NCBI GenBank assembly: GCA_028873845.1
Contig: JAPPNO010000026.1
Location: 1-54,761 of the forward strand
From: Gemmatimonadota bacterium
GTDB lineage: Bacteria > Gemmatimonadota > Gemmatimonadetes > Longimicrobiales > Gaopeijiaceae
Direction: 5' to 3'
Length of the DNA: 54,761 nt
Positions 1-54,761 of this stretch are shown piece after piece. The notes under the pieces were generated by a model. It did no database searches and was not told the origin of the DNA. It saw only the letters and a program-made list of their open reading frames with translations. Every line of letters begins with the position of its first letter. The first letter of the stretch is position 1. The position numbers were made by a program, and so were the translations under genes.

Positions 1-59
1 TGGTCCGGGGACCGGGACGGGCGGTCGCCGCACGCGGCGAGAAGGAGGGCCAGGGACAC
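1..59 (-). CDS. Partial lipoprotein gene, cut by the window edge
   Basis: Only the first 19 codons or so are in view. A GTG at 57-59 opens a frame reading VSLALLLAACGDRPSRSPD, a hydrophobic stretch ending in a lipobox-like LAAC followed by G-D, as expected for a lipoprotein exported by Sec and lipidated on Cys. The frame also runs upstream without a stop into the end of the next gene, adding Arg-rich residues that would suit a signal-peptide n-region, so a non-ATG start farther upstream is possible. It begins about 40 bases after the stop of the propeller lipoprotein gene and is probably in the same transcript. The mature protein cannot be identified. Confidence 0.4.
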   Translation of the reverse strand, partial: MSLALLLAACGDRPSRSPD

Positions 60-97
60 GAGGCTCCTGGACCGCGGCCCCGCCAGATGCAGGCGTG

Positions 98-1309
98 TCA
101 GGAAGATGGCACCAACCGCCTCCCCGCCACGTAGTTCGTGCCCAGTTCGTCCTCCAGGACGCCCCACACGTGTGTGGCCGTTGCGTCGGTCAAGGCGAAC
201 CGATTGGGAAGCAGGACACGCCGGGGCGGAGAATCCTCGTTGCCTCGCTTGATGGAATACCAGACGCTCAGGCTGTCCGACCGTTCCCGGGTTTGCAGCC
301 ACGCTTCTCCGGACGAGGTCAGCACGAACTTTGCGAGCGACGGGAGGTATTCCGGCACGTACAGCGCCTCCCTTGCCAGATCACGAGCGGACCGCCCACC
401 GAGGATGCCGGGCGTGATCTCTTCCTCTCGGTTCACAGCCTTGATCAGGCCATCAATTGTGTTGTCCACCATAACCTCGCCGAGCCTGATGGGCCTGAAT
501 CCCAGCCGACGCCGCCAAACCGTCTCGCCCGACGCGCTTGCTTCAATCAACTCCACCTCGCCGGCCTGCAGGTCATCTCCTGTAAGCCGAGCCACGACCA
601 CGCTGCCTGTCTCACGATCGAGCAAGTGCCAGTCCGCATCGGAATACGGTTGAGCCGCAAAGTAGTATCCATCGCCGAGGGGAACCGCCAGGGTCAGGTT
701 ACGGACGTTGCGCGTGTACACCTCCTCAAGTAGCCACTGCTGCCCGGATTCGTGGATCCGGAGGACCGGGAGCGCATTCATGGGATCGTCGCCCCAAAGC
801 CCAAGTCGAACACTAGCCGGAATGTTCGGAATGCCCAGGAAACTCCCGTCTGCAAGCAGGACATCCGTAGTGATCGGAAACCCCTGGTAGCCCACCGAAG
901 CGGGTGGGTTGGGCACGGTTCGCAACAGTTTTCCTTCGTGCGAAAAGTAGGAGAATCTCTGCTGGTCGCGAACGAGGAACCCGGACTCGTCCATGTCGAT
1001 ACGATATGGGAACATGAAGTCGCCCGGACCCTGGCCGGTACCACCCAGATCGAGAAGACGTCGTCCAGCCGGTGTCCACACTGAAACCCTGGACTCGAAT
1101 GGTTCCAATACGAAGACGCGCTGGCCATCGGCGGCGACACGAACATGGATCCGGCCGAATAACGCATCGCCATCCAAAGCGCCACCGAATTCGTAGGCAG
1201 ATTCGGAGATCCACTGTTCCTCCGCCACGAAGCCCGACTCGGACCCGTGGTGGTCGCCGCAGCCGACCAGGACGGCTACGGCCAGAGGAATGATACGCAA
1301 TTGAGGCAT
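98..1309 (-). CDS. 6-bladed beta-propeller lipoprotein
   Basis: The 403-residue product begins with a lipoprotein signal peptide (LAVAVLVGCGD, lipobox LVGC), so it is probably anchored in the outer or inner membrane facing the periplasm. The rest consists of repeated short strands with motifs such as RVFVLEPFESRVSVWTPAG, followed by GGTGQGPGDFMFPYRIDM. This is the usual pattern of the NHL-like '6-bladed beta-propeller' proteins. The start was set at the Met just before the hydrophobic stretch, not 18 codons upstream. A second member of the family lies at 52550-53854. No catalytic motif is visible, so a binding or scaffolding role is likely; the ligand is unknown. Confidence 0.75.
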   Translation of the reverse strand: MPQLRIIPLAVAVLVGCGDHHGSESGFVAEEQWISESAYEFGGALDGDALFGRIHVRVAADGQRVFVLEPFESRVSVWTPAGRRLLDLGGTGQGPGDFMFPYRIDMDESGFLVRDQQRFSYFSHEGKLLRTVPNPPASVGYQGFPITTDVLLADGSFLGIPNIPASVRLGLWGDDPMNALPVLRIHESGQQWLLEEVYTRNVRNLTLAVPLGDGYYFAAQPYSDADWHLLDRETGSVVVARLTGDDLQAGEVELIEASASGETVWRRRLGFRPIRLGEVMVDNTIDGLIKAVNREEEITPGILGGRSARDLAREALYVPEYLPSLAKFVLTSSGEAWLQTRERSDSLSVWYSIKRGNEDSPPRRVLLPNRFALTDATATHVWGVLEDELGTNYVAGRRLVPSS

Positions 1310-1316
1310 CCGATTC

Positions 1317-1346
1317 AGTCTAGACCCAGAATCAAGCGGGCCGCAA
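1317..1346 (-). promoter_or_regulatory. Candidate promoter of the propeller lipoprotein
   Basis: Read on the minus strand, TTGCGG (1341-1346) is followed after 18 bases by TAGACT (1317-1322). Only seven bases separate the -10-like box from the ATG at 1309, so the transcript would be leaderless or almost so. This is a consensus-by-eye call only. Confidence 0.25.
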
Positions 1347-1409
1347 CGCCTCCTTCCACCCAATAAAGCGCCGTTGAGACATCTGATTGGCCAGTCCCCC
1401 GTCCCGATG

Positions 1410-3224
<1,815 letters not shown>

Positions 3225-3252
3225 GGGCGGGGTGCGGGTCACGGGTCGGGTG

Positions 3253-4362
3253 CTATCTCCGGATCGAGCCCTCGGTGTAGAAGGGCGGACGTTGCGTGAC
3301 GCCCGCGATGACGCGGCCGCGGATGCGGACGCCGACCTCGGTTCCGGGGCGGGCCGCGGCGACGGGAAGGTACCCCATCGCGATACCTCCGCCCAGCGAG
3401 GGGCTGGCGACCCCGGAGGTGACGGTTCCCACGTCTTCGCCGTTGTGGACGAGGGGATAGCCGGGACGCGGGAATCCCCGCTGGGTGAGGCGGACGCCCG
3501 CCAGGCGGCGGGTGACGCCCCGCTCCTTCTCGGCGGCCAGCGCCGCGCGTCCGATGAAGTCGCCCGCATCCAGCTTCACGATCCAGCCCAGGCCGGACTC
3601 CAGCGCGGTGTGGTCCTCGTCGAGGTCGTTGCCGTAGAGGGCGTAGCCCATCTCGAGGCGGAGCGAGTCGCGTGCGCCGAGGCCGGCGGGGATGAGACCG
3701 TGGTGGGCGCCGGCTTCGGTGACGGCGTTCCAGACGGCGGGGGCAGCGGGGGCGGGGAGGTAGAGCTCGAAGCCGTCCTCGCCGGTGTAGCCGGTGCGGC
3801 TGATCGTCGCCGGGGCGGCTGCTACGTAGCCCTCGGCGAAGCGGTAGTAGCCGATCGCGCCGAGGTCGGTCTCGGTCAGGGGCGCCAGGATCTCCTGGGC
3901 GGCCGGGCCCTGTAGGGCGATGAGGGCGATGTCGTCGGAGTCGTCGGAGATCTCCACGTCGTAGCCGGCGGCGTGCCGGGTGACCCAGTCCCAGTCCCTG
4001 GCCCGGTTGCTCGCGTTCACCACCAGCACGATGCGGTCGGCGAAGCGGTAGACGAGCAGGTCGTCGAGGATGGTGCCGCGCTCGTTGCAGAGCGCCGAGT
4101 ACTGGGCCTGCCCGACGGCCACGCGCGACACGTCGTTGACCGTCAGGTACTGGACGAGGTCGTCCGCCTGGGGCCCGCGCACGGTGAATTCGCCCATGTG
4201 CGACACGTCGAACAGGCCGGCGGCGGTGCGCACGGCCGCGTGTTCGGCGCGGATTCCGGCCGGGTACTGCACCGGCATGGCGTAGCCGGCGAAGGGCACC
4301 ATCCTGCCGCCGAGCGCGATGTGGGTGTTGTGGAGCGGGGTTCTGGCGAGGGTTGCGTCCAT
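3253..4362 (-). CDS. gcvT: Glycine cleavage system T protein (aminomethyltransferase)
   Basis: The 369-residue product is full length for GcvT, which moves the methylene group from aminomethyl-lipoyl GcvH to tetrahydrofolate and releases ammonia. Recognisable blocks are RTPLHNTHIALGGRMVPFAGY, the AGLFDVSHMGEF segment, YSALCNERGTILDDLLVYR and LEMGYALYGNDLDE. The ATG at 4360-4362 was preferred; an in-frame GTG three codons upstream (4369-4371) is an alternative. It follows argF by 15 bases in the same direction. No gcvH or gcvP is in the window, so the rest of the glycine cleavage system must be elsewhere. Confidence 0.92.
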   Translation of the reverse strand: MDATLARTPLHNTHIALGGRMVPFAGYAMPVQYPAGIRAEHAAVRTAAGLFDVSHMGEFTVRGPQADDLVQYLTVNDVSRVAVGQAQYSALCNERGTILDDLLVYRFADRIVLVVNASNRARDWDWVTRHAAGYDVEISDDSDDIALIALQGPAAQEILAPLTETDLGAIGYYRFAEGYVAAAPATISRTGYTGEDGFELYLPAPAAPAVWNAVTEAGAHHGLIPAGLGARDSLRLEMGYALYGNDLDEDHTALESGLGWIVKLDAGDFIGRAALAAEKERGVTRRLAGVRLTQRGFPRPGYPLVHNGEDVGTVTSGVASPSLGGGIAMGYLPVAAARPGTEVGVRIRGRVIAGVTQRPPFYTEGSIRR

Positions 4363-4377
4363 TTTGTTCACGGGCAG

Positions 4378-5286
4378 TCAGCCGATCAGGTCGAGGAGGA
4401 TGGCCTTGATGACGTGCAGGCGGTTCTCCGCCTCGTCGAATACGCGCGAGCGGGGGCCGTCGATCACGCCCGCGGTCACCTCTTCGCCGCGGTGGGCGGG
4501 AAGACAGTGGAGGAAGATCGCCGACGGGTCCGCCCGCTTCATGACGGCTTCGTCGACCCGGTAGTCCGCGAAGGCCATCGCGCGGGCGCGCTGTTCATCC
4601 TCCTGGCCCATCGAGGCCCACACGTCGGTGGTGACGATGTGGGCGCTCTCGGCGGCCTCCGCCGGCGAAGGGACGAGTTGCACGTCGGCGGCGGAGCGGG
4701 CCCGTTTCAGAATCTCCGGGTCGGGGCCGTACTCCGGGGGACAGGCCAGCCGCAGCGGGAATCCGAAGCGGTATGCGGCGTTCAGCCACGAGTTGGCCAT
4801 GTTGTTGCCGTCGCCGATCCAGGCGACGCGCAACGCGGCGGGGTCGTCGCCGAACTCCTCGACCCCGGTGAAGAGGTCCGCCATGACCTGGCAGGGGTGC
4901 AGCAGATCGGTGAGGCCGTTGATGACCGGGATCGACGCCTCGCGCGCCAGCTCGACGACCTCGTCGTGGCCGAAGGTGCGGATGAGGATGCCGTCCACGT
5001 AGCGGCTGAGGACCCTGGCCGTGTCGGCCACCGTCTCTCCGCGCCCCATCTGGGACTCGCGGTCGGAGATCATGAGAGCGTGACCGCCGAGCTGCGCCAT
5101 CCCCGCCTCGGTGCTGACCCGGGTGCGGGTGGAGCTCTTGCGGAAGATCATGGCCAGGGTCCGGCCCTCGAGGGGGCGGCCGGCGAACTCTCCCGCTTTC
5201 ATGCGCCCGGTCAGCTCAAGGAGGTGGCGCAGGTAGGCGGTCTCGTGGGACGCGAGGTCGAGGAAGTGGCGCGGCTGCGGTGCCAT
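4378..5286 (-). CDS. argF: Ornithine carbamoyltransferase
   Basis: The 302-residue cytosolic enzyme condenses carbamoyl phosphate with ornithine to citrulline in arginine synthesis. Visible motifs are the carbamoyl-phosphate loop FRKSSTRTR, the HPCQ motif, WIGDGNNMANSW, the VWASMGQE segment and the HCLPAHRGEEV block carrying the ornithine-site Cys. These favour ornithine over aspartate transcarbamylase. The frame stays open far upstream into hslU, but homology starts at MAPQPRHFLDL (ATG 5284-5286). It lies 23 bases after hslU. Length is normal for the anabolic enzyme. Confidence 0.95.
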   Translation of the reverse strand: MAPQPRHFLDLASHETAYLRHLLELTGRMKAGEFAGRPLEGRTLAMIFRKSSTRTRVSTEAGMAQLGGHALMISDRESQMGRGETVADTARVLSRYVDGILIRTFGHDEVVELAREASIPVINGLTDLLHPCQVMADLFTGVEEFGDDPAALRVAWIGDGNNMANSWLNAAYRFGFPLRLACPPEYGPDPEILKRARSAADVQLVPSPAEAAESAHIVTTDVWASMGQEDEQRARAMAFADYRVDEAVMKRADPSAIFLHCLPAHRGEEVTAGVIDGPRSRVFDEAENRLHVIKAILLDLIG

Positions 5287-5309
5287 GTGTCCCGAGCGTC
5301 CCGGTGGCG

Positions 5310-6863
5310 TCAGAGGATGTAGCGGCTGAGGTCGTCGTCGGAGGTGATGCGGTCCAGCCGCTCGCTCACGAACTCCGCCGTGACCGTGACCGTCTCGCCC
5401 CGTCCCTCGTCGGGCAGGTCGAAGAGAAGGTCCTCGAGGAGCGTGGTCAGCACGGTGCGGAGCCGGCGCGCGCCGATGTTCTCCATGCGGTCGTTCAGGT
5501 CGGCGGCGATGCGCGCGATCTCCACGATGCCGTCGTCGGTGAACTCGACTTCCGCGCCTTCGGTGTCGACCAGCGCGCGGTACTGTCTCACGAGCGCGTT
5601 CCGGGGCTCGCGCAGGATGCGGGCGAACTCGGGTGCGCCCAGGTTCTTCAGCTCGACGCGGATCGGGAAGCGGCCCTGCAGTTCGGGGATGAGGTCGGAG
5701 GGCTTGGCGACGTGAAAGGCTCCCGCCGCGATGAAGAGGATGTGGTCGGTGCGGACGAAGCCGTACTTGGTCTGCACGTTGGAACCTTCCACGATGGGCA
5801 GAAGGTCGCGCTGCACCCCCTCGCGGCTCACATCCGGCCCCGCCCCGCCCCGCTGCCCCGCCACCTTGTCGATCTCGTCCAGGAAGATGATGCCCGTCTC
5901 CTCGGCCCGGTCCAGCGCCTCGTTGACCACCTCGTCCATGTCGACCAGCCGGTCCAGCTCCTCCTGGAAGAGGATGCGGCGCGCCTCGGCGACCGAAACC
6001 GTGCGGCGCTTGGAGCGCTTCGGCAGCATGTCCTGCAGCATCTCGGTGATGTTCATGTCCATCCCCTCCATGCCGCCTCCCATCGGGAACATCATCCCGC
6101 TCACCGGCATCCCCTGCTGGATGTCGATCTCGACGGTGCGCTCCTCGAGGTGGCCGTCGACCAGGAGCTTGCGCAGCTTCTGGCGGGTGCGCGCACGGCG
6201 TTCGGCGAGTGAGGCGTCGCCGTTGGGGTCCCCTCCCGGCTGGCCGGTCTGGCCCGCTACGGCGGGACCTGCGACGAAGACGTTCCCGGGAGAACCCGTC
6301 ACGCCCGGGGATTGGGGTGCGGTCCCGGCGCTGGCGGCACCACCCGGCTTTGCGGGCGTGGCCGGCGCCGCCGAATCCGGGAGCAGCAGGTCGAGCAGGC
6401 GTTCCTCGACGTGCCGTTCGGCCTCGTCTTCCACCTCGTCCTCGCGCGCCCCCCGGACCATGGCCACCGCCGTGTCCGCAAGGTCGCGGATCATCGACTC
6501 GACATCCCGTCCCACGTAGCCCACCTCGGTGAACTTCGACGCCTCCACCTTGATGAAGGGGGATCCCGTCAAACGGGACAGCCGCCGCGCGATCTCGGTC
6601 TTCCCGACCCCGGTGGGACCGATCATGATCAGGTTGTTGGGCAGAATCTCCTCGCGCAGCTCCTCCTCCACCTGCTGCCGGCGCCAGCGGTTGCGCAGCG
6701 CGATCGCCACCGCCTTCTTCGCCTCGGACTGCCCGATGATGTACTTGTCCAGCTCTTCGACAACCTGGCGGGGGGTGAGGGGGTCCACCCACCGGGGGGG
6801 GTCGTCGGGCCGCACGTTCCGGGGCGGTGCGGCGTCGTCGGCTGTGACGATTCCTGTGCTCAT
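5310..6863 (-). CDS. hslU: ATP-dependent protease ATPase subunit HslU
   Basis: HslU is the hexameric AAA+ unfoldase that feeds substrates to the HslV peptidase in the cytosol. Visible are the [21 protein letters not shown] segment, Walker A GPTGVGKT (82-89), the pore loop GYVGRD (115-120), Walker B IIFLDEID (325-332) and the conserved C-terminal RYIL that docks into HslV. At 517 residues it is about 70 longer than typical HslU. The excess is an Ala/Gly/Pro-rich stretch (about 163-218) inside the intermediate domain, followed by a Met/Gly-rich loop (251-270). It starts 2 bases after the hslV stop, so translation is probably coupled. Confidence 0.95.
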
Positions 6864-6865
6864 GC

Positions 6866-7429
6866 CTATGCGAGTTCCAGTACGGTGATCTCGTGATTCG
6901 TGTACACGCAGATTTCGGCGGCGATCTCGAGGGCGCGGCGCGCGACGGCCGGGGCGTCCATCTCCGAGCACTCGACGAGCGCCTTGGCCGCCGCGAGGGC
7001 GTACGCGCCGCCCGACCCGATGGCGAGAACCGGCAGGTCGGGTTCGATGACGTTGCCGTCGCCGCCCACCAGGAAGAGGTGGTCGCGGTCGGCCACCGCC
7101 AGCAGCGCCTCCAGGCGCCGGAGGTAGCGGTCGGTGCGCCACTCCTTGGCCAGTTCGACGCAGGCGCGCGGAAGGTTGGACGGCCACCGCTCCAGCTTGC
7201 CCTCCAGCTTGGAGAAGAGCGTGAAGGCGTCGGCCACCGCGCCCGCGAAGCCGGCGAGGACCCTGCCGTCCTTGAGGAGCCGGACCTTGCGCGCCGCCCC
7301 CTTGACCACGGTGTCGCCCATGGTGACCTGGCCGTCGCCCGCCATGGCGACGCGGCCGTTGCGCGCCACGGCGATCACGGTCGTGGCGTGAACGGGTGCG
7401 CCGGGGAGGAGGGGGGACGGGGGGTACAT
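6866..7429 (-). CDS. hslV: ATP-dependent protease peptidase subunit HslV
   Basis: HslV is the N-terminal-threonine peptidase of the HslUV complex. The 187-residue protein has a propeptide of about 15 residues ending in VHA, then [10 protein letters not shown], so Thr16 should be the nucleophile after processing. [33 protein letters not shown] and [19 protein letters not shown] are family hallmarks, as is [15 protein letters not shown]. The ATG at 7427-7429 is the only sensible start. It heads the hslVU pair and is separated from xerC by 143 bases, which may hold its own promoter. Confidence 0.95.
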
Positions 7430-7526
7430 GCGGTGGTGCAAGGGAGGCGTCGCGTGTTGCGCCGGCAGGACGGCCGGGTTGCGTTGAGTGGGGGCCGGGA
7501 AGAATCCGGCGCGGGTCCAACCTTTA

Positions 7527-7556
7527 AAGATAGTGATTCCGGGAGGGGGTTGTCCA
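7527..7556 (-). promoter_or_regulatory. Candidate promoter upstream of hslV
   Basis: On the minus strand TGGACA (7551-7556) is followed after 18 bases by TATCTT (7527-7532), about 100 bases before the hslV start, in the only sizeable gap between trmFO and gcvT. No heat-shock sigma-factor or CIRCE-like element was seen. This is a visual match only. Confidence 0.3.
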
Positions 7557-7572
7557 ACTGAGGCCCGACTGA

Positions 7573-8478
7573 CTAGGCCCGCGGATGCGCTCCCCTGTAC
7601 ACCCGCCGCAGCCGCTCCTTCGACGTATGCGCATAGATCTGCGTCGTGCCCAGCGACGCATGGCCCAGCAGCTCCTTGACCGCCATGAGGTCCGCCCCCG
7701 CATCGAGCAGATGCGTGGCGAAGGTGTGGCGGAGCGAGTGCACGGAGAGGCCGGCGCTCTCGGCGAAGTCCTCGAGCACCGATTGGACGAGGCGCTGGAT
7801 GTGCCGGTTCGAGAGGCGGCGGCCGTGGCGGCCCACCAGGAGGGCGCGGGTGCCGGGCCCGGCCACCTCGTCGCGACGCGGAAGATGGCGCCGAATGGCG
7901 CGGGCGGCCGCGGCCGTGACAGGCACGATGCGCTCCTTCCTCCCCTTTCCGAGGACCCGGATCTGGCCGCGGTCCAGGTCGAGTGAACGCGCGTTCAGCG
8001 ACGCCAGCTCGGAGAGGCGCAGGCCGCTGCCGTACAACAGCTCGAGGATGGCGAGCAGGCGGGTCTCGGCGAAGCCGTTTTCCCGTGCGGCGCGGGTCTC
8101 CGCCCAGCGAAAGAGGGCGGCCACCTCTTCGGCGCGGAGGTGGCCGGGCAGGGTGCGGTCGAGCTTCGGGCCGCGCACGAGACTTGCCGGGTTCGACGTG
8201 ACCTTCCCCGCGCGGTGAAGGTGGCGGAAGAACGCGCGAACGGCCGACAGCTTGCGCGCCACGGTCCGCGGCGCGAGCCCCCTGCGCCCCGCTTCGCCGA
8301 GGAAGGCGCGGATGACGCCCCGGTCGACCTCGCTCCATTCCAAGTCGTCGCGGCACAGGTAGACGCGCGCGAATCCCTCGAGGTCGAGGAGATCGCGACG
8401 GTAGGCGGCGACGGTATTGGGCGACAGGTTGCGCGTCCCCGCGAGGTGGTCGAGAAAGGCGGCGACCTCGGGGGTCAT
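7573..8478 (-). CDS. xerC: Tyrosine recombinase XerC
   Basis: The 301-residue protein has an N-terminal SAM-like core-binding domain (about 1-95) and a C-terminal catalytic domain with the expected residues: Arg in [12 protein letters not shown], Lys in [11 protein letters not shown], the [12 protein letters not shown] box, and [17 protein letters not shown] with the last His and the nucleophilic Tyr. Size and motifs fit the XerC/XerD recombinase that resolves chromosome dimers at dif. Adjacency to trmFO and hslVU is the common context of xerC. Its ATG overlaps the trmFO stop by 4 bp. A mobile-element integrase is unlikely given this setting. Confidence 0.9.
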
Positions 8479-9809
8479 GGGGTGGCCGCCGCGGCCGAAG
8501 CCGGCACGAGACCCTCCGACTCGATCCACCGGCGGAGGGAGAGGTCGGCGCGCTCGGCCATCGCTTCACGTCTGAGAGCCTTCTTCCGGGGCGCGTCGGG
8601 CATGGGATCCACCAGTCCCCAATTCGAGTTCATGGGCTGGAAGTCATCGGGATCGGCCTCGCGCAGGTAGCGGTAGAGGGCGCCGAGCATGGTCTCGGCC
8701 GGGGGAAGGACGGGTTCCCTGCCGTCGATCAGGCGGTCCAGGTTGATCCCGGCGACGATCCCCGACGCGGCCGACTCGGTGTAGCCCTCCACTCCCGTGA
8801 GCTGCCCCGCGAAGAGGAGGTCGGGACGGCCGCGCGACGAGCCGTACGGGCTGAGGCAGCCGGGAAAGTTCAGATACGTGTTCCGGTGGATGGAGCCCCA
8901 GCGCAGGAATTCCGCCTCCCCCAGCCCCGGAATCATCGTGAAGACCCGCCGCTGCTCCCCGGTCCTGAGCCGGGTCTGGAATCCCACCAGGTTCCACATC
9001 TGCCCGGCCCGGTCCTCGCGCCTGAGCTGCACGACCGCGTGCGGCCGCCTCCCGGTGCGGGGATCGCGCAGGCCGACGGGCTTCATGGGGCCGTAGCGAA
9101 GCGTGTCGTGTCCCCGCGCGGCCATGACCTCGATCGGGAGGCAGCCCTCGAAGTACGGGACGTTCTCCCAGTCGTGCCCCTCGTAGATGTCGGCCGCCCT
9201 CAGCGCCCCGATGAAGTCGTCGTACTCGGTCCCGGTGAGCGGGCAGTTCAGGTAGTCCGCGTCCTGACGGTAACGGCCCGCCGCGAAGGCGACGCCGGTG
9301 TCCACCGAGTCGGCGTGCACGATGGGTGCGATCGCATCGTAGAACGCCAGTCCCCCGTCCCCCAGCTCGGCGGCGATGCCATCGGCCAGCGCATCCGAGG
9401 TGAGGGGACCTGTGGCGACCACCGCCGGGCCGTCGGGCAGGTTTCGGACCTCTTCACGGACCAGTTCGATGCGGGGATGCGTCTCGACCCGCCGCGTGAG
9501 CGCGCGCGAGAACAGCTCGCGGTCGACGGCCAGCGCCGCTCCCGCCGGAACCCTGCTCTCCCCGGCCGCCGCCAGCAGCGCCGATTCGAGGTGCTTCATC
9601 TCGCGCTTGAGCTGGCCGTGCGCCGTCGTCACGCGCTCGCTCTTGAAGGAGTTGGTGCAGACGAGCTCGCCGAGGCCGGCGGTCTGATGGGCCGGCGTGG
9701 TCCTTACCGGCCGCATCTCGACGAGTCGCACGCTCCTCCCCCGCTCGGCCAGCGCCAGCGCCGCCTCACACCCGGCAAGGCCTCCCCCGACCACGGTTAC
9801 AAGGCTCAC
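8475..9809 (-). CDS. trmFO: Methylenetetrahydrofolate-tRNA-(uracil-5-)-methyltransferase TrmFO
   Basis: TrmFO makes 5-methyluridine 54 in the tRNA T-loop using methylenetetrahydrofolate and FAD. The 444-residue protein begins with the FAD-binding motif [19 protein letters not shown], followed by the conserved [12 protein letters not shown] block with one catalytic Cys, and carries [14 protein letters not shown] with the second. [17 protein letters not shown] and [18 protein letters not shown] are family signatures. The start is GTG (9807-9809). It lies 24 bases after topA and overlaps xerC by 4 bp. Confidence 0.95.
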
Positions 9810-9833
9810 CGGATCCCGTCCACGGGCTGCCCG

Positions 9834-12473
9834 TCACCCCCTCCGCCGGGCGGCGCGGCGGCGGCCCCGAGGCGGCCGGGTCTTCTTCCGTTCGGCCGCC
9901 TTCGCCATGAGCTCCAGCGCCTCCTCGACGGTGACCGCCTTCGGGTCGCTTCCCTTCGGAATGCTCGCGTTGACCTGGCCGTCGGTCACGTACGGCCCGT
10001 AGCGGCCCTTGAGCAACCGGATCTCGGCGCCGGTTTCGGGGTGGGCGCCCACTACTCTCAGCGCCTGGGGACCCCGCCGCGGTCTCTTTTCCCGGGCCAG
10101 CAGGGCCAGCGCCTCATCGAGGGTGACGGTGAACATCTCGTCCGGGGACTGCAGGCTCCGGAATTCCCTGGCCCGGGCCACGTACGGTCCGTACCTGCCC
10201 AGCCCCGCCCTGACGTCTTCGCCGCTGTCGGGATCCTTGCCCAGCGTCCGCGGCAGCGAAAGAAGCTTCACCGCATAGTCCAGCGTGACCTCCGACGCGT
10301 CCATGCCCTTCGGCAGCCCCACCCAGCGCGGCTTGTCGCCTCCCCTGCGGGCTTCTCCCAGCTGGATGTACGGCCCGTATTGGCCGACCCGGACGAACAC
10401 CGGCTGACCCGTGTCGGGATCGGTTCCGATGGATCGGTCGGTCTGCGCGCGTGCCTGGAACAGTTCACGCACACGCTCGACGGTCAGCTCGTCGATCAGG
10501 AGCTCGTCGGGAATCGTGGCCGACTCGCGCTCGTCCCCCTCACCCCGCTCGGCGAAGACCGAGTTCCTGCCGATCCGCACCCGGATGTCCTTCCCGGTTT
10601 CGGGGTCGGTGCCCAGGGGGACGGCGGGGAAATCGATGCCCGGCAGCGCGTCCTCGATCTCGCGGTCCAGGCCGGGCTGGCCGGCTTCGCCGTTGTAGAA
10701 GGCGTCGAGGAAGCGGCGGGACTCGACCTCGCCCGTGGCGATGTCGTCCAGCGAGTCCTCCATGCGGGCCGTGAAGCCCAGGTCGATGTACTTGCCGAAG
10801 TGGTCGCGCAGCAGGCGGGTGACGGCCAGCCCGACGTACGTGGGCACCAGGGCGCCCTCGCGCTTCCGCACGTAGTCGCGATCCTGGATGCGGGAGATGG
10901 TGGGGGTATAGGTGGACGGACGGCCGATCCCCTCCTCTTCCAGCTTCTTGACGAGCGATGCTTCGGTGTAGCGGGGAGGGGGCTTGGTTTCGCGGCGTTC
11001 GGGCTCGACGGAGCGCAGGACGGTGGGGGGATCTTCGAGTTCGGTCGCACCCTCGGCGTGGATCTCGTCGCCCGGGGCCATTGGGGGCAGGAGCTGATCC
11101 TTCCTCCTGTCCCCGTAGACCTTGAGGAAGCCCGGAAAGCGCAGAACCGATCCCGAGGCCCGGAAGGTGTGGTCCACGTCCCCGATCCGGGCCACGAGGT
11201 CGGCCGTGGTGCGGTCCACACGCGCGTCGGCCATCTGCGAGGCGACGGTGCGGTTCCAGATGAGGCGGTACAGCGCGAGTTCCTGCTTGTCCAGCAGGCG
11301 TTCGACGCTCCGCGGCGTGCGGGTGATCCTGGTGGGTCGTATCGCTTCGTGCGCCTCCTGCGCCAGCTTCGACTTCGTGCGGTATCGTCTGGGGCCCTGG
11401 TAGTAGTCGTCGCCGAACGCCTTTCCGATGTAGCCGGCCGCTTCGCCGAGCGCCCTCTCGGAGAGCGTCAGCGAATCGGTCCGCATGTAGGTGATGAGGC
11501 CTTCGCGGTCGCCGCCGCCCAGGTCGATCCCCTCGTAGAGGCGCTGCGCGACCCGCATGGTCTGCCGTGGTGTCATGCGCAGGCGGCTGCTGGCGGCCTG
11601 TTGCAGCGTGGAGGTCGTGAAGGGGGGTGCGGGACGCTGCCGGGTGGACTTGCGGTCCACCGTGTCGACCTTCCAGGGAACCGCAGCCAGGGCCCCGGTT
11701 GCGATCGCCCGGGCAGCCTCTGCGTCGAGCGCCACCGCCCGCGAAGATGCGAGCGGCCCTCCGGTCACGGAGTCGAAATCCTTGCTGGTCGCCACCCGTC
11801 GCCCGCCGACACGGACCAGCAGCGCCGCGAACTCCAGGTCGCCCGCCGCCAGCAGCGCCCGCGCGCGCCAGTACTCCGATACCTTGAAGCGCAGGCGCTC
11901 CTCCTCGCGGTCGACCACCAGCCTGAGCGCGACGCTCTGGACCCGCCCGGCGCTCAGCTTGGTGCGCACCTTCTTCCACAGCACCGGGGACAGACTGTAG
12001 CCGTAGAGCCGGTCCAGCACGCGGCGCGCCTCCTGCGCCTGGACGAGCCGCCTGTTCACCTGGCGGGGATTGGCGAGCGCTTCACGGATGGCGGACCGGG
12101 TGATCTCGTGGAAGGCGATCCTGCGTACCGGCACCGACGGCTTCAGCACCTCGACCAGGTGCCAGCTGATCGACTCGCCCTCGCGGTCCTCATCGGTCGC
12201 GAGGAGGATTTCGTCGGCGCCGCTGAGGAGATTGTTCAGCTCGCGCACATACCGCCGGCTCTCCTCGGGAACAATGTAGACGGGCCTGAAGCCGTCTTCG
12301 GTATCCACGGCCAGCCGTCCCCAGGGCTTGTCCCGCAGGGCCGCGGGAATCTCCCGGGCGGACCGGGGCAGGTCGCGGATGTGGCCGTACGATGCCGCGA
12401 CCCGGTACTCCGGGCCAAGGAACCTCTCGATGGTCTTGGCCTTCGCGGGCGACTCGACGATCACCAGCTTCAC
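9834..12473 (-). CDS. topA: DNA topoisomerase I
   Basis: This is a type IA topoisomerase of 879 residues that relaxes negative supercoils. The Toprim domain opens the protein (LVIVESPAKAKTI) and holds the acidic triad in ATDEDREGE (92-100). The active-site Tyr is Y329 in GLITYMRTDS. AGRVQSVALRLV and EGIGRPSTYTPTI are also conserved. The C-terminal third has no Cys4 zinc ribbons but about four repeats around the motif (G)RYGPYV, a TOPRIM C-terminal repeat arrangement seen in several phyla. The very end is basic (Arg/Lys-rich). The GTG start overlaps the aroK stop (GTGA), so translation is probably coupled. Confidence 0.95.
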   Translation of the reverse strand: MKLVIVESPAKAKTIERFLGPEYRVAASYGHIRDLPRSAREIPAALRDKPWGRLAVDTEDGFRPVYIVPEESRRYVRELNNLLSGADEILLATDEDREGESISWHLVEVLKPSVPVRRIAFHEITRSAIREALANPRQVNRRLVQAQEARRVLDRLYGYSLSPVLWKKVRTKLSAGRVQSVALRLVVDREEERLRFKVSEYWRARALLAAGDLEFAALLVRVGGRRVATSKDFDSVTGGPLASSRAVALDAEAARAIATGALAAVPWKVDTVDRKSTRQRPAPPFTTSTLQQAASSRLRMTPRQTMRVAQRLYEGIDLGGGDREGLITYMRTDSLTLSERALGEAAGYIGKAFGDDYYQGPRRYRTKSKLAQEAHEAIRPTRITRTPRSVERLLDKQELALYRLIWNRTVASQMADARVDRTTADLVARIGDVDHTFRASGSVLRFPGFLKVYGDRRKDQLLPPMAPGDEIHAEGATELEDPPTVLRSVEPERRETKPPPRYTEASLVKKLEEEGIGRPSTYTPTISRIQDRDYVRKREGALVPTYVGLAVTRLLRDHFGKYIDLGFTARMEDSLDDIATGEVESRRFLDAFYNGEAGQPGLDREIEDALPGIDFPAVPLGTDPETGKDIRVRIGRNSVFAERGEGDERESATIPDELLIDELTVERVRELFQARAQTDRSIGTDPDTGQPVFVRVGQYGPYIQLGEARRGGDKPRWVGLPKGMDASEVTLDYAVKLLSLPRTLGKDPDSGEDVRAGLGRYGPYVARAREFRSLQSPDEMFTVTLDEALALLAREKRPRRGPQALRVVGAHPETGAEIRLLKGRYGPYVTDGQVNASIPKGSDPKAVTVEEALELMAKAAERKKTRPPRGRRRAARRRG

Positions 12474-13018
12474 TCGGATTCCTCCCTGTCCGGTTCCTTC
12501 ACGCTCGGGTGTTGCAGGATCTCCCGGGCCACCTCATCGGGAGACCTGCCGTCCGTTTCGATTGTAATCGTACTCCGGCGGTAGTGCGTAGTCCGCCGGC
12601 GCAGCAGCGTGGCCGCGGCCGCGTGCGGATCGGGGCCCGCGAGGAGCGGCCGGGAGGCGGCCGATCCGCGAATCCGCGCCAGCGCCGCCGCGGGTGTGAC
12701 CTTCAGCCAGACCGAGAGACTGTCGCGCCCCAGCGAGGCCATGTGGCCGGGCTGCGCGGCCCAGCCTCCTCCCATGGCGAGGACCAGCCCTTCGCGCCGG
12801 AGCAGCTCCCGGGCGGCCTTCGACTCCAGTTCGCGGAAGCGCTCAATGCCGTCCCGGCGGATGATCTCGGCGGGGTGACGTCCGTCCCGGCCCGCGATCT
12901 CGTCGTCGAGGTCCACGAAGTCCCAGCCCAGGGCGCGGGCCACCAACGGTCCCACCGTGGACTTGCCGGCACCCATGAACCCGACGAGGACGAGCCGGGC
13001 CACACCGGTCCTGACCAT
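12470..13018 (-). CDS. aroK: Shikimate kinase
   Basis: The 182-residue protein phosphorylates shikimate in the chorismate pathway. It has Walker A GFMGAGKST (13-21), the DLDDEIAGRDGR shikimate-binding segment, FRELESKAARELL and the GGGWA motif. The ATG at 13016-13018 gives the usual short N-terminus. An in-frame GTG at 13055-13057 overlaps the aroC stop (GTGA) and would add 13 residues; given how often this genome couples genes by 4-bp overlaps, that start cannot be excluded. It sits between aroC and topA, and its stop overlaps the topA start. Confidence 0.9.
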   Translation of the reverse strand: MVRTGVARLVLVGFMGAGKSTVGPLVARALGWDFVDLDDEIAGRDGRHPAEIIRRDGIERFRELESKAARELLRREGLVLAMGGGWAAQPGHMASLGRDSLSVWLKVTPAAALARIRGSAASRPLLAGPDPHAAAATLLRRRTTHYRRSTITIETDGRSPDEVAREILQHPSVKEPDREESE

Positions 13019-13053
13019 GGACGCGACCTCGGGCACGACCTCTCCCGCCACGG

Positions 13054-14286
13054 TCACCGTTTCTCCGGCCCCCGTGGGCGAAAGCCGCGTGCGTTCAGGT
13101 GCTTCACGTAGGAGTCCAGGTTCCGGCGCAGTTCGGTGAGGGAGTCGCCCCCGAACTTCTCCAGCAGCGCGTCGGCGGCGACCAGAGCGACCATCGCCTC
13201 CGCGACAACCGCGGCGGCCGGCACCGCGCACACGTCGCTCCGTTCGACGGTGGCGTGTTTCGTGGTGCCGTCCCGCAGGTCGACGCTCGGCAGACGGTTC
13301 TTCAACAGCGTGGAGATCGGCTTCATGGCTCCGCGTACCACCAGCGGCTGTCCCGTGGTGATGCCGCCTTCCAGGCCGCCCGCGCGGTTGCGGACCCGTG
13401 CGAAGCCGCCCGAGCGCCGTTCGGATTCGTTGCGCACGATGGCGTCGTGCACCCGGGAGCCGGGACGGGCGGCGTTGATGAACGCGGGGCCGATCTCCAC
13501 GCCCTTGATCGCGTGGACCGACATGACCGCCTGGGCCAGACGTCCGTCCAGCTTGGCGTCCCACGAGACGTAGCTGCCGAGACCCACGGGAAGGCCGCGC
13601 ACCACCACCTCGAAGCAGCCGCCCAGCGTGTCCCCCGCCGCGCGTGCCGCGTCGATGGCCGCGATCATCTCGCCCTCGGCCGCCGGGTCGAGGGTGCGCA
13701 GGGGCGAAGGGTCCGAGGCCGCGTTGAGGTCGTCGGGCAGGCCGTCTGGGGGGCTCGCTTCCACGTCGCCGATGCTGGTGACGTGGCTGCCGACCGTGGC
13801 GCCGACATGCCGGAGCAGGGTGCGGGCGACCGCGCCGCACGCGACCCGGGCCGCGGTCTCGCGGGCGGAGGCGCGTTCCAGGATGTCTCGGGCGTCGCGG
13901 CGGTCGTACTTGAGGACACCGGCCAGGTCGGCGTGCCCTGGCCGGGGAAGGTACACCGGTCGGAGCGCCTTGGGGTTCCCCTCCGGATCCGGCGGCTCGT
14001 GCGCCATCGCGGAGGTCCAGTTCTTCCAGTCGCGGTTCCAGATCACCATGGAAACGGGCGACCCCAGCGTCTCGCCGAGCCTGATACCCGACATGATCTC
14101 GGCCCGGTCGGACTCGATGAGCATGCGCCGTCCGCGGCCGTAACCCCCCATGCGGCGGCGGAGGTCGGGGTCGATGTCGGTGGCCGCGTCGAGGGGCATG
14201 CCCGCGGGGATGCCCTCGAGTACGGCGACGAGGCCGCGGCCGTGCGACTCGCCGGCGGTGTGGAAGGACAGGTGATGGAGTGGCAT
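13054..14286 (-). CDS. aroC: Chorismate synthase
   Basis: This 410-residue enzyme makes chorismate from EPSP using reduced FMN. Signature segments are FHTAGESHGRGLVAVLEGIPAG near the N-terminus, RRMGGYGRGRRMLIESD, GETLGSPVSMVIWNRDW, RPGHADLAGVLKYD and the SERRSGGFARVRNRAGGLEGG region near the FMN site. The ATG at 14284-14286 matches the family N-terminus; the frame continues 29 codons upstream without homology. It is the first gene of the leftward housekeeping run and pairs with aroK for the last steps towards aromatic amino acids. Confidence 0.95.
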   Translation of the reverse strand: MPLHHLSFHTAGESHGRGLVAVLEGIPAGMPLDAATDIDPDLRRRMGGYGRGRRMLIESDRAEIMSGIRLGETLGSPVSMVIWNRDWKNWTSAMAHEPPDPEGNPKALRPVYLPRPGHADLAGVLKYDRRDARDILERASARETAARVACGAVARTLLRHVGATVGSHVTSIGDVEASPPDGLPDDLNAASDPSPLRTLDPAAEGEMIAAIDAARAAGDTLGGCFEVVVRGLPVGLGSYVSWDAKLDGRLAQAVMSVHAIKGVEIGPAFINAARPGSRVHDAIVRNESERRSGGFARVRNRAGGLEGGITTGQPLVVRGAMKPISTLLKNRLPSVDLRDGTTKHATVERSDVCAVPAAAVVAEAMVALVAADALLEKFGGDSLTELRRNLDSYVKHLNARGFRPRGPEKR

Positions 14287-14316
14287 GGTGGCGGGGTGTT
14301 CCGGGGACGGGTCTCG

Positions 14317-14391
14317 GGGCGTGCACCCTGTCCATAGATAGCGAAGGGCCCGGTTGTGGGGAAGCGGATTCAATCACGGCGGTGCACGCCC
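14317..14391. repeat. 11-bp inverted repeat between pilQ and aroC
   Basis: GGGCGTGCACC (14317-14327) and its exact complement GGTGCACGCCC (14381-14391) flank 53 bases. The element fills most of the 121-base gap between the end of pilQ and the start of aroC, so it could be a weak terminator for the pil operon or a regulator site for aroC. There is no T-run after either arm. Confidence 0.5.
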
Positions 14392-14407
14392 GCACGATGA
14401 GCGGCTG

Positions 14408-15838
14408 CTACGCCCCTGATCCCTCTTCGGCCGATTCCGCACGCACAATGGTGGGCGTCACCATGATCAGCAGGTCCCGCTGCACCGAGGACTCCCTGCG
14501 TGTCTGGAAGAGTCGCCCGACCAGCGGCAGGTGCATGAGCAGGGGGATCCCGGACCGCACCTCCGCCTTCTCGGTGACGGTCAGGCCGCCGATCACCACG
14601 GTTTCGCCGTCTCGTACCAGTACACGGGACTCCGCCTTCTGTCTGCGGAAGATCACGCCCACGTCCGAGGGCGCCAGGTCCGCCGAGGATCTTTCGGCCG
14701 ACAGATCCAGCAGGACCTCGTCGGTGTCGGTGATCCTGGGCGTGACTTCGAGGATCACGCCCGTCTCCTTGTAGTCCACGGTCGCAATCGGCAGTGTGCT
14801 GCGGCTTTCCTGGCCCAGCCCGCCCTGAAGCTGTGCGCCGGCGTCGATCACGCGAACCGGGGTCTCCTCGCCCACGACGATCCGGGCCGTTCGATTGTCC
14901 ATGACGCGGACCGAGGGCTGCGCCTCCACGTCGGTCAGCTGCACGGACTCCAGCGCGTCGATGAACGCGACGAGCGTGCTGCGGCCCACTACCAGCGACG
15001 TCAGGAGTGAGAGGGTCGGGTTCACGACCCGGTTGGTGGCGTTGCCCAGCGCGGCGATCGAGTTGCCTCCCAGGGACACGACATTGGTTCCGCGCGGCAC
15101 CTGCTCGTCAGGCAGCGTGATGGAGCCGTCTCCATCAAGATCGATGACGCCGGGAGTGAGCAGGTTGAGCTGGTTTCCGTCCGTGTCCTTGAGGTCGTAG
15201 GTGATCCCGAAACCCTTCAGCCCCGTGCGGTTGACGAAGATGATCTTCGCCAGAATGTCCACCTGCGGGACCTGTACGTCGAGTTCGGCTACCAGGTCCC
15301 ACACCGCATCCTGCACCCTCGGGATGTCGGTCACCACCAGCGCGTTGGTCCCGGTCCCGGCCGACACTCGTCCGCGGTCGCTGAGAAGGGCCGAAATCAG
15401 CTCGGTGAGCTCCGCCGCCTCGACGTAGCTGACGCGATAGGGGCGGGTGACCAGCGGCTGGACCGACTCACGTTCGGAGAGACTGTGAACATCGTCGACG
15501 CGGATGATGCCGTCGGCCTGTTCGTGGGCCACAAGGCCGTAGGCCGCGAGGACGGCCCGCAGCGCGGCATCCCACCGCTGTTCCCGGATCTCGGCCGAGA
15601 CGAGGACATCGACACTGGTCCCCGCGACGATCGAGCGGTCCGCGAATTCCGCAAATGCGAAGAGGACGTCCCGGATAGGCGTGTCGTAGAAGGAAACGGT
15701 GATGGGTCGGCCGATCTCCCGGTCGGCGAGAGACGGGGGATTCTCCTGGGCGAGCGCCGGATTCCCAGCCATGACGACGAGGAACGCGGTGACGAGCGGG
15801 GCGATCCATCGTGTCCTGGGGCTGGAGGGGAACGTCAT
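14408..15838 (-). CDS. pilQ: Type IV pilus secretin PilQ
   Basis: PilQ forms the outer-membrane ring through which the pilus passes. The 476-residue protein starts with a Sec signal peptide (LVTAFLVVMAGNPALAQ). It continues with an STN-like domain (PITVSFYDTPIRDVLFAFAEF), an N1-type secretin domain (TRPYRVSYVEAAELTELISALL) and the secretin core, ending in GIPLLMHLPLVGRLFQTRR and DLLIMVTPTIV. It lacks the N-terminal AMIN repeats of proteobacterial PilQ and is short for that reason. It is the last gene of the pilMNOPQ set; its ATG overlaps the pilP stop by 4 bp. Confidence 0.93.
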   Translation of the reverse strand: MTFPSSPRTRWIAPLVTAFLVVMAGNPALAQENPPSLADREIGRPITVSFYDTPIRDVLFAFAEFADRSIVAGTSVDVLVSAEIREQRWDAALRAVLAAYGLVAHEQADGIIRVDDVHSLSERESVQPLVTRPYRVSYVEAAELTELISALLSDRGRVSAGTGTNALVVTDIPRVQDAVWDLVAELDVQVPQVDILAKIIFVNRTGLKGFGITYDLKDTDGNQLNLLTPGVIDLDGDGSITLPDEQVPRGTNVVSLGGNSIAALGNATNRVVNPTLSLLTSLVVGRSTLVAFIDALESVQLTDVEAQPSVRVMDNRTARIVVGEETPVRVIDAGAQLQGGLGQESRSTLPIATVDYKETGVILEVTPRITDTDEVLLDLSAERSSADLAPSDVGVIFRRQKAESRVLVRDGETVVIGGLTVTEKAEVRSGIPLLMHLPLVGRLFQTRRESSVQRDLLIMVTPTIVRAESAEEGSGA

Positions 15839-16356
15839 GATCCGCGCCCCTCCTCCGCCCGCGGCATGGCAAGCACGATTGTCGCCGTTCCTCCGGTTTC
15901 CTCCAGCTCCACGACGACATGGTCCAACTCGATGGCTACGATCCTCATTCCGGCACGACGCTCGCCGATACGGAGTCGCGAGGCCGGTGCCGACGCCGGA
16001 TCCGCGTCCGCGGCGATCCCGTCCACTCCATCCCTGACGCGGATGACCGCCACGCGGTACCCGGGGTCGGGGTGATGTATGATCCCCATAAGGACGATTC
16101 CCTCCACACCGGGAGCATGCCCGGACGGCGAATCCGGGGCGAGAAACGGGTTCCTGCGCCCATGCGCCGGGTACGCATAGGCCTCCCGTTCGAGGACCAG
16201 CGCTCCTTCCGCCAACCGGATCCGTTCCTCCTGCGATTCCCCTGTTGGCGGGTTCGTCGTGTCGTCGGGGCGGCCCTGGCCTGTTCCGGCCGCGGTCGCG
16301 GCGACGGTGAGAACCGTGGCGAGGGCTGCCTTCATCCTGCTTCTCTTCGTGTTCAT
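15835..16356 (-). CDS. pilP: Type IV pilus assembly protein PilP-like
   Basis: The 173-residue protein has a short hydrophobic leader (MKAALATVLTVAATAAG) and then the segment AHGRRNPFLAPDSPSG, the counterpart of the RRDPF motif that opens the beta-sandwich domain of PilP. The C-terminal half is beta-rich (VEGIVLMGIIHHPDPGYRVAV, MRIVAIELDHVVVEL). No classical lipobox Cys is seen, unlike proteobacterial PilP. Position between pilO and pilQ with 4-bp overlaps on both sides supports the role of linking the inner-membrane PilN/PilO complex to the PilQ secretin. Confidence 0.8.
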   Translation of the reverse strand: MNTKRSRMKAALATVLTVAATAAGTGQGRPDDTTNPPTGESQEERIRLAEGALVLEREAYAYPAHGRRNPFLAPDSPSGHAPGVEGIVLMGIIHHPDPGYRVAVIRVRDGVDGIAADADPASAPASRLRIGERRAGMRIVAIELDHVVVELEETGGTATIVLAMPRAEEGRGS

Positions 16357-16973
16357 GACTGCGGATCTCCAGTCCCCTGGGATGACTCTGCGGGCCCCGG
16401 CGTGCGCGCGGTGGCGACGTAGGTGCGAATGCGGAAACCGGCCAGGATCGAGCCGGCCTCCACCTGGTCGCCGGCCGATGCATCGACAGGGGCGATGACC
16501 AGGTCGCCGGGTGCGACGATCCGGTCCAGCGAGGCGATGGCCGCCAGAAAGGACCCGACGGCGTGGTACCCGCCCCGCACCGTCACCTGGTAGCTGAGAC
16601 GGTCGTAGAATTCGCCCGGCCTGACCGGCTCGGGGCGCATCATCGTCATCTCGATGCCCGCCCGGCGCTCCTCGTCCGAGATGGCATCGAGGAGGGCCGC
16701 GACCTCTTCGTTCGCGGGAATGAGCGCCTCCAGTCGCGCGATGTGTTCCCGATACAGAGCGAGACGTTGCTCCAGCTCCGCGTCGCCCAGCGCCGCGACC
16801 CGGTTCGCGCCCCGGTTGCCCTCTTCCAGCCGCTCGAGCCGGAGACGGAGGGACTCCGTGCGTGCGGCACTCGGGGCGAACAGGTAGGTGTGGGCGAAGT
16901 ACAGTCCGGATACGGCCAGCAAAACGCACAGGACCGCGCCTCTTCTCACGGGATCGGAGGGCAACAGGCTCAT
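16353..16973 (-). CDS. pilO: Type IV pilus assembly protein PilO
   Basis: The 206-residue bitopic inner-membrane protein has one N-terminal helix (GAVLCVLLAVSGLYFAHTYLF), a coiled-coil segment (RTESLRLRLERLEEGNRG and following) and a ferredoxin-like periplasmic domain (FYDRLSYQVTVRGGYHAVGSFLAAIASLDRI). This is the PilO layout; it dimerises with PilN and positions PilP and PilQ. Its ATG overlaps the pilN stop and its stop overlaps the pilP start. Confidence 0.88.
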   Translation of the reverse strand: MSLLPSDPVRRGAVLCVLLAVSGLYFAHTYLFAPSAARTESLRLRLERLEEGNRGANRVAALGDAELEQRLALYREHIARLEALIPANEEVAALLDAISDEERRAGIEMTMMRPEPVRPGEFYDRLSYQVTVRGGYHAVGSFLAAIASLDRIVAPGDLVIAPVDASAGDQVEAGSILAGFRIRTYVATARTPGPAESSQGTGDPQS

Positions 16974-17641
16974 CGCGCGGCCACCGGACGCACGGGCACG
17001 AAGTCCAGCACTTCGGAGGGAGGCTCCTCCGGTTCGGCCTGCAGCACAAAGTAGTAGAGATCACCATCTTCTCCGCCGGACGGCCCCGTAGGGACGTTCT
17101 CGGTGCTGATCAACCGTACGTTGCGGATAAAGGGGGAAGATTCCATGCCGTTCCAGAATCGGGTCAGGGAGAAGTTGTCACGCGTCATTCCCTCCACCTC
17201 GAAGCGGGCCGCGGTATCGTGCGACGCCACCTGCGCGAACCGGGTCAGCCACGCATCCTCCGGCAGCACTCCCGCCACCTCGTCCATGATGCGGGGCCAC
17301 AGATAGCGGCGAGCGTCGATTCCCTGAATGATCGAGACCCGCGTCGCGATGGAATCCCGACGGGCCTCCAGCGTTCGCATCTTCTCGATGAGGCCGGCGC
17401 TGCGAACGGAGTCGGCCAGGGCTGCCTGCAGCGCTTGCTCGAGACCGGCCGCACGCGAGCGGATCGACAGCGAAGAGTACGCGGCCAGGCCCAACGACAG
17501 GAGGATTGCCACGGCGGACCCCATGATCCAGCCATCCCGTGACAGCCTCCGGGCGCGTACGCCCGATACGGTTCCCGGGGACCGCCCGTCCTGTCCCCAG
17601 TCACCTCCTTGCAGCAGATCGACTTCAAGCACGCTTCGCAT
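16970..17641 (-). CDS. pilN: Type IV pilus assembly protein PilN
   Basis: The 223-residue protein has a short cytoplasmic N-terminus with SVLEVDLL, the likely PilM-binding segment (INLL in classical PilN), then one transmembrane helix (GSAVAILLSLGLAAYSSLSI), a coiled coil and a periplasmic domain with DEVAGVLPEDAWLTRFAQV and VEGMTRDNFSLTRFWNGMESS, typical of PilN. It follows pilM by 12 bases and overlaps pilO by 4 bp. Confidence 0.88.
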   Translation of the reverse strand: MRSVLEVDLLQGGDWGQDGRSPGTVSGVRARRLSRDGWIMGSAVAILLSLGLAAYSSLSIRSRAAGLEQALQAALADSVRSAGLIEKMRTLEARRDSIATRVSIIQGIDARRYLWPRIMDEVAGVLPEDAWLTRFAQVASHDTAARFEVEGMTRDNFSLTRFWNGMESSPFIRNVRLISTENVPTGPSGGEDGDLYYFVLQAEPEEPPSEVLDFVPVRPVAAR

Positions 17642-17653
17642 CTCCGCACATGG

Positions 17654-18682
17654 TCAGGCGGCCCTCAGGGCAAGACCCACGGGGAGGAACATCATGGGCG
17701 CGGCACCTGTGAGGATTCGGCGGCCCCACGCCTCTTCGCGCACCGGCACCCGCTCGAAGGGATTGACAAGACGGGTCTCCACCTGCACGCGCTCGGCAAG
17801 CGCCTCGACGATTCCCGGCATGCAGGCACCGCCCCCACTCAGGAAGATCCTGCCCACCCCGTCACCCGATCTCCGGCCGCCCAGATACGCGGCCGCTCTC
17901 CTCAATCCCAGCGCGACGCCATCGGCCACCACACGCTGCACGCCCTCCAGTGGCTGGCGCCCCTGGAGCACCTGCTCGGACTGCTCTTCCGTCAGACGGA
18001 AATCCCGCTGCAGCGATTCCGCCACCTTGCGCGACCCCAGGGGAAGATCCTTGGCCAGTACCGGTACGCCCTCCTCGATCACGTTGAGGTTGGTCACATC
18101 GCGACCGACATTGACCAGCGCCACCACCCCGTCCGCCGATCCCGGGTAGTTATGGACAAAAGCGTTGTGGAGGGCGAAAGCCCCGACATCCAGGGCAGCC
18201 GCGCGAATCCCCGCGTCCGCCAGGAGTGACACCCTGCTTTCCACGCATTCCCGTTTCGCGGCCACCAGCAGTACCTCGATGTGGGCCGCGCTCCGGCGCG
18301 TCGGCAGAATCTGGAAGTCGAGTCTCACCTCTTCCAGGTCGAATGGGACATGGCGTTCGGCCTCCTGCCGGATCGCCCTCGCAGCCTCCTTTTCCTTCAC
18401 GCGCGGCAGTTTCAGCCTCTTGATGAACACGTCGTGTCCGCCAAGTGCCGCCACGATGTTGCGCGCTCTGACGCCGGACTCGTCCATCAACTCCCTGATC
18501 GCGCCTGCGACGCGAGCCGGTTCAACGACTTCACCGTCGACGACCGCGCCCCTGGGGGTCGGCCGGATCGCGGCTCCGCGGACCTCGGGCCGGTCACCGC
18601 CATGATCCACAAGCGCGAGCTTGACGTAGCCGCTGCCGATGTCGAGCCCCGCCACGGTTCTTCCGCGGTTGAAGAGCGCCAT
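17654..18682 (-). CDS. pilM: Type IV pilus assembly ATPase-like protein PilM
   Basis: PilM is an actin-like cytosolic protein that binds PilN. The 342-residue product begins MALFNRGRTVAGLDIGSGYV, with the phosphate-1 loop of the actin fold, and has the pilus-specific KRLKLPRVKEKEAARAIRQE and AERHVPFDLEEVRLDFQIL segments, then VNVGRDVTNLNVIEEG and ILSGGG-type (IFLSGGGACMPGIVEAL) nucleotide-binding motifs. The frame extends farther upstream, but the family N-terminus is at ATG 18680-18682. It heads the pilMNOPQ block, four bases after the PilX-like gene. Confidence 0.93.
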   Translation of the reverse strand: MALFNRGRTVAGLDIGSGYVKLALVDHGGDRPEVRGAAIRPTPRGAVVDGEVVEPARVAGAIRELMDESGVRARNIVAALGGHDVFIKRLKLPRVKEKEAARAIRQEAERHVPFDLEEVRLDFQILPTRRSAAHIEVLLVAAKRECVESRVSLLADAGIRAAALDVGAFALHNAFVHNYPGSADGVVALVNVGRDVTNLNVIEEGVPVLAKDLPLGSRKVAESLQRDFRLTEEQSEQVLQGRQPLEGVQRVVADGVALGLRRAAAYLGGRRSGDGVGRIFLSGGGACMPGIVEALAERVQVETRLVNPFERVPVREEAWGRRILTGAAPMMFLPVGLALRAA

Positions 18683-18686
18683 CCCG

Positions 18687-19793
18687 CTACTCCGCGCCCG
18701 GGGGTATGGGTCCGACCCACGAGCGCCGCGGCAACGGGATCGGGCGTTTTGGCAGGGCCGTCCGCTCCAGGGCCTCCAGCGCGGCGCACGCCGAGCCGTC
18801 CACAACCGCAAGCTCGGCGAGGGCGACCGTGCCGCCTGCCCGCACGAACCCCAGTAGCCGGCCACCGGTCTCGATGGTCACGTCGCCCGAAACAAGCACC
18901 AGGCCGGTCCACAGCGCGCTGCTCCCGAGAACGAGATCCCCGTCGATCGCGAGCAGTCCGGCGCCCGGTCCTTCGACCCGTACCTGCCCGGAGCCGAAGA
19001 CCAGTCCCGACCAGCAGCCCGGGCAGCCCGGCGGAAGCGTTCCACCGCCCGGCAAATCAACGTCGGCAAGCGCGGCAAGTGCGTCGCGGTCGAACCAGCC
19101 GAGACGCACCCTCTCGAAAGTGGGACCGCCGTCCCCGGCTCCCCACTCGGGCGGTTGGGGAAGCCCTCCGGTGGTCCGCAGCAAACCCCCGCCCATGGTG
19201 TCGGCAAGCAGGGGGAGGCTGTCGCAGGCGGCCAGACCCTGCCGACCAGCCAGCAGAGAGTCCGCCTCGAGCCGGGCATTGGGGGCCACCTTGACCAACG
19301 CGCTTTCCACAACCGCCCGGTGCCGCGCCACACGCGCCTCGGGTTCCATCCACCAGGCGATGCGAGCGACCCGCGCAGGCGCACCACCACCCAACTCGGC
19401 CTCGCCGATGAGAAAGTGGAACTCGCGCTCAATCCGCAGATCGTGAACGCGCCAGCGACCGTGCCCCCCAAAGCTGTCCGCCGCCATCTCCACTGCCGGG
19501 CCTCCTACCACGGCCCGGGGCAGCCCGTGCGTCGTGGCCAGAACCCGTTCCACACCTCCCAGCGCCGCTGCACGGGCGGACATCACCCTGCCCGCCATGG
19601 CGGCCGCGCGGAGCTGGCCCATGGCGGCAACGGACGCCGCAGTGGCGATCCCCGCGAGGACCAACAGCGCCAGCAGAGCCATCACGAGCGCAGAGCCCTC
19701 CTCGCCGCGGCGATGCGTCGGGATCGTCTGCACGTCCACATTGCTCATCGGCGCTCCACACCGTTCCGGCTCGCGCGTCCACACCTGCGTCAT
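18687..19793 (-). CDS. PilX-like minor pilin / pilus assembly protein
   Basis: The 368-residue protein carries a prepilin-like segment RRGEEGSALVMALLALLVLAGIA. The cleavage-type Gly and hydrophobic helix are present, but there is no Glu at +5, which is common in PilX- and GspK-type minor pilins. The rest is a beta-rich domain with a repetitive C-terminal part (LLAIDGDLVLGSSALWTGLVLVSGDVTIETGG) suggestive of a short beta-helix, and a paired Cys in GCPGCW. The ATG at 19791-19793 overlaps the previous stop by 4 bp; an internal ATG at 19746-19748 would give a shorter leader. Function in the pilus-tip complex is inferred from position. Confidence 0.7.
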   Translation of the reverse strand: MTQVWTREPERCGAPMSNVDVQTIPTHRRGEEGSALVMALLALLVLAGIATAASVAAMGQLRAAAMAGRVMSARAAALGGVERVLATTHGLPRAVVGGPAVEMAADSFGGHGRWRVHDLRIEREFHFLIGEAELGGGAPARVARIAWWMEPEARVARHRAVVESALVKVAPNARLEADSLLAGRQGLAACDSLPLLADTMGGGLLRTTGGLPQPPEWGAGDGGPTFERVRLGWFDRDALAALADVDLPGGGTLPPGCPGCWSGLVFGSGQVRVEGPGAGLLAIDGDLVLGSSALWTGLVLVSGDVTIETGGRLLGFVRAGGTVALAELAVVDGSACAALEALERTALPKRPIPLPRRSWVGPIPPGAE

Positions 19794-20503
19794 CTGCGTG
19801 TCCACATCTTCCAGGTGAACGACCGGTGCATTGGGCCGGGGTCCTCCCAGACCAGGTGTGCTTCCAGGCCGCCTTCGCCCGTGGGCTGAAGAACGGAGGC
19901 GTCCGCCGCGATCCCCACTCCGGTCAGGGGTTGCCATCCACCCTCACCCCTTCGGTACCGAAAAGCGTCGCTCGCCAGACGATAGGCCCCCCGCTCGAAG
20001 TAGAGGGCCGCGACGGGGCGGGATGGCGGCGGATCCAGCTTCCACACCTCCACCGAGAAGCCTGCCATCCGCTGACAGTCGAGCCCCGGTCTCCGCCACC
20101 GCCGCACCAGGGCGGAGGGCCGCCAGCTTCCGTCGGCGGAGAGCACGAGCACCGAATCCTTGCTGCTGTCGGCAAGCCGGTATCCGGTCACGGCCACGCC
20201 CCACCCATCGGCCGGCTGGGTCCTGCAGCCGAAGCCGATTCCCCGAAACGCACGGAGGTTCAGGTCGCCAGCGTCGACCAGCCAGTCGCTGCCGGCCTCG
20301 CCGTGCCGAATCTCGGTCGACAACACCTGGTGGATGAGTCGTGTCTCGTCGAGCATCCGCGCACCCTCGACGACCCGGGTCGCGACCAGGCTCTGGGCCG
20401 CGGTCGCCCACCAGGCCACCTGCACGACCAGCAGCAGGAGCGTACCGGCAATGACCGCCTCCGCCAGCACGAAACCGCGGTGCTTCCGCGCAAACCGGCT
20501 CAT
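19790..20503 (-). CDS. PilW-like minor pilin
   Basis: The 237-residue product starts with a class III signal peptide of about 10 residues (MSRFARKHRG) cleaved before FVLAE, with Glu at +5, then a long hydrophobic helix (AVIAGTLLLLVVQVAWW). The C-terminal domain is mixed alpha/beta and ends in Arg-Arg. Its size and its place between the PilV-like and PilX-like genes match PilW. It begins 13 bases after the PilV-like gene and overlaps the next gene by 4 bp. Assignment rests on the N-terminus and gene order, not on the globular domain. Confidence 0.7.
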   Translation of the reverse strand: MSRFARKHRGFVLAEAVIAGTLLLLVVQVAWWATAAQSLVATRVVEGARMLDETRLIHQVLSTEIRHGEAGSDWLVDAGDLNLRAFRGIGFGCRTQPADGWGVAVTGYRLADSSKDSVLVLSADGSWRPSALVRRWRRPGLDCQRMAGFSVEVWKLDPPPSRPVAALYFERGAYRLASDAFRYRRGEGGWQPLTGVGIAADASVLQPTGEGGLEAHLVWEDPGPMHRSFTWKMWTRR

Positions 20504-20516
20504 CGAACGGATCCGG

Positions 20517-20924
20517 TCATGGCGTCCCAGCCGAGGCCGGCACGACGAAGTCGATGCGTATCGGGGACGACAGCGCCGCGTGATCGAAGCGGACCCACGC
20601 TGCGGCCCCCGGCAACCCCGGGACACTCCACGTCAGCACCCCGGCCGGATGGCTCCGTCTCCCCGTCTCCACACCGCCTCCCGTCCTCGTGGCCGCGGAA
20701 TCCACGAAGCTCTGCAGCATCGTGTAGGTCTCGTCCAATGCCCGGACCTGCACGAGGATGCGGGCGGATGCGGCGGTCAGCGATGCAACACCCGCGACCC
20801 CCACGCCCACAATCACGACGGCAATGATCACTTCCACCAGCGAGGTGCCGGCCCGGCAGCCCGAGGGTGCGCGGTGCCCGGGCGCGGGCGCCACCGGCCG
20901 CTCCAGCGCGTGACCCACCTTCAT
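20517..20924 (-). CDS. PilV-like minor pilin
   Basis: The 135-residue protein has an unusually long prepilin leader of about 26 residues ending in GCRAG, then TSLVEVIIAVVIVGVGVAG with Glu at +5. The small C-terminal domain contains LDETYTMLQSFVDSAATRTGG and a C-terminal strand-rich tail. The start at ATG 20922-20924 overlaps the stop of the FimT-like gene by 4 bp, which supports it over upstream starts in an Arg-rich frame. It is probably one of the four minor pilins that prime assembly. Confidence 0.68.
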   Translation of the reverse strand: MKVGHALERPVAPAPGHRAPSGCRAGTSLVEVIIAVVIVGVGVAGVASLTAASARILVQVRALDETYTMLQSFVDSAATRTGGGVETGRRSHPAGVLTWSVPGLPGAAAWVRFDHAALSSPIRIDFVVPASAGTP

Positions 20925-21352
20925 CTGCGCGACACCCGTCCCAGGGAGGAAACCACCAACCGGCGCTCCTCCCCGCCAAGTTCGAAGGTCAGCGTCTGGC
21001 TGGACACGAGGCCGAGCCCCAGAGGCCCGAAGCGCACCCGGCTGTTGGGGCGGCCCCGGGACAGGCGAAGTGACACGCCACCCTCTCCCAGCTCGGACAG
21101 CTTCGTCGTGTCTCCGTCGGTGGTCACCACGGCACCCCATGGCGGGTCTGCGTTCAGGACGACGATCGCCCCACCCTCGCCGACCGCCACCCATCGCGCC
21201 TCCGCGAAGAGTCGCGCGGCCTCCTCGCGTGCCCGGCTCAGAAGAAACGACCTGCGCAAATCCGCTGCGGAACCGATCAGCGGCGGGGCCAGCGCAACGA
21301 GAATCACGAGGACCATCGCGATTTCGATGATCGAATGCCCGCACCGATCCAT
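20921..21352 (-). CDS. FimT/GspH-type minor pilin
   Basis: The protein of about 143 residues begins MDRCG, then HSIIEIAMVLVILVALAPPLIG, a prepilin N-terminus with Glu at +5. The segment LLSRAREEAARLFAEARWVAVGEGG followed by beta-strands is the GspH/FimT arrangement. The ATG at 21350-21352 overlaps the pilA stop (TGATG); an ATG four codons upstream (21362-21364) is an alternative. FimT-like pilins may bind DNA, which would fit the comEA gene elsewhere in the window, but that is inference. Confidence 0.75.
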   Translation of the reverse strand: MDRCGHSIIEIAMVLVILVALAPPLIGSAADLRRSFLLSRAREEAARLFAEARWVAVGEGGAIVVLNADPPWGAVVTTDGDTTKLSELGEGGVSLRLSRGRPNSRVRFGPLGLGLVSSQTLTFELGGEERRLVVSSLGRVSRR

Positions 21353-21747
21353 CACTGGGTGCATACGACCTGGCCTTCGGCCTTGGGAGACACCGACCCT
21401 ATCGTGGGAGCCGTTGCCGTGCCGTAGTAGATCGCGCAGCCCTGGGCGGCTCCCAGCGCGTCGTGGGTGGCCGTCGCCGACCAGCCCGAAGTTGTTGCCG
21501 CAGGTGTCACGTTCACCGACTCGGAAGCGACGAACGAGAGGTCGGTGAGCGAGCTGGTATAGCTGTACTCGGTCGCGTAGTAGAGTTCCTGTTGGGCGGC
21601 CAGGTTCCTCATGTCCGCCTTCATGGCCGCGAAGTAGGCCTTTTCCCGGGCCTTCGAGAACTGTGGCACGGCAATCGCCGCCAGAATGCCGATGATGACC
21701 AGAACGATGAGTAGCTCGATGAGCGTAAAGCCATTTTTGTCAGCCAT
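21352..21747 (-). CDS. pilA: Major type IV pilin
   Basis: The 131-residue prepilin has a 6-residue leader MADKNG cleaved before FTLIELLIVLVIIGILAAIAVPQF, the textbook type IVa N-terminus with Phe+1 and Glu+5. The globular domain has two Cys (GCAIYYG and VVCTQ) positioned for a C-terminal disulfide loop. The domain is rich in Ser and Thr (for example SYTSSLTDLSFVASES and TPAATTSGWSATATH), so many O-glycosylation sites are available. An AAGGA ribosome site precedes the ATG. A TMTC-like glycosyltransferase gene ends 15 bases upstream and the minor pilins follow directly. Confidence 0.93.
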   Translation of the reverse strand: MADKNGFTLIELLIVLVIIGILAAIAVPQFSKAREKAYFAAMKADMRNLAAQQELYYATEYSYTSSLTDLSFVASESVNVTPAATTSGWSATATHDALGAAQGCAIYYGTATAPTIGSVSPKAEGQVVCTQ

Positions 21748-21761
21748 TTACTACGTTCCTT

Positions 21762-23732
21762 TCAACGATTATATGAACTGCGCCAGCCATTCGTATCTCG
21801 CCAAATGGCGTCTTCGCCGTGCGTGTCTTGCGCGGACCCGGCCGCCGGGAGGGCGAGCCCATCCGACAGCGCCGACCGGATTGAATCGATTTCGGCAAGC
21901 TGTGCGGCGGTGCCGGTTCGAATCCTGGCGGAGTCCAGACTGGAGATCGCCCGGGCCGTGTCTCCGCGACGGAGTTCGAGCTCCGCGATCCACTTCCATT
22001 GCTCGATCCTGTCCTCCCCCGCGCGAATGACCAGCCGACGGACGGCAGCAGCCTCCCGGGTGCGGCCCAACGCCGCCAGAGACCGGGCAAGGAGGTGCAT
22101 CTGCACCGTGTTGTGGGGCTCGGCCCCGATCGCCGCCCGTGATGTCTCCTCCGCCAGTTCCCACCGCTCGTGGCGGTCGTAGTGGATTGCGAGCAGAGAT
22201 GGCGCGAGGCCGAATTCGGGCCGATCCCGCCACGCCCGGCGCAACAGGTGTTCTCCTGCCTGGTCGAACCCTTCCGCCAGCATGCGTCGCCCAATCTCCG
22301 CCACCAGCGTGTAGCTCCCCCCGACCATGCCGATCGCCCGTCTGTAGGCGGCAAGGCCGCGCTCCCTGTCTCCCCTTCCCATGTACACGTCTCCCATGAC
22401 CCACTGCGCACGTCCGGACTCCGGATGCTCCCGGAGCAGCGTGGCAAAGACGGTGGCGTTGTCCTTCCAGCTGGGATTGCGGGCGATGGTTCGGCAGCAG
22501 AGGAGCGCCAGTCCCACCCCGATGACCACCGTACCCGTGCGAGGCCGCTCGCGCCGAAGCTGGGCCAGCATCCATCCCACTCCCGCCGCGAAGCCGACCG
22601 ACGGCAGATAGAGGGTGCGCTCGGCCAGCAGCACTCCCGATAGAAAGAGCAGATTCGAGGCGGGCAGCAGCGTGACAACCAGCCAGAGAACGCCCAGGCT
22701 CAGCGTCGCGGGGGAGAGTCCGTCCGGCGAGACCGGCCCCCGCTTCCAGCTCCAACCGGCGATCACCAGTGCTCCCAGGCCGAGGATCAACCCGCACACG
22801 CTCCGGGCCGTCCAGCCAAGGGCGACCGGGATCATCGGGGGCGTGTAGTCGGCCGAAAGCTCCCACGGAAGGAAGAACAGCCGGAAGACCTCCGGCCACG
22901 TACCCAGGACGGTCCAGATGCGGGGCACCGCGCCGCCCGCCAGCACCTCCGCCCCCATCGGCGGATAGGGATCGGCGATGCTGCCCAGCACAGCCAGCCG
23001 GCCCGCGAAGACCAGCCCGGTGGATACCCCCAGCGCCGCGTACAGCGGCAACCGCTCCACCAGGTAGGCGCGGAGATGACGAACGTGGAGGTTCCTCCCG
23101 GCGGCGTCGGCCAGGAGTATCGCCCCCGGCAACGTCACGGCACTCTCCTTGCTCAGCGTGGCCGCCAGAAAGAGCCCCGTCACCACCAACACGCGCCCGC
23201 TCCTCATCCTGCCCCGGCACCGCACCGCCACCAGACACGCCCCCAGGTACAGCGTCGCCGACAGCAGTTCGGCCATCCCCACCACATTGGCCACCGCTTC
23301 CGTGTGCACGGGGTGCACCGCGAAGACCAGCCCTGCCAGCAAGGCGGCCGACACCGGCAGAAGCTCCCCGAGCACCAGGACCACCAGGGCCGCGGCGAGG
23401 CTGTTGAGGAGCACGTTGACCAGGTGAAAACCCGCCGGCTCCCCGTCCCAAAGCGCCCACTGAAGGCCGTAGACCCACGTTGCGACCGGACGCCACAATC
23501 CCAGCTCCCGGCCATGCGCGTTGGGCCAGTACGGTTTCACGAAGGTTCCGGGCAGGGTCCGGAGACTCCGGATGTCCTCGTTGCCCGCCACGATGAGCCG
23601 GTCGTCGTACGCGAAGTCGTTGCCGACGCTGTTGGCGAAGGCCAGCCCCGCCGCCGTAGCCGCCAACAACGCCGCACGGCCCACGCTCGGCGTACCCGAT
23701 GCAAACGGCTTCACTGCGGTCCACGGCTTCAT
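21762..23732 (-). CDS. TMTC-like membrane/TPR protein, candidate pilin O-glycosyltransferase
   Basis: The 656-residue protein resembles eukaryotic TMTC O-mannosyltransferases (GT-C fold plus TPRs). After the first membrane helix comes GNDFAYDDRLIVAGNEDI (38-54), with the Asp-Asp pair (43-44) at the place of the GT-C catalytic acid. RPVATWVYGLQWAL and GFHLVNVLLNSL follow, then FAVHPVHTEAVANVVG (137-152), SKES (194-197), FFLPWELSADYT (286-297, the DUF1736 region) and ASNLLFLSGVLLAERTLYLP. About ten membrane helices precede C-terminal TPR-like repeats (about 425-600). TMTC proteins use dolichyl-phosphate mannose as donor. Here the adjacent upstream gene encodes a DPM1-like synthase and the next gene downstream is pilA, so O-glycosylation of the pilin is a reasonable inference. 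Confidence 0.75.
   Translation of the reverse strand: MKPWTAVKPFASGTPSVGRAALLAATAAGLAFANSVGNDFAYDDRLIVAGNEDIRSLRTLPGTFVKPYWPNAHGRELGLWRPVATWVYGLQWALWDGEPAGFHLVNVLLNSLAAALVVLVLGELLPVSAALLAGLVFAVHPVHTEAVANVVGMAELLSATLYLGACLVAVRCRGRMRSGRVLVVTGLFLAATLSKESAVTLPGAILLADAAGRNLHVRHLRAYLVERLPLYAALGVSTGLVFAGRLAVLGSIADPYPPMGAEVLAGGAVPRIWTVLGTWPEVFRLFFLPWELSADYTPPMIPVALGWTARSVCGLILGLGALVIAGWSWKRGPVSPDGLSPATLSLGVLWLVVTLLPASNLLFLSGVLLAERTLYLPSVGFAAGVGWMLAQLRRERPRTGTVVIGVGLALLCCRTIARNPSWKDNATVFATLLREHPESGRAQWVMGDVYMGRGDRERGLAAYRRAIGMVGGSYTLVAEIGRRMLAEGFDQAGEHLLRRAWRDRPEFGLAPSLLAIHYDRHERWELAEETSRAAIGAEPHNTVQMHLLARSLAALGRTREAAAVRRLVIRAGEDRIEQWKWIAELELRRGDTARAISSLDSARIRTGTAAQLAEIDSIRSALSDGLALPAAGSAQDTHGEDAIWRDTNGWRSSYNR
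21768..21773 (-). promoter_or_regulatory. Candidate -10 box for pilA
   Basis: A perfect TATAAT lies on the minus strand 20 bases upstream of the pilA ATG, within the last codons of the upstream gene. No good -35 box is seen at 16-18 bases. No sigma54 GG-N10-GC signature was found despite the sigma54 activator in the window. A separate promoter would explain strong pilin expression. Confidence 0.35.
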
Positions 23733-23865
23733 CTCTCACGGCTCGATCCCCGTTGGCTGCCGGGACCGCGGGGCCTTCAGGAAGGCGTCCACCCCGGCAG
23801 ACTCTGAACGTCGACCGCAAGATGGGCCCGGTTCCGGGGCACCGGGATAGAAAATCGGGACAGAT

Positions 23866-24594
23866 TTACCGGACGGGCGCGTCCCCACCCTTCCACGGCC
23901 GCGGCCGTGGTCCCGCCAGGTTGCACTTCAGGATGTACCAGATGGCCGACACCCCGTCCTTCCAGCCGATCTTCTTCCCCTCCGCGTACGAACGCCCGTC
24001 GTAGCTGATCGGCAGTTCGTAGATTCTGGCACCGGCCTGGGCCAGCCGCGCCGTGATCTCCGGCTCGATCCCGAAGCGGTTCACGGTCAGCGGAAGGGAC
24101 CGCAGCAGGTCGGTGCGAATCATCTTCTGACAGGTCTCCATGTCCGTCAGGTTCAGATTCGTGAACGCGTTGCTGAGCAGCGTGAGAAACCGGTTCCCGA
24201 GCGTGTGCCAGAAGAAGAGCACACGACGCGGCCCGCCCATGAAGCGTGACCCGTAGACGGCATCGGCCCGGCCGTCGGCGATCGGAGCGAGAAGGGTCGG
24301 AATCGCGCCCGGGTCGTACTCCAGATCCGCGTCCTGGACGATCACCACGTCGCCGGTGGCGTGCGCGAAGCCGGTCCGCAGTGCGGCACCCTTGCCGCGG
24401 TTGCGCCCGTGGAGGAGAAGCCGGTCGATCAATCCCCGCTCCTCGAGTTCCCCCAGCAGCTTTCGCGTCCCGTCGGTGGAGCCGTCGTCCACGACGATGA
24501 CTTCCTTGCCCACGGGAACGGCGCCCACGCGCATGAGCAGCCTCTCGATCGTGGCCGCTTCGTTGTACGCCGGGATCACGACCGAGACCGTCAT
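23866..24594 (-). CDS. GT2 glycosyltransferase, polyprenyl-phosphate mannose/glucose synthase-like
   Basis: The 242-residue cytosolic-face enzyme has the GT-A motifs of the DPM1/DpgS group: [41 protein letters not shown] (metal-binding Asp-x-Asp), the YGSRFMGG segment and a late [14 protein letters not shown] motif. There are no C-terminal membrane helices. Such enzymes transfer a hexose from GDP- or UDP-sugar to polyprenyl phosphate. It lies 133 bases upstream of the TMTC-like gene, whose family uses exactly this kind of lipid-linked donor. The sugar cannot be told from sequence. Confidence 0.85.
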
Positions 24595-24634
24595 GGATTG
24601 CGGGGTGGTCGCCCGGGCGGCGCGGCCCGGCCCG

Positions 24635-25468
24635 TTACCGCGAGCTGACCGGGACGTCCAGCCGCTGCCCCGCGTAGATGCGGCTGCCGGTGAGCTTGTT
24701 GGCCTGCTTCAGCTGCGACACCGTGATCCCGTATGCGCGGGAGATCTTCCACAGCGAGTCTCCGGGCCGCACCCTGTACCTCACGAACGACGCCGGGGAC
24801 GGGTCCGCGGACTTCGCGGGCACCGTCGCCAGCCCCGCTTCGGTACCGGCAACGGTGGGTTCATCGGCCTCGAGCCGGGCCACGTAGCGCGCGTATTCCT
24901 TGGTGTAGACCGCAATGTGGTAGTGCGGCGGCCGCCGCTCATGGGTGGCCTGAATGGTCCCGGCCCCCTCCAGCTGCAACAGCACCCTCTGGATCCAGGT
25001 GCGGCAGGCTGGCGTGTTGCTCCGCCGCAGGTCCACCGCCATGCCCGTGGGGTGGACGGACAACTTCGAGGAGTTGCTGGGCCGGTAGGACAGCGGACGG
25101 GTCAGGCTGGTGACGACGAGCACTTCACCGCACGCGGCCCGGTACTGGCGGCTCAGACGCTCGATGAAGGTGCGCACTTCGGGGCGTGCATAGGGAAATG
25201 AGACTTCGTCGTCGAGCTGGTAGTCGCTGTTCCCCTCGAGGGTGACCAGGAGCTTCATTCCGAGGAGGCGGCGGACGTGGGCGGGGTCCGTCATGAAGGA
25301 GTAGTCGTAGTCCAGGGCCCGCTGGTACTGCTCCTCCATGGAGGCCCTGCCCCCTTTGAGACTCTGTGCCTCCGCGCTCCCGAACCCCAACGCCGCCAGC
25401 AGGATAGGGACCCAAGCACAGATCCCCGCCGACCCTACCGAGCCCCTACGCGTCCTTGCCGGCATCAT
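24635..25468 (-). CDS. DUF5715/peptidase M15-like exported protein with LysM domain
   Basis: The 277-residue product has a signal peptide ([19 protein letters not shown]). The central domain carries [28 protein letters not shown] and [17 protein letters not shown]; the HPTGMAVD and HYHIAV pair matches the zinc-site pattern of M15-type D-Ala-D-Ala peptidases. The C-terminal 50 residues are a LysM domain ([29 protein letters not shown]) that binds peptidoglycan. Start at the first of two adjacent Met (25463-25468). A role in wall trimming, perhaps making room for envelope machines, is inferred. It lies 40 bases upstream of the GT2 gene. Confidence 0.8.
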
Positions 25469-25675
25469 GCGCCGGAACGTTGGCCGAGCCACCGGTTGCG
25501 CCCCCTGTCTCTGACCGCTCTTGTCGTGAGATGCACGCTTCGCCCTAGCATAAACATATGACCAACCGAGTGTTCCGTCCACTCTCCCTGCCGCTCGCCC
25601 GCACGCGCGTCACCCGCCCGGCCCCCAGGGACGCCACCACGATCCCGATCCCGTTGATCCGTACATTGCCGGATT

Positions 25676-26290
25676 CTACAGCGCCGCGTAACGCTCCCCC
25701 ACGACCGTCCAGTTGACCACGTTCCAGAAGGCGGCCACGTAGTCCGGGCGGCGGTTCCGGTAGTTCAGGTAGTAGGCGTGCTCCCACACGTCGCAACCCA
25801 GCAGCGGGGTCCTGCCGTCCATGACGGGCGTGTCCTGGTTGGCGGTGGAGACGACCTCCAGATCGCCTCCGCCGCCCCCGGTGAGCCAGGCCCAGCCGGA
25901 CCCGAAACGGGTGATCGCGGCCGTGGCGAAGCGGGCCTTGAACTCGTCGAAGCTCCCGAAGGCGGCGTCGATGGCCGTGGCGAGCGCCCCGCCGGGAGCG
26001 TCCGCGCCGCCCGGGGCCATGAGCTGCCAGAAGAGATTGTGGTTGACGTACCCGCCCCCGTTGTTGCGCACCGCCATGCGGATCCCGTCCGGCAGCGCCC
26101 CAAGGTCCGCGACGAGCTCGTCGGCCGACTTCCCGTGCAGCTCCGGGTGCCCCTTCAGGGCGGCGTTCAGGTTGGCCGTGTACGCCGCGTGGTGCCTCCC
26201 GTGGTGGATCTCCATGGTGCGGGCGTCGATGTGCGGTTCCAGGGCGTCGTGCGCGTATCCCAGGTCGGGAAGTTCGAAGGGGTAGGCCAT
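25676..26290 (-). CDS. sodA: Superoxide dismutase, Mn/Fe type
   Basis: The 204-residue enzyme dismutates superoxide. Metal ligands are visible: His29 in MEIHHGRHH, His84 in VNHNLFW, and Asp167 and His171 in [22 protein letters not shown] and [12 protein letters not shown], with a Gln at the position usual in Mn enzymes, favour manganese. The start at ATG 26288-26290 has a GAGGAG ribosome site. No signal peptide, so cytosolic. It is divergent from dinB with 106 bases between, and ends with TAG, showing TAG is an ordinary stop in this genome. Confidence 0.93.
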
Positions 26291-26396
26291 CGTCGGCGTC
26301 TCCTCGGTGGGGTTATGATGTGGCGGTCGGTGGGTGAAGGATCCTCGCTTTGCGCCGGCGGGCGGAACCTCCGCGGCCGCGCGCGGAAGGTAGAAC

Positions 26397-27623
26397 GTGG
26401 CCGAAAACAGGACGGCGCCGCAAGGTCCCAGGAGGATCCTCCTGGTGGACTGCGACAGCTTCTTCGTGCAGGTGGCGCGCCTGGAGGATCCGGACGGCGT
26501 GGGGAAGGAGCCCCTGCTGCTGGTGGGCGGCCGGAGCGACCGGGGGGTGATCACGTCGGCATCGTACGCGGCGCGTGAATTCGGGGTCCGCTCCGGGATG
26601 CCCACGCGGCGGGCGCGGCAGCTGTGTCCGGACGCGGTGGTCGTGCCTGTGCCGCGAGGCGCGTGCGTGGAGCGGAGCCGCGCCGTGCGCGCCGTGCTCG
26701 ACGAGCTGTCCCCGGTCGTGCAGGCCGCCTCCATCGATGAGTTCTATCTGGATCTCACCGGGACCGAGCGCATGCTGAATGGCGAGGGGCTGGCCGCGAC
26801 GGCGGACCGCATCCGCAGGGTGGTCAAGGAGCGGACCGGGGTGGCCGTGTCGCTGGGCGGGGGAACGCAGCGGGTGGTGGCCAAGGTGGCGACCCGCCTG
26901 GCCAAGCCGGACGGTGTGCACGTGGTGCGGCCGGGTGGGGAGGCCGCCTTCATGGCGCAGTTCCGCCTGGAGCAGCTGCCCGGAATCGGTCCCGCGTTCC
27001 TGGAACAGCTCGGGAGGAAGGGGCTGACGACCTGCGCCGAGGCCGCCGCGGTGGAGCGCGAGTGGCTGGCCCGCTGGTTCGGACCGAACCGGGGAGCGTG
27101 GCTCTGGGAGCGGGTCCGGGGAATCGACGCCAGCGAAGTCGACGCGCGCGACCGCCGCAAGTCGATCAGTTCGGAGCGGACCTTCTTCGCCGACATCGAC
27201 GAGGACGACGAGCTCGAGCGGCGGCTGCTGGAGCTGAGTTGCTCGGTGGGGCGCCAGCTCAGGGCGAAGGAACTGAGGGCACGCACCGTCACCGTCAAGC
27301 TGCGGGACTTCGACTACAGGACGCGCCAGGCAGGGAGCACGCTTCCGGAAGGGGTCGAAACGGACCGCGCGATCTTCGCGGTCGCGGCTTCGCTGCTGCA
27401 CGCCCTGCGCCATCGGCGCCGGAAGCCGGCCCGGCTTCTGGGCGTGGGCGTCTCCAACCTGGTCCGCCAGGTGCCTGCGGAGCAGCTGGACTTCTTCGGA
27501 GCGAGGGAGGCGCTGGAAACGGAGCGCGACCGGACCATCGCCAGGACGGTGGACCGGATCCGCGACCGCTACGGGCGGGAGGCGCTTCGCCCCGGACGGG
27601 TGCTGGACGGACGGGAGAGGTGA
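26397..27623 (+). CDS. dinB: DNA polymerase IV (Y family)
   Basis: This 408-residue translesion polymerase has the palm acidic residues in [16 protein letters not shown] and [12 protein letters not shown], thumb helix-hairpin-helix segments ([20 protein letters not shown]) and a little finger ending in a likely beta-clamp motif QLDFFG. The start is GTG with GGAAGG just upstream. It is the only plus-strand gene in the left half of the window. No LexA-type palindrome was recognised in the 106 bases shared with sodA, so SOS control is not evident. The tail after the clamp motif is about 40 basic residues. Confidence 0.9.
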
Positions 27624-27656
27624 TCCGGCAGGCGTTGCTCCGGCGCCGTCCGCCCC

Positions 27657-29351
27657 CTACCTATCCCGCCACGGCTTCCTCTCGAAGTAGTCCCGCGTCA
27701 TCGCCACCACCTGCGGCGCCAGGATCCCCAGCGCGATCAGGTTCGGCCAGATCACGATCGACAGGAACACGTCGCCCAGGTCCCAGATCACGCTCAGCGG
27801 CAGCACGGCCCCCACGAAGTGAAGCATCACGAAGATGATCTTGTACGGAATGACCGCCTTCGCGCCGAAGAGGTAGTTGGCGCAGCGGTCCCCGTAGTAG
27901 CTCCATGCGATCGCCGTCGAGATCGCGAATAGCAGTACCGACAGCACCACGATGTAGTGCCCCCAGTCGCCCAGCGGGGACAGACCGCGCCGGAAGGCCG
28001 CCATCGTGAGCGGCGCCCCGCTCTCGACCGCCATGCCGTGCAGCGACGAGTACGTCTGTCCGTCGTCACCCGTCGCCATCCCCGACACCGGGTCGATCGT
28101 GCCGCTGAACGGCTGCGTCTGCGCCTCGTCCACGTAGAGCATCTGCACGGGGACTTCGTGCCACGAGATCTGCGGATCGTCGGGACCGGTGTCGGCGTGT
28201 GCACCTGCGTCGATCCGGATCGGGGCGTCGGGCGACATGTCCTCGTAGCCGCCGTCCACCTGCACCGCCCGGTAGGACATGTCACCGCCGCTCAGCGTGA
28301 TCTCGGTCTCGAAGCGGTCGCTCCACACTCCGGTCATGATGATCAGCAGCCCGGTCATGGTGCAGATGATGATCGTGTCGATGAAGGGCTCGAGCAGCGC
28401 CACGACCCCCTCCGACACCGGCTCGTCGGTCTTGGCGGCGGAGTGCGCGATCGGCGCCGACCCCTGCCCCGCCTCGTTCGAGAAGAGCCCGCGCCGGACC
28501 CCCCACATCAGCGTCACCAGGAAGGCCCCCACCCCCGTCCCCGCCACCCCCGCGGTCGGGTTGAACGCTTCCCGGAAGATGAGCGCGAAGGTCGGCCCGA
28601 CGTCGCCCATGTTCATCGCTATGACGATCAGCGCCCCGAAGACGTAGACCAGCGCCATCACCGGCGCCAGCACCGAGGTCACCTTGCCGATCCGGGTGAT
28701 GCCGCCCAGGATCACCGCCGCGACCACCCCCGAAGTCACCAGCCCGCTCACCCAAGTCGGAATGCTGAACTGCGTCTCCAGGTTGTCGGCGACGGTGTTC
28801 GCCTGGATTCCGTTCCCGGTCAGGAAGGCCGTGATCCCGAGGAGGAAGGCGAAGCCCACCGCCATCCACTTCCAGTTCGGCCCCAGACCCCGCTCGATGT
28901 AGTACATGGGCCCGCCGGCTACGGTGCCGGCCCACTCGCCCTCGTCCACATGCACACGGTACTTCTGCGCCAGCGTCACCTCGGAGTACTTGGTCGCCAT
29001 CCCCACCGCCGCCGTGACCCACATCCAGAAGAGCGCGCCGGGTCCGCCCCAGTGAATCGCCAGCGCCACCCCGGCGATGTTCCCGATGCCCACCGTCGCC
29101 GAGAGCGCGGTCGTGAGCGCCTGGAAGTGGGTGACGTCCCCCTCGTCATCCGGATCGTCGTACTTGCCCGACGCGACCGCCGCCCCGTGCTTCAGCCTGG
29201 TGACCTGGATGAAGCCCAGCCGCAGCGTGAGGTACATCCCGATCCCCAAAAGGAGGATGACCATGAGCGGGATGTTCTCGCCACCGACCGGGATGCCGAT
29301 CGTGACGAGGTACCTGGTCAGGAAGTCGATGATCTGCTGGAGGAAATCCAT
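27657..29351 (-). CDS. Sodium:alanine/glycine symporter (AGCS family) with periplasmic insert
   Basis: The 564-residue inner-membrane carrier has the family segments GIGMYLTLRLGFIQV, HFQALTTALSATVGIGNIAGVALAI, WMWVTAAVGMATKYSEVTLA and WGVRRGLFSNEAGQGSAPIAHSAAKT. It probably imports a small neutral amino acid with sodium. Between two late helices (about 345-450) there is a hydrophilic, Asp-rich insert of about 100 residues not present in ordinary members; it should face the periplasm. Convergent with dinB, 33 bases apart. Substrate is not predictable. Confidence 0.9.
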   Translation of the reverse strand: MDFLQQIIDFLTRYLVTIGIPVGGENIPLMVILLLGIGMYLTLRLGFIQVTRLKHGAAVASGKYDDPDDEGDVTHFQALTTALSATVGIGNIAGVALAIHWGGPGALFWMWVTAAVGMATKYSEVTLAQKYRVHVDEGEWAGTVAGGPMYYIERGLGPNWKWMAVGFAFLLGITAFLTGNGIQANTVADNLETQFSIPTWVSGLVTSGVVAAVILGGITRIGKVTSVLAPVMALVYVFGALIVIAMNMGDVGPTFALIFREAFNPTAGVAGTGVGAFLVTLMWGVRRGLFSNEAGQGSAPIAHSAAKTDEPVSEGVVALLEPFIDTIIICTMTGLLIIMTGVWSDRFETEITLSGGDMSYRAVQVDGGYEDMSPDAPIRIDAGAHADTGPDDPQISWHEVPVQMLYVDEAQTQPFSGTIDPVSGMATGDDGQTYSSLHGMAVESGAPLTMAAFRRGLSPLGDWGHYIVVLSVLLFAISTAIAWSYYGDRCANYLFGAKAVIPYKIIFVMLHFVGAVLPLSVIWDLGDVFLSIVIWPNLIALGILAPQVVAMTRDYFERKPWRDR

Positions 29352-29497
29352 GAGGCGCGGGACTCCTTGGGGTGACTGGCGACCGGTCCCGTCCGGGACA
29401 CGGAATGGCGACCGGGGAAACTAGCGATCCACCGATGAATCCGCACGAGACCGGGCACCGATGGCGGCGACGCACCCGGGCGCTTACACGCCCGCCC

Positions 29498-30541
29498 TCA
29501 CCCCACCGCCGTGATCATCTCGAAGATCGGCAGGTACATCGCCACGATCATCCCCCCCACCACCACCCCCAGCACCACGATCATGACCGGCTCCACCATG
29601 GCGACCACGGCTTCCAGCGCGGTGTCCACCTCCTGTTCGTAGAAGTCCGCAACCCTCGCCAGCATCTCGTCAAGGGCCCCCGTCTGCTCGCCCACCTCGA
29701 CCATCCGCACGACCATCGGGGTGAAGACACCCGACTCCTCCAGCGGCCGTGCGATCGTCTCGCCCCGTTCGATCGCGGCCCGCGACCTCATCACGGCGTC
29801 GTGGATCACGCGATTTCCCGGGGTTCTCGCGGCAACCTCGAGGCCCCGCAGAATCGGCACACCCGACGCCACGAGCGTCCCCAGCGTTCGTGTGAACCGC
29901 GATACGGCCGCCTTGCGCAGAAGGCCGCCGACCAGCGGTGCGGCCAGCAGCAGCCGGTCCGCCAGGAGGCGGCCGCGGCTGGTGGCGCACGCATGCCGCA
30001 CCAGCAACGCCAGCACCGGCACGGCTCCCGCCAGCGCCCACCAGTACCGCTGGACCACGCCGGAGGCCGCGATGACCGTTCGCGTGGGCAGGGGCATGGG
30101 CACGCCCGCGGACGCGAACATGCTCTCGAAGGTGGGGATGACGAAGATCAGCAGGATCGCCACGGCAGGGACGGTGACGGCAAGGATCATGGCCGGGTAG
30201 ATCAGCGCGGCCCTCACCTTGCGACCCAGCGCACCGTGCTTCTCCAGGAAGTCGGCCAGCCGGCCCAGGATCGTATCGAGGGCGCCGGCCGCCTCGCCCG
30301 CAGCCACCAGGCTGACGGAAAGCTCGGAGAAGACCTTTCCGTGCCGCCCCATCGCCCCCGAGAGCGTATCGCCCGCCTCCACATCCCCGACCATGCGCCG
30401 AATCACCCTGCGGAAGCGTTTGTTCTCCGTCTGTCGTCCCAGAATGTTCAGGGCCTACACGAGCGGCAGTCCCGCGCCGATCATCGTCGCGAAGAGCCGG
30501 GTGAAGATCACCACGTCGCGGGCCGGGACCCGCCGCGTCAT
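29498..30541 (-). pseudogene. pilC: Type IV pilus platform protein PilC with in-frame TAG at codon 29
   Basis: PilC/GspF is the inner-membrane platform worked on by the pilus ATPases. The frame from ATG 30539-30541, which overlaps the pilT stop by 4 bp, reads MTRRVPARDVVIFTRLFATM and IGAGLPLV, then TAG at 30455-30457, then ALNILGRQTENKRFRR. Relatives have a residue such as Gln here, so CAG to TAG is the simplest change. Downstream the two GspF domains are intact to residue 347 (GEAAGALDTILGRLADFLE, ALIYPAMILAV, GEQTGALDEMLARVADFYE). The usual ~60-residue N-terminal extension is also absent. Restart at GTG 30404-30406 would lose 45 residues including the first conserved helix. Sequencing error, real mutation or readthrough are all possible. 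Confidence 0.85.
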
Positions 30542-31668
30542 CCCCACCCCTCCCCGCCCCCACCGGTGCCCTCCGGTGCCGGCTCGCCCACCGCCCGCAG
30601 AAGCTCCCGCGCGTCCGAGCTCCGCTTCAGCGCCGCCTCCAGCGTGATCTCTCCCTCCAGGTAGAGCCGTGCAAGGGCGTCGTTCAGGGTCCGCATTCCA
30701 TGCCTGCGCCCCGCCTGCATCAGCGACCCCAGCTGGTGCACCTTCTGGTCCCGGATCACCGCGCGCACGGCCGCCGTGGCAACCAGCACCTCGGCCGCCG
30801 CCACCCTTCCGCGCCCGGAGGCCCGCGGCACCAGGATCTGCGTGACCACCCCCTCGAGCACCGCCGCAAGCTGGTGGCGCGCCTGCCGCTGCCTTTCGGC
30901 CGGAAAGGCGTCGATGACGCGGTTGACCGAGTCGGCGGCCGAGTTGGTGTGGAGGGTGGACAGCACCAGGTGGCCCGTTTCGGCAATGGTGAGGGCCGAG
31001 CCGATCGTCTCCGGGTCCCGCATTTCGCCGATCAGGATGACGTCCGGGTCCTGGCGCAGCGCGTGCCCGAGGGCGGCGGCGAAGCTGCGCGTGTCGCTGC
31101 CGACCTCACGCTGGCTGACGATGCAGCGGCGGGGCCGGTGGACGAATTCGACGGGGTCTTCGACCGTGAGGATGTGGCCCCTGCGCCGCCGGTTGATGCC
31201 GTCGACCATGGACGCGAGGGTCGTGGACTTGCCCGACCCCGTCGGACCCGTCACCAGGACCAGCCCGCGCGGCCGCCGGGCGAAGTGGTTCAGGATGGAG
31301 GGCAGGCCCAGCTCCTCCAGCGGCGGCACCTCCGCGGGAACATGGCGCACCGACATGGCCAGGCAGCCGCGCTGCCGGAAGCAGTTGCCCCGGAAGCGGG
31401 CAAGCCCGGGGATCTCGAAGCCGAAGTCCAGTTCGCCGTCGTCCTCGAAGCGCCGCAACAGGGGCGCGGTCAGCAGGGACCTGGCCAGGCGCAGAGTGTC
31501 CTCGGCCTCGAGAGCATCCCGCTCGCCGGTCTCGGCCAGCGACCCGTCGATCCGCAGCCGGGGCGGCTGCCCGGCCGTCAGGTGGAGGTCGGACGCGCCG
31601 AGGCGGACCATCTCGCGCAGCAGGTGTTCCATTTCCGAGGATTCCCCGGCATGAGCTCCACCCGTCAT
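30538..31668 (-). CDS. pilT: Pilus retraction ATPase PilT
   Basis: The 376-residue hexameric ATPase powers pilus retraction. It has the N-terminal MVRLGASDLHLTAGQPPRLRIDG segment, Walker A GPTGSGKST (141-149), the Asp box ILTVEDPVEFVH, Walker B VILIGEMRD, the His box TGHLVLSTLHTN and a version of the retraction motif AIRNLIRE (AVRAVIRDQKVHQL). These place it in PilT rather than PilB. The start overlaps the comEA-like stop by 4 bp. pilB is not in the window. Confidence 0.93.
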   Translation of the reverse strand: MTGGAHAGESSEMEHLLREMVRLGASDLHLTAGQPPRLRIDGSLAETGERDALEAEDTLRLARSLLTAPLLRRFEDDGELDFGFEIPGLARFRGNCFRQRGCLAMSVRHVPAEVPPLEELGLPSILNHFARRPRGLVLVTGPTGSGKSTTLASMVDGINRRRRGHILTVEDPVEFVHRPRRCIVSQREVGSDTRSFAAALGHALRQDPDVILIGEMRDPETIGSALTIAETGHLVLSTLHTNSAADSVNRVIDAFPAERQRQARHQLAAVLEGVVTQILVPRASGRGRVAAAEVLVATAAVRAVIRDQKVHQLGSLMQAGRRHGMRTLNDALARLYLEGEITLEAALKRSSDARELLRAVGEPAPEGTGGGGEGWG

Positions 31669-32348
31669 CGGATCGTCATCAGCGGCTTGAGGCGGGCGAA
31701 TGTCCTGGCACCCACGCCCTTCACCTCCATGAGCTCCTCCAGCTTCCGGAACCGGCCCCGCTGCTGCCGGAACGCGACGATGCGCTCGGCCATGACCGGT
31801 CCGATCCCGGGCAGGGCGCGCAGCTCCTCCGCCGTGGCCCGGTTCGGATCCACAAGCGTTCCCGGAATCGCCGCGCCATCCACCTTCCCCCCCTCCCCCG
31901 CCACCGGCCCGGCTCGCGCCGCGACCGCTCTTCGCCCCCCGGCCAGGCCACCCCCCGCCACCCTCAGGTGCGGCCTCAGACGCTCCACCGACCTGGGCCC
32001 CAGCCCGCTCACCCGAGCCAGGTCCTCCACGCTGGCGTAGGGGCCGTTCTCCTCACGTTCCCGCACGATGCGCGACGCCTTGGACGCTCCCACCCCCGGG
32101 AGCCGGTCCAACTCCTCGGCGCTCGCGACATTCGGATCGACCGTCTCGCCTTCCGCCAGGGGGCGGTCCCGGCGTTCGCGTTCCTCCACCGCCGAGTCAC
32201 CCGCGGCCAGCAGACTGTCGGCGATCGACGGCCGGTCTCCCAGCACCGGCTCGGAAGGGCCCGGCGCAACCACCGCGAAACGGATCAGGGCCGCACCGCC
32301 CAGAATCAGCGCCGCGCGCAGCATGCTCTTGCGTTCACGGTCGGTCAA
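31665..32348 (-). CDS. ComEA-like DNA-binding protein with two helix-hairpin-helix modules
   Basis: The 227-residue protein has one N-terminal membrane helix (AALILGGAALIRFAVVA) and two helix-hairpin-helix units: DPNVASAEELDRLPGVGASKASRIV with VSGLGPRSVERLRPHL, and DPNRATAEELRALPGIGPVMAERIV with VKGVGARTFARLKPL. ComEA binds incoming DNA in the periplasm and ratchets it inward; family members usually have a single such module. The TTG at 32346-32348 was chosen because a GGGAGGAGGG ribosome site ends 3 bases upstream; the frame also has a TTG six codons earlier, inside which the ribosome site would be coding. It leads the comEA-pilT-pilC transcript. Confidence 0.8.
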   Translation of the reverse strand: MTDRERKSMLRAALILGGAALIRFAVVAPGPSEPVLGDRPSIADSLLAAGDSAVEERERRDRPLAEGETVDPNVASAEELDRLPGVGASKASRIVREREENGPYASVEDLARVSGLGPRSVERLRPHLRVAGGGLAGGRRAVAARAGPVAGEGGKVDGAAIPGTLVDPNRATAEELRALPGIGPVMAERIVAFRQQRGRFRKLEELMEVKGVGARTFARLKPLMTIR

Positions 32349-32682
32349 TGTCCCTCCTCCCTTCAACCGCGACCGCCCCCGGGTACACCGGACAGCGCAC
32401 CCGGGCGGTCGCCGTGCGAGAAGGAAGTATCACCCCGGTCGGCGGGCGCCTACATGACGAAATGGGACTTGTTTCAGGACGCCCCGCCGGAGCCGGCGAC
32501 GACGGTCCGGACGGCCGTGTGGGATGACCGCCATGCCCTGGGATATGAAAACGCATCCGTTGTGATACATCCGACATGCCCTGAACATGCTACCGTATCC
32601 CACCAAGCAGCCCGTGGACCAAATCCCCCCGGCATTCGACCGGCGATGCATCCGCGCTGGCCGCTTCGCTTCATCCGCTCAC

Positions 32683-32723
32683 GACGTAAAAACTGCTTTA
32701 CATTTTGTCAACCACAGTATACA
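32683..32723 (-). promoter_or_regulatory. Candidate regulated promoter, copy 1
   Basis: On the minus strand TTGACA (32706-32711) and TACGTC (32683-32688) are 17 bases apart. The spacer and -10 box contain the near-dyad ATGTAAA-N6-TTTACGT (32684-32703), and TGTATACTG (32715-32723) lies just upstream of the -35. The same arrangement occurs at 48079-48119. The nearest downstream gene is the comEA-like gene, 335 bases away. Confidence 0.45.
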
Positions 32724-32764
32724 CTCGGCGGCTCCATTGCTTCGCTCTGCGTTGCTCCTCGGGC

Positions 32765-32781
32765 GAATAGCCCTGCTATTC
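32765..32781. repeat. Perfect 7-bp hairpin
   Basis: GAATAGC, a 3-base loop CCT, then GCTATTC. It lies 58 bases beyond the sprA stop. No T-run follows on the sprA strand, so it is not a clear intrinsic terminator. Confidence 0.5.
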
Positions 32782-32838
32782 ACCTCTCGTCGCGCCTTGC
32801 CAGCCCGGCGCCTCACCGCTCTCGGTGCTCGGGCGGCT

Positions 32839-35800
32839 TTATCCGCGGACTGCCAGCAGCCCTGGAGTCAGCAGGAAACGACCGAAAATGTCCAGCTGGA
32901 AGCGGGTCAGCCCCGCGCGCCGGCCCACGAAGGACCGCCTGTCGAGGTAGCGGAGGCTGACCTCCAGCTGATAGTCGCGCAGCGTTGAATCCAGGGACAC
33001 CGACGCATCCCTCTCCAACTGGTCGATGAAGGCCACGCACGGGGTTCCCGGACGCGGTTGGCGGCACTGCACTTCGTCCGAGTAGCTCAGCCTCACCGAG
33101 AGACGCATCCGTGCACCCCGGCGCCTGAAGGCGGACAGCGGCGACCGGAGCGCCGCCTCGACGCGCAGCGCGTGGGAGTTTCTCTCGGTCCTGGTTTCGC
33201 CGGTGGGGTCGAGGCTCTCACCGCGGTCGCGCTGCCCGTCGTAGGTGACCGAGACGCCCCGGGGGAAGACCAGCGTGAGCGAGGCGGGCACCTCCTGGTC
33301 TTCGCCGAACCGGTTCTGCCTGGCGCCCGCCCCGAACTCCAGGGCGCGCTCCACGTGCCTGTACCCGGCGCTGGCCGACAGCCGCTCCAACACGGGCGCA
33401 AGGAATCCCGGAAGCGCCACGTTCGTGACCGACACGCTGACGTCCGGCCACACGGTCGACAGGTACTCGCGGTCGGAACGCGTGTCCAGCGTCTCGAACT
33501 GGTCGCGCTGGTACCCGATGTCGAGCGACCCCGAACCGAGGAACTTCAGTCCGCCACCCACCGTGAAGCGCTCCTGGTCGCCCAGCGTCGAGGCGGAATC
33601 GCGGCCGATGACGAGGAAGTCGTCCCGGCCGCCCCACCCCAGCTCGTAGATCGTTCCGGGGTTCACCGGCTCGCGGTTGAAGCGCGAGGTCAGCCGGTTG
33701 GTGTAGGAAAGGAACAGGGGGTTCAGCACGCTGGACCACCGGCGCACGAAGCTGCCCTCCGGCGCCTCCGCCGCCAGGCGGACCGGATCCAGCGACAGGG
33801 ACGCCTCCAGGTTTCTCTGCCCGTCGACGTTGCGCAGCAGCACCAGAGCCGTGTCGACCGGAGTATGGCGCGTTTCGATCAGGTCGGAATTCCGTTCGGT
33901 GAAATAGATGGTGTTCACCTGGACCCTGGTCCTCGCCCAGTCGCTGAGCCGGGGCTGGTACACCAGGCTCGTCCGCACGTGGCGGTCCACCTCCCAGCCC
34001 AGATCGACGCCTCCCAGTCGCCGCCGCTCGCCGGCCAGCAGGTCGCGGGTGCCCTGGTCGCCGGAAAGCTCCTCCACCGTCAGCAGGTCCCGGCCACTCA
34101 GGAAGTCCGCGCCGGCGGTGAGCGACGGAAAGGGACGCAGGACCACGCTCGCCGACGCCGACACCTTTCGCCGGGGAGCCTCGGTGACCTGAGCCAGGGA
34201 GTCCTCGTCGGTCTCGATGATGTGGTCGAAGCGGACCGTGCTCAGATCCCGGTCCAGCATCTCGCTCTGGAACGAGAACTCGTAGGGCGTCCACCGCAGG
34301 CGCGCCCCCGCGACGCGGTCTTCGAGGAACGAGGGGAGGAGGAGGCGCAGCGCGTCGCCGACCCAGCCCGGGAAGAGGGGAACGTCCCGGTGGGCCGGCG
34401 TGGCCAGGTACCCGACGAAGGCGTCCACTCCGTCGCTGTCGCTCTCGGTGGTGATCGTTCGCAGAGACGAGCGGACCACCCCGGCGCGCGCGTCGAAGCC
34501 GTCCAGCACGGCGTCCCAGAAGCCGCTGCCCTCCGCGGTCCTCCGCCTGAGCGACAGGTCGATCCGGGTCCGGTTGAAACCGGGCTGCCTGGCCTCCTGC
34601 AGCTGGTTGGCGCGTACGTCGCTGCGCCCCAGAAAGATGGGGGACTGGTCCTCCCGTTCGTAGGTCATGGAAAGCGGCGCTTCGATCCCCCACTCCGACG
34701 GCGTGAACCGGCCAAGCTGCAGCGTCGTCTGCAGGTCGAGGGTCCGGTCGTCGTGGTAGCTCGGGGTGGCTCGCAGCTGTCGGAAGTGGCCGCTGCGGCT
34801 CCGGAAGGAGGCCCGGGAGTGCAGAAAGTCGCCACCCCTGACTTCGGCGTCGACGGCCGACACCAGGCCTCTGTCCCGGGTCCCCCGCGAGAGCCGCAGC
34901 TCGTCCACCCACACCTCGCCCGACAGCGGCGCACCGGTCCCGTTCATCACGCCCAGGCTCATCTCGCGCACAGAGGCCAGGTTGGGGGCCCGGCCGCGGT
35001 CCTGCATCACGATGGCGTAGGTCGAGTCGGCCGACCACAGCACCAGCGGGGGGTCCCCCGGCATCCTCGGGTTCACGAAGAACTGAACCTCCGCGTTGCG
35101 CCGGAGCTGCAGCCATTCCTCGAAATCGATCACGACTTCGGGCAGCCATTCCTCCTCGCGCACCGTGCCGGGCGTGTCCACCGGGTCGAGCCGCGTGCGG
35201 AAGAGGTAGAAGTTGCGGTCGTCGGTGCCGATCTTGACGAAGAACCAGGCGGGCACCCCGGCGCCGAAATCCCCCCGGGCCGCGACGGCCCACAGCCGCG
35301 CCTCCCGGTAGGAGAGGAAGTCGCGCGGTTGCTGGGGGAACCGGTTGTAGACCTCGGCCCGGTCCCCGGGCAGGATGTTCTCGAAGGCGACCGAAAGCGA
35401 GCGCTCGTTGAACTCGATGCCCTGCCCGCCGAAGGCCGCGGTCGGGTCGTCGAGCTGCTCGATCACGCCGGGGGGCGAAGTGTAGGCGTCTCCCACGGTG
35501 ACCTTGGAGACCGGGCCCACCTCGACCCGTCCGTGGACCGAGGCGGTGTCCCCGCCCAGTCCGGAGAGCACGCCGCTCTCCGTGCGCTTGACCCACGTCG
35601 ATCCCACGATCGACATGCGGGCCAGCACGAAGGAATCGCGGCGCTTGCCCGCCACGGTGATCCGCAGATGCCGCACGGCGCGCAGCTCGGCGTCGGTGAT
35701 CGCCCCGCCGAGGTCGATTCCCGTCGGGTCGCGAATGGGAACGCGGTAGAGGCGGAACGAGGTCCCCGTCTCGTCGCGGTCGCGGACCATGAACGGCGAG

Positions 35801-38800
35801 GAGCCGTCCAGCCGCACCACGAACCGGCGATACCGTTCCAGGGTGTCGAGGTTGCCGTCCTCGTCCAGGTCCTCGGAGTTCTTGATGCCGTTGCCCCGGG
35901 TGCAGTTGGCGTTCGGATCGCCGAGCCGGTACACCCGGCCCTGCTCGGCCCTGCACCGCTCCGCCCAGACACCCCGTTCGTCCGCGACGGTCCCCCAGAT
36001 CTCGCCGCGCCGCGGATCGGCCTCCTGGTCCAGGATGTCCAGGCCCCACGGCACTCCCGTACCCGGCTTCACGCCGTTCGCACGCCCCAGGGCGTCCACG
36101 AAGAAGGCGTCCTCGCTGACGATCCCAAGATCGAGGACCAGCGTCAGGAAGTCGCCGTCGCGCACGTACAACTCGACGAAATCGCTCTTGGTCAGGTCGC
36201 GCCCGGTCCGGTTCAGCACGGTGGTGATCGACGCCCACTCGTTCGTTCCCTCCACGTCGCCGCCGGCGTGTTCGAAGCGCCCGAGGAGTCCCCACTCGCG
36301 CACGGCGCCGCCCGTGACCCGGATCTGCTGGTCGATGTCGACGGCGGGATTGAAGCCCGGGAAGACCCCCAGGCTGTCTCCGCCCACATCCTCTTCGATC
36401 CAGGTGTGCTGCCACGTCATCGCGGCCCTGTTGTCGACCGACATCTCCGGCGGCAACACCTCCTCCGCACCGTCGGTGAACGCGGGACGGCTCCCCAGGT
36501 GCCACTCGTGGCTCTCCACCAGCAGCGGCAGCGCGTTGACCCCGTCGTAGTCGTCCAGGTACACGGCACCCTGCGTATTGGGGTTCGGCAGGGACACCGC
36601 CGCTTCGCCCGAGAGGTGCACCGACGAGCGCTCTCCGGCCCGCAGGCCGGGAATCGCGTTGAGCGCGCGGGTCAGCAGGTGGGCGTCCAGGTTGAGGTTG
36701 CCGCTGAACCCGCCGAGCCCCACCGCGCTCGACTCCAGACCCAGCCGCGGCCTGCGCACCTGCTGGTCCTCGGTCTGGTACAGGCCGATAAGGTTCAGCT
36801 CGCCGTAGTCCCCCAGGTCGTAGCGGGCGTTCATTCCGAAGACCGACGACGGCACCACCCGAAAGGAGCTCCGCTGTTCCCACGTCACCTCGAGGTTGCG
36901 CCCGGGAGTGGTGGCCAGCAGTCCCTCGAGGTCCCGGAGCCTCAGCTGTCCCACCTCGTAGACGATCGTGTAGTCCACGCCCCGGACCAGGAGCCGGTCG
37001 TCCAGCGTCACCCGTTCGGACCCTTCGCGGATGCCCGCCGCCCCCAGCGAGAAGGACGAGGCCGTACTGTCCCCGGTCACCTCGTACGCCAGGTTCAGAC
37101 GGAAGACACCACCGTATTCCCTCTCGAACGGGTCCGCGGCGCGGTAGATGCGCTCGTTGCGGTTCTCGCCCAGCAACCTCCTCACTTCGGTCGAATCGAT
37201 GTCCACGCTGCGAAGCGGCGGCGGACTCGCAAAGGGCTCGAGCGTCGGGAACACGATGAAGGTCCCGGACACCGGCGGCTGGTCCTCGAAGGAGTCGAGC
37301 GCGGGACGGTAGATGTGCGACTCGTCCAGCCGGTCCCTGGGGGACTCCTCGTCCAGTCCGAAGAGTCGCAGGTAGGTCACGTCGTCGCCGTTGTCGCGGC
37401 GGGCGAAGGTGCGTCCCAGGCTCTCCTCGCCGAGCGACACGGTGAGCTCCACCGAAGCCGGGTCCACGTCGCCGAACAGGGAAACGCGGTAGACCTGGTG
37501 CATCTCCGTCGCCCATGTCGGGCGGCCGGGCCGGTGCTGGGCCGCCGAGGCCCTCAGCAGCTTGAGCCTGGGCCTGCCCCCGCTCCGGTAGATCCGCTCC
37601 GGATTGTAGGTGCCGACGGTGTCTCCCGCCTCGGTCACATAGGTGACGGCAAGCATCGCGTCGGGTTCCAGGGGCGCCTGGAGCGCCACCCAGAGTCCGC
37701 TGGGATGCACCATGTAGTCGCGCCCCGGCCGCAGGTACTGGAACCACGCCGACTCGGCGACGGTGTCCGCGCCCTCCCCCGCGACGGCGTCGGCCTGGAT
37801 CTGCCCCTCCACCTGCTGGAGCGAGACCGAACCGGTCGTGCTGCGGTAGAGCTGGATCGGCTCGGCCCCGGGCGCCAGCGAGGACGGCGCCGCGTTGGGG
37901 GTGAGCGCCAGCGCGTCGATGTGCGGGTAGTCGAAGAAGCCTTCGGGATCGAACAGGAAGAAGAACTGCCCCTCGATGTAGTCGGCGTCGTCGAGGACCA
38001 GCGTGTCCGACCGCGAGAAGGTCCTGCCCGAACCCTCCAGGCGGAAGGTTCGCGAGGTCACCTCGCCGGCCTCCTGGGCCCACACCGACCGCACCTCCAC
38101 CGGACCCGCCTCGAGCGCGGCCTGGAAGCCGAAGCTGCCCTGGGGGACTCCGCCGAGCAGGTAGCGGGAGGGGGGCAGGTCGAAGCGCACGTCGCCGATT
38201 TCAAGTCGCTGGAAGACCTCGCCGGGGCTCCCCTGGTAGCGGATGTTGATCCGGTTGGCGGCCGCGTTTTCGCGAGCCTGGTCGTAGTCGACATCCACGA
38301 CGATGCGGTCCGTAATGGTGCCGTCGGCCCTGGCGCCGAACTGGATGTCGGGCGTGAGCCGCGGAATGCGCGGGATCGCGCAGGTCAGCTGCACCGCGTC
38401 GTCGCAGGGCCTGTATTGCGTCCAGTCCGCGCCGAAGTCGCCGGATCCGGTCACGGCGAAGCCCAGGTCGGCGAATTCGTTGCGGAACCTGACGGGCGTG
38501 TCGGCGAGGCGGCCCGACGGACCCCGTCCCGCCGGCGCCGGGATCCGGCCGTACCCGATGGTGCGCCCGAGCGTTCCCAGACGGAAGAGCGGATCCCGGG
38601 ACCAGTCGCGCGGAGTGGGCGCGATGACGGGATCGGCGTCCGGGCCGATGTCCCCGATGCGGAGCCGCGGTCCGTAGCGGGTGACGGGAATGAGGGCCAG
38701 CCCCAGCCGCACGACGGGGACGGGGGGTGGTGGCGGGGACAGCAACGATCGTCCCGGTTCACGGAGTTGCGGGATGATCCAGAGGACGGTATCGGGCCGG

Positions 38801-38889
38801 GAGACGGTCCTTTCCTGCGCACCTGCCGCACCACCGCCTCCCACCACAAGCAGGATCGCCGCCCCCGGGAGCAACCGTCGAGTCGTCAC
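32839..38889 (-). CDS. sprA: SprA/Sov-like outer-membrane translocon protein
   Basis: The 2016-residue protein has a Sec signal peptide (LLPGAAILLVVGGGGAAGAQ) and then almost uninterrupted beta-strand pattern. Order and motifs match SprA: an N-terminal strand-rich region (IVVDVDYDQARENAAANRINI, GEVFQRLEIGDVRFDLPPSRYLLGG), a repeated EYVVDY-like segment (GVDYTIVYEVGQLRLRDLEG), the PNTQGAVYLDDYDGVNAL block near residue 780, and a long C-terminal part of alternating strands. SprA is the very large barrel through which type 9 secretion substrates cross the outer membrane. The start is GTG 38887-38889. It is divergent from lptF by 150 bases. No other T9SS gene is in the window. The assignment rests on overall pattern, so function should be stated with care. 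Confidence 0.8.
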   Translation of the reverse strand: MTTRRLLPGAAILLVVGGGGAAGAQERTVSRPDTVLWIIPQLREPGRSLLSPPPPPVPVVRLGLALIPVTRYGPRLRIGDIGPDADPVIAPTPRDWSRDPLFRLGTLGRTIGYGRIPAPAGRGPSGRLADTPVRFRNEFADLGFAVTGSGDFGADWTQYRPCDDAVQLTCAIPRIPRLTPDIQFGARADGTITDRIVVDVDYDQARENAAANRINIRYQGSPGEVFQRLEIGDVRFDLPPSRYLLGGVPQGSFGFQAALEAGPVEVRSVWAQEAGEVTSRTFRLEGSGRTFSRSDTLVLDDADYIEGQFFFLFDPEGFFDYPHIDALALTPNAAPSSLAPGAEPIQLYRSTTGSVSLQQVEGQIQADAVAGEGADTVAESAWFQYLRPGRDYMVHPSGLWVALQAPLEPDAMLAVTYVTEAGDTVGTYNPERIYRSGGRPRLKLLRASAAQHRPGRPTWATEMHQVYRVSLFGDVDPASVELTVSLGEESLGRTFARRDNGDDVTYLRLFGLDEESPRDRLDESHIYRPALDSFEDQPPVSGTFIVFPTLEPFASPPPLRSVDIDSTEVRRLLGENRNERIYRAADPFEREYGGVFRLNLAYEVTGDSTASSFSLGAAGIREGSERVTLDDRLLVRGVDYTIVYEVGQLRLRDLEGLLATTPGRNLEVTWEQRSSFRVVPSSVFGMNARYDLGDYGELNLIGLYQTEDQQVRRPRLGLESSAVGLGGFSGNLNLDAHLLTRALNAIPGLRAGERSSVHLSGEAAVSLPNPNTQGAVYLDDYDGVNALPLLVESHEWHLGSRPAFTDGAEEVLPPEMSVDNRAAMTWQHTWIEEDVGGDSLGVFPGFNPAVDIDQQIRVTGGAVREWGLLGRFEHAGGDVEGTNEWASITTVLNRTGRDLTKSDFVELYVRDGDFLTLVLDLGIVSEDAFFVDALGRANGVKPGTGVPWGLDILDQEADPRRGEIWGTVADERGVWAERCRAEQGRVYRLGDPNANCTRGNGIKNSEDLDEDGNLDTLERYRRFVVRLDGSSPFMVRDRDETGTSFRLYRVPIRDPTGIDLGGAITDAELRAVRHLRITVAGKRRDSFVLARMSIVGSTWVKRTESGVLSGLGGDTASVHGRVEVGPVSKVTVGDAYTSPPGVIEQLDDPTAAFGGQGIEFNERSLSVAFENILPGDRAEVYNRFPQQPRDFLSYREARLWAVAARGDFGAGVPAWFFVKIGTDDRNFYLFRTRLDPVDTPGTVREEEWLPEVVIDFEEWLQLRRNAEVQFFVNPRMPGDPPLVLWSADSTYAIVMQDRGRAPNLASVREMSLGVMNGTGAPLSGEVWVDELRLSRGTRDRGLVSAVDAEVRGGDFLHSRASFRSRSGHFRQLRATPSYHDDRTLDLQTTLQLGRFTPSEWGIEAPLSMTYEREDQSPIFLGRSDVRANQLQEARQPGFNRTRIDLSLRRRTAEGSGFWDAVLDGFDARAGVVRSSLRTITTESDSDGVDAFVGYLATPAHRDVPLFPGWVGDALRLLLPSFLEDRVAGARLRWTPYEFSFQSEMLDRDLSTVRFDHIIETDEDSLAQVTEAPRRKVSASASVVLRPFPSLTAGADFLSGRDLLTVEELSGDQGTRDLLAGERRRLGGVDLGWEVDRHVRTSLVYQPRLSDWARTRVQVNTIYFTERNSDLIETRHTPVDTALVLLRNVDGQRNLEASLSLDPVRLAAEAPEGSFVRRWSSVLNPLFLSYTNRLTSRFNREPVNPGTIYELGWGGRDDFLVIGRDSASTLGDQERFTVGGGLKFLGSGSLDIGYQRDQFETLDTRSDREYLSTVWPDVSVSVTNVALPGFLAPVLERLSASAGYRHVERALEFGAGARQNRFGEDQEVPASLTLVFPRGVSVTYDGQRDRGESLDPTGETRTERNSHALRVEAALRSPLSAFRRRGARMRLSVRLSYSDEVQCRQPRPGTPCVAFIDQLERDASVSLDSTLRDYQLEVSLRYLDRRSFVGRRAGLTRFQLDIFGRFLLTPGLLAVRG

Positions 38890-39039
38890 GCGGCATCCCT
38901 TCTACAGACGAGCTCGCGGGCGCCGTCCCCGCAGTCCGCGGACAAGGCCCGGCGAGGACCGCGCGGCTCGAATGCCGCGGGGCATCCCTCCACCGGCCGC
39001 CCGAACCGGAAAACGCGCCGGGATCGGTTAGATTCCTCC

Positions 39040-40470
39040 ATGACCATCCTTACCCGATACCTGATCCGCTCGCACGTGGGTCCCTTCCTGTTCACCTTCA
39101 GTCTGCTGACCGGACTGATGTTCGTGAACGCCATCGCACAGAGGCTCGACGACCTGGCGGGCAAGGGCCTCCCCAGGGATGTCATTCTCGAGGCGCTCCT
39201 GCTGTCGCTGCCCCACACGGTTGCTCTTACGCTTCCCATGGCCGTCCTCCCGGCGGTCCTCTACACCTTCAGCGAGCTGGCGGCCAATAGCGAGATCATC
39301 GCCATGTCCGGAGGCGGAGTGCGCCCCCGCCGGCTCTTCCTGCCCGCCCTGTTCCTCGGCGTTTTCCTGGCGGCTGTCACCTTTTTCTTCAACGACCGTA
39401 TCCTCCCGGAAGCCAACCACCGGCTCAAGAATCTCCAGGTTTCGATTCAACGGAAGAGTCCCACCTTTCAACTCCGCGAGCGTGTGGTCAACGTCATCCA
39501 GGGGGAGAACGGGCTGGGTCCCTACTACCTGCGGGCCGAATCCATAGATCCCGTGTCCAGTGAACTCACCGATGTTCACATCTATGATATGAGCCGGCAG
39601 GGCGTGCGGCGCACGACCTACGCCGCCCGGGGCGAAATGAAACTGAACGCCTCCTTCACCGACCTCCAGCTCCGTCTTTTCGACGGGGAGGCCTACGAAG
39701 TGGGGTCGGTCGACCAGCGTTCCTTCCAGCGGACCGCCTTCGAACAGAAACTGTATGTGCTGCGCGGGGTGGGCGACATCTTCGAGGACACCGAGGCCAA
39801 TTACCGGGGCGACCGGGAGATGTCGGTTGCCGCGCTGCACGACTCCGCGAATGCCAAGATCATGCAGTTGGACAGCTTGCGCGAGGCATCGAGGGTGACC
39901 GCGGTTCGGGCGGTCGAGCGGGCCTTGGGACGCTCGGAGGAGGGGGACGGGGGGGCCATGATGTTCTCCAAGGCCCCGCCGGGGTTCGAGGGCGGTCAGA
40001 TGCCCCAGGACGAGATGCTCCGGATGCTGGCCATCGACGCCAAGACGCAGGGGACCCGGTTCCGGGCACTCAGGAAGCGGGCCAGCCAGTACTGGGTGGA
40101 AATCCACAAGAAGCTGGTGATCGCCAGCGCCTGCATGATCTTCGTGCTGATCGGAATGCCCGTGGGCGTGCGCTTCTCGCGCGGGGGCATCAGCATGGTG
40201 ATCGTGGTGTCGGCCATGGTGATCGGCATCTACCAGTACGGGATGTCCACGGGCGAGGACTGGGCCGACCGGGATCTGGCCACGCCCTTCTGGTCGATGT
40301 GGGCGGCGAGCCTGTTGTTTCTGGCCATGGGCGCGCTGCTCGCGTCCCGGCTGGGCCGCTGGACCGCCTCGTCCCGCGAGAGCGGCTGGCAGGAGCTGTG
40401 GCTGGAGGCGCGCGCGGGGTTGCTGAGCATCCTCCCGTGGCAGCGGCTTGCCCGCAGGAGGTCCCGGTGA
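39040..40470 (+). CDS. lptF: Lipopolysaccharide export permease LptF
   Basis: LptF is one half of the LptB2FG transporter that extracts lipopolysaccharide from the inner membrane. The 476-residue protein has the N-terminal MTILTRYLIRSHVGPFLFTF segment, three early helices, ELAANSEIIAMSGGGVRP (the coupling helix), a periplasmic beta-jellyroll and C-terminal helices (VIASACMIFVLIGMPVGVRFSRGG). It is about 100 residues longer than E. coli LptF, the extra lying after the jellyroll (about 260-345). The frame is open far upstream antisense to sprA, but the ATG at 39040 fits the family. The stop overlaps the lptG start (GTGA). Confidence 0.93.
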   Translation: MTILTRYLIRSHVGPFLFTFSLLTGLMFVNAIAQRLDDLAGKGLPRDVILEALLLSLPHTVALTLPMAVLPAVLYTFSELAANSEIIAMSGGGVRPRRLFLPALFLGVFLAAVTFFFNDRILPEANHRLKNLQVSIQRKSPTFQLRERVVNVIQGENGLGPYYLRAESIDPVSSELTDVHIYDMSRQGVRRTTYAARGEMKLNASFTDLQLRLFDGEAYEVGSVDQRSFQRTAFEQKLYVLRGVGDIFEDTEANYRGDREMSVAALHDSANAKIMQLDSLREASRVTAVRAVERALGRSEEGDGGAMMFSKAPPGFEGGQMPQDEMLRMLAIDAKTQGTRFRALRKRASQYWVEIHKKLVIASACMIFVLIGMPVGVRFSRGGISMVIVVSAMVIGIYQYGMSTGEDWADRDLATPFWSMWAASLLFLAMGALLASRLGRWTASSRESGWQELWLEARAGLLSILPWQRLARRRSR

Positions 40471-41534
40471 TCCGCACACTGGATCGAATGGTGGCGGCGA
40501 CCTTCGTCCGTCTTTTTGCGATCTTCGTCCTAAGCGTCCCCGTCATGTTCATCCTGTCGGACCTTTCCGCCAGGCGGGGCATCTACATCGACCGGGAACT
40601 GACCAACCTGGAGATCGGCCTGGGGTACCTGTTCCAGTACCCCATGTTCGTCCTCTGGTCGTTTCCGGTCGCCGCGCTCGTGGCCACCGTCTTCACCATT
40701 CACTCTATGACGGTCCACCGCGAAATCCAGGCCGCGAAGGCGGGGGGGATCTCCTTTCACCGGCTCTTCGTCCCGCTCTGGCCCATCGGCGCGGTCCTGA
40801 CGGTGGCCGCGTTCATGCTGGGCACCATCGTTCCCACCACCAACCGCAGGTCGGCCGAGGTTTTCAAGGAACGGGAGGTCCGGCGCGACTGGCGCAACAA
40901 CTTCGTCTTCCAGACCGAGACGGGAGAGACCCTCAGCATCCAGCAGTTGACCGTCTCCAACAACCGGGTCGACTGGATTCTGCTGGAGAGCGAGGACGAG
41001 GACGGCACGCGCCGGCACGTCTGGGCCCGGCGGGCGGACTACACCGAGGAGGACGGCTGGACCCTGGACAACGGGTACATGCGCGTCGTACGGCCCGACG
41101 GCGGCGAGTATTCCTTCAGGTTCGAGCGCTACCGCCATCCGGAGCTGGCTCCGACCCCCGCGGAACTCCTGCAGGATCCTCGCGAAGAGGAGGAGATGGG
41201 CTACGAGGAGCTGGGAAGGCAGGCCGAGGCCGTGTACCGCTCCGGCGGCGATCCGAACGAACTCCTGGTCGCGCGCGAACAGAAGCTTGCGATTCCCGCC
41301 GCCACCCTTGTGATCATGCTCTTCGGGGCACCCCTCGCCACCACGGCCAAGAAGGGGGGCGCGGCCTTCGGTGTGGGGGTGGCCCTGGGGTCCACCCTGA
41401 TCTATATTCTGCTGCTCAGGCTGTTCGGCGCCATAGGAATCGCCGGCGGGCTGCCCCCCGTCTGGGCCGCGTGGACCCCGAACATCCTCTTCTTCGTGGC
41501 CGGGGCGGTTCTGCTGATTCGGGCACGGACCTGA
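40467..41534 (+). CDS. lptG: Lipopolysaccharide export permease LptG
   Basis: The 355-residue partner of LptF has MIRTLDRMVAATFVRLFAIF, helices with YPMFVLWSFPVAALVATVFT, the coupling segment REIQAAKAGGISFHRL, a periplasmic beta-domain and the C-terminal QKLAIPAATLVIMLFGAPLATTAKKGG. The GTG at 40467-40469 was chosen because a strong AGGAGGT lies six bases upstream and it overlaps the lptF stop. Convergent with the DapF-like gene, 10 bases apart. Confidence 0.92.
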   Translation: MIRTLDRMVAATFVRLFAIFVLSVPVMFILSDLSARRGIYIDRELTNLEIGLGYLFQYPMFVLWSFPVAALVATVFTIHSMTVHREIQAAKAGGISFHRLFVPLWPIGAVLTVAAFMLGTIVPTTNRRSAEVFKEREVRRDWRNNFVFQTETGETLSIQQLTVSNNRVDWILLESEDEDGTRRHVWARRADYTEEDGWTLDNGYMRVVRPDGGEYSFRFERYRHPELAPTPAELLQDPREEEEMGYEELGRQAEAVYRSGGDPNELLVAREQKLAIPAATLVIMLFGAPLATTAKKGGAAFGVGVALGSTLIYILLLRLFGAIGIAGGLPPVWAAWTPNILFFVAGAVLLIRART

Positions 41535-41544
41535 GCGGCCGCGG

Positions 41545-42447
41545 TCACGGAACGCCTTCCGCCAGACCCGGCGCCAGCTCCCCCCCGCACACCTCCTCCA
41601 CCGGCCCGCGCAGACGGACCGCCCAGTCGGCGGCCACCTCCACCTCCATGGCGCCGCCCTCCATGACCACCGTCGCGGCGCCGGGCTCCATGTATCCGCG
41701 CCTGACCGCCGCCGCCACAGCCGCGCACGCCGACGTCCCGGATGCGGTCGTCGGCCCCACCCCCCGCTCCCAGATCCGGATGGCCACCTCGCGCCCGGCC
41801 GGGATTTCGGCGAACTGCACGTTCGCGCCGCGCGGGAAGGCCTCGTGCGTGCCGAGCAGAGGGCCGTAGCGAGCGACCTGGCCCGGCGTCCACGCGTCCC
41901 GGAAGGCCACCGCGTGCGGATTGCCCACCGACACGGGCACCACTTCGACCCGGGAAACGGCTCCACCCTGGAGCGGCGGCACCTCCAGCACCACCCGTCC
42001 CCCCTCCCCCGCCAGCCCCGCCCTCACGAACGGCGGCCCGGCCGGGAACTCCACCTTCCCCATGTCGGCCCGCACGTCCCAGACGCCCCGCGGGTCCGGT
42101 CCCGCCACCCGCAGCCCCACCCGGCCACCGCCGGCCACCACCGAAAACGGCTCGTCCGCCGCGCGCCCCGACCGCCTCAGGTACACACCGGCAATGCGGA
42201 GCCCGTTGCCGCTGCGCTCGAACTCGCCCCCGTCGGGGTTGAACATCCGCAGGCGCGGCTCCGCCTCCCGCGGCCCGGCTTCCACCACGACGATTCCGTC
42301 CGCCCCCGGCCCCCGGTGGCGGTCACAGATCCGCTGCGCCAGCGCCGCCGTCAACACCGGGCCGCCGCCCTCCTCGAAGACCAGGTAGTCGTTGCCGTGA
42401 CCGTGGGCCTTGAAGAAGGCCGGACCGATCCGCGGGGATTCACGCAC
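41545..42447 (-). CDS. DapF-like epimerase homologue with both catalytic Cys replaced by Ser
   Basis: The 300-residue protein has the two-domain DapF fold: FFKAHGHGNDYLVFE, RHRGPGADGIVVV, MFNPDGGEFERSGNGLRIAG, VSVGNPHAV and IWERGVGPTTASGTSACAA. In diaminopimelate epimerase two cysteines (Cys73 and Cys217 in Haemophilus) swap protons on the substrate. Here both are Ser (Ser79 and Ser236, codons AGC and TCC), and the Glu of the GET turn is Pro (232). Substrate-binding Asn, Glu227 and Arg228 are kept. It may therefore act differently (slow epimerase, elimination, other amino acid) or be a Ser-using subfamily. No lysine-pathway genes are nearby. The start is GTG 42445-42447. Confidence 0.8.
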   Translation of the reverse strand: MRESPRIGPAFFKAHGHGNDYLVFEEGGGPVLTAALAQRICDRHRGPGADGIVVVEAGPREAEPRLRMFNPDGGEFERSGNGLRIAGVYLRRSGRAADEPFSVVAGGGRVGLRVAGPDPRGVWDVRADMGKVEFPAGPPFVRAGLAGEGGRVVLEVPPLQGGAVSRVEVVPVSVGNPHAVAFRDAWTPGQVARYGPLLGTHEAFPRGANVQFAEIPAGREVAIRIWERGVGPTTASGTSACAAVAAAVRRGYMEPGAATVVMEGGAMEVEVAADWAVRLRGPVEEVCGGELAPGLAEGVP

Positions 42448-42510
42448 TTTCCGGTGCTCCTCCGTGATGCGGTGATGCCATGATGTCGCGATGCGCGGCC
42501 CGGCGGACCC

Positions 42511-44274
42511 CTACCCGGTCGTCGTGACCACGATCAGGGCCGCCATGACCAGGAGCGTGAGCGGCGTGCCCAGCCGCGCGTAGTCGCCGAAGTGGTATCC
42601 CCCCGGACCGTACACCATCAGGTTGGTCTGGTAGGCGATGGGGGTCATGAAGGATGCCGACGCCGAAAGCGCCACCGCCACCGCCGCCGCCCGCGTGTCG
42701 ATGCCGAAGTCGGCCGCCGTGGACATCGCGATCGGAAGCACCAGGGCGGCGGCCGCGTTGTTGGTGATGATCGAACTCAGCGTGACCGTGATGATGATGA
42801 TCCCGGCCATGGCCCCCTGCGGCCCGAAGCCCCCCAGCGTGTCCGCGACCAGGGTGGCCGTCCCCTCGCCCAGCCCGGAACTCGTGACCGCGGCGGCAAG
42901 CCCGAAGGCCGCTCCGATCACCACGATCACGTCGAAATCGATGGCGTCCTTGGCCTCGTTCGGGGTGAGGATGCCGAAGACCACCAGCGCGAGGGCGCCG
43001 AGCAGGGAAAGGTGCAGGATCGGCAGGATCTGGAACGCAGCCCCCAGCACGATCGTGGCGGCCACCGCCAGCACGACCGCCGCCTTCGGCGACAGGGGCG
43101 GCGGGGGCGCTCCCAGGCGCGACACCAGCATGAAGTCGTTCCGTCCCCGCCAGCGCTCACCGAACCCCTGGTCCGCGATCACCATCAGGGTGTCGCCGGG
43201 TTTGAGCGGCGCCTTGGCGAGATGGCCGTGGACGGGCTCGCCCGCCCGGTGAATCGCCACCACGGTGGCCTGGTAGCGCGCCAGGAAGCGGATGTCGATC
43301 AGCGACTGCCCCACCAGCCGCGATTCGGGCGCGATGACGGCCTCGAAGTACGCGTGGCGCGCGCTCCTGAACTCGAAGGGCAGGTGCGGCTGCTGGGACG
43401 AGGCAAGTCCCGACACGTCGTGCAGCTTGAGGACCACGTCCGTGTCGCCGAGCATCGTCAGAAAATCACCGCCCCGGAGAACCGTATCCGGATGGGGCTG
43501 CCCCGCCCCCTCCCCGTCGCGCTCGAAGTAGACCATCGTGGCGCCCTCCGGAAGCGCCGACCACGCCTCGTCCATCCGCAGCCCGTCGAGGGGACCTCCC
43601 GGCTCGATGATCATGCGGACCGAAAAGCTGCGCCCGCCCTCGCGCGCCTCCTGCCGGGGCGGCAGCCGGTCCGGGAGCAGCCTGGGCGATGCGAGGATGG
43701 TGATGACCAGCCCCGCCAGCGCCATGGGCAGCGCGGTCCGCGTCAGCTCGAACATGGTGAAGGGCTCGTACCCGTCGGCTTCCAGCAGGCCCGACACCAC
43801 GATGTTGGTGGAGGTGCCGATCAGCGTGGTCATGCCGCCGAGGATCGCGGCGAACGAAAGCGGCATGAGGTAGCGCGACGCGGAGTCGCCCCGCCGGTCC
43901 GCCCACTCGCCGATCTGGGGGGACAGCATGGCGATGATCGGCGTGTTGTTGACGAAGGCCGAGGCCGCCGCGACCGGCACCGTCATGCGTGCCAGTGCCC
44001 CCCGCACACTCTTCGCCGTGCCCAGCGTCGCCCGCACGATCGGGTGCAGCGCCCCGCTCTTCTCGACCGCGCGCGCCAGCACGTAGAGGGCGGCCACCGT
44101 GATCGGCGCGGGGTTCGAGAATCCCTGGAAGGCGTCGGCGGGAGTGACCACACCGGCAACGAGCAGCACCACCACCGCCGCCATGAACGCAACCGCCGGC
44201 GAGATCAGGTCCCGCGTGAGGACCAGGACCGCCAGGGTGACGACCGCGAGGGTGAGCCAGGCCTCCCAGATCAT
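42511..44274 (-). CDS. SLC13/DASS-type permease with two RCK-C domains
   Basis: The 587-residue inner-membrane protein has two halves of membrane helices with the DASS hairpin motifs AFVNNTPIIAMLSPQIGEW and LIGTSTNIVVSGLL, and SSIITNNAAAALVLPIAMS with SFMTPIAYQTNLMVYG. Between them (about 215-390) lie two TrkA-C/RCK-C-like cytosolic domains (RMIIEPGGPLDGLRMDEAWSAL; VIAPESRLVGQSLIDIRFLARYQATVVAI). This domain order is that of the SLC13-like sulfate/anion permeases of bacteria. The substrate is probably a di-anion or sulfate, driven by sodium or protons. Starts at ATG 44272-44274. Confidence 0.88.
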   Translation of the reverse strand: MIWEAWLTLAVVTLAVLVLTRDLISPAVAFMAAVVVLLVAGVVTPADAFQGFSNPAPITVAALYVLARAVEKSGALHPIVRATLGTAKSVRGALARMTVPVAAASAFVNNTPIIAMLSPQIGEWADRRGDSASRYLMPLSFAAILGGMTTLIGTSTNIVVSGLLEADGYEPFTMFELTRTALPMALAGLVITILASPRLLPDRLPPRQEAREGGRSFSVRMIIEPGGPLDGLRMDEAWSALPEGATMVYFERDGEGAGQPHPDTVLRGGDFLTMLGDTDVVLKLHDVSGLASSQQPHLPFEFRSARHAYFEAVIAPESRLVGQSLIDIRFLARYQATVVAIHRAGEPVHGHLAKAPLKPGDTLMVIADQGFGERWRGRNDFMLVSRLGAPPPPLSPKAAVVLAVAATIVLGAAFQILPILHLSLLGALALVVFGILTPNEAKDAIDFDVIVVIGAAFGLAAAVTSSGLGEGTATLVADTLGGFGPQGAMAGIIIITVTLSSIITNNAAAALVLPIAMSTAADFGIDTRAAAVAVALSASASFMTPIAYQTNLMVYGPGGYHFGDYARLGTPLTLLVMAALIVVTTTG

Positions 44275-44351
44275 CTCGCGTTGCGCCTCCGTGACAAGCA
44301 GTCCGTGGATTGGTCCGCCCGGGCACCGGGAGCGATGAGGCGCCGGGACGG

Positions 44352-44388
44352 AAAAGCCGGACGGATCCCTGTTACAGGACCAGGGATC
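44352..44388 (-). terminator. Intrinsic-terminator-like hairpin
   Basis: GATCCCTG (44364-44371) and CAGGGATC (44381-44388) form an 8-bp perfect stem with a 9-base loop. On the minus strand it starts 12 bases after the stop of the small membrane protein gene and is followed by CGTCCGGCTTTTCC, a short T-run. Confidence 0.45.
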
Positions 44389-44400
44389 GCGCGTAGAAAA

Positions 44401-44748
44401 CTAGAAGATCCTGAACAGGACTCCCAGCAGAAGGTTCATGATCCCCAGCACGACCGCGCCCATGAGCGCCGCCGGAAAGCTCCTCACCTTGAGGCCGCGC
44501 ACGAGGGCGCCGGTGATCATGAGCGCCACCGCGTTGACCACCAGCGCGAAGAACCAGAGCGTCATGATCAGCAGCATGGGGCCGAGGCCCCCCAGCGCGG
44601 CCCAGATGAGCCAGTTCGAGAACCCGAACACCAGCGTCCCGATCACGGCCGCCTTCAGGTCGCGGACCTCGATTCCATTGACGACCCGCCCGACCACCAT
44701 CAGAAGCACCGCGCTCAGAAGCGTATGAATGATGAGTTGCAGTGGCAC
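44401..44748 (-). CDS. Small four-helix membrane protein, phage-holin superfamily IV type
   Basis: The 115-residue protein is almost all hydrophobic, with four helices separated by short basic loops (LIIHTLLSAVLLMVVGRVV, AAVIGTLVFGFSNWLIWAAL, LIMTLWFFALVVNAVALMITG, AALMGAVVLGIMNLLLGVLF). This matches the 'phage holin family 4' proteins found singly on many bacterial chromosomes; despite the name, no lysis role is established for them. The GTG at 44746-44748 has AGGATAGGA upstream. No phage genes are nearby, so it is not a prophage sign. Confidence 0.75.
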   Translation of the reverse strand: MPLQLIIHTLLSAVLLMVVGRVVNGIEVRDLKAAVIGTLVFGFSNWLIWAALGGLGPMLLIMTLWFFALVVNAVALMITGALVRGLKVRSFPAALMGAVVLGIMNLLLGVLFRIF

Positions 44749-44891
44749 GATTCCTATCCTCCCGTTTGTGGAGTCCCATATGTATCTGAACGGAACGGGC
44801 CCGGGCTCGGCAAGGTTTCGTTCCATCTCGTTCCATCTCGCCGCCATTGCCGGCCGGGACGAACCGGTCCTCCCTACGAGCCGCGGGGCGG

Positions 44892-45581
44892 CTAGTGTTC
44901 TTCGATCCACCTCACCAGCGCGTCCTGGGACACGCGCAGCACATGCCCCTGTCCCGCGAGCACCTCGTGCGTCACCGCGACCCCCGCCGCTTTCAGTTGC
45001 TCCGCGGTGGCTTCGGAACGCCCGACCCAGTTCGTGTCGCCCTCGCCCACCATCATCCACACCGCCGCGTCCGCCAGCACCTCGAGCGACGCCTCGCCCG
45101 AATACCGTCCCGGCATGGCAATGATCCCGCCGACCCGGCCGGGCACCGCCAGCGCCGCGTGGAAGACCCCCACCCCACCCGCCGACGCACCGGTCATGAT
45201 GACCTTGTCGCCCGCCCCCCCGAGGTTCTCGTCGACCCAGCCCAGGACGGCGGTCATCACCTCGCGCCCCGTCCGCGCAAGACCCGGCCCATAGGCCACG
45301 ACGCCGACCACGGCGTACCCCGCGTCGGGGGCCACCGGGTCCCAGTACGCCTGCATCATGCCGAGCAGGAGTCCCGCGTCTCCCGCGCCCCAGGGAAAAG
45401 CGACCACCACCCCCTTCGGCGCGGACTCCGGCCGCAGGACCGCGATGTCGAGCACCTCGCCCGACTCCAGGGTGAGCTGGACCCACTCCACCTGCCGGGG
45501 TTCGGGCTCGGTGGCCCCGCACGCCAGCAGCAGGGTGGCCACCACGGCCGCACATGCCGGGATCCTGAGAGATCCGGTCAT
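44892..45581 (-). CDS. Alpha/beta-hydrolase-like lipoprotein
   Basis: The 229-residue product has a lipoprotein signal (IPACAAVVATLLLACGATEPEP; lipobox LLAC). The rest fits a small alpha/beta hydrolase: VVVAFPWGAGD for the oxyanion region, nucleophile elbow VIMTGASAGGVGVFHAAL, an acidic turn MMVGEGDTNWVG and the catalytic His in LAGQGHVLRVSQDALVRW. It may cleave an ester or peptide in the periplasm; the substrate is unknown. The ATG at 45579-45581 has a strong GGAGGAGG ribosome site. It follows the first LVIVD/FG-GAP gene by 61 bases. Confidence 0.78.
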   Translation of the reverse strand: MTGSLRIPACAAVVATLLLACGATEPEPRQVEWVQLTLESGEVLDIAVLRPESAPKGVVVAFPWGAGDAGLLLGMMQAYWDPVAPDAGYAVVGVVAYGPGLARTGREVMTAVLGWVDENLGGAGDKVIMTGASAGGVGVFHAALAVPGRVGGIIAMPGRYSGEASLEVLADAAVWMMVGEGDTNWVGRSEATAEQLKAAGVAVTHEVLAGQGHVLRVSQDALVRWIEEH

Positions 45582-45642
45582 GACCCCTCCTCCCCCGACG
45601 GCGGACTCCCGGTGCGGCATGGCGGCTGATTCACCCGGCCAG

Positions 45643-48030
45643 CTACGGAATCAGGGCCCGCCTCGCGGTGTTGCGCAGGATGAACAACCCGTCGCCCGTA
45701 CCCGTCGCCACCACCACCCCGCTCGCGAAGTACGGGTAGTTGCTCCACGACGCGCCCCCGTAGGGCGAGTTGTCGAAGTACGCGATCTCGACCGGGTTGA
45801 CGGGGTCGGTGATGTCGAGGATCCTGATCCCCGCGCCGTAGTTCGACTGGTACATCAGGTTGCCCTTGATGTAGAGGTTGTGGTCGGTGTCCGTCGTCTC
45901 GGCGATGTACTCGTTGACGAGTTGCGGATCGTCGAGGTCCTCCAGATCCCAGATCAGCGTGCGGGTACCCTCGACCAGTCCCCGGGGCTCGTCGCCCTCG
46001 TCGTTCATGTAGAAGAAGCGGTGGTCCTCGGTCAGCCACCCCTGGTGCGCGTAGGCGACGTTGGGGTACGAAGACACTCCGAGCGCGACCGGGTTGTCCT
46101 TGTCGCTCACGTCGGCGATCGAAAGCGCGGTCTCGTTGGATCCGATGCAGATCTCCTTGCCGCGGTGCTCCTCGTCGGGGCCGTGGTAGATCACGCACTG
46201 GGCGTCGTGGGAGTAGCCCGTGCCGCGGCGCCCGGTCTCGGCGTGGGCGAAGCACCCGGCGAAGGACGGACGCTTGGGGTCGGCCAGGTCGAGCATGTGC
46301 AGGCCGCCGCCGCAGGTCTCCCCGCCCCCGCTGCTCCCCACCACGTACGCGAACGGGGTCTGCTCGTTGATGACGATGTTGTGCGCGCTGGCGATGCCGT
46401 CGTAGGTGAAATCGGGTTCGAAGGTGACGGCCTCGCCGCCCAAGCCGCGCAGCCGCGTGAGGTCGAAGACCTGGACGCCGTGCTGGCCGGCCCCGTCGGC
46501 CACGATGTAGACGTGGTTGCCGTACACCTTCATGTCGCGCCAGATCGCGCTGCGCGAACCGGGCGTCTTGGGCAGGTTGCCGAGCAGGACGGGGTTGTAC
46601 GGGTCGGTGAGGTCGACGAAGGAGGTGCCGTCGGTGCGGCCCACGATGGCGATCTCGTGCGCGGTCTCCGGGTCGGTCCAGCCCCAGAGGTCGTTGACGC
46701 GCGCGCCGCGCCCGCCAGCCAGCTGGTTGATGGGGAGGAAGGAGATGATGTTGACGTTGTCGCACTCGAAGCCGGCCGCGTCGTTGTCCGCGCACTCGAC
46801 GTCGTCGTCGCGGCCCACGATCGCGGGCAGCCCGCGGTGGTCGCCGATCACGAGGTCGCCGTCGCTCCACGCACCGTCCGCGCCGCGCTCGGCGATCACC
46901 ACACCGCCCGCGCGGCCGTCAATCCCGCCGGCGCCCACGGCCGCAACATCGCCCGCCAGCGCGAGCGCGCTCCCGAAGGACGGTCGCTCGCCGAGCCCGT
47001 CCCTGCCGCCGACCATGGCCGCGCCTGTCCATCCCCCTGCCCCGTCGCCGGTGAAGCGGTACAGGCCGCCGCCGCCCCGGTTCGCCGACGGTGCGCCTAC
47101 CCACAGGTCCTCTCCGTCGAAGGCGAGCGCCGATCCGAACCCGGACCGCTGCTCCGCGTTGAACGGCCGCAGCGCACCCGACCGGGTCAGGGCGCCCGTT
47201 TCCTCGTCGCTCTCGAACAGGGCCACGGCACCGGTCCCGTTCGCCGAAGGAGCCCCGACCAGCGCGAGCGACCCCCGCACCAGCAGACTCCCGCCGAAAC
47301 CGCTCTCTTCGCCCAGATCCGCGCCCGCTTCGAGCCGGCCCAGCGGCTCCAGCCGGCCGGTCTCGCGGTCAAGCCGGTAGGCGTGAACCTCCGCGGGTGC
47401 TTCCCGGGTGGGGGCCGTGCTCACCAGCACCGACGTGCCCCCGAAGGCGACCCGGCTCCCGAACCCGGAGCCGGCGTCCACGGGCCGGTGCCGCGTGCCG
47501 CCCGACCACCCGTCTCCCGTCCTCGTGAAGACGTAGAGCGACCCGGCCCCGTCGTCTTCACCGGGCGCCGACACGACCACCACGTCCCCGTCAACGGCCA
47601 CCGCGGTTCCGAAGCCCGCGCCCTCGGCAAGTGTTTCCGGAGCCAGCCGGCCCACCTCCGTCCACCCGGCGGCGGCGGCATGCCGGTACACCACAACGGC
47701 GCCCCGGCCGTCGTCCCACCCGGGCGCGCCCACAAGAACCAGGCCCCCGCCGCCGGCCAGGGCGCGGCCGAAGGCATCCGGCGGATCCCCGACCTCGGTC
47801 AGGGCCAGCCGCGCCGTCTCGGCCCAGCCGTTCGCCGCCGCACCATAGACGTACACGACACCCGGCAGCGGGCCGCCGCCCGGCTCGCCGACGAGCACCT
47901 GCCCGTCGCTCACAATCAGGGTGCCCCCGTACCCCTGTGCCGCGACGTGCGGGCTCGGGGCAAGGGCCGCGGCGAGCGCGACCGTGGTGGCCGCAAGCAG
48001 CGATCGGCGGAGGTTCGTGTGGCTACTCAT
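45643..48030 (-). CDS. Exported FG-GAP/LVIVD-repeat protein (choice-of-anchor B type), copy A
   Basis: The 795-residue protein has a Sec signal peptide (SLLAATTVALAAALAPSPHVAA). Residues 30-390 hold about seven FG-GAP-like repeats (LVLVGAPGWDDGRGAVVVYRH, FGSALAFDGEDLWVGAPSANRG) that should form a propeller. Residues about 415-795 resemble the choice-of-anchor B/LVIVD domain: WGWTDPETAHEIAIVGRTDGTSF, ITDPVNPVEIAYFD, AHNIVINEQTPFAYVVG, and several conserved Cys (ETCGGGLHML, FAGCF, QCVIYHG). It ends in RRALIP, with no sorting domain seen. Probably a secreted or surface adhesin/binding protein. The next gene upstream is a close paralogue of equal length. Confidence 0.82.
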   Translation of the reverse strand: MSSHTNLRRSLLAATTVALAAALAPSPHVAAQGYGGTLIVSDGQVLVGEPGGGPLPGVVYVYGAAANGWAETARLALTEVGDPPDAFGRALAGGGGLVLVGAPGWDDGRGAVVVYRHAAAAGWTEVGRLAPETLAEGAGFGTAVAVDGDVVVVSAPGEDDGAGSLYVFTRTGDGWSGGTRHRPVDAGSGFGSRVAFGGTSVLVSTAPTREAPAEVHAYRLDRETGRLEPLGRLEAGADLGEESGFGGSLLVRGSLALVGAPSANGTGAVALFESDEETGALTRSGALRPFNAEQRSGFGSALAFDGEDLWVGAPSANRGGGGLYRFTGDGAGGWTGAAMVGGRDGLGERPSFGSALALAGDVAAVGAGGIDGRAGGVVIAERGADGAWSDGDLVIGDHRGLPAIVGRDDDVECADNDAAGFECDNVNIISFLPINQLAGGRGARVNDLWGWTDPETAHEIAIVGRTDGTSFVDLTDPYNPVLLGNLPKTPGSRSAIWRDMKVYGNHVYIVADGAGQHGVQVFDLTRLRGLGGEAVTFEPDFTYDGIASAHNIVINEQTPFAYVVGSSGGGETCGGGLHMLDLADPKRPSFAGCFAHAETGRRGTGYSHDAQCVIYHGPDEEHRGKEICIGSNETALSIADVSDKDNPVALGVSSYPNVAYAHQGWLTEDHRFFYMNDEGDEPRGLVEGTRTLIWDLEDLDDPQLVNEYIAETTDTDHNLYIKGNLMYQSNYGAGIRILDITDPVNPVEIAYFDNSPYGGASWSNYPYFASGVVVATGTGDGLFILRNTARRALIP

Positions 48031-48078
48031 GATGTCCTGGGTCCTTTCGAGTTCTTGTCCGGGGGCGTCATGGCCCCA

Positions 48079-48119
48079 AATGTAATGTTGCCTTTACATT
48101 TTGTCATGTGCAGTATACA
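48079..48119 (-). promoter_or_regulatory. Candidate regulated promoter and operator of copy A, copy 2 of the motif
   Basis: On the minus strand ATGACA (48102-48107) and TACATT (48079-48084) are 17 bases apart. A perfect dyad AATGTAA-N8-TTACATT (48079-48100) covers the spacer and the -10 box, where a bound repressor would block polymerase. TGTATACTG (48111-48119) lies upstream. The arrangement matches 32683-32723. Dyads of this type (ATGT...ACAT) are typical of PadR-family regulators, but none is encoded here. Confidence 0.5.
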
Positions 48120-48128
48120 TGTTGCTGC

Positions 48129-50516
48129 TCACGGAATCAGGGCCCGGCGCCCCTTGTTCCTCACGATGAAGATGCCGTCGCTCATGCTCGTCACCACCAC
48201 CACGCCGCTCTCAAAGTACGGGTAGTTGCTCCACGACGAACCGGTCGGCGAGATGCTGAACGACGCGATTTCGACGGGACTGGTGCGGTTGGTGATGTCC
48301 AGGATCCTGAGTCCCGCGCCGTAGTTCGACTGGTACATCAGGTTGCCGCGGATGTAGAGGTTGTGGTCGGTGTCCTTCGTCTCGGCGATGTACTCGGCGG
48401 CCAGGATCGGGTCGTCGAGGTCCACCACGTCCCAGATCAGGGTGCGGGTGCCTTCCACCTCGCCGCTGCCCTCGTCGCCCTCGTCGTTCATGTAGAAGAA
48501 TCGGTGATCGTCGGTCAGCCAGCCCTGGTGCGCGTAGACGGCGCTCGGATATTCCGCCATCGAGATCGCCACGGGATTGTCCTTGTCGGTCACGTCGGCG
48601 ATGCTGAGCGAGTTCTCGTTCGAACCGAGGCAGATGTGGCGGCCCTGGTACTCCTCGTCCGGGCCGTGGTAGGTGACGCACTGGGCGTCGTGCGAGTACC
48701 CCGTGCCTGCGCGCCCGGTCTGGATATCGGCGAAGCACCCCGCGAAGACCGGGTTCTTCGGCTCGCTCAGATCGAGCATGTGCAGGCCGCCGCCGCAGGT
48801 CTCGCCGCCGCCGCTGGCCCCCACCACGTACGCGAACCCCTCGTTCTCGTTGATCACGATATTGTGGGCGCTGGCGATGCCGTCGTAGAGGAAGTCGGGC
48901 TCGAAGGTGACGGACTCGCCGTCGACATCGCGGAGCCGCGTGAGGTCGAATACCTGGACGCCGTGCTGCTCGGCGCCGTCGGCCACGATGTAGACGTGGT
49001 CGGCGTGGACCTTCATATCGCGCCAGGCGGCGCTCCGCGAACCGGGCGTCTTGGGGAGGTCGCCGAGCACGACGGGGCTGTGCGGGTCGGTCAGGTCCAC
49101 GAAGGCGGTGCCGTCGCTCCGTCCCACGATCGCGATCTCGTGTCCGGTTTCCGGGTCGGTCCAGCCCCAGATGTCGTTGATCATCGAGCCGCGGCCCCCC
49201 GACAGGTCCTTGATGGGGAGGAAGGAGATCACGTCGACCTGGTCGCACTCGAACCCCGCGGACTGTCCCTCGGTGCACGGCGCGTCCTCGTCCATGCCGA
49301 CGATCGCCGGCGGTCCGCGGTGGTCGCCGATCACCAGCTCGCCCTCGGTCCAGGCACCGTCGGCGCCCCGTTCCCGGAGGACGGCGCCGCCCGCCCGGCT
49401 GTCGATCCCGCCGGCGCCCACCACGGAAACATCGCCCGCCATCGCCAGCGAGCTGCCGAAGGAGGGGAAGTCGCCCAGGCCTTCCCGGAGGGACTTGACC
49501 ACGCGGGACCAGCCGCCCGCGCCGTCGCCGATGAAGTGGTAGAGGCCTCCCTGTCCGCGGCTGGCGCTAGGCGCACCGACCCACAGATCGTCCCCTACGA
49601 AGACGATGGTCGCGCCGAATCGGGTGAACCCCTCGGCGTCGAAGGCCGCAAGCGTGGCCGTCCGGGTCCACTCGCCGGTGGCTTCGTCGCGCGTGAAGAC
49701 CAGGACGTGGCCGGTGCCGTTCGCGAACGGCGCGCCGACGAAGGCCCGGGAACCGCTGGCCGCGAGCGCCGAGCCGAACGCCGGGCGTTCGCCCAGGTCG
49801 TCGCCGGGGTCGAGGAGGCCGAGGGACTCGATGACGCCGGTGGCGCGGTCCAGGCGGAAGGTGTGGACGTCGATCGTGAGTTGTTCGAGGGACTGGGCCG
49901 TACTCGCCAACACCGTGGTCCCGTCGAGGGCGACGACCGTGCCCAGGCCGTTGCTGCCCTCCGGGCCCTGGAACGCGCTGCTCTGCGACCAGGTGCCGCC
50001 GCTCCGGGTGAAGACGTAGACCGCGCCCGCGCCGTCCCCGTCGCCCGGCGCGCCCACGACCGCGATGTTGCCGTCCAGCGCCACCGCGCGCCCGAAGCCC
50101 GCATTCTCGCCCGCGCCTTCAGGTGTCAGCCGGCCCACTTCGCGCCACTCGCCCCCGGCGTCGTGGCGGTAGAGGAGCGCCGCACCGGTCCCGTCGCCGA
50201 GCCCGGGCGCGCCGATGAGCACGAGGCCGCCGTCGGCCGCCAGCGATCCGCCGAAGCCGTCGGGCGGGCCGTGCATGCCGGCCAGCCTGATCCGCGCGGT
50301 CTCGCTCCAGCCGCCGGCGGTGCGGCCGTACACGTACACGATGCCGGGGAGCGCCACGTTCGCCGGCTCGCCGATGAGGACGTGGCCGTCGCTGACGGCG
50401 ACGCTGCCGCCGAAGGACTGGGCCGTGAGGCCGGACCGTGGGGCCAGGGCGGCTGCCAGCACGAGGGTGATGGCCGCGAGGGTGGGGAGGTGGCGATGGG
50501 GGAGGGACTTGGACAT
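48129..50516 (-). CDS. Exported FG-GAP/LVIVD-repeat protein (choice-of-anchor B type), copy B
   Basis: This 795-residue paralogue of the preceding gene has the same architecture: signal peptide (LPTLAAITLVLAAALAPRSGLTA), N-terminal FG-GAP-like repeats (LVLIGAPGLGDGTGAALLYRH, FGATIVFVGDDLWVGAPSASRG) and a C-terminal choice-of-anchor B/LVIVD domain (INDIWGWTDPETGHEIAIVG, YDGIASAHNIVINENEGFAYVVGASGG, SHDAQCVTYHGPDEEYQG). The C-terminal halves are nearly identical while the N-terminal repeats have diverged, so the copies arose by duplication. The frame stays open upstream, but the ATG 50514-50516 starts a signal peptide and has AGGAAG upstream. 98 bases separate it from copy A. Confidence 0.82.
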   Translation of the reverse strand: MSKSLPHRHLPTLAAITLVLAAALAPRSGLTAQSFGGSVAVSDGHVLIGEPANVALPGIVYVYGRTAGGWSETARIRLAGMHGPPDGFGGSLAADGGLVLIGAPGLGDGTGAALLYRHDAGGEWREVGRLTPEGAGENAGFGRAVALDGNIAVVGAPGDGDGAGAVYVFTRSGGTWSQSSAFQGPEGSNGLGTVVALDGTTVLASTAQSLEQLTIDVHTFRLDRATGVIESLGLLDPGDDLGERPAFGSALAASGSRAFVGAPFANGTGHVLVFTRDEATGEWTRTATLAAFDAEGFTRFGATIVFVGDDLWVGAPSASRGQGGLYHFIGDGAGGWSRVVKSLREGLGDFPSFGSSLAMAGDVSVVGAGGIDSRAGGAVLRERGADGAWTEGELVIGDHRGPPAIVGMDEDAPCTEGQSAGFECDQVDVISFLPIKDLSGGRGSMINDIWGWTDPETGHEIAIVGRSDGTAFVDLTDPHSPVVLGDLPKTPGSRSAAWRDMKVHADHVYIVADGAEQHGVQVFDLTRLRDVDGESVTFEPDFLYDGIASAHNIVINENEGFAYVVGASGGGETCGGGLHMLDLSEPKNPVFAGCFADIQTGRAGTGYSHDAQCVTYHGPDEEYQGRHICLGSNENSLSIADVTDKDNPVAISMAEYPSAVYAHQGWLTDDHRFFYMNDEGDEGSGEVEGTRTLIWDVVDLDDPILAAEYIAETKDTDHNLYIRGNLMYQSNYGAGLRILDITNRTSPVEIASFSISPTGSSWSNYPYFESGVVVVTSMSDGIFIVRNKGRRALIP

Positions 50517-50561
50517 GTCGGGATCTTCCTGTCGGTCAAGTGTTTCGGGCGAACCGACCGC

Positions 50562-50591
50562 ACAATACGCAACGGGATGGGGGGACCGCAA
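50562..50591 (-). promoter_or_regulatory. Candidate promoter of copy B
   Basis: On the minus strand TTGCGG (50586-50591) is followed after 18 bases by TATTGT (50562-50567), 45 bases before the ATG. It does not carry the dyad seen upstream of copy A, so the two paralogues may be controlled differently. Confidence 0.3.
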
Positions 50592-50638
50592 CGGCGTGCG
50601 CGACGGACGCCGGATACCTGGCTCGAGGGGTCCGCGGG

Positions 50639-51829
50639 CTACTCCAGCACCCGCTCCAGGTCCGCGCACAGGTCCTCGGGATCCTCCAGGCCCACCGACA
50701 TGCGGAAGATCCCGTCGCCGGCGTACCTGCGGTAGCTCTCCAGCTGCGCGCCCTCCAGCCGGAAGGAGCTCTCCATGAGCGACTCCGTGTCCAACCGGAA
50801 GACCAGGCTGCGGTGGTGCCCGAGCGAGACCGCGTAGTGGATGACCCGAAGGTCGCGGGCCAGGCGTTCGGCCAGTTCGGCCCCGTCCCCGGTCCGGAAG
50901 GTGAGCATGCCCGAGAAGTTGGCCATCTGGCGGCGGGCGAGTTCGTGTTGCGGGTGGGACGCCAGCCCCGGGTAGATGACGCGCGTGACCCGGGGGTGCC
51001 CCTCCAGCCAGCGAGCCACCGCCAGCGCGCTCTCCTCGTGGGCCTTCATGCGGAGCGGCAGCGTGGCCGCGCCCCGCATGATCAGCCAGGCGTTGAAGGG
51101 CGATAGCACGCCACCGTAGTGGATGCCGGCTTCGAGCCGCAGGGCCGAGATATCGTCCCTGGCGCCGAGGACCGCCCCGCCCACCGCGTCTCCGTGCCCG
51201 CCGATGTACTTGGTGAGCGAGTGCATGACGTAGTGCGCGCCCAGCTCCAGCGGACGCGTGGCGACCGGCGTGGCGAAGGTGGAATCGACGGCGACGCGCA
51301 CGCCCGGTTGCGCCGCCGCGATCCGTGTCACGGCCGCGATGTCGGTCAGGCGGACGATCGGGTTGGCCGGGGTCTCGAGCCAGATCAGCTTCGTCGCGGG
51401 CCGGAGCGCCGCCTCGACATTGCGGGGATCGGAGGTGTCGGCGAACGAGACATCGATGCCCAGGCGCGGCAGCGTGTCGCGGCCCAGCTCGGCCACTCCG
51501 GCGTAGTTGGTGTCCGACATGACGACATGGTCGCCGCTGTCGAGCAGGGAGAGGAGGAGGCCCGCCGCCGCAGCCATCCCCGAGCCGAAGCAGAGACACG
51601 ACTCGGCGCCTTCCAGCGCGCACAGCTTGGCCTCCAGTTGCGCCACGGTGGGGTTCGACCAGCGCGTGTAGAGGTAGCCGGAGTCTTCGTCCAGGTCGTG
51701 GGCGGAGAAGCCGGTGGGGTCCCGCGTGACGAAGGTGGAGGACATGACCAGGTTGGGGGACGAGGCGCCGGTGGCGGGATCGGGGCGTTCGCCCGCGTGG
51801 ACCGCGGCGGTGCGGAGGCGGGGGGTCAT
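50639..51829 (-). CDS. Cys/Met-metabolism PLP enzyme (cystathionine gamma-synthase/lyase family)
   Basis: The 396-residue fold-type I PLP enzyme has the family segments TAAVHAGERPDPATGA, YLYTRWSNPTVAQLEAKL (cofactor-binding Tyr54), CFGSGMAAAAGLLLSLLDSGDHVV, VDSTFATPVATRP with Asp182, and HSLTKYIGGHGDAVGG with the Schiff-base Lys207. Reactions in the family include cystathionine gamma-synthase, cystathionine gamma-lyase and methionine gamma-lyase; the residues seen do not separate them. NYAGVAELG in place of the common YGGTYRLF is unusual. Its ATG overlaps the stop of the PIN gene by 4 bp, so it is probably co-translated with a toxin-antitoxin pair. Confidence 0.88.
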   Translation of the reverse strand: MTPRLRTAAVHAGERPDPATGASSPNLVMSSTFVTRDPTGFSAHDLDEDSGYLYTRWSNPTVAQLEAKLCALEGAESCLCFGSGMAAAAGLLLSLLDSGDHVVMSDTNYAGVAELGRDTLPRLGIDVSFADTSDPRNVEAALRPATKLIWLETPANPIVRLTDIAAVTRIAAAQPGVRVAVDSTFATPVATRPLELGAHYVMHSLTKYIGGHGDAVGGAVLGARDDISALRLEAGIHYGGVLSPFNAWLIMRGAATLPLRMKAHEESALAVARWLEGHPRVTRVIYPGLASHPQHELARRQMANFSGMLTFRTGDGAELAERLARDLRVIHYAVSLGHHRSLVFRLDTESLMESSFRLEGAQLESYRRYAGDGIFRMSVGLEDPEDLCADLERVLE

Positions 51830-52245
51830 GGGGTGAGGAGGGGGATGGTGCGCCGACCGGCCTGCCGGTAGACGCGGAAGTCCGGGTCGAGGGTCATGAC
51901 GGACCCGTTGGGGGTCTTTTCGACGAGGCGCACCAGGCAGGCGTCCGCGAAGGACATGGGGACGTCGGCGTAGCGGCGCATCAGACGGATCAGGGCGTCG
52001 GTGTCCGCGTCGGATTCGAAGAGACCGACCACCTCGAGCACGCCCCGCCGCACAAGCCTCGCCGGGAGACTCGGATCCGCACCCGCGCGCCGCGACAGCA
52101 ACGATGCCTCCGAGAGGACGGCCTCGCAGGTGAGCAGCGGTGGCCGCAGTGACTCGAATTGAGTGCGCGCCCAGTCGTGACGGGCCTCGTCCGCGGCGAG
52201 GAGCGCGACGATGGGCCCGGTGTCAACGATTACGGTGGGGCGCAT
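51826..52245 (-). CDS. PIN-domain toxin (VapC-like)
   Basis: The 139-residue protein has the acidic PIN residues: Asp8 in IVDTGPIVALL, Glu46 in EAVLSEASLL, Asp101 in MSFADACLVRL and Asp120 in TLDPDF. These bind metal in VapC-type endoribonucleases that cut tRNA or rRNA. It overlaps the upstream ribbon-helix-helix antitoxin gene by 23 bases, the classical arrangement, and its stop overlaps the start of the PLP-enzyme gene. Confidence 0.85.
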   Translation of the reverse strand: MRPTVIVDTGPIVALLAADEARHDWARTQFESLRPPLLTCEAVLSEASLLSRRAGADPSLPARLVRRGVLEVVGLFESDADTDALIRLMRRYADVPMSFADACLVRLVEKTPNGSVMTLDPDFRVYRQAGRRTIPLLTP

Positions 52246-52501
52246 TCCGGTGGGCGTCGGTGGTTATGGCCTCTTCGAGAAGGCGCTTGTCGGTCCCCAG
52301 ATCGCTTCGGCCGCTGCGAACGGTGCCCACGAGGTCGCCCGCCAGTTGGGCGCAGCTGGGGGGCGCGGCGCAGTCGTTGTATTCGAGGGCCTGGCCGATC
52401 ATCTCCCGCACGAGAGCGGACCGCGTGACGTTGCGGCGTCCGGCCTCGGCGGCCAGCGCGGCGAGCATGTCGTCGGGCAGCTTGAGGGAGAAGGTGCGCA
52501 T
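52223..52501 (-). CDS. Ribbon-helix-helix antitoxin (CopG-like)
   Basis: The 92-residue protein begins MRTFSLKLPDDMLAALAAEA, the beta-strand of an RHH domain, followed by GRRNVTRSALVREMIGQAL, the two helices. The tail contains LAGDLVGTVRSGRSDLGTDKRLLEEAI, a segment seen in many antitoxins of this kind and likely to contact the toxin. RHH antitoxins repress their own operon; a palindrome lies directly upstream. It pairs with the overlapping PIN gene. Confidence 0.82.
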   Translation of the reverse strand: MRTFSLKLPDDMLAALAAEAGRRNVTRSALVREMIGQALEYNDCAAPPSCAQLAGDLVGTVRSGRSDLGTDKRLLEEAITTDAHRNAPHRNR

Positions 52502-52507
52502 TGCGGG

Positions 52508-52540
52508 ATCGTAATACGATCTGCTGCAAGTCGCAATACG
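52508..52540 (-). promoter_or_regulatory. Operator-like repeats upstream of the RHH antitoxin
   Basis: A perfect palindrome ATCGTA-A-TACGAT (52508-52520) starts 7 bases upstream of the antitoxin ATG. Its core AATACG recurs in the same orientation at 52535-52540, 22 bases away (two helical turns), as expected for cooperative RHH binding and autoregulation. Confidence 0.5.
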
Positions 52541-52549
52541 TCTGTTGTC

Positions 52550-53854
52550 CTACCACCTCCCACGGCGGTTCAGCCGATGGCCCATTACCGACTCGAGATG
52601 GGTGTCGGGGTCGGACTTGCCAAGGAGGATGAAGTCTTCTCCGATCCAGTGGATGCCACCCGGCGGCAACTCTACCGTCCCCAGCCAACGGCCTTCGGGA
52701 TTGAATACGCTCCATTCACCCGCTCCATGGTTATACACCCATAGGAAGCCCTCCGAATCCACCCGTAGGTCGATAATGAACGGGTGGTTGCGTCCCGACA
52801 CCCGATCTCTCATCTCACGCTCCCAGCGGGGCCAGTCGAAGTGCGAGTTCACCGTCCTTGCAAGTTTCATGAAGGCCTCGAATCTCTCGTCGGTGACCGG
52901 GACCGGATCGACCGTCCGCCTGAGGATCCGCTGAAGTACGCCGGTTGCCGAAAACTGATGCACCTCGTAGCGATCGCGCCCGTCCGTCACATGGACCGCC
53001 ACCGGGTCTCCGCCGGCGGTTGCCACGGATCGTCCCGGAAACGGCACCTGGGACGGAACGGACCAATCCGGCACCGAAAGGCGTTCCGTTCCCCTGCACC
53101 AGCCGAACGAGTGGGCCGAGTACGTGGAATCGATCCTCACGTATCCTCTTGGACTTCTGTAGACCACGCCCGGTTCTTCGGGGGGGCGCCAGTCCGGACG
53201 GTACATCTCGATCAGGAAGGACCCATCCGAAAGCGGGTGATACACCGACTCGCCCGGCCGCTGGTCGTCCGTTCGCGTCGCCGCATGCAAAGCCCCCAGG
53301 TCGATTCGTCGCTCCCGCAGGATCTTGCCCGAGGGATCGAAATGGTAGACCGGGCCGAACCCCTGGTCCCATACCACGATCGTGTCTCCTGGAAGTACCT
53401 GAAGACGCAACGGATAGTAGAATTCCCCCGGTCCCCGGCCCGCCCGTCCGAAGGCTGCCGACAGGCGGCCCGAGGGCTCGAACACCAGTACCTTGCGGTC
53501 ACCGCCCGGGGAGAGCATCGCGACCCGGCCATCCGAGAGCACCCCGGCTTGGCGAATGTTCCAGACCAGGTGGGCCGAGTCGCCGGGGGCCCCATGCCCC
53601 AGGACGAATTCCGGTTCTGGGGCGACGATCCAGAAGTCGGCGCTGTCCCAGACGGGGGCATGGTTCTCCACGATTCGGATGCCCGCCGAGTCCCGGATGG
53701 TGACAGCGGACGATTCCGGTTCGGGTGGGGGGCGGTCGCACGCGTAGACCGACAGGGCCAGGACGATGACAAGCCCGCACGCTCGGTGTCTGGGGCGGGG
53801 CTGTGGAGGTTGGTTCCCGGGGTGCCGGTTGACCGGCGGGGCTTTCGCTGACAC
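52550..53854 (-). CDS. 6-bladed beta-propeller lipoprotein, second copy
   Basis: The 434-residue protein has a long basic n-region, then CGLVIVLALSVYACDRPP with lipobox VYAC. The propeller part shows VTIRDSAGIRIVENHAPVW, VLVFEPSGRLSAAFGRAGRGPGEFYYPLRL and VVWDQGFGPVYHFDPSGKIL, the same pattern as the 98-1309 protein, with later blades (DSEGFLWVYNHGAGEWSVFNPEGRWL). The GTG at 53852-53854 is preceded by GGAGGTAGGAG. It begins 8 bases after the second PIN gene. The function is unknown. Confidence 0.75.
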   Translation of the reverse strand: MSAKAPPVNRHPGNQPPQPRPRHRACGLVIVLALSVYACDRPPPEPESSAVTIRDSAGIRIVENHAPVWDSADFWIVAPEPEFVLGHGAPGDSAHLVWNIRQAGVLSDGRVAMLSPGGDRKVLVFEPSGRLSAAFGRAGRGPGEFYYPLRLQVLPGDTIVVWDQGFGPVYHFDPSGKILRERRIDLGALHAATRTDDQRPGESVYHPLSDGSFLIEMYRPDWRPPEEPGVVYRSPRGYVRIDSTYSAHSFGWCRGTERLSVPDWSVPSQVPFPGRSVATAGGDPVAVHVTDGRDRYEVHQFSATGVLQRILRRTVDPVPVTDERFEAFMKLARTVNSHFDWPRWEREMRDRVSGRNHPFIIDLRVDSEGFLWVYNHGAGEWSVFNPEGRWLGTVELPPGGIHWIGEDFILLGKSDPDTHLESVMGHRLNRRGRW

Positions 53855-53862
53855 TACGACTC

Positions 53863-54261
53863 CTACCTCCGACGGATCCGGACCACCTCGACATCATATT
53901 GCTGAATTGCACGATCGGCCGTGACGAGGGGCAACTCTTCGATTCGCGACTGAGCCACCAGCAAACGGTCGAAGGGATCGCGATGGTGGGGCGGTAGCGC
54001 CGCAGCCTCAAGAGCATGGGCAAGCGAGACAGGGAGTTCGCGTGTGCCGGTGCGTCGCATCCCCTCCGGGACGTAGACCGCCGGCGGCTCAGGCAGGGTG
54101 AGCCGTCCGGCGGCGTGCTTGATGCCGATCTCCCAGGCGCTGGCTGCGGAGAGGAAGAGGTCGACGGCTCGATCGGAGAGTTTGTTGAGCAGGTGGTCGG
54201 AAAACCGCTCCGGCTCCGTCTGAAGCCAGAGCCAGCAGTGGGTGTCGAGCAGATAGCCCAC
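53863..54261 (-). CDS. PIN-domain toxin (VapC-like), second pair
   Basis: The 132-residue protein starts MGYLLDTHCWLWL (Asp6) and has SAASAWEIGIKHAAGRL (Glu44), PHHRDPFDRLLVAQ (Asp95, Asp98) and LVTADRAIQQYDVEVV (Asp116), the PIN catalytic set of the subgroup that pairs with Phd/YefM antitoxins. The GTG start shares one base with the antitoxin stop (TAGTG), so the two are coupled. It ends in TAG. Confidence 0.87.
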   Translation of the reverse strand: MGYLLDTHCWLWLQTEPERFSDHLLNKLSDRAVDLFLSAASAWEIGIKHAAGRLTLPEPPAVYVPEGMRRTGTRELPVSLAHALEAAALPPHHRDPFDRLLVAQSRIEELPLVTADRAIQQYDVEVVRIRRR

Positions 54262-54494
54262 TAACCGCGACCCTCGAAGTCGCGGATCAGGTCTTCGTCA
54301 AGGGGGGCGTCGAAGTCGTCCGGCACGACGAAGCGACCCCGGTCCTGGCCGAAGCTGCGCCGACTCTCGTAGACCGGCGACAGACGGGCCACCGGCAGCC
54401 CCGAACGGGTGATCACCACCTCTTCGCCGGCCTCGGCGCGCCGCAGCAGTCGCGAAAGGTGGGTCTTGGCTTCGTGGACCGTGTAGTGTGTCAT
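54261..54494 (-). CDS. Phd/YefM-type antitoxin
   Basis: The 77-residue protein has the family N-terminus THYTVHEAKTHLSRLLRRAEAGEEVVITRSGLPVARLSPV, a dimeric DNA-binding domain, and an acidic tail (PDDFDAPLDEDLIRDFEG) that would cover the toxin's active site. The frame extends upstream into low-complexity sequence, but the ATG at 54492-54494 gives the correct N-terminus. It is upstream of and coupled to the PIN gene at 53863. Confidence 0.87.
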   Translation of the reverse strand: MTHYTVHEAKTHLSRLLRRAEAGEEVVITRSGLPVARLSPVYESRRSFGQDRGRFVVPDDFDAPLDEDLIRDFEGRG

Positions 54495-54516
54495 GGCCTG
54501 AAGGTAGACTAACCCC

Positions 54517-54530
54517 TTGACCAAGGTCAA
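54517..54530 (-). promoter_or_regulatory. Operator-like palindrome upstream of the Phd antitoxin
   Basis: TTGACC-AA-GGTCAA is a perfect 6-bp inverted repeat 22 bases upstream of the ATG. On the minus strand it contains a -35-like TTGACC, so binding of the antitoxin could shut the operon down. Confidence 0.45.
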
Positions 54531-54761
54531 CGGCATTGCCCCCCCGCCACGGCTTCGGATACCCTTGAAAACCACCGCGCACATTCCCACCCCCCCCACC
54601 ATGCGACACACACCACGCCTGCTCCCCGTCCCCGCCCTCGCCAACGCGGCCCCCCCGGCCGGCCCGGCCCCCGCCCGCCCCGCGCCCGCCCCGGGCCGGC
54701 ACCACCACCCCCCCCCCCCCCCCGCCCGCGCCCGCACCCCGGGGGGCGGGCCCGACGCGCA
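54531..54761. other. C-rich low-complexity window edge
   Basis: From about 54590 the plus strand is dominated by C with runs of C up to about 16 long (near 54706-54722). An ATG at 54601 opens a plus-strand frame that starts MRHTPRLLPVPALANA, which looks like a damaged signal peptide, then turns into Pro/Ala repeats. No gene can be supported. It may be true low-complexity DNA or poor sequence at the end of a contig. Confidence 0.4.

Follow-up and report, generated by a model that had tools for sequence, protein, structure and literature searches.

The 54,761-nucleotide stretch of DNA analysed here (the window), a contig of a Gemmatimonadota bacterium, encodes a homologue of diaminopimelate (DAP) epimerase, DapF, in which serine replaces both catalytic cysteines. 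The gene is an ordinary member of a widespread Ser/Ser branch of the DapF family, for which no description, either as a Ser-type DapF or as a Ser/Ser pair, was found in the open-access literature searched. Its product is probably the organism's DAP epimerase, converting LL-DAP to meso-DAP for lysine and peptidoglycan synthesis, and would represent an old Ser/Ser subfamily that is not of the thiol/thiolate type.

The reading frame is preceded at a short distance by GGAGGA (Table 1). Against TIGR00652, the DapF profile, the protein scores 186.3 bits (curated cut-off 114.65), with residues 10–291 aligning over the full length of the profile, positions 2–268 of 270, and both halves of PF01678 likewise exceed their cut-off. 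Solved DapF chains can be aligned with it from end to end. An AlphaFold2 model (mean pLDDT 91.7, pTM 0.90) adopts the two-domain fold of DapF; most solved DapF chains match it with Z-scores of 30–34 over about 270 residues, the top match being the O-ureidoserine racemase 7vdy (Z 34.1). By its profile score, its two-domain fold and its complete set of substrate-binding residues, the protein is a member of the DapF sequence family. Next to the gene, positions 32839–41534 hold a 2016-residue surface-protein-like reading frame on the minus strand and two LptF/LptG-like permeases on the plus strand, all named by reading. Among the neighbours in the window, named in the same way, no DAP-pathway gene adjoins dapF, which counts against its being a DAP epimerase.

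Alignment to 2otn, 9mro and 3ejx places Ser79 and Ser236 on both catalytic cysteines, so that the protein falls outside the thiol/thiolate class of DAP epimerases, which is defined by a catalytic Cys pair. The same alignment bears out the original prediction, which had read serine at both proton-exchange positions and had found the substrate-binding Asn, Glu227 and Arg228 kept. The residues retained comprise Asn19, Asn70, Gly80-Asn81, His178, Asn209, Glu227 and Arg228, and the corresponding features, namely the Asn of GND, the Asn of NxDG, the GN after the first catalytic residue, the His of NPH, the Asn of NVx and the Glu-Arg pair, are conserved, with few or no exceptions, in the Ser/Ser sequences of our alignment. 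The protein's other cysteines, at 41, 241 and 287, occupy neither catalytic position. Around the serines the branch has a signature of its own, consisting of Lys/Arg78, Ile85, Ser239 and a further common residue, Gln211. The glycine equivalent to Ser239 in Anabaena DapF has its amide within hydrogen-bonding distance of the catalytic sulfur, and there are no basic residues within 4 Å of either sulfur in that enzyme (PMC12039745).

Table 1. Positions of dapF and its active-site residues in the window, and of two plasmid-borne clusters with a DapF-like gene. Row counts refer to the 92-row alignment.
Feature	Sequence	Position	Strand	Remarks
dapF, Ser/Ser type	window	41545..42447	minus	300 aa, GTG start, TGA stop
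Ser79 (AGC)	window	42211..42213	minus	replaces first catalytic Cys; directly before helix 80–92 (alignment, model)
Ser236 (TCC)	window	41740..41742	minus	replaces second catalytic Cys; directly before helix 237–249 (alignment, model)
Arg78	window	42214..42216	minus	Lys/Arg in 63/64 Ser/Ser rows, 0/28 Cys/Cys rows
Ser239 (TCG)	window	41731..41733	minus	Ser in 61/64 Ser/Ser rows; Gly in 28/28 Cys/Cys rows
Glu227-Arg228	window	41764..41769	minus	substrate-binding pair, retained
Ile85	window	42193..42195	minus	Ile/Val/Met in Ser/Ser rows; second Cys of CGNxxRC in 28/28 Cys/Cys rows
DapF-like cluster	Streptomyces sp. NBC_01216 plasmid (L330)	7314–13012		
DapF-like cluster	Agrobacterium vitis plasmid (L331)	7180–13116		

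The Ser/Ser form extends far beyond the order of the source organism. We scanned 84,980 species genomes with a Ser/Ser query and took the best 80 matches; of these loci 79 were readable and all 79 were Ser/Ser, a choice that favours Ser/Ser and gives no measure of its frequency relative to Cys/Cys. They lie in Bacteroidota, Aquificota, Nitrospirota, Methylomirabilota/Rokubacteria, Dadabacteria, Armatimonadota, Chloroflexota, Verrucomicrobiota, Planctomycetota, Spirochaetota and FCPU426, and in Pseudomonas and Neobacillus, so that the Ser/Ser DapF spans more than 10 bacterial phyla and a family confined to one order can be rejected. All the homologues sorted, with some genomes sampled twice, came to 190 Ser/Ser and 45 Cys/Cys, with no mixed Ser/Cys pair among them. 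In a tree of 92 sequences (64 Ser/Ser and 28 Cys/Cys) built with both catalytic motifs removed, the Ser/Ser sequences all fall on one side of a single branch with support of 100/99, forming the clade that the original prediction had proposed to look for. One change of state between Cys/Cys and Ser/Ser is enough in all bootstrap trees, and repeated Cys-to-Ser changes are rejected for this set. The codons come from both serine families at each site (AGY 107 and TCG 1 for Ser79, TCN 106 and AGC 3 for Ser236), as expected where selection keeps serine itself.

Within Gemmatimonadota the two forms divide by lineage. Every homologue read in the source organism's order is Ser/Ser (about 110 genomes, some 90 from its own family and 19 from two others), and in that family DapF is present in 118 of 121 genomes, usually as a single copy. 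Elsewhere in the phylum, in other families of the class and in another class, all 35 DapF sequences read are Cys/Cys; four loci of the same class (L116, L119, L150 and L151), which gave no alignment with the query, were left out of the residue reading. The phylum thus holds three types: Ser/Ser (families f1–f3), a divergent Cys/Cys type with mostly 27–32% identity to the window protein (f4–f10), and a Cys/Cys type nearer to typical DapF (f11). Their coexistence suggests gene replacement. Flavobacterium panacis, which has a Ser/Ser DapF and no other, is a natural replacement of one DapF type by the other: all 28 DapF sequences read from its relatives in Flavobacteriaceae are Cys/Cys, which also rejects the idea that this family is generally Ser/Ser.

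What the protein does can be judged from the genomes that carry it. Meso-DAP is required by LysA and by the DAP-type MurE. The source genome (4.05 Mb in 137 contigs, 96.5% complete) has lysA, on contig C45, and its murE, like that of all relatives read, encodes the DNPR motif of DAP-adding ligases, so that Lys-type peptidoglycan is rejected. No meso-DAP dehydrogenase gene, ddh, was found in this genome, in 14 genomes of the order or in 29 genomes of other phyla, and a ddh bypass is likewise rejected. A second dapF, with the usual Cys-Cys pair, had been suggested as a check; the genome has none, and the Ser/Ser gene is its sole copy. With lysA and a DAP-type murE present, and with neither ddh nor another DapF, the genome needs a conversion of LL-DAP to meso-DAP. 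Counting against a DAP-epimerase role, no dapL above the TIGR03542 cut-off was found in the order.

Of the 29 genomes searched in other phyla, 24 have no DapF besides the Ser/Ser one; lysA scores above its cut-off in 24 of the 29, with some match in 28. In Bacteroidota the gene adjoins dapL or lysA in about 17 loci, as in Maribellus luteus (dapL, 641 bits against TIGR03542) and Tangfeifania (lysA, 298 bits), and at two Spirochaetota loci lysA lies 2.6–3.5 kb away. Because the product of DapL is LL-DAP and LysA requires meso-DAP, the two must be linked by an epimerase, for which the Ser/Ser DapF is the only candidate found. Together, lysA, the DAP-type murE, the lack of ddh and the dapL and lysA linkage argue for DAP epimerisation, and we infer that the Ser/Ser DapF acts on LL-DAP.

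The original prediction had left open a different isomerase, an eliminase or a Ser-type subfamily. Kinship supports the subfamily, as one branch; a changed function finds no support in the sole DapF, lysA, the DNPR-bearing murE, the lack of ddh or the dapL and lysA neighbours in Bacteroidota. It had also named a sole dapF, meso-DAP peptidoglycan and an active epimerase as what would speak against a changed function, and about half of this is found, namely a sole dapF and genes that predict DAP peptidoglycan. A DAP epimerase of Ser/Ser type, departing from the thiol/thiolate rule, is therefore more likely than a different isomerase.

The strongest alternative, which we nevertheless regard as unlikely, is that the Ser/Ser protein differs in substrate or reaction, being an epimerase, isomerase or eliminase that acts on some other amino acid, and that meso-DAP comes from an unrelated, unrecognised epimerase. 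A precedent for such an enzyme is DapF2, a non-orthologous protein proposed to carry out the same reaction in Staphylococcus, Gemella and Peptostreptococcus; unlike the window protein, it is PLP-dependent and belongs to the unrelated alanine-racemase family (PMC9026213). In the proline racemase family, Ser/Thr pairs accompany dehydration (PMC4364671). Two distant Ser/Ser relatives, from two phyla, lie in a conserved cluster outside lysine synthesis, in the order iron-containing redox enzyme, 2OG-Fe dioxygenase, Ser/Ser DapF-like protein, molybdopterin oxidoreductase and aldo/keto reductase, and an EamA transporter is encoded nearby (Table 1). This cluster in Streptomyces and Agrobacterium probably serves a small-molecule pathway, in which the DapF-like protein would act on a different substrate. 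Both DapF types also occur together in some genomes: a second DapF was found beside the Ser/Ser copy in three Pseudomonas genomes (L231, L233 and L250), Neobacillus cucumis (L235) and Paludibacter sp. (L249), and is Cys/Cys in the four fetched. The Ser/Ser genes there are probably transfers and, given the second DapF, may do something else. In two Pseudomonas nitroreducens genomes the match to lysA beside the Cys/Cys dapF covers no more than a short C-terminal piece (G427 C6:85863-86018 and G428 C128:13989-14153), with a full lysA elsewhere. Against another substrate in the branch at large, the DAP-contacting residues are all retained and ddh is absent, and a search with a single alr profile gave one alanine-racemase match at E ≤ 0.001 in the source genome and one or two in most genomes of the order. 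Given the adjacency to dapL and lysA and the many genomes of other phyla with no other DapF, the same replacement would have had to occur many times.

It is very improbable that the protein is a catalytically weak or dead DapF, retained for structure or regulation while the cell takes up meso-DAP or gains it in some other way. Relatives with Cys-to-Ser mutations are indeed almost inactive (PMC11602996), but neither the serines nor the pocket vary across more than 10 phyla, with switches of codon family, and a dead protein would not retain serine specifically; LysA and the DAP-type MurE, moreover, still need their meso-DAP. Sequence errors, which the original prediction had allowed for, can be dismissed together with misassembly and contamination by a foreign contig, as independent assemblies rule out an error behind Ser79 and Ser236: the same serines occur in the roughly 110 genomes of the order, including the single-contig assemblies G032, G033, G041 and G043, as well as in some 80 named contigs from public records.

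A DAP epimerase with two serines poses a chemical difficulty, since the hydroxyl of serine is a far weaker acid than the thiol of cysteine. In known members of the DapF type, a thiol/thiolate pair acts on opposite faces of the α-carbon (PMC12039745). Replacing either cysteine by serine abolished or greatly reduced activity in HisR (C67S and C209S; PMC11602996) and in PddB (C101S and C233S; PMC8225329), which, like the weak acidity of serine, counts against a Ser/Ser epimerase. As these mutants are nearly or wholly inactive, the branch should use either acidified serines or another base in the pocket. From a DAP-pathway epimerase we further infer a serine acid/base pair. That the Ser/Ser DapF epimerises DAP by such a pair, helped by Lys/Arg78 and Ser239, with no cysteine at either position, and that it does so as the sole DAP epimerase in more than 10 phyla, seems to us an even proposition. 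The hydroxyls of Ser79 and Ser236 would sit at the N-termini of two helices, on opposite faces of the α-carbon, and would be made more acidic by this position together with Lys/Arg78 and Ser239. Lys/Arg78 may lower the pKa of Ser79 through its charge or by direct contact, and Ser239 may support Ser236 or relay to it. A two-base 1,1-proton transfer would then take place in the same closed pocket, the least certain part of this explanation. Alternatively, the true base could be His178, Glu227 or a fixed water, with the serines orienting it.

The closest known system is the Cys/Cys DapF (EC 5.1.1.7; H. influenzae 1gqz, Anabaena 9mro, E. coli 4ijz), with which the Ser/Ser form shares homology over the full length, the two-domain fold, pathway genes, the substrate-binding Asn, His, Glu and Arg, and acid/base residues at helix N-termini. 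It differs in having serine for both catalytic cysteines, Lys/Arg before the first, serine for glycine at +3 of the second, and Ile for the second Cys of CGNxxRC. A natural serine at an acid/base position is known from the proline racemase superfamily, which has the same fold class and includes hydroxyproline epimerases and trans-3-hydroxyproline dehydratases (PMC4364671, PMC4113996). There, however, serine occupies at most one of the two positions, opposite Cys or Thr (Ser-Cys and Ser-Thr pairs), the substrates are proline derivatives and identity to the window protein is about 13%. The DapF-like racemases, comprising the O-ureidoserine racemase 7vdy, the histidine racemases CntK and HisR, and PddB, have the DapF fold but other substrates and gene neighbours; for CntK, HisR and PddB a cysteine (thiol/thiolate) mechanism is described.

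The textbook example of a weak thiolate base taking a very weakly acidic α-proton is provided by the cofactor-independent racemases, and DapF is their model enzyme as well as a drug target, pursued with inhibitors that react with thiols. Whether a thiol is needed can be tested directly on a Ser/Ser branch that is natural, old and widespread and supplies many genomes with their only DapF. Such a branch puts in question annotation rules that demand a Cys pair, and its enzymes would be expected to resist thiol-directed inhibitors as well as oxidation of the catalytic pair. Either serines can carry out a reaction for which cysteines were held to be essential, or the step is run in these bacteria by an unrecognised route.
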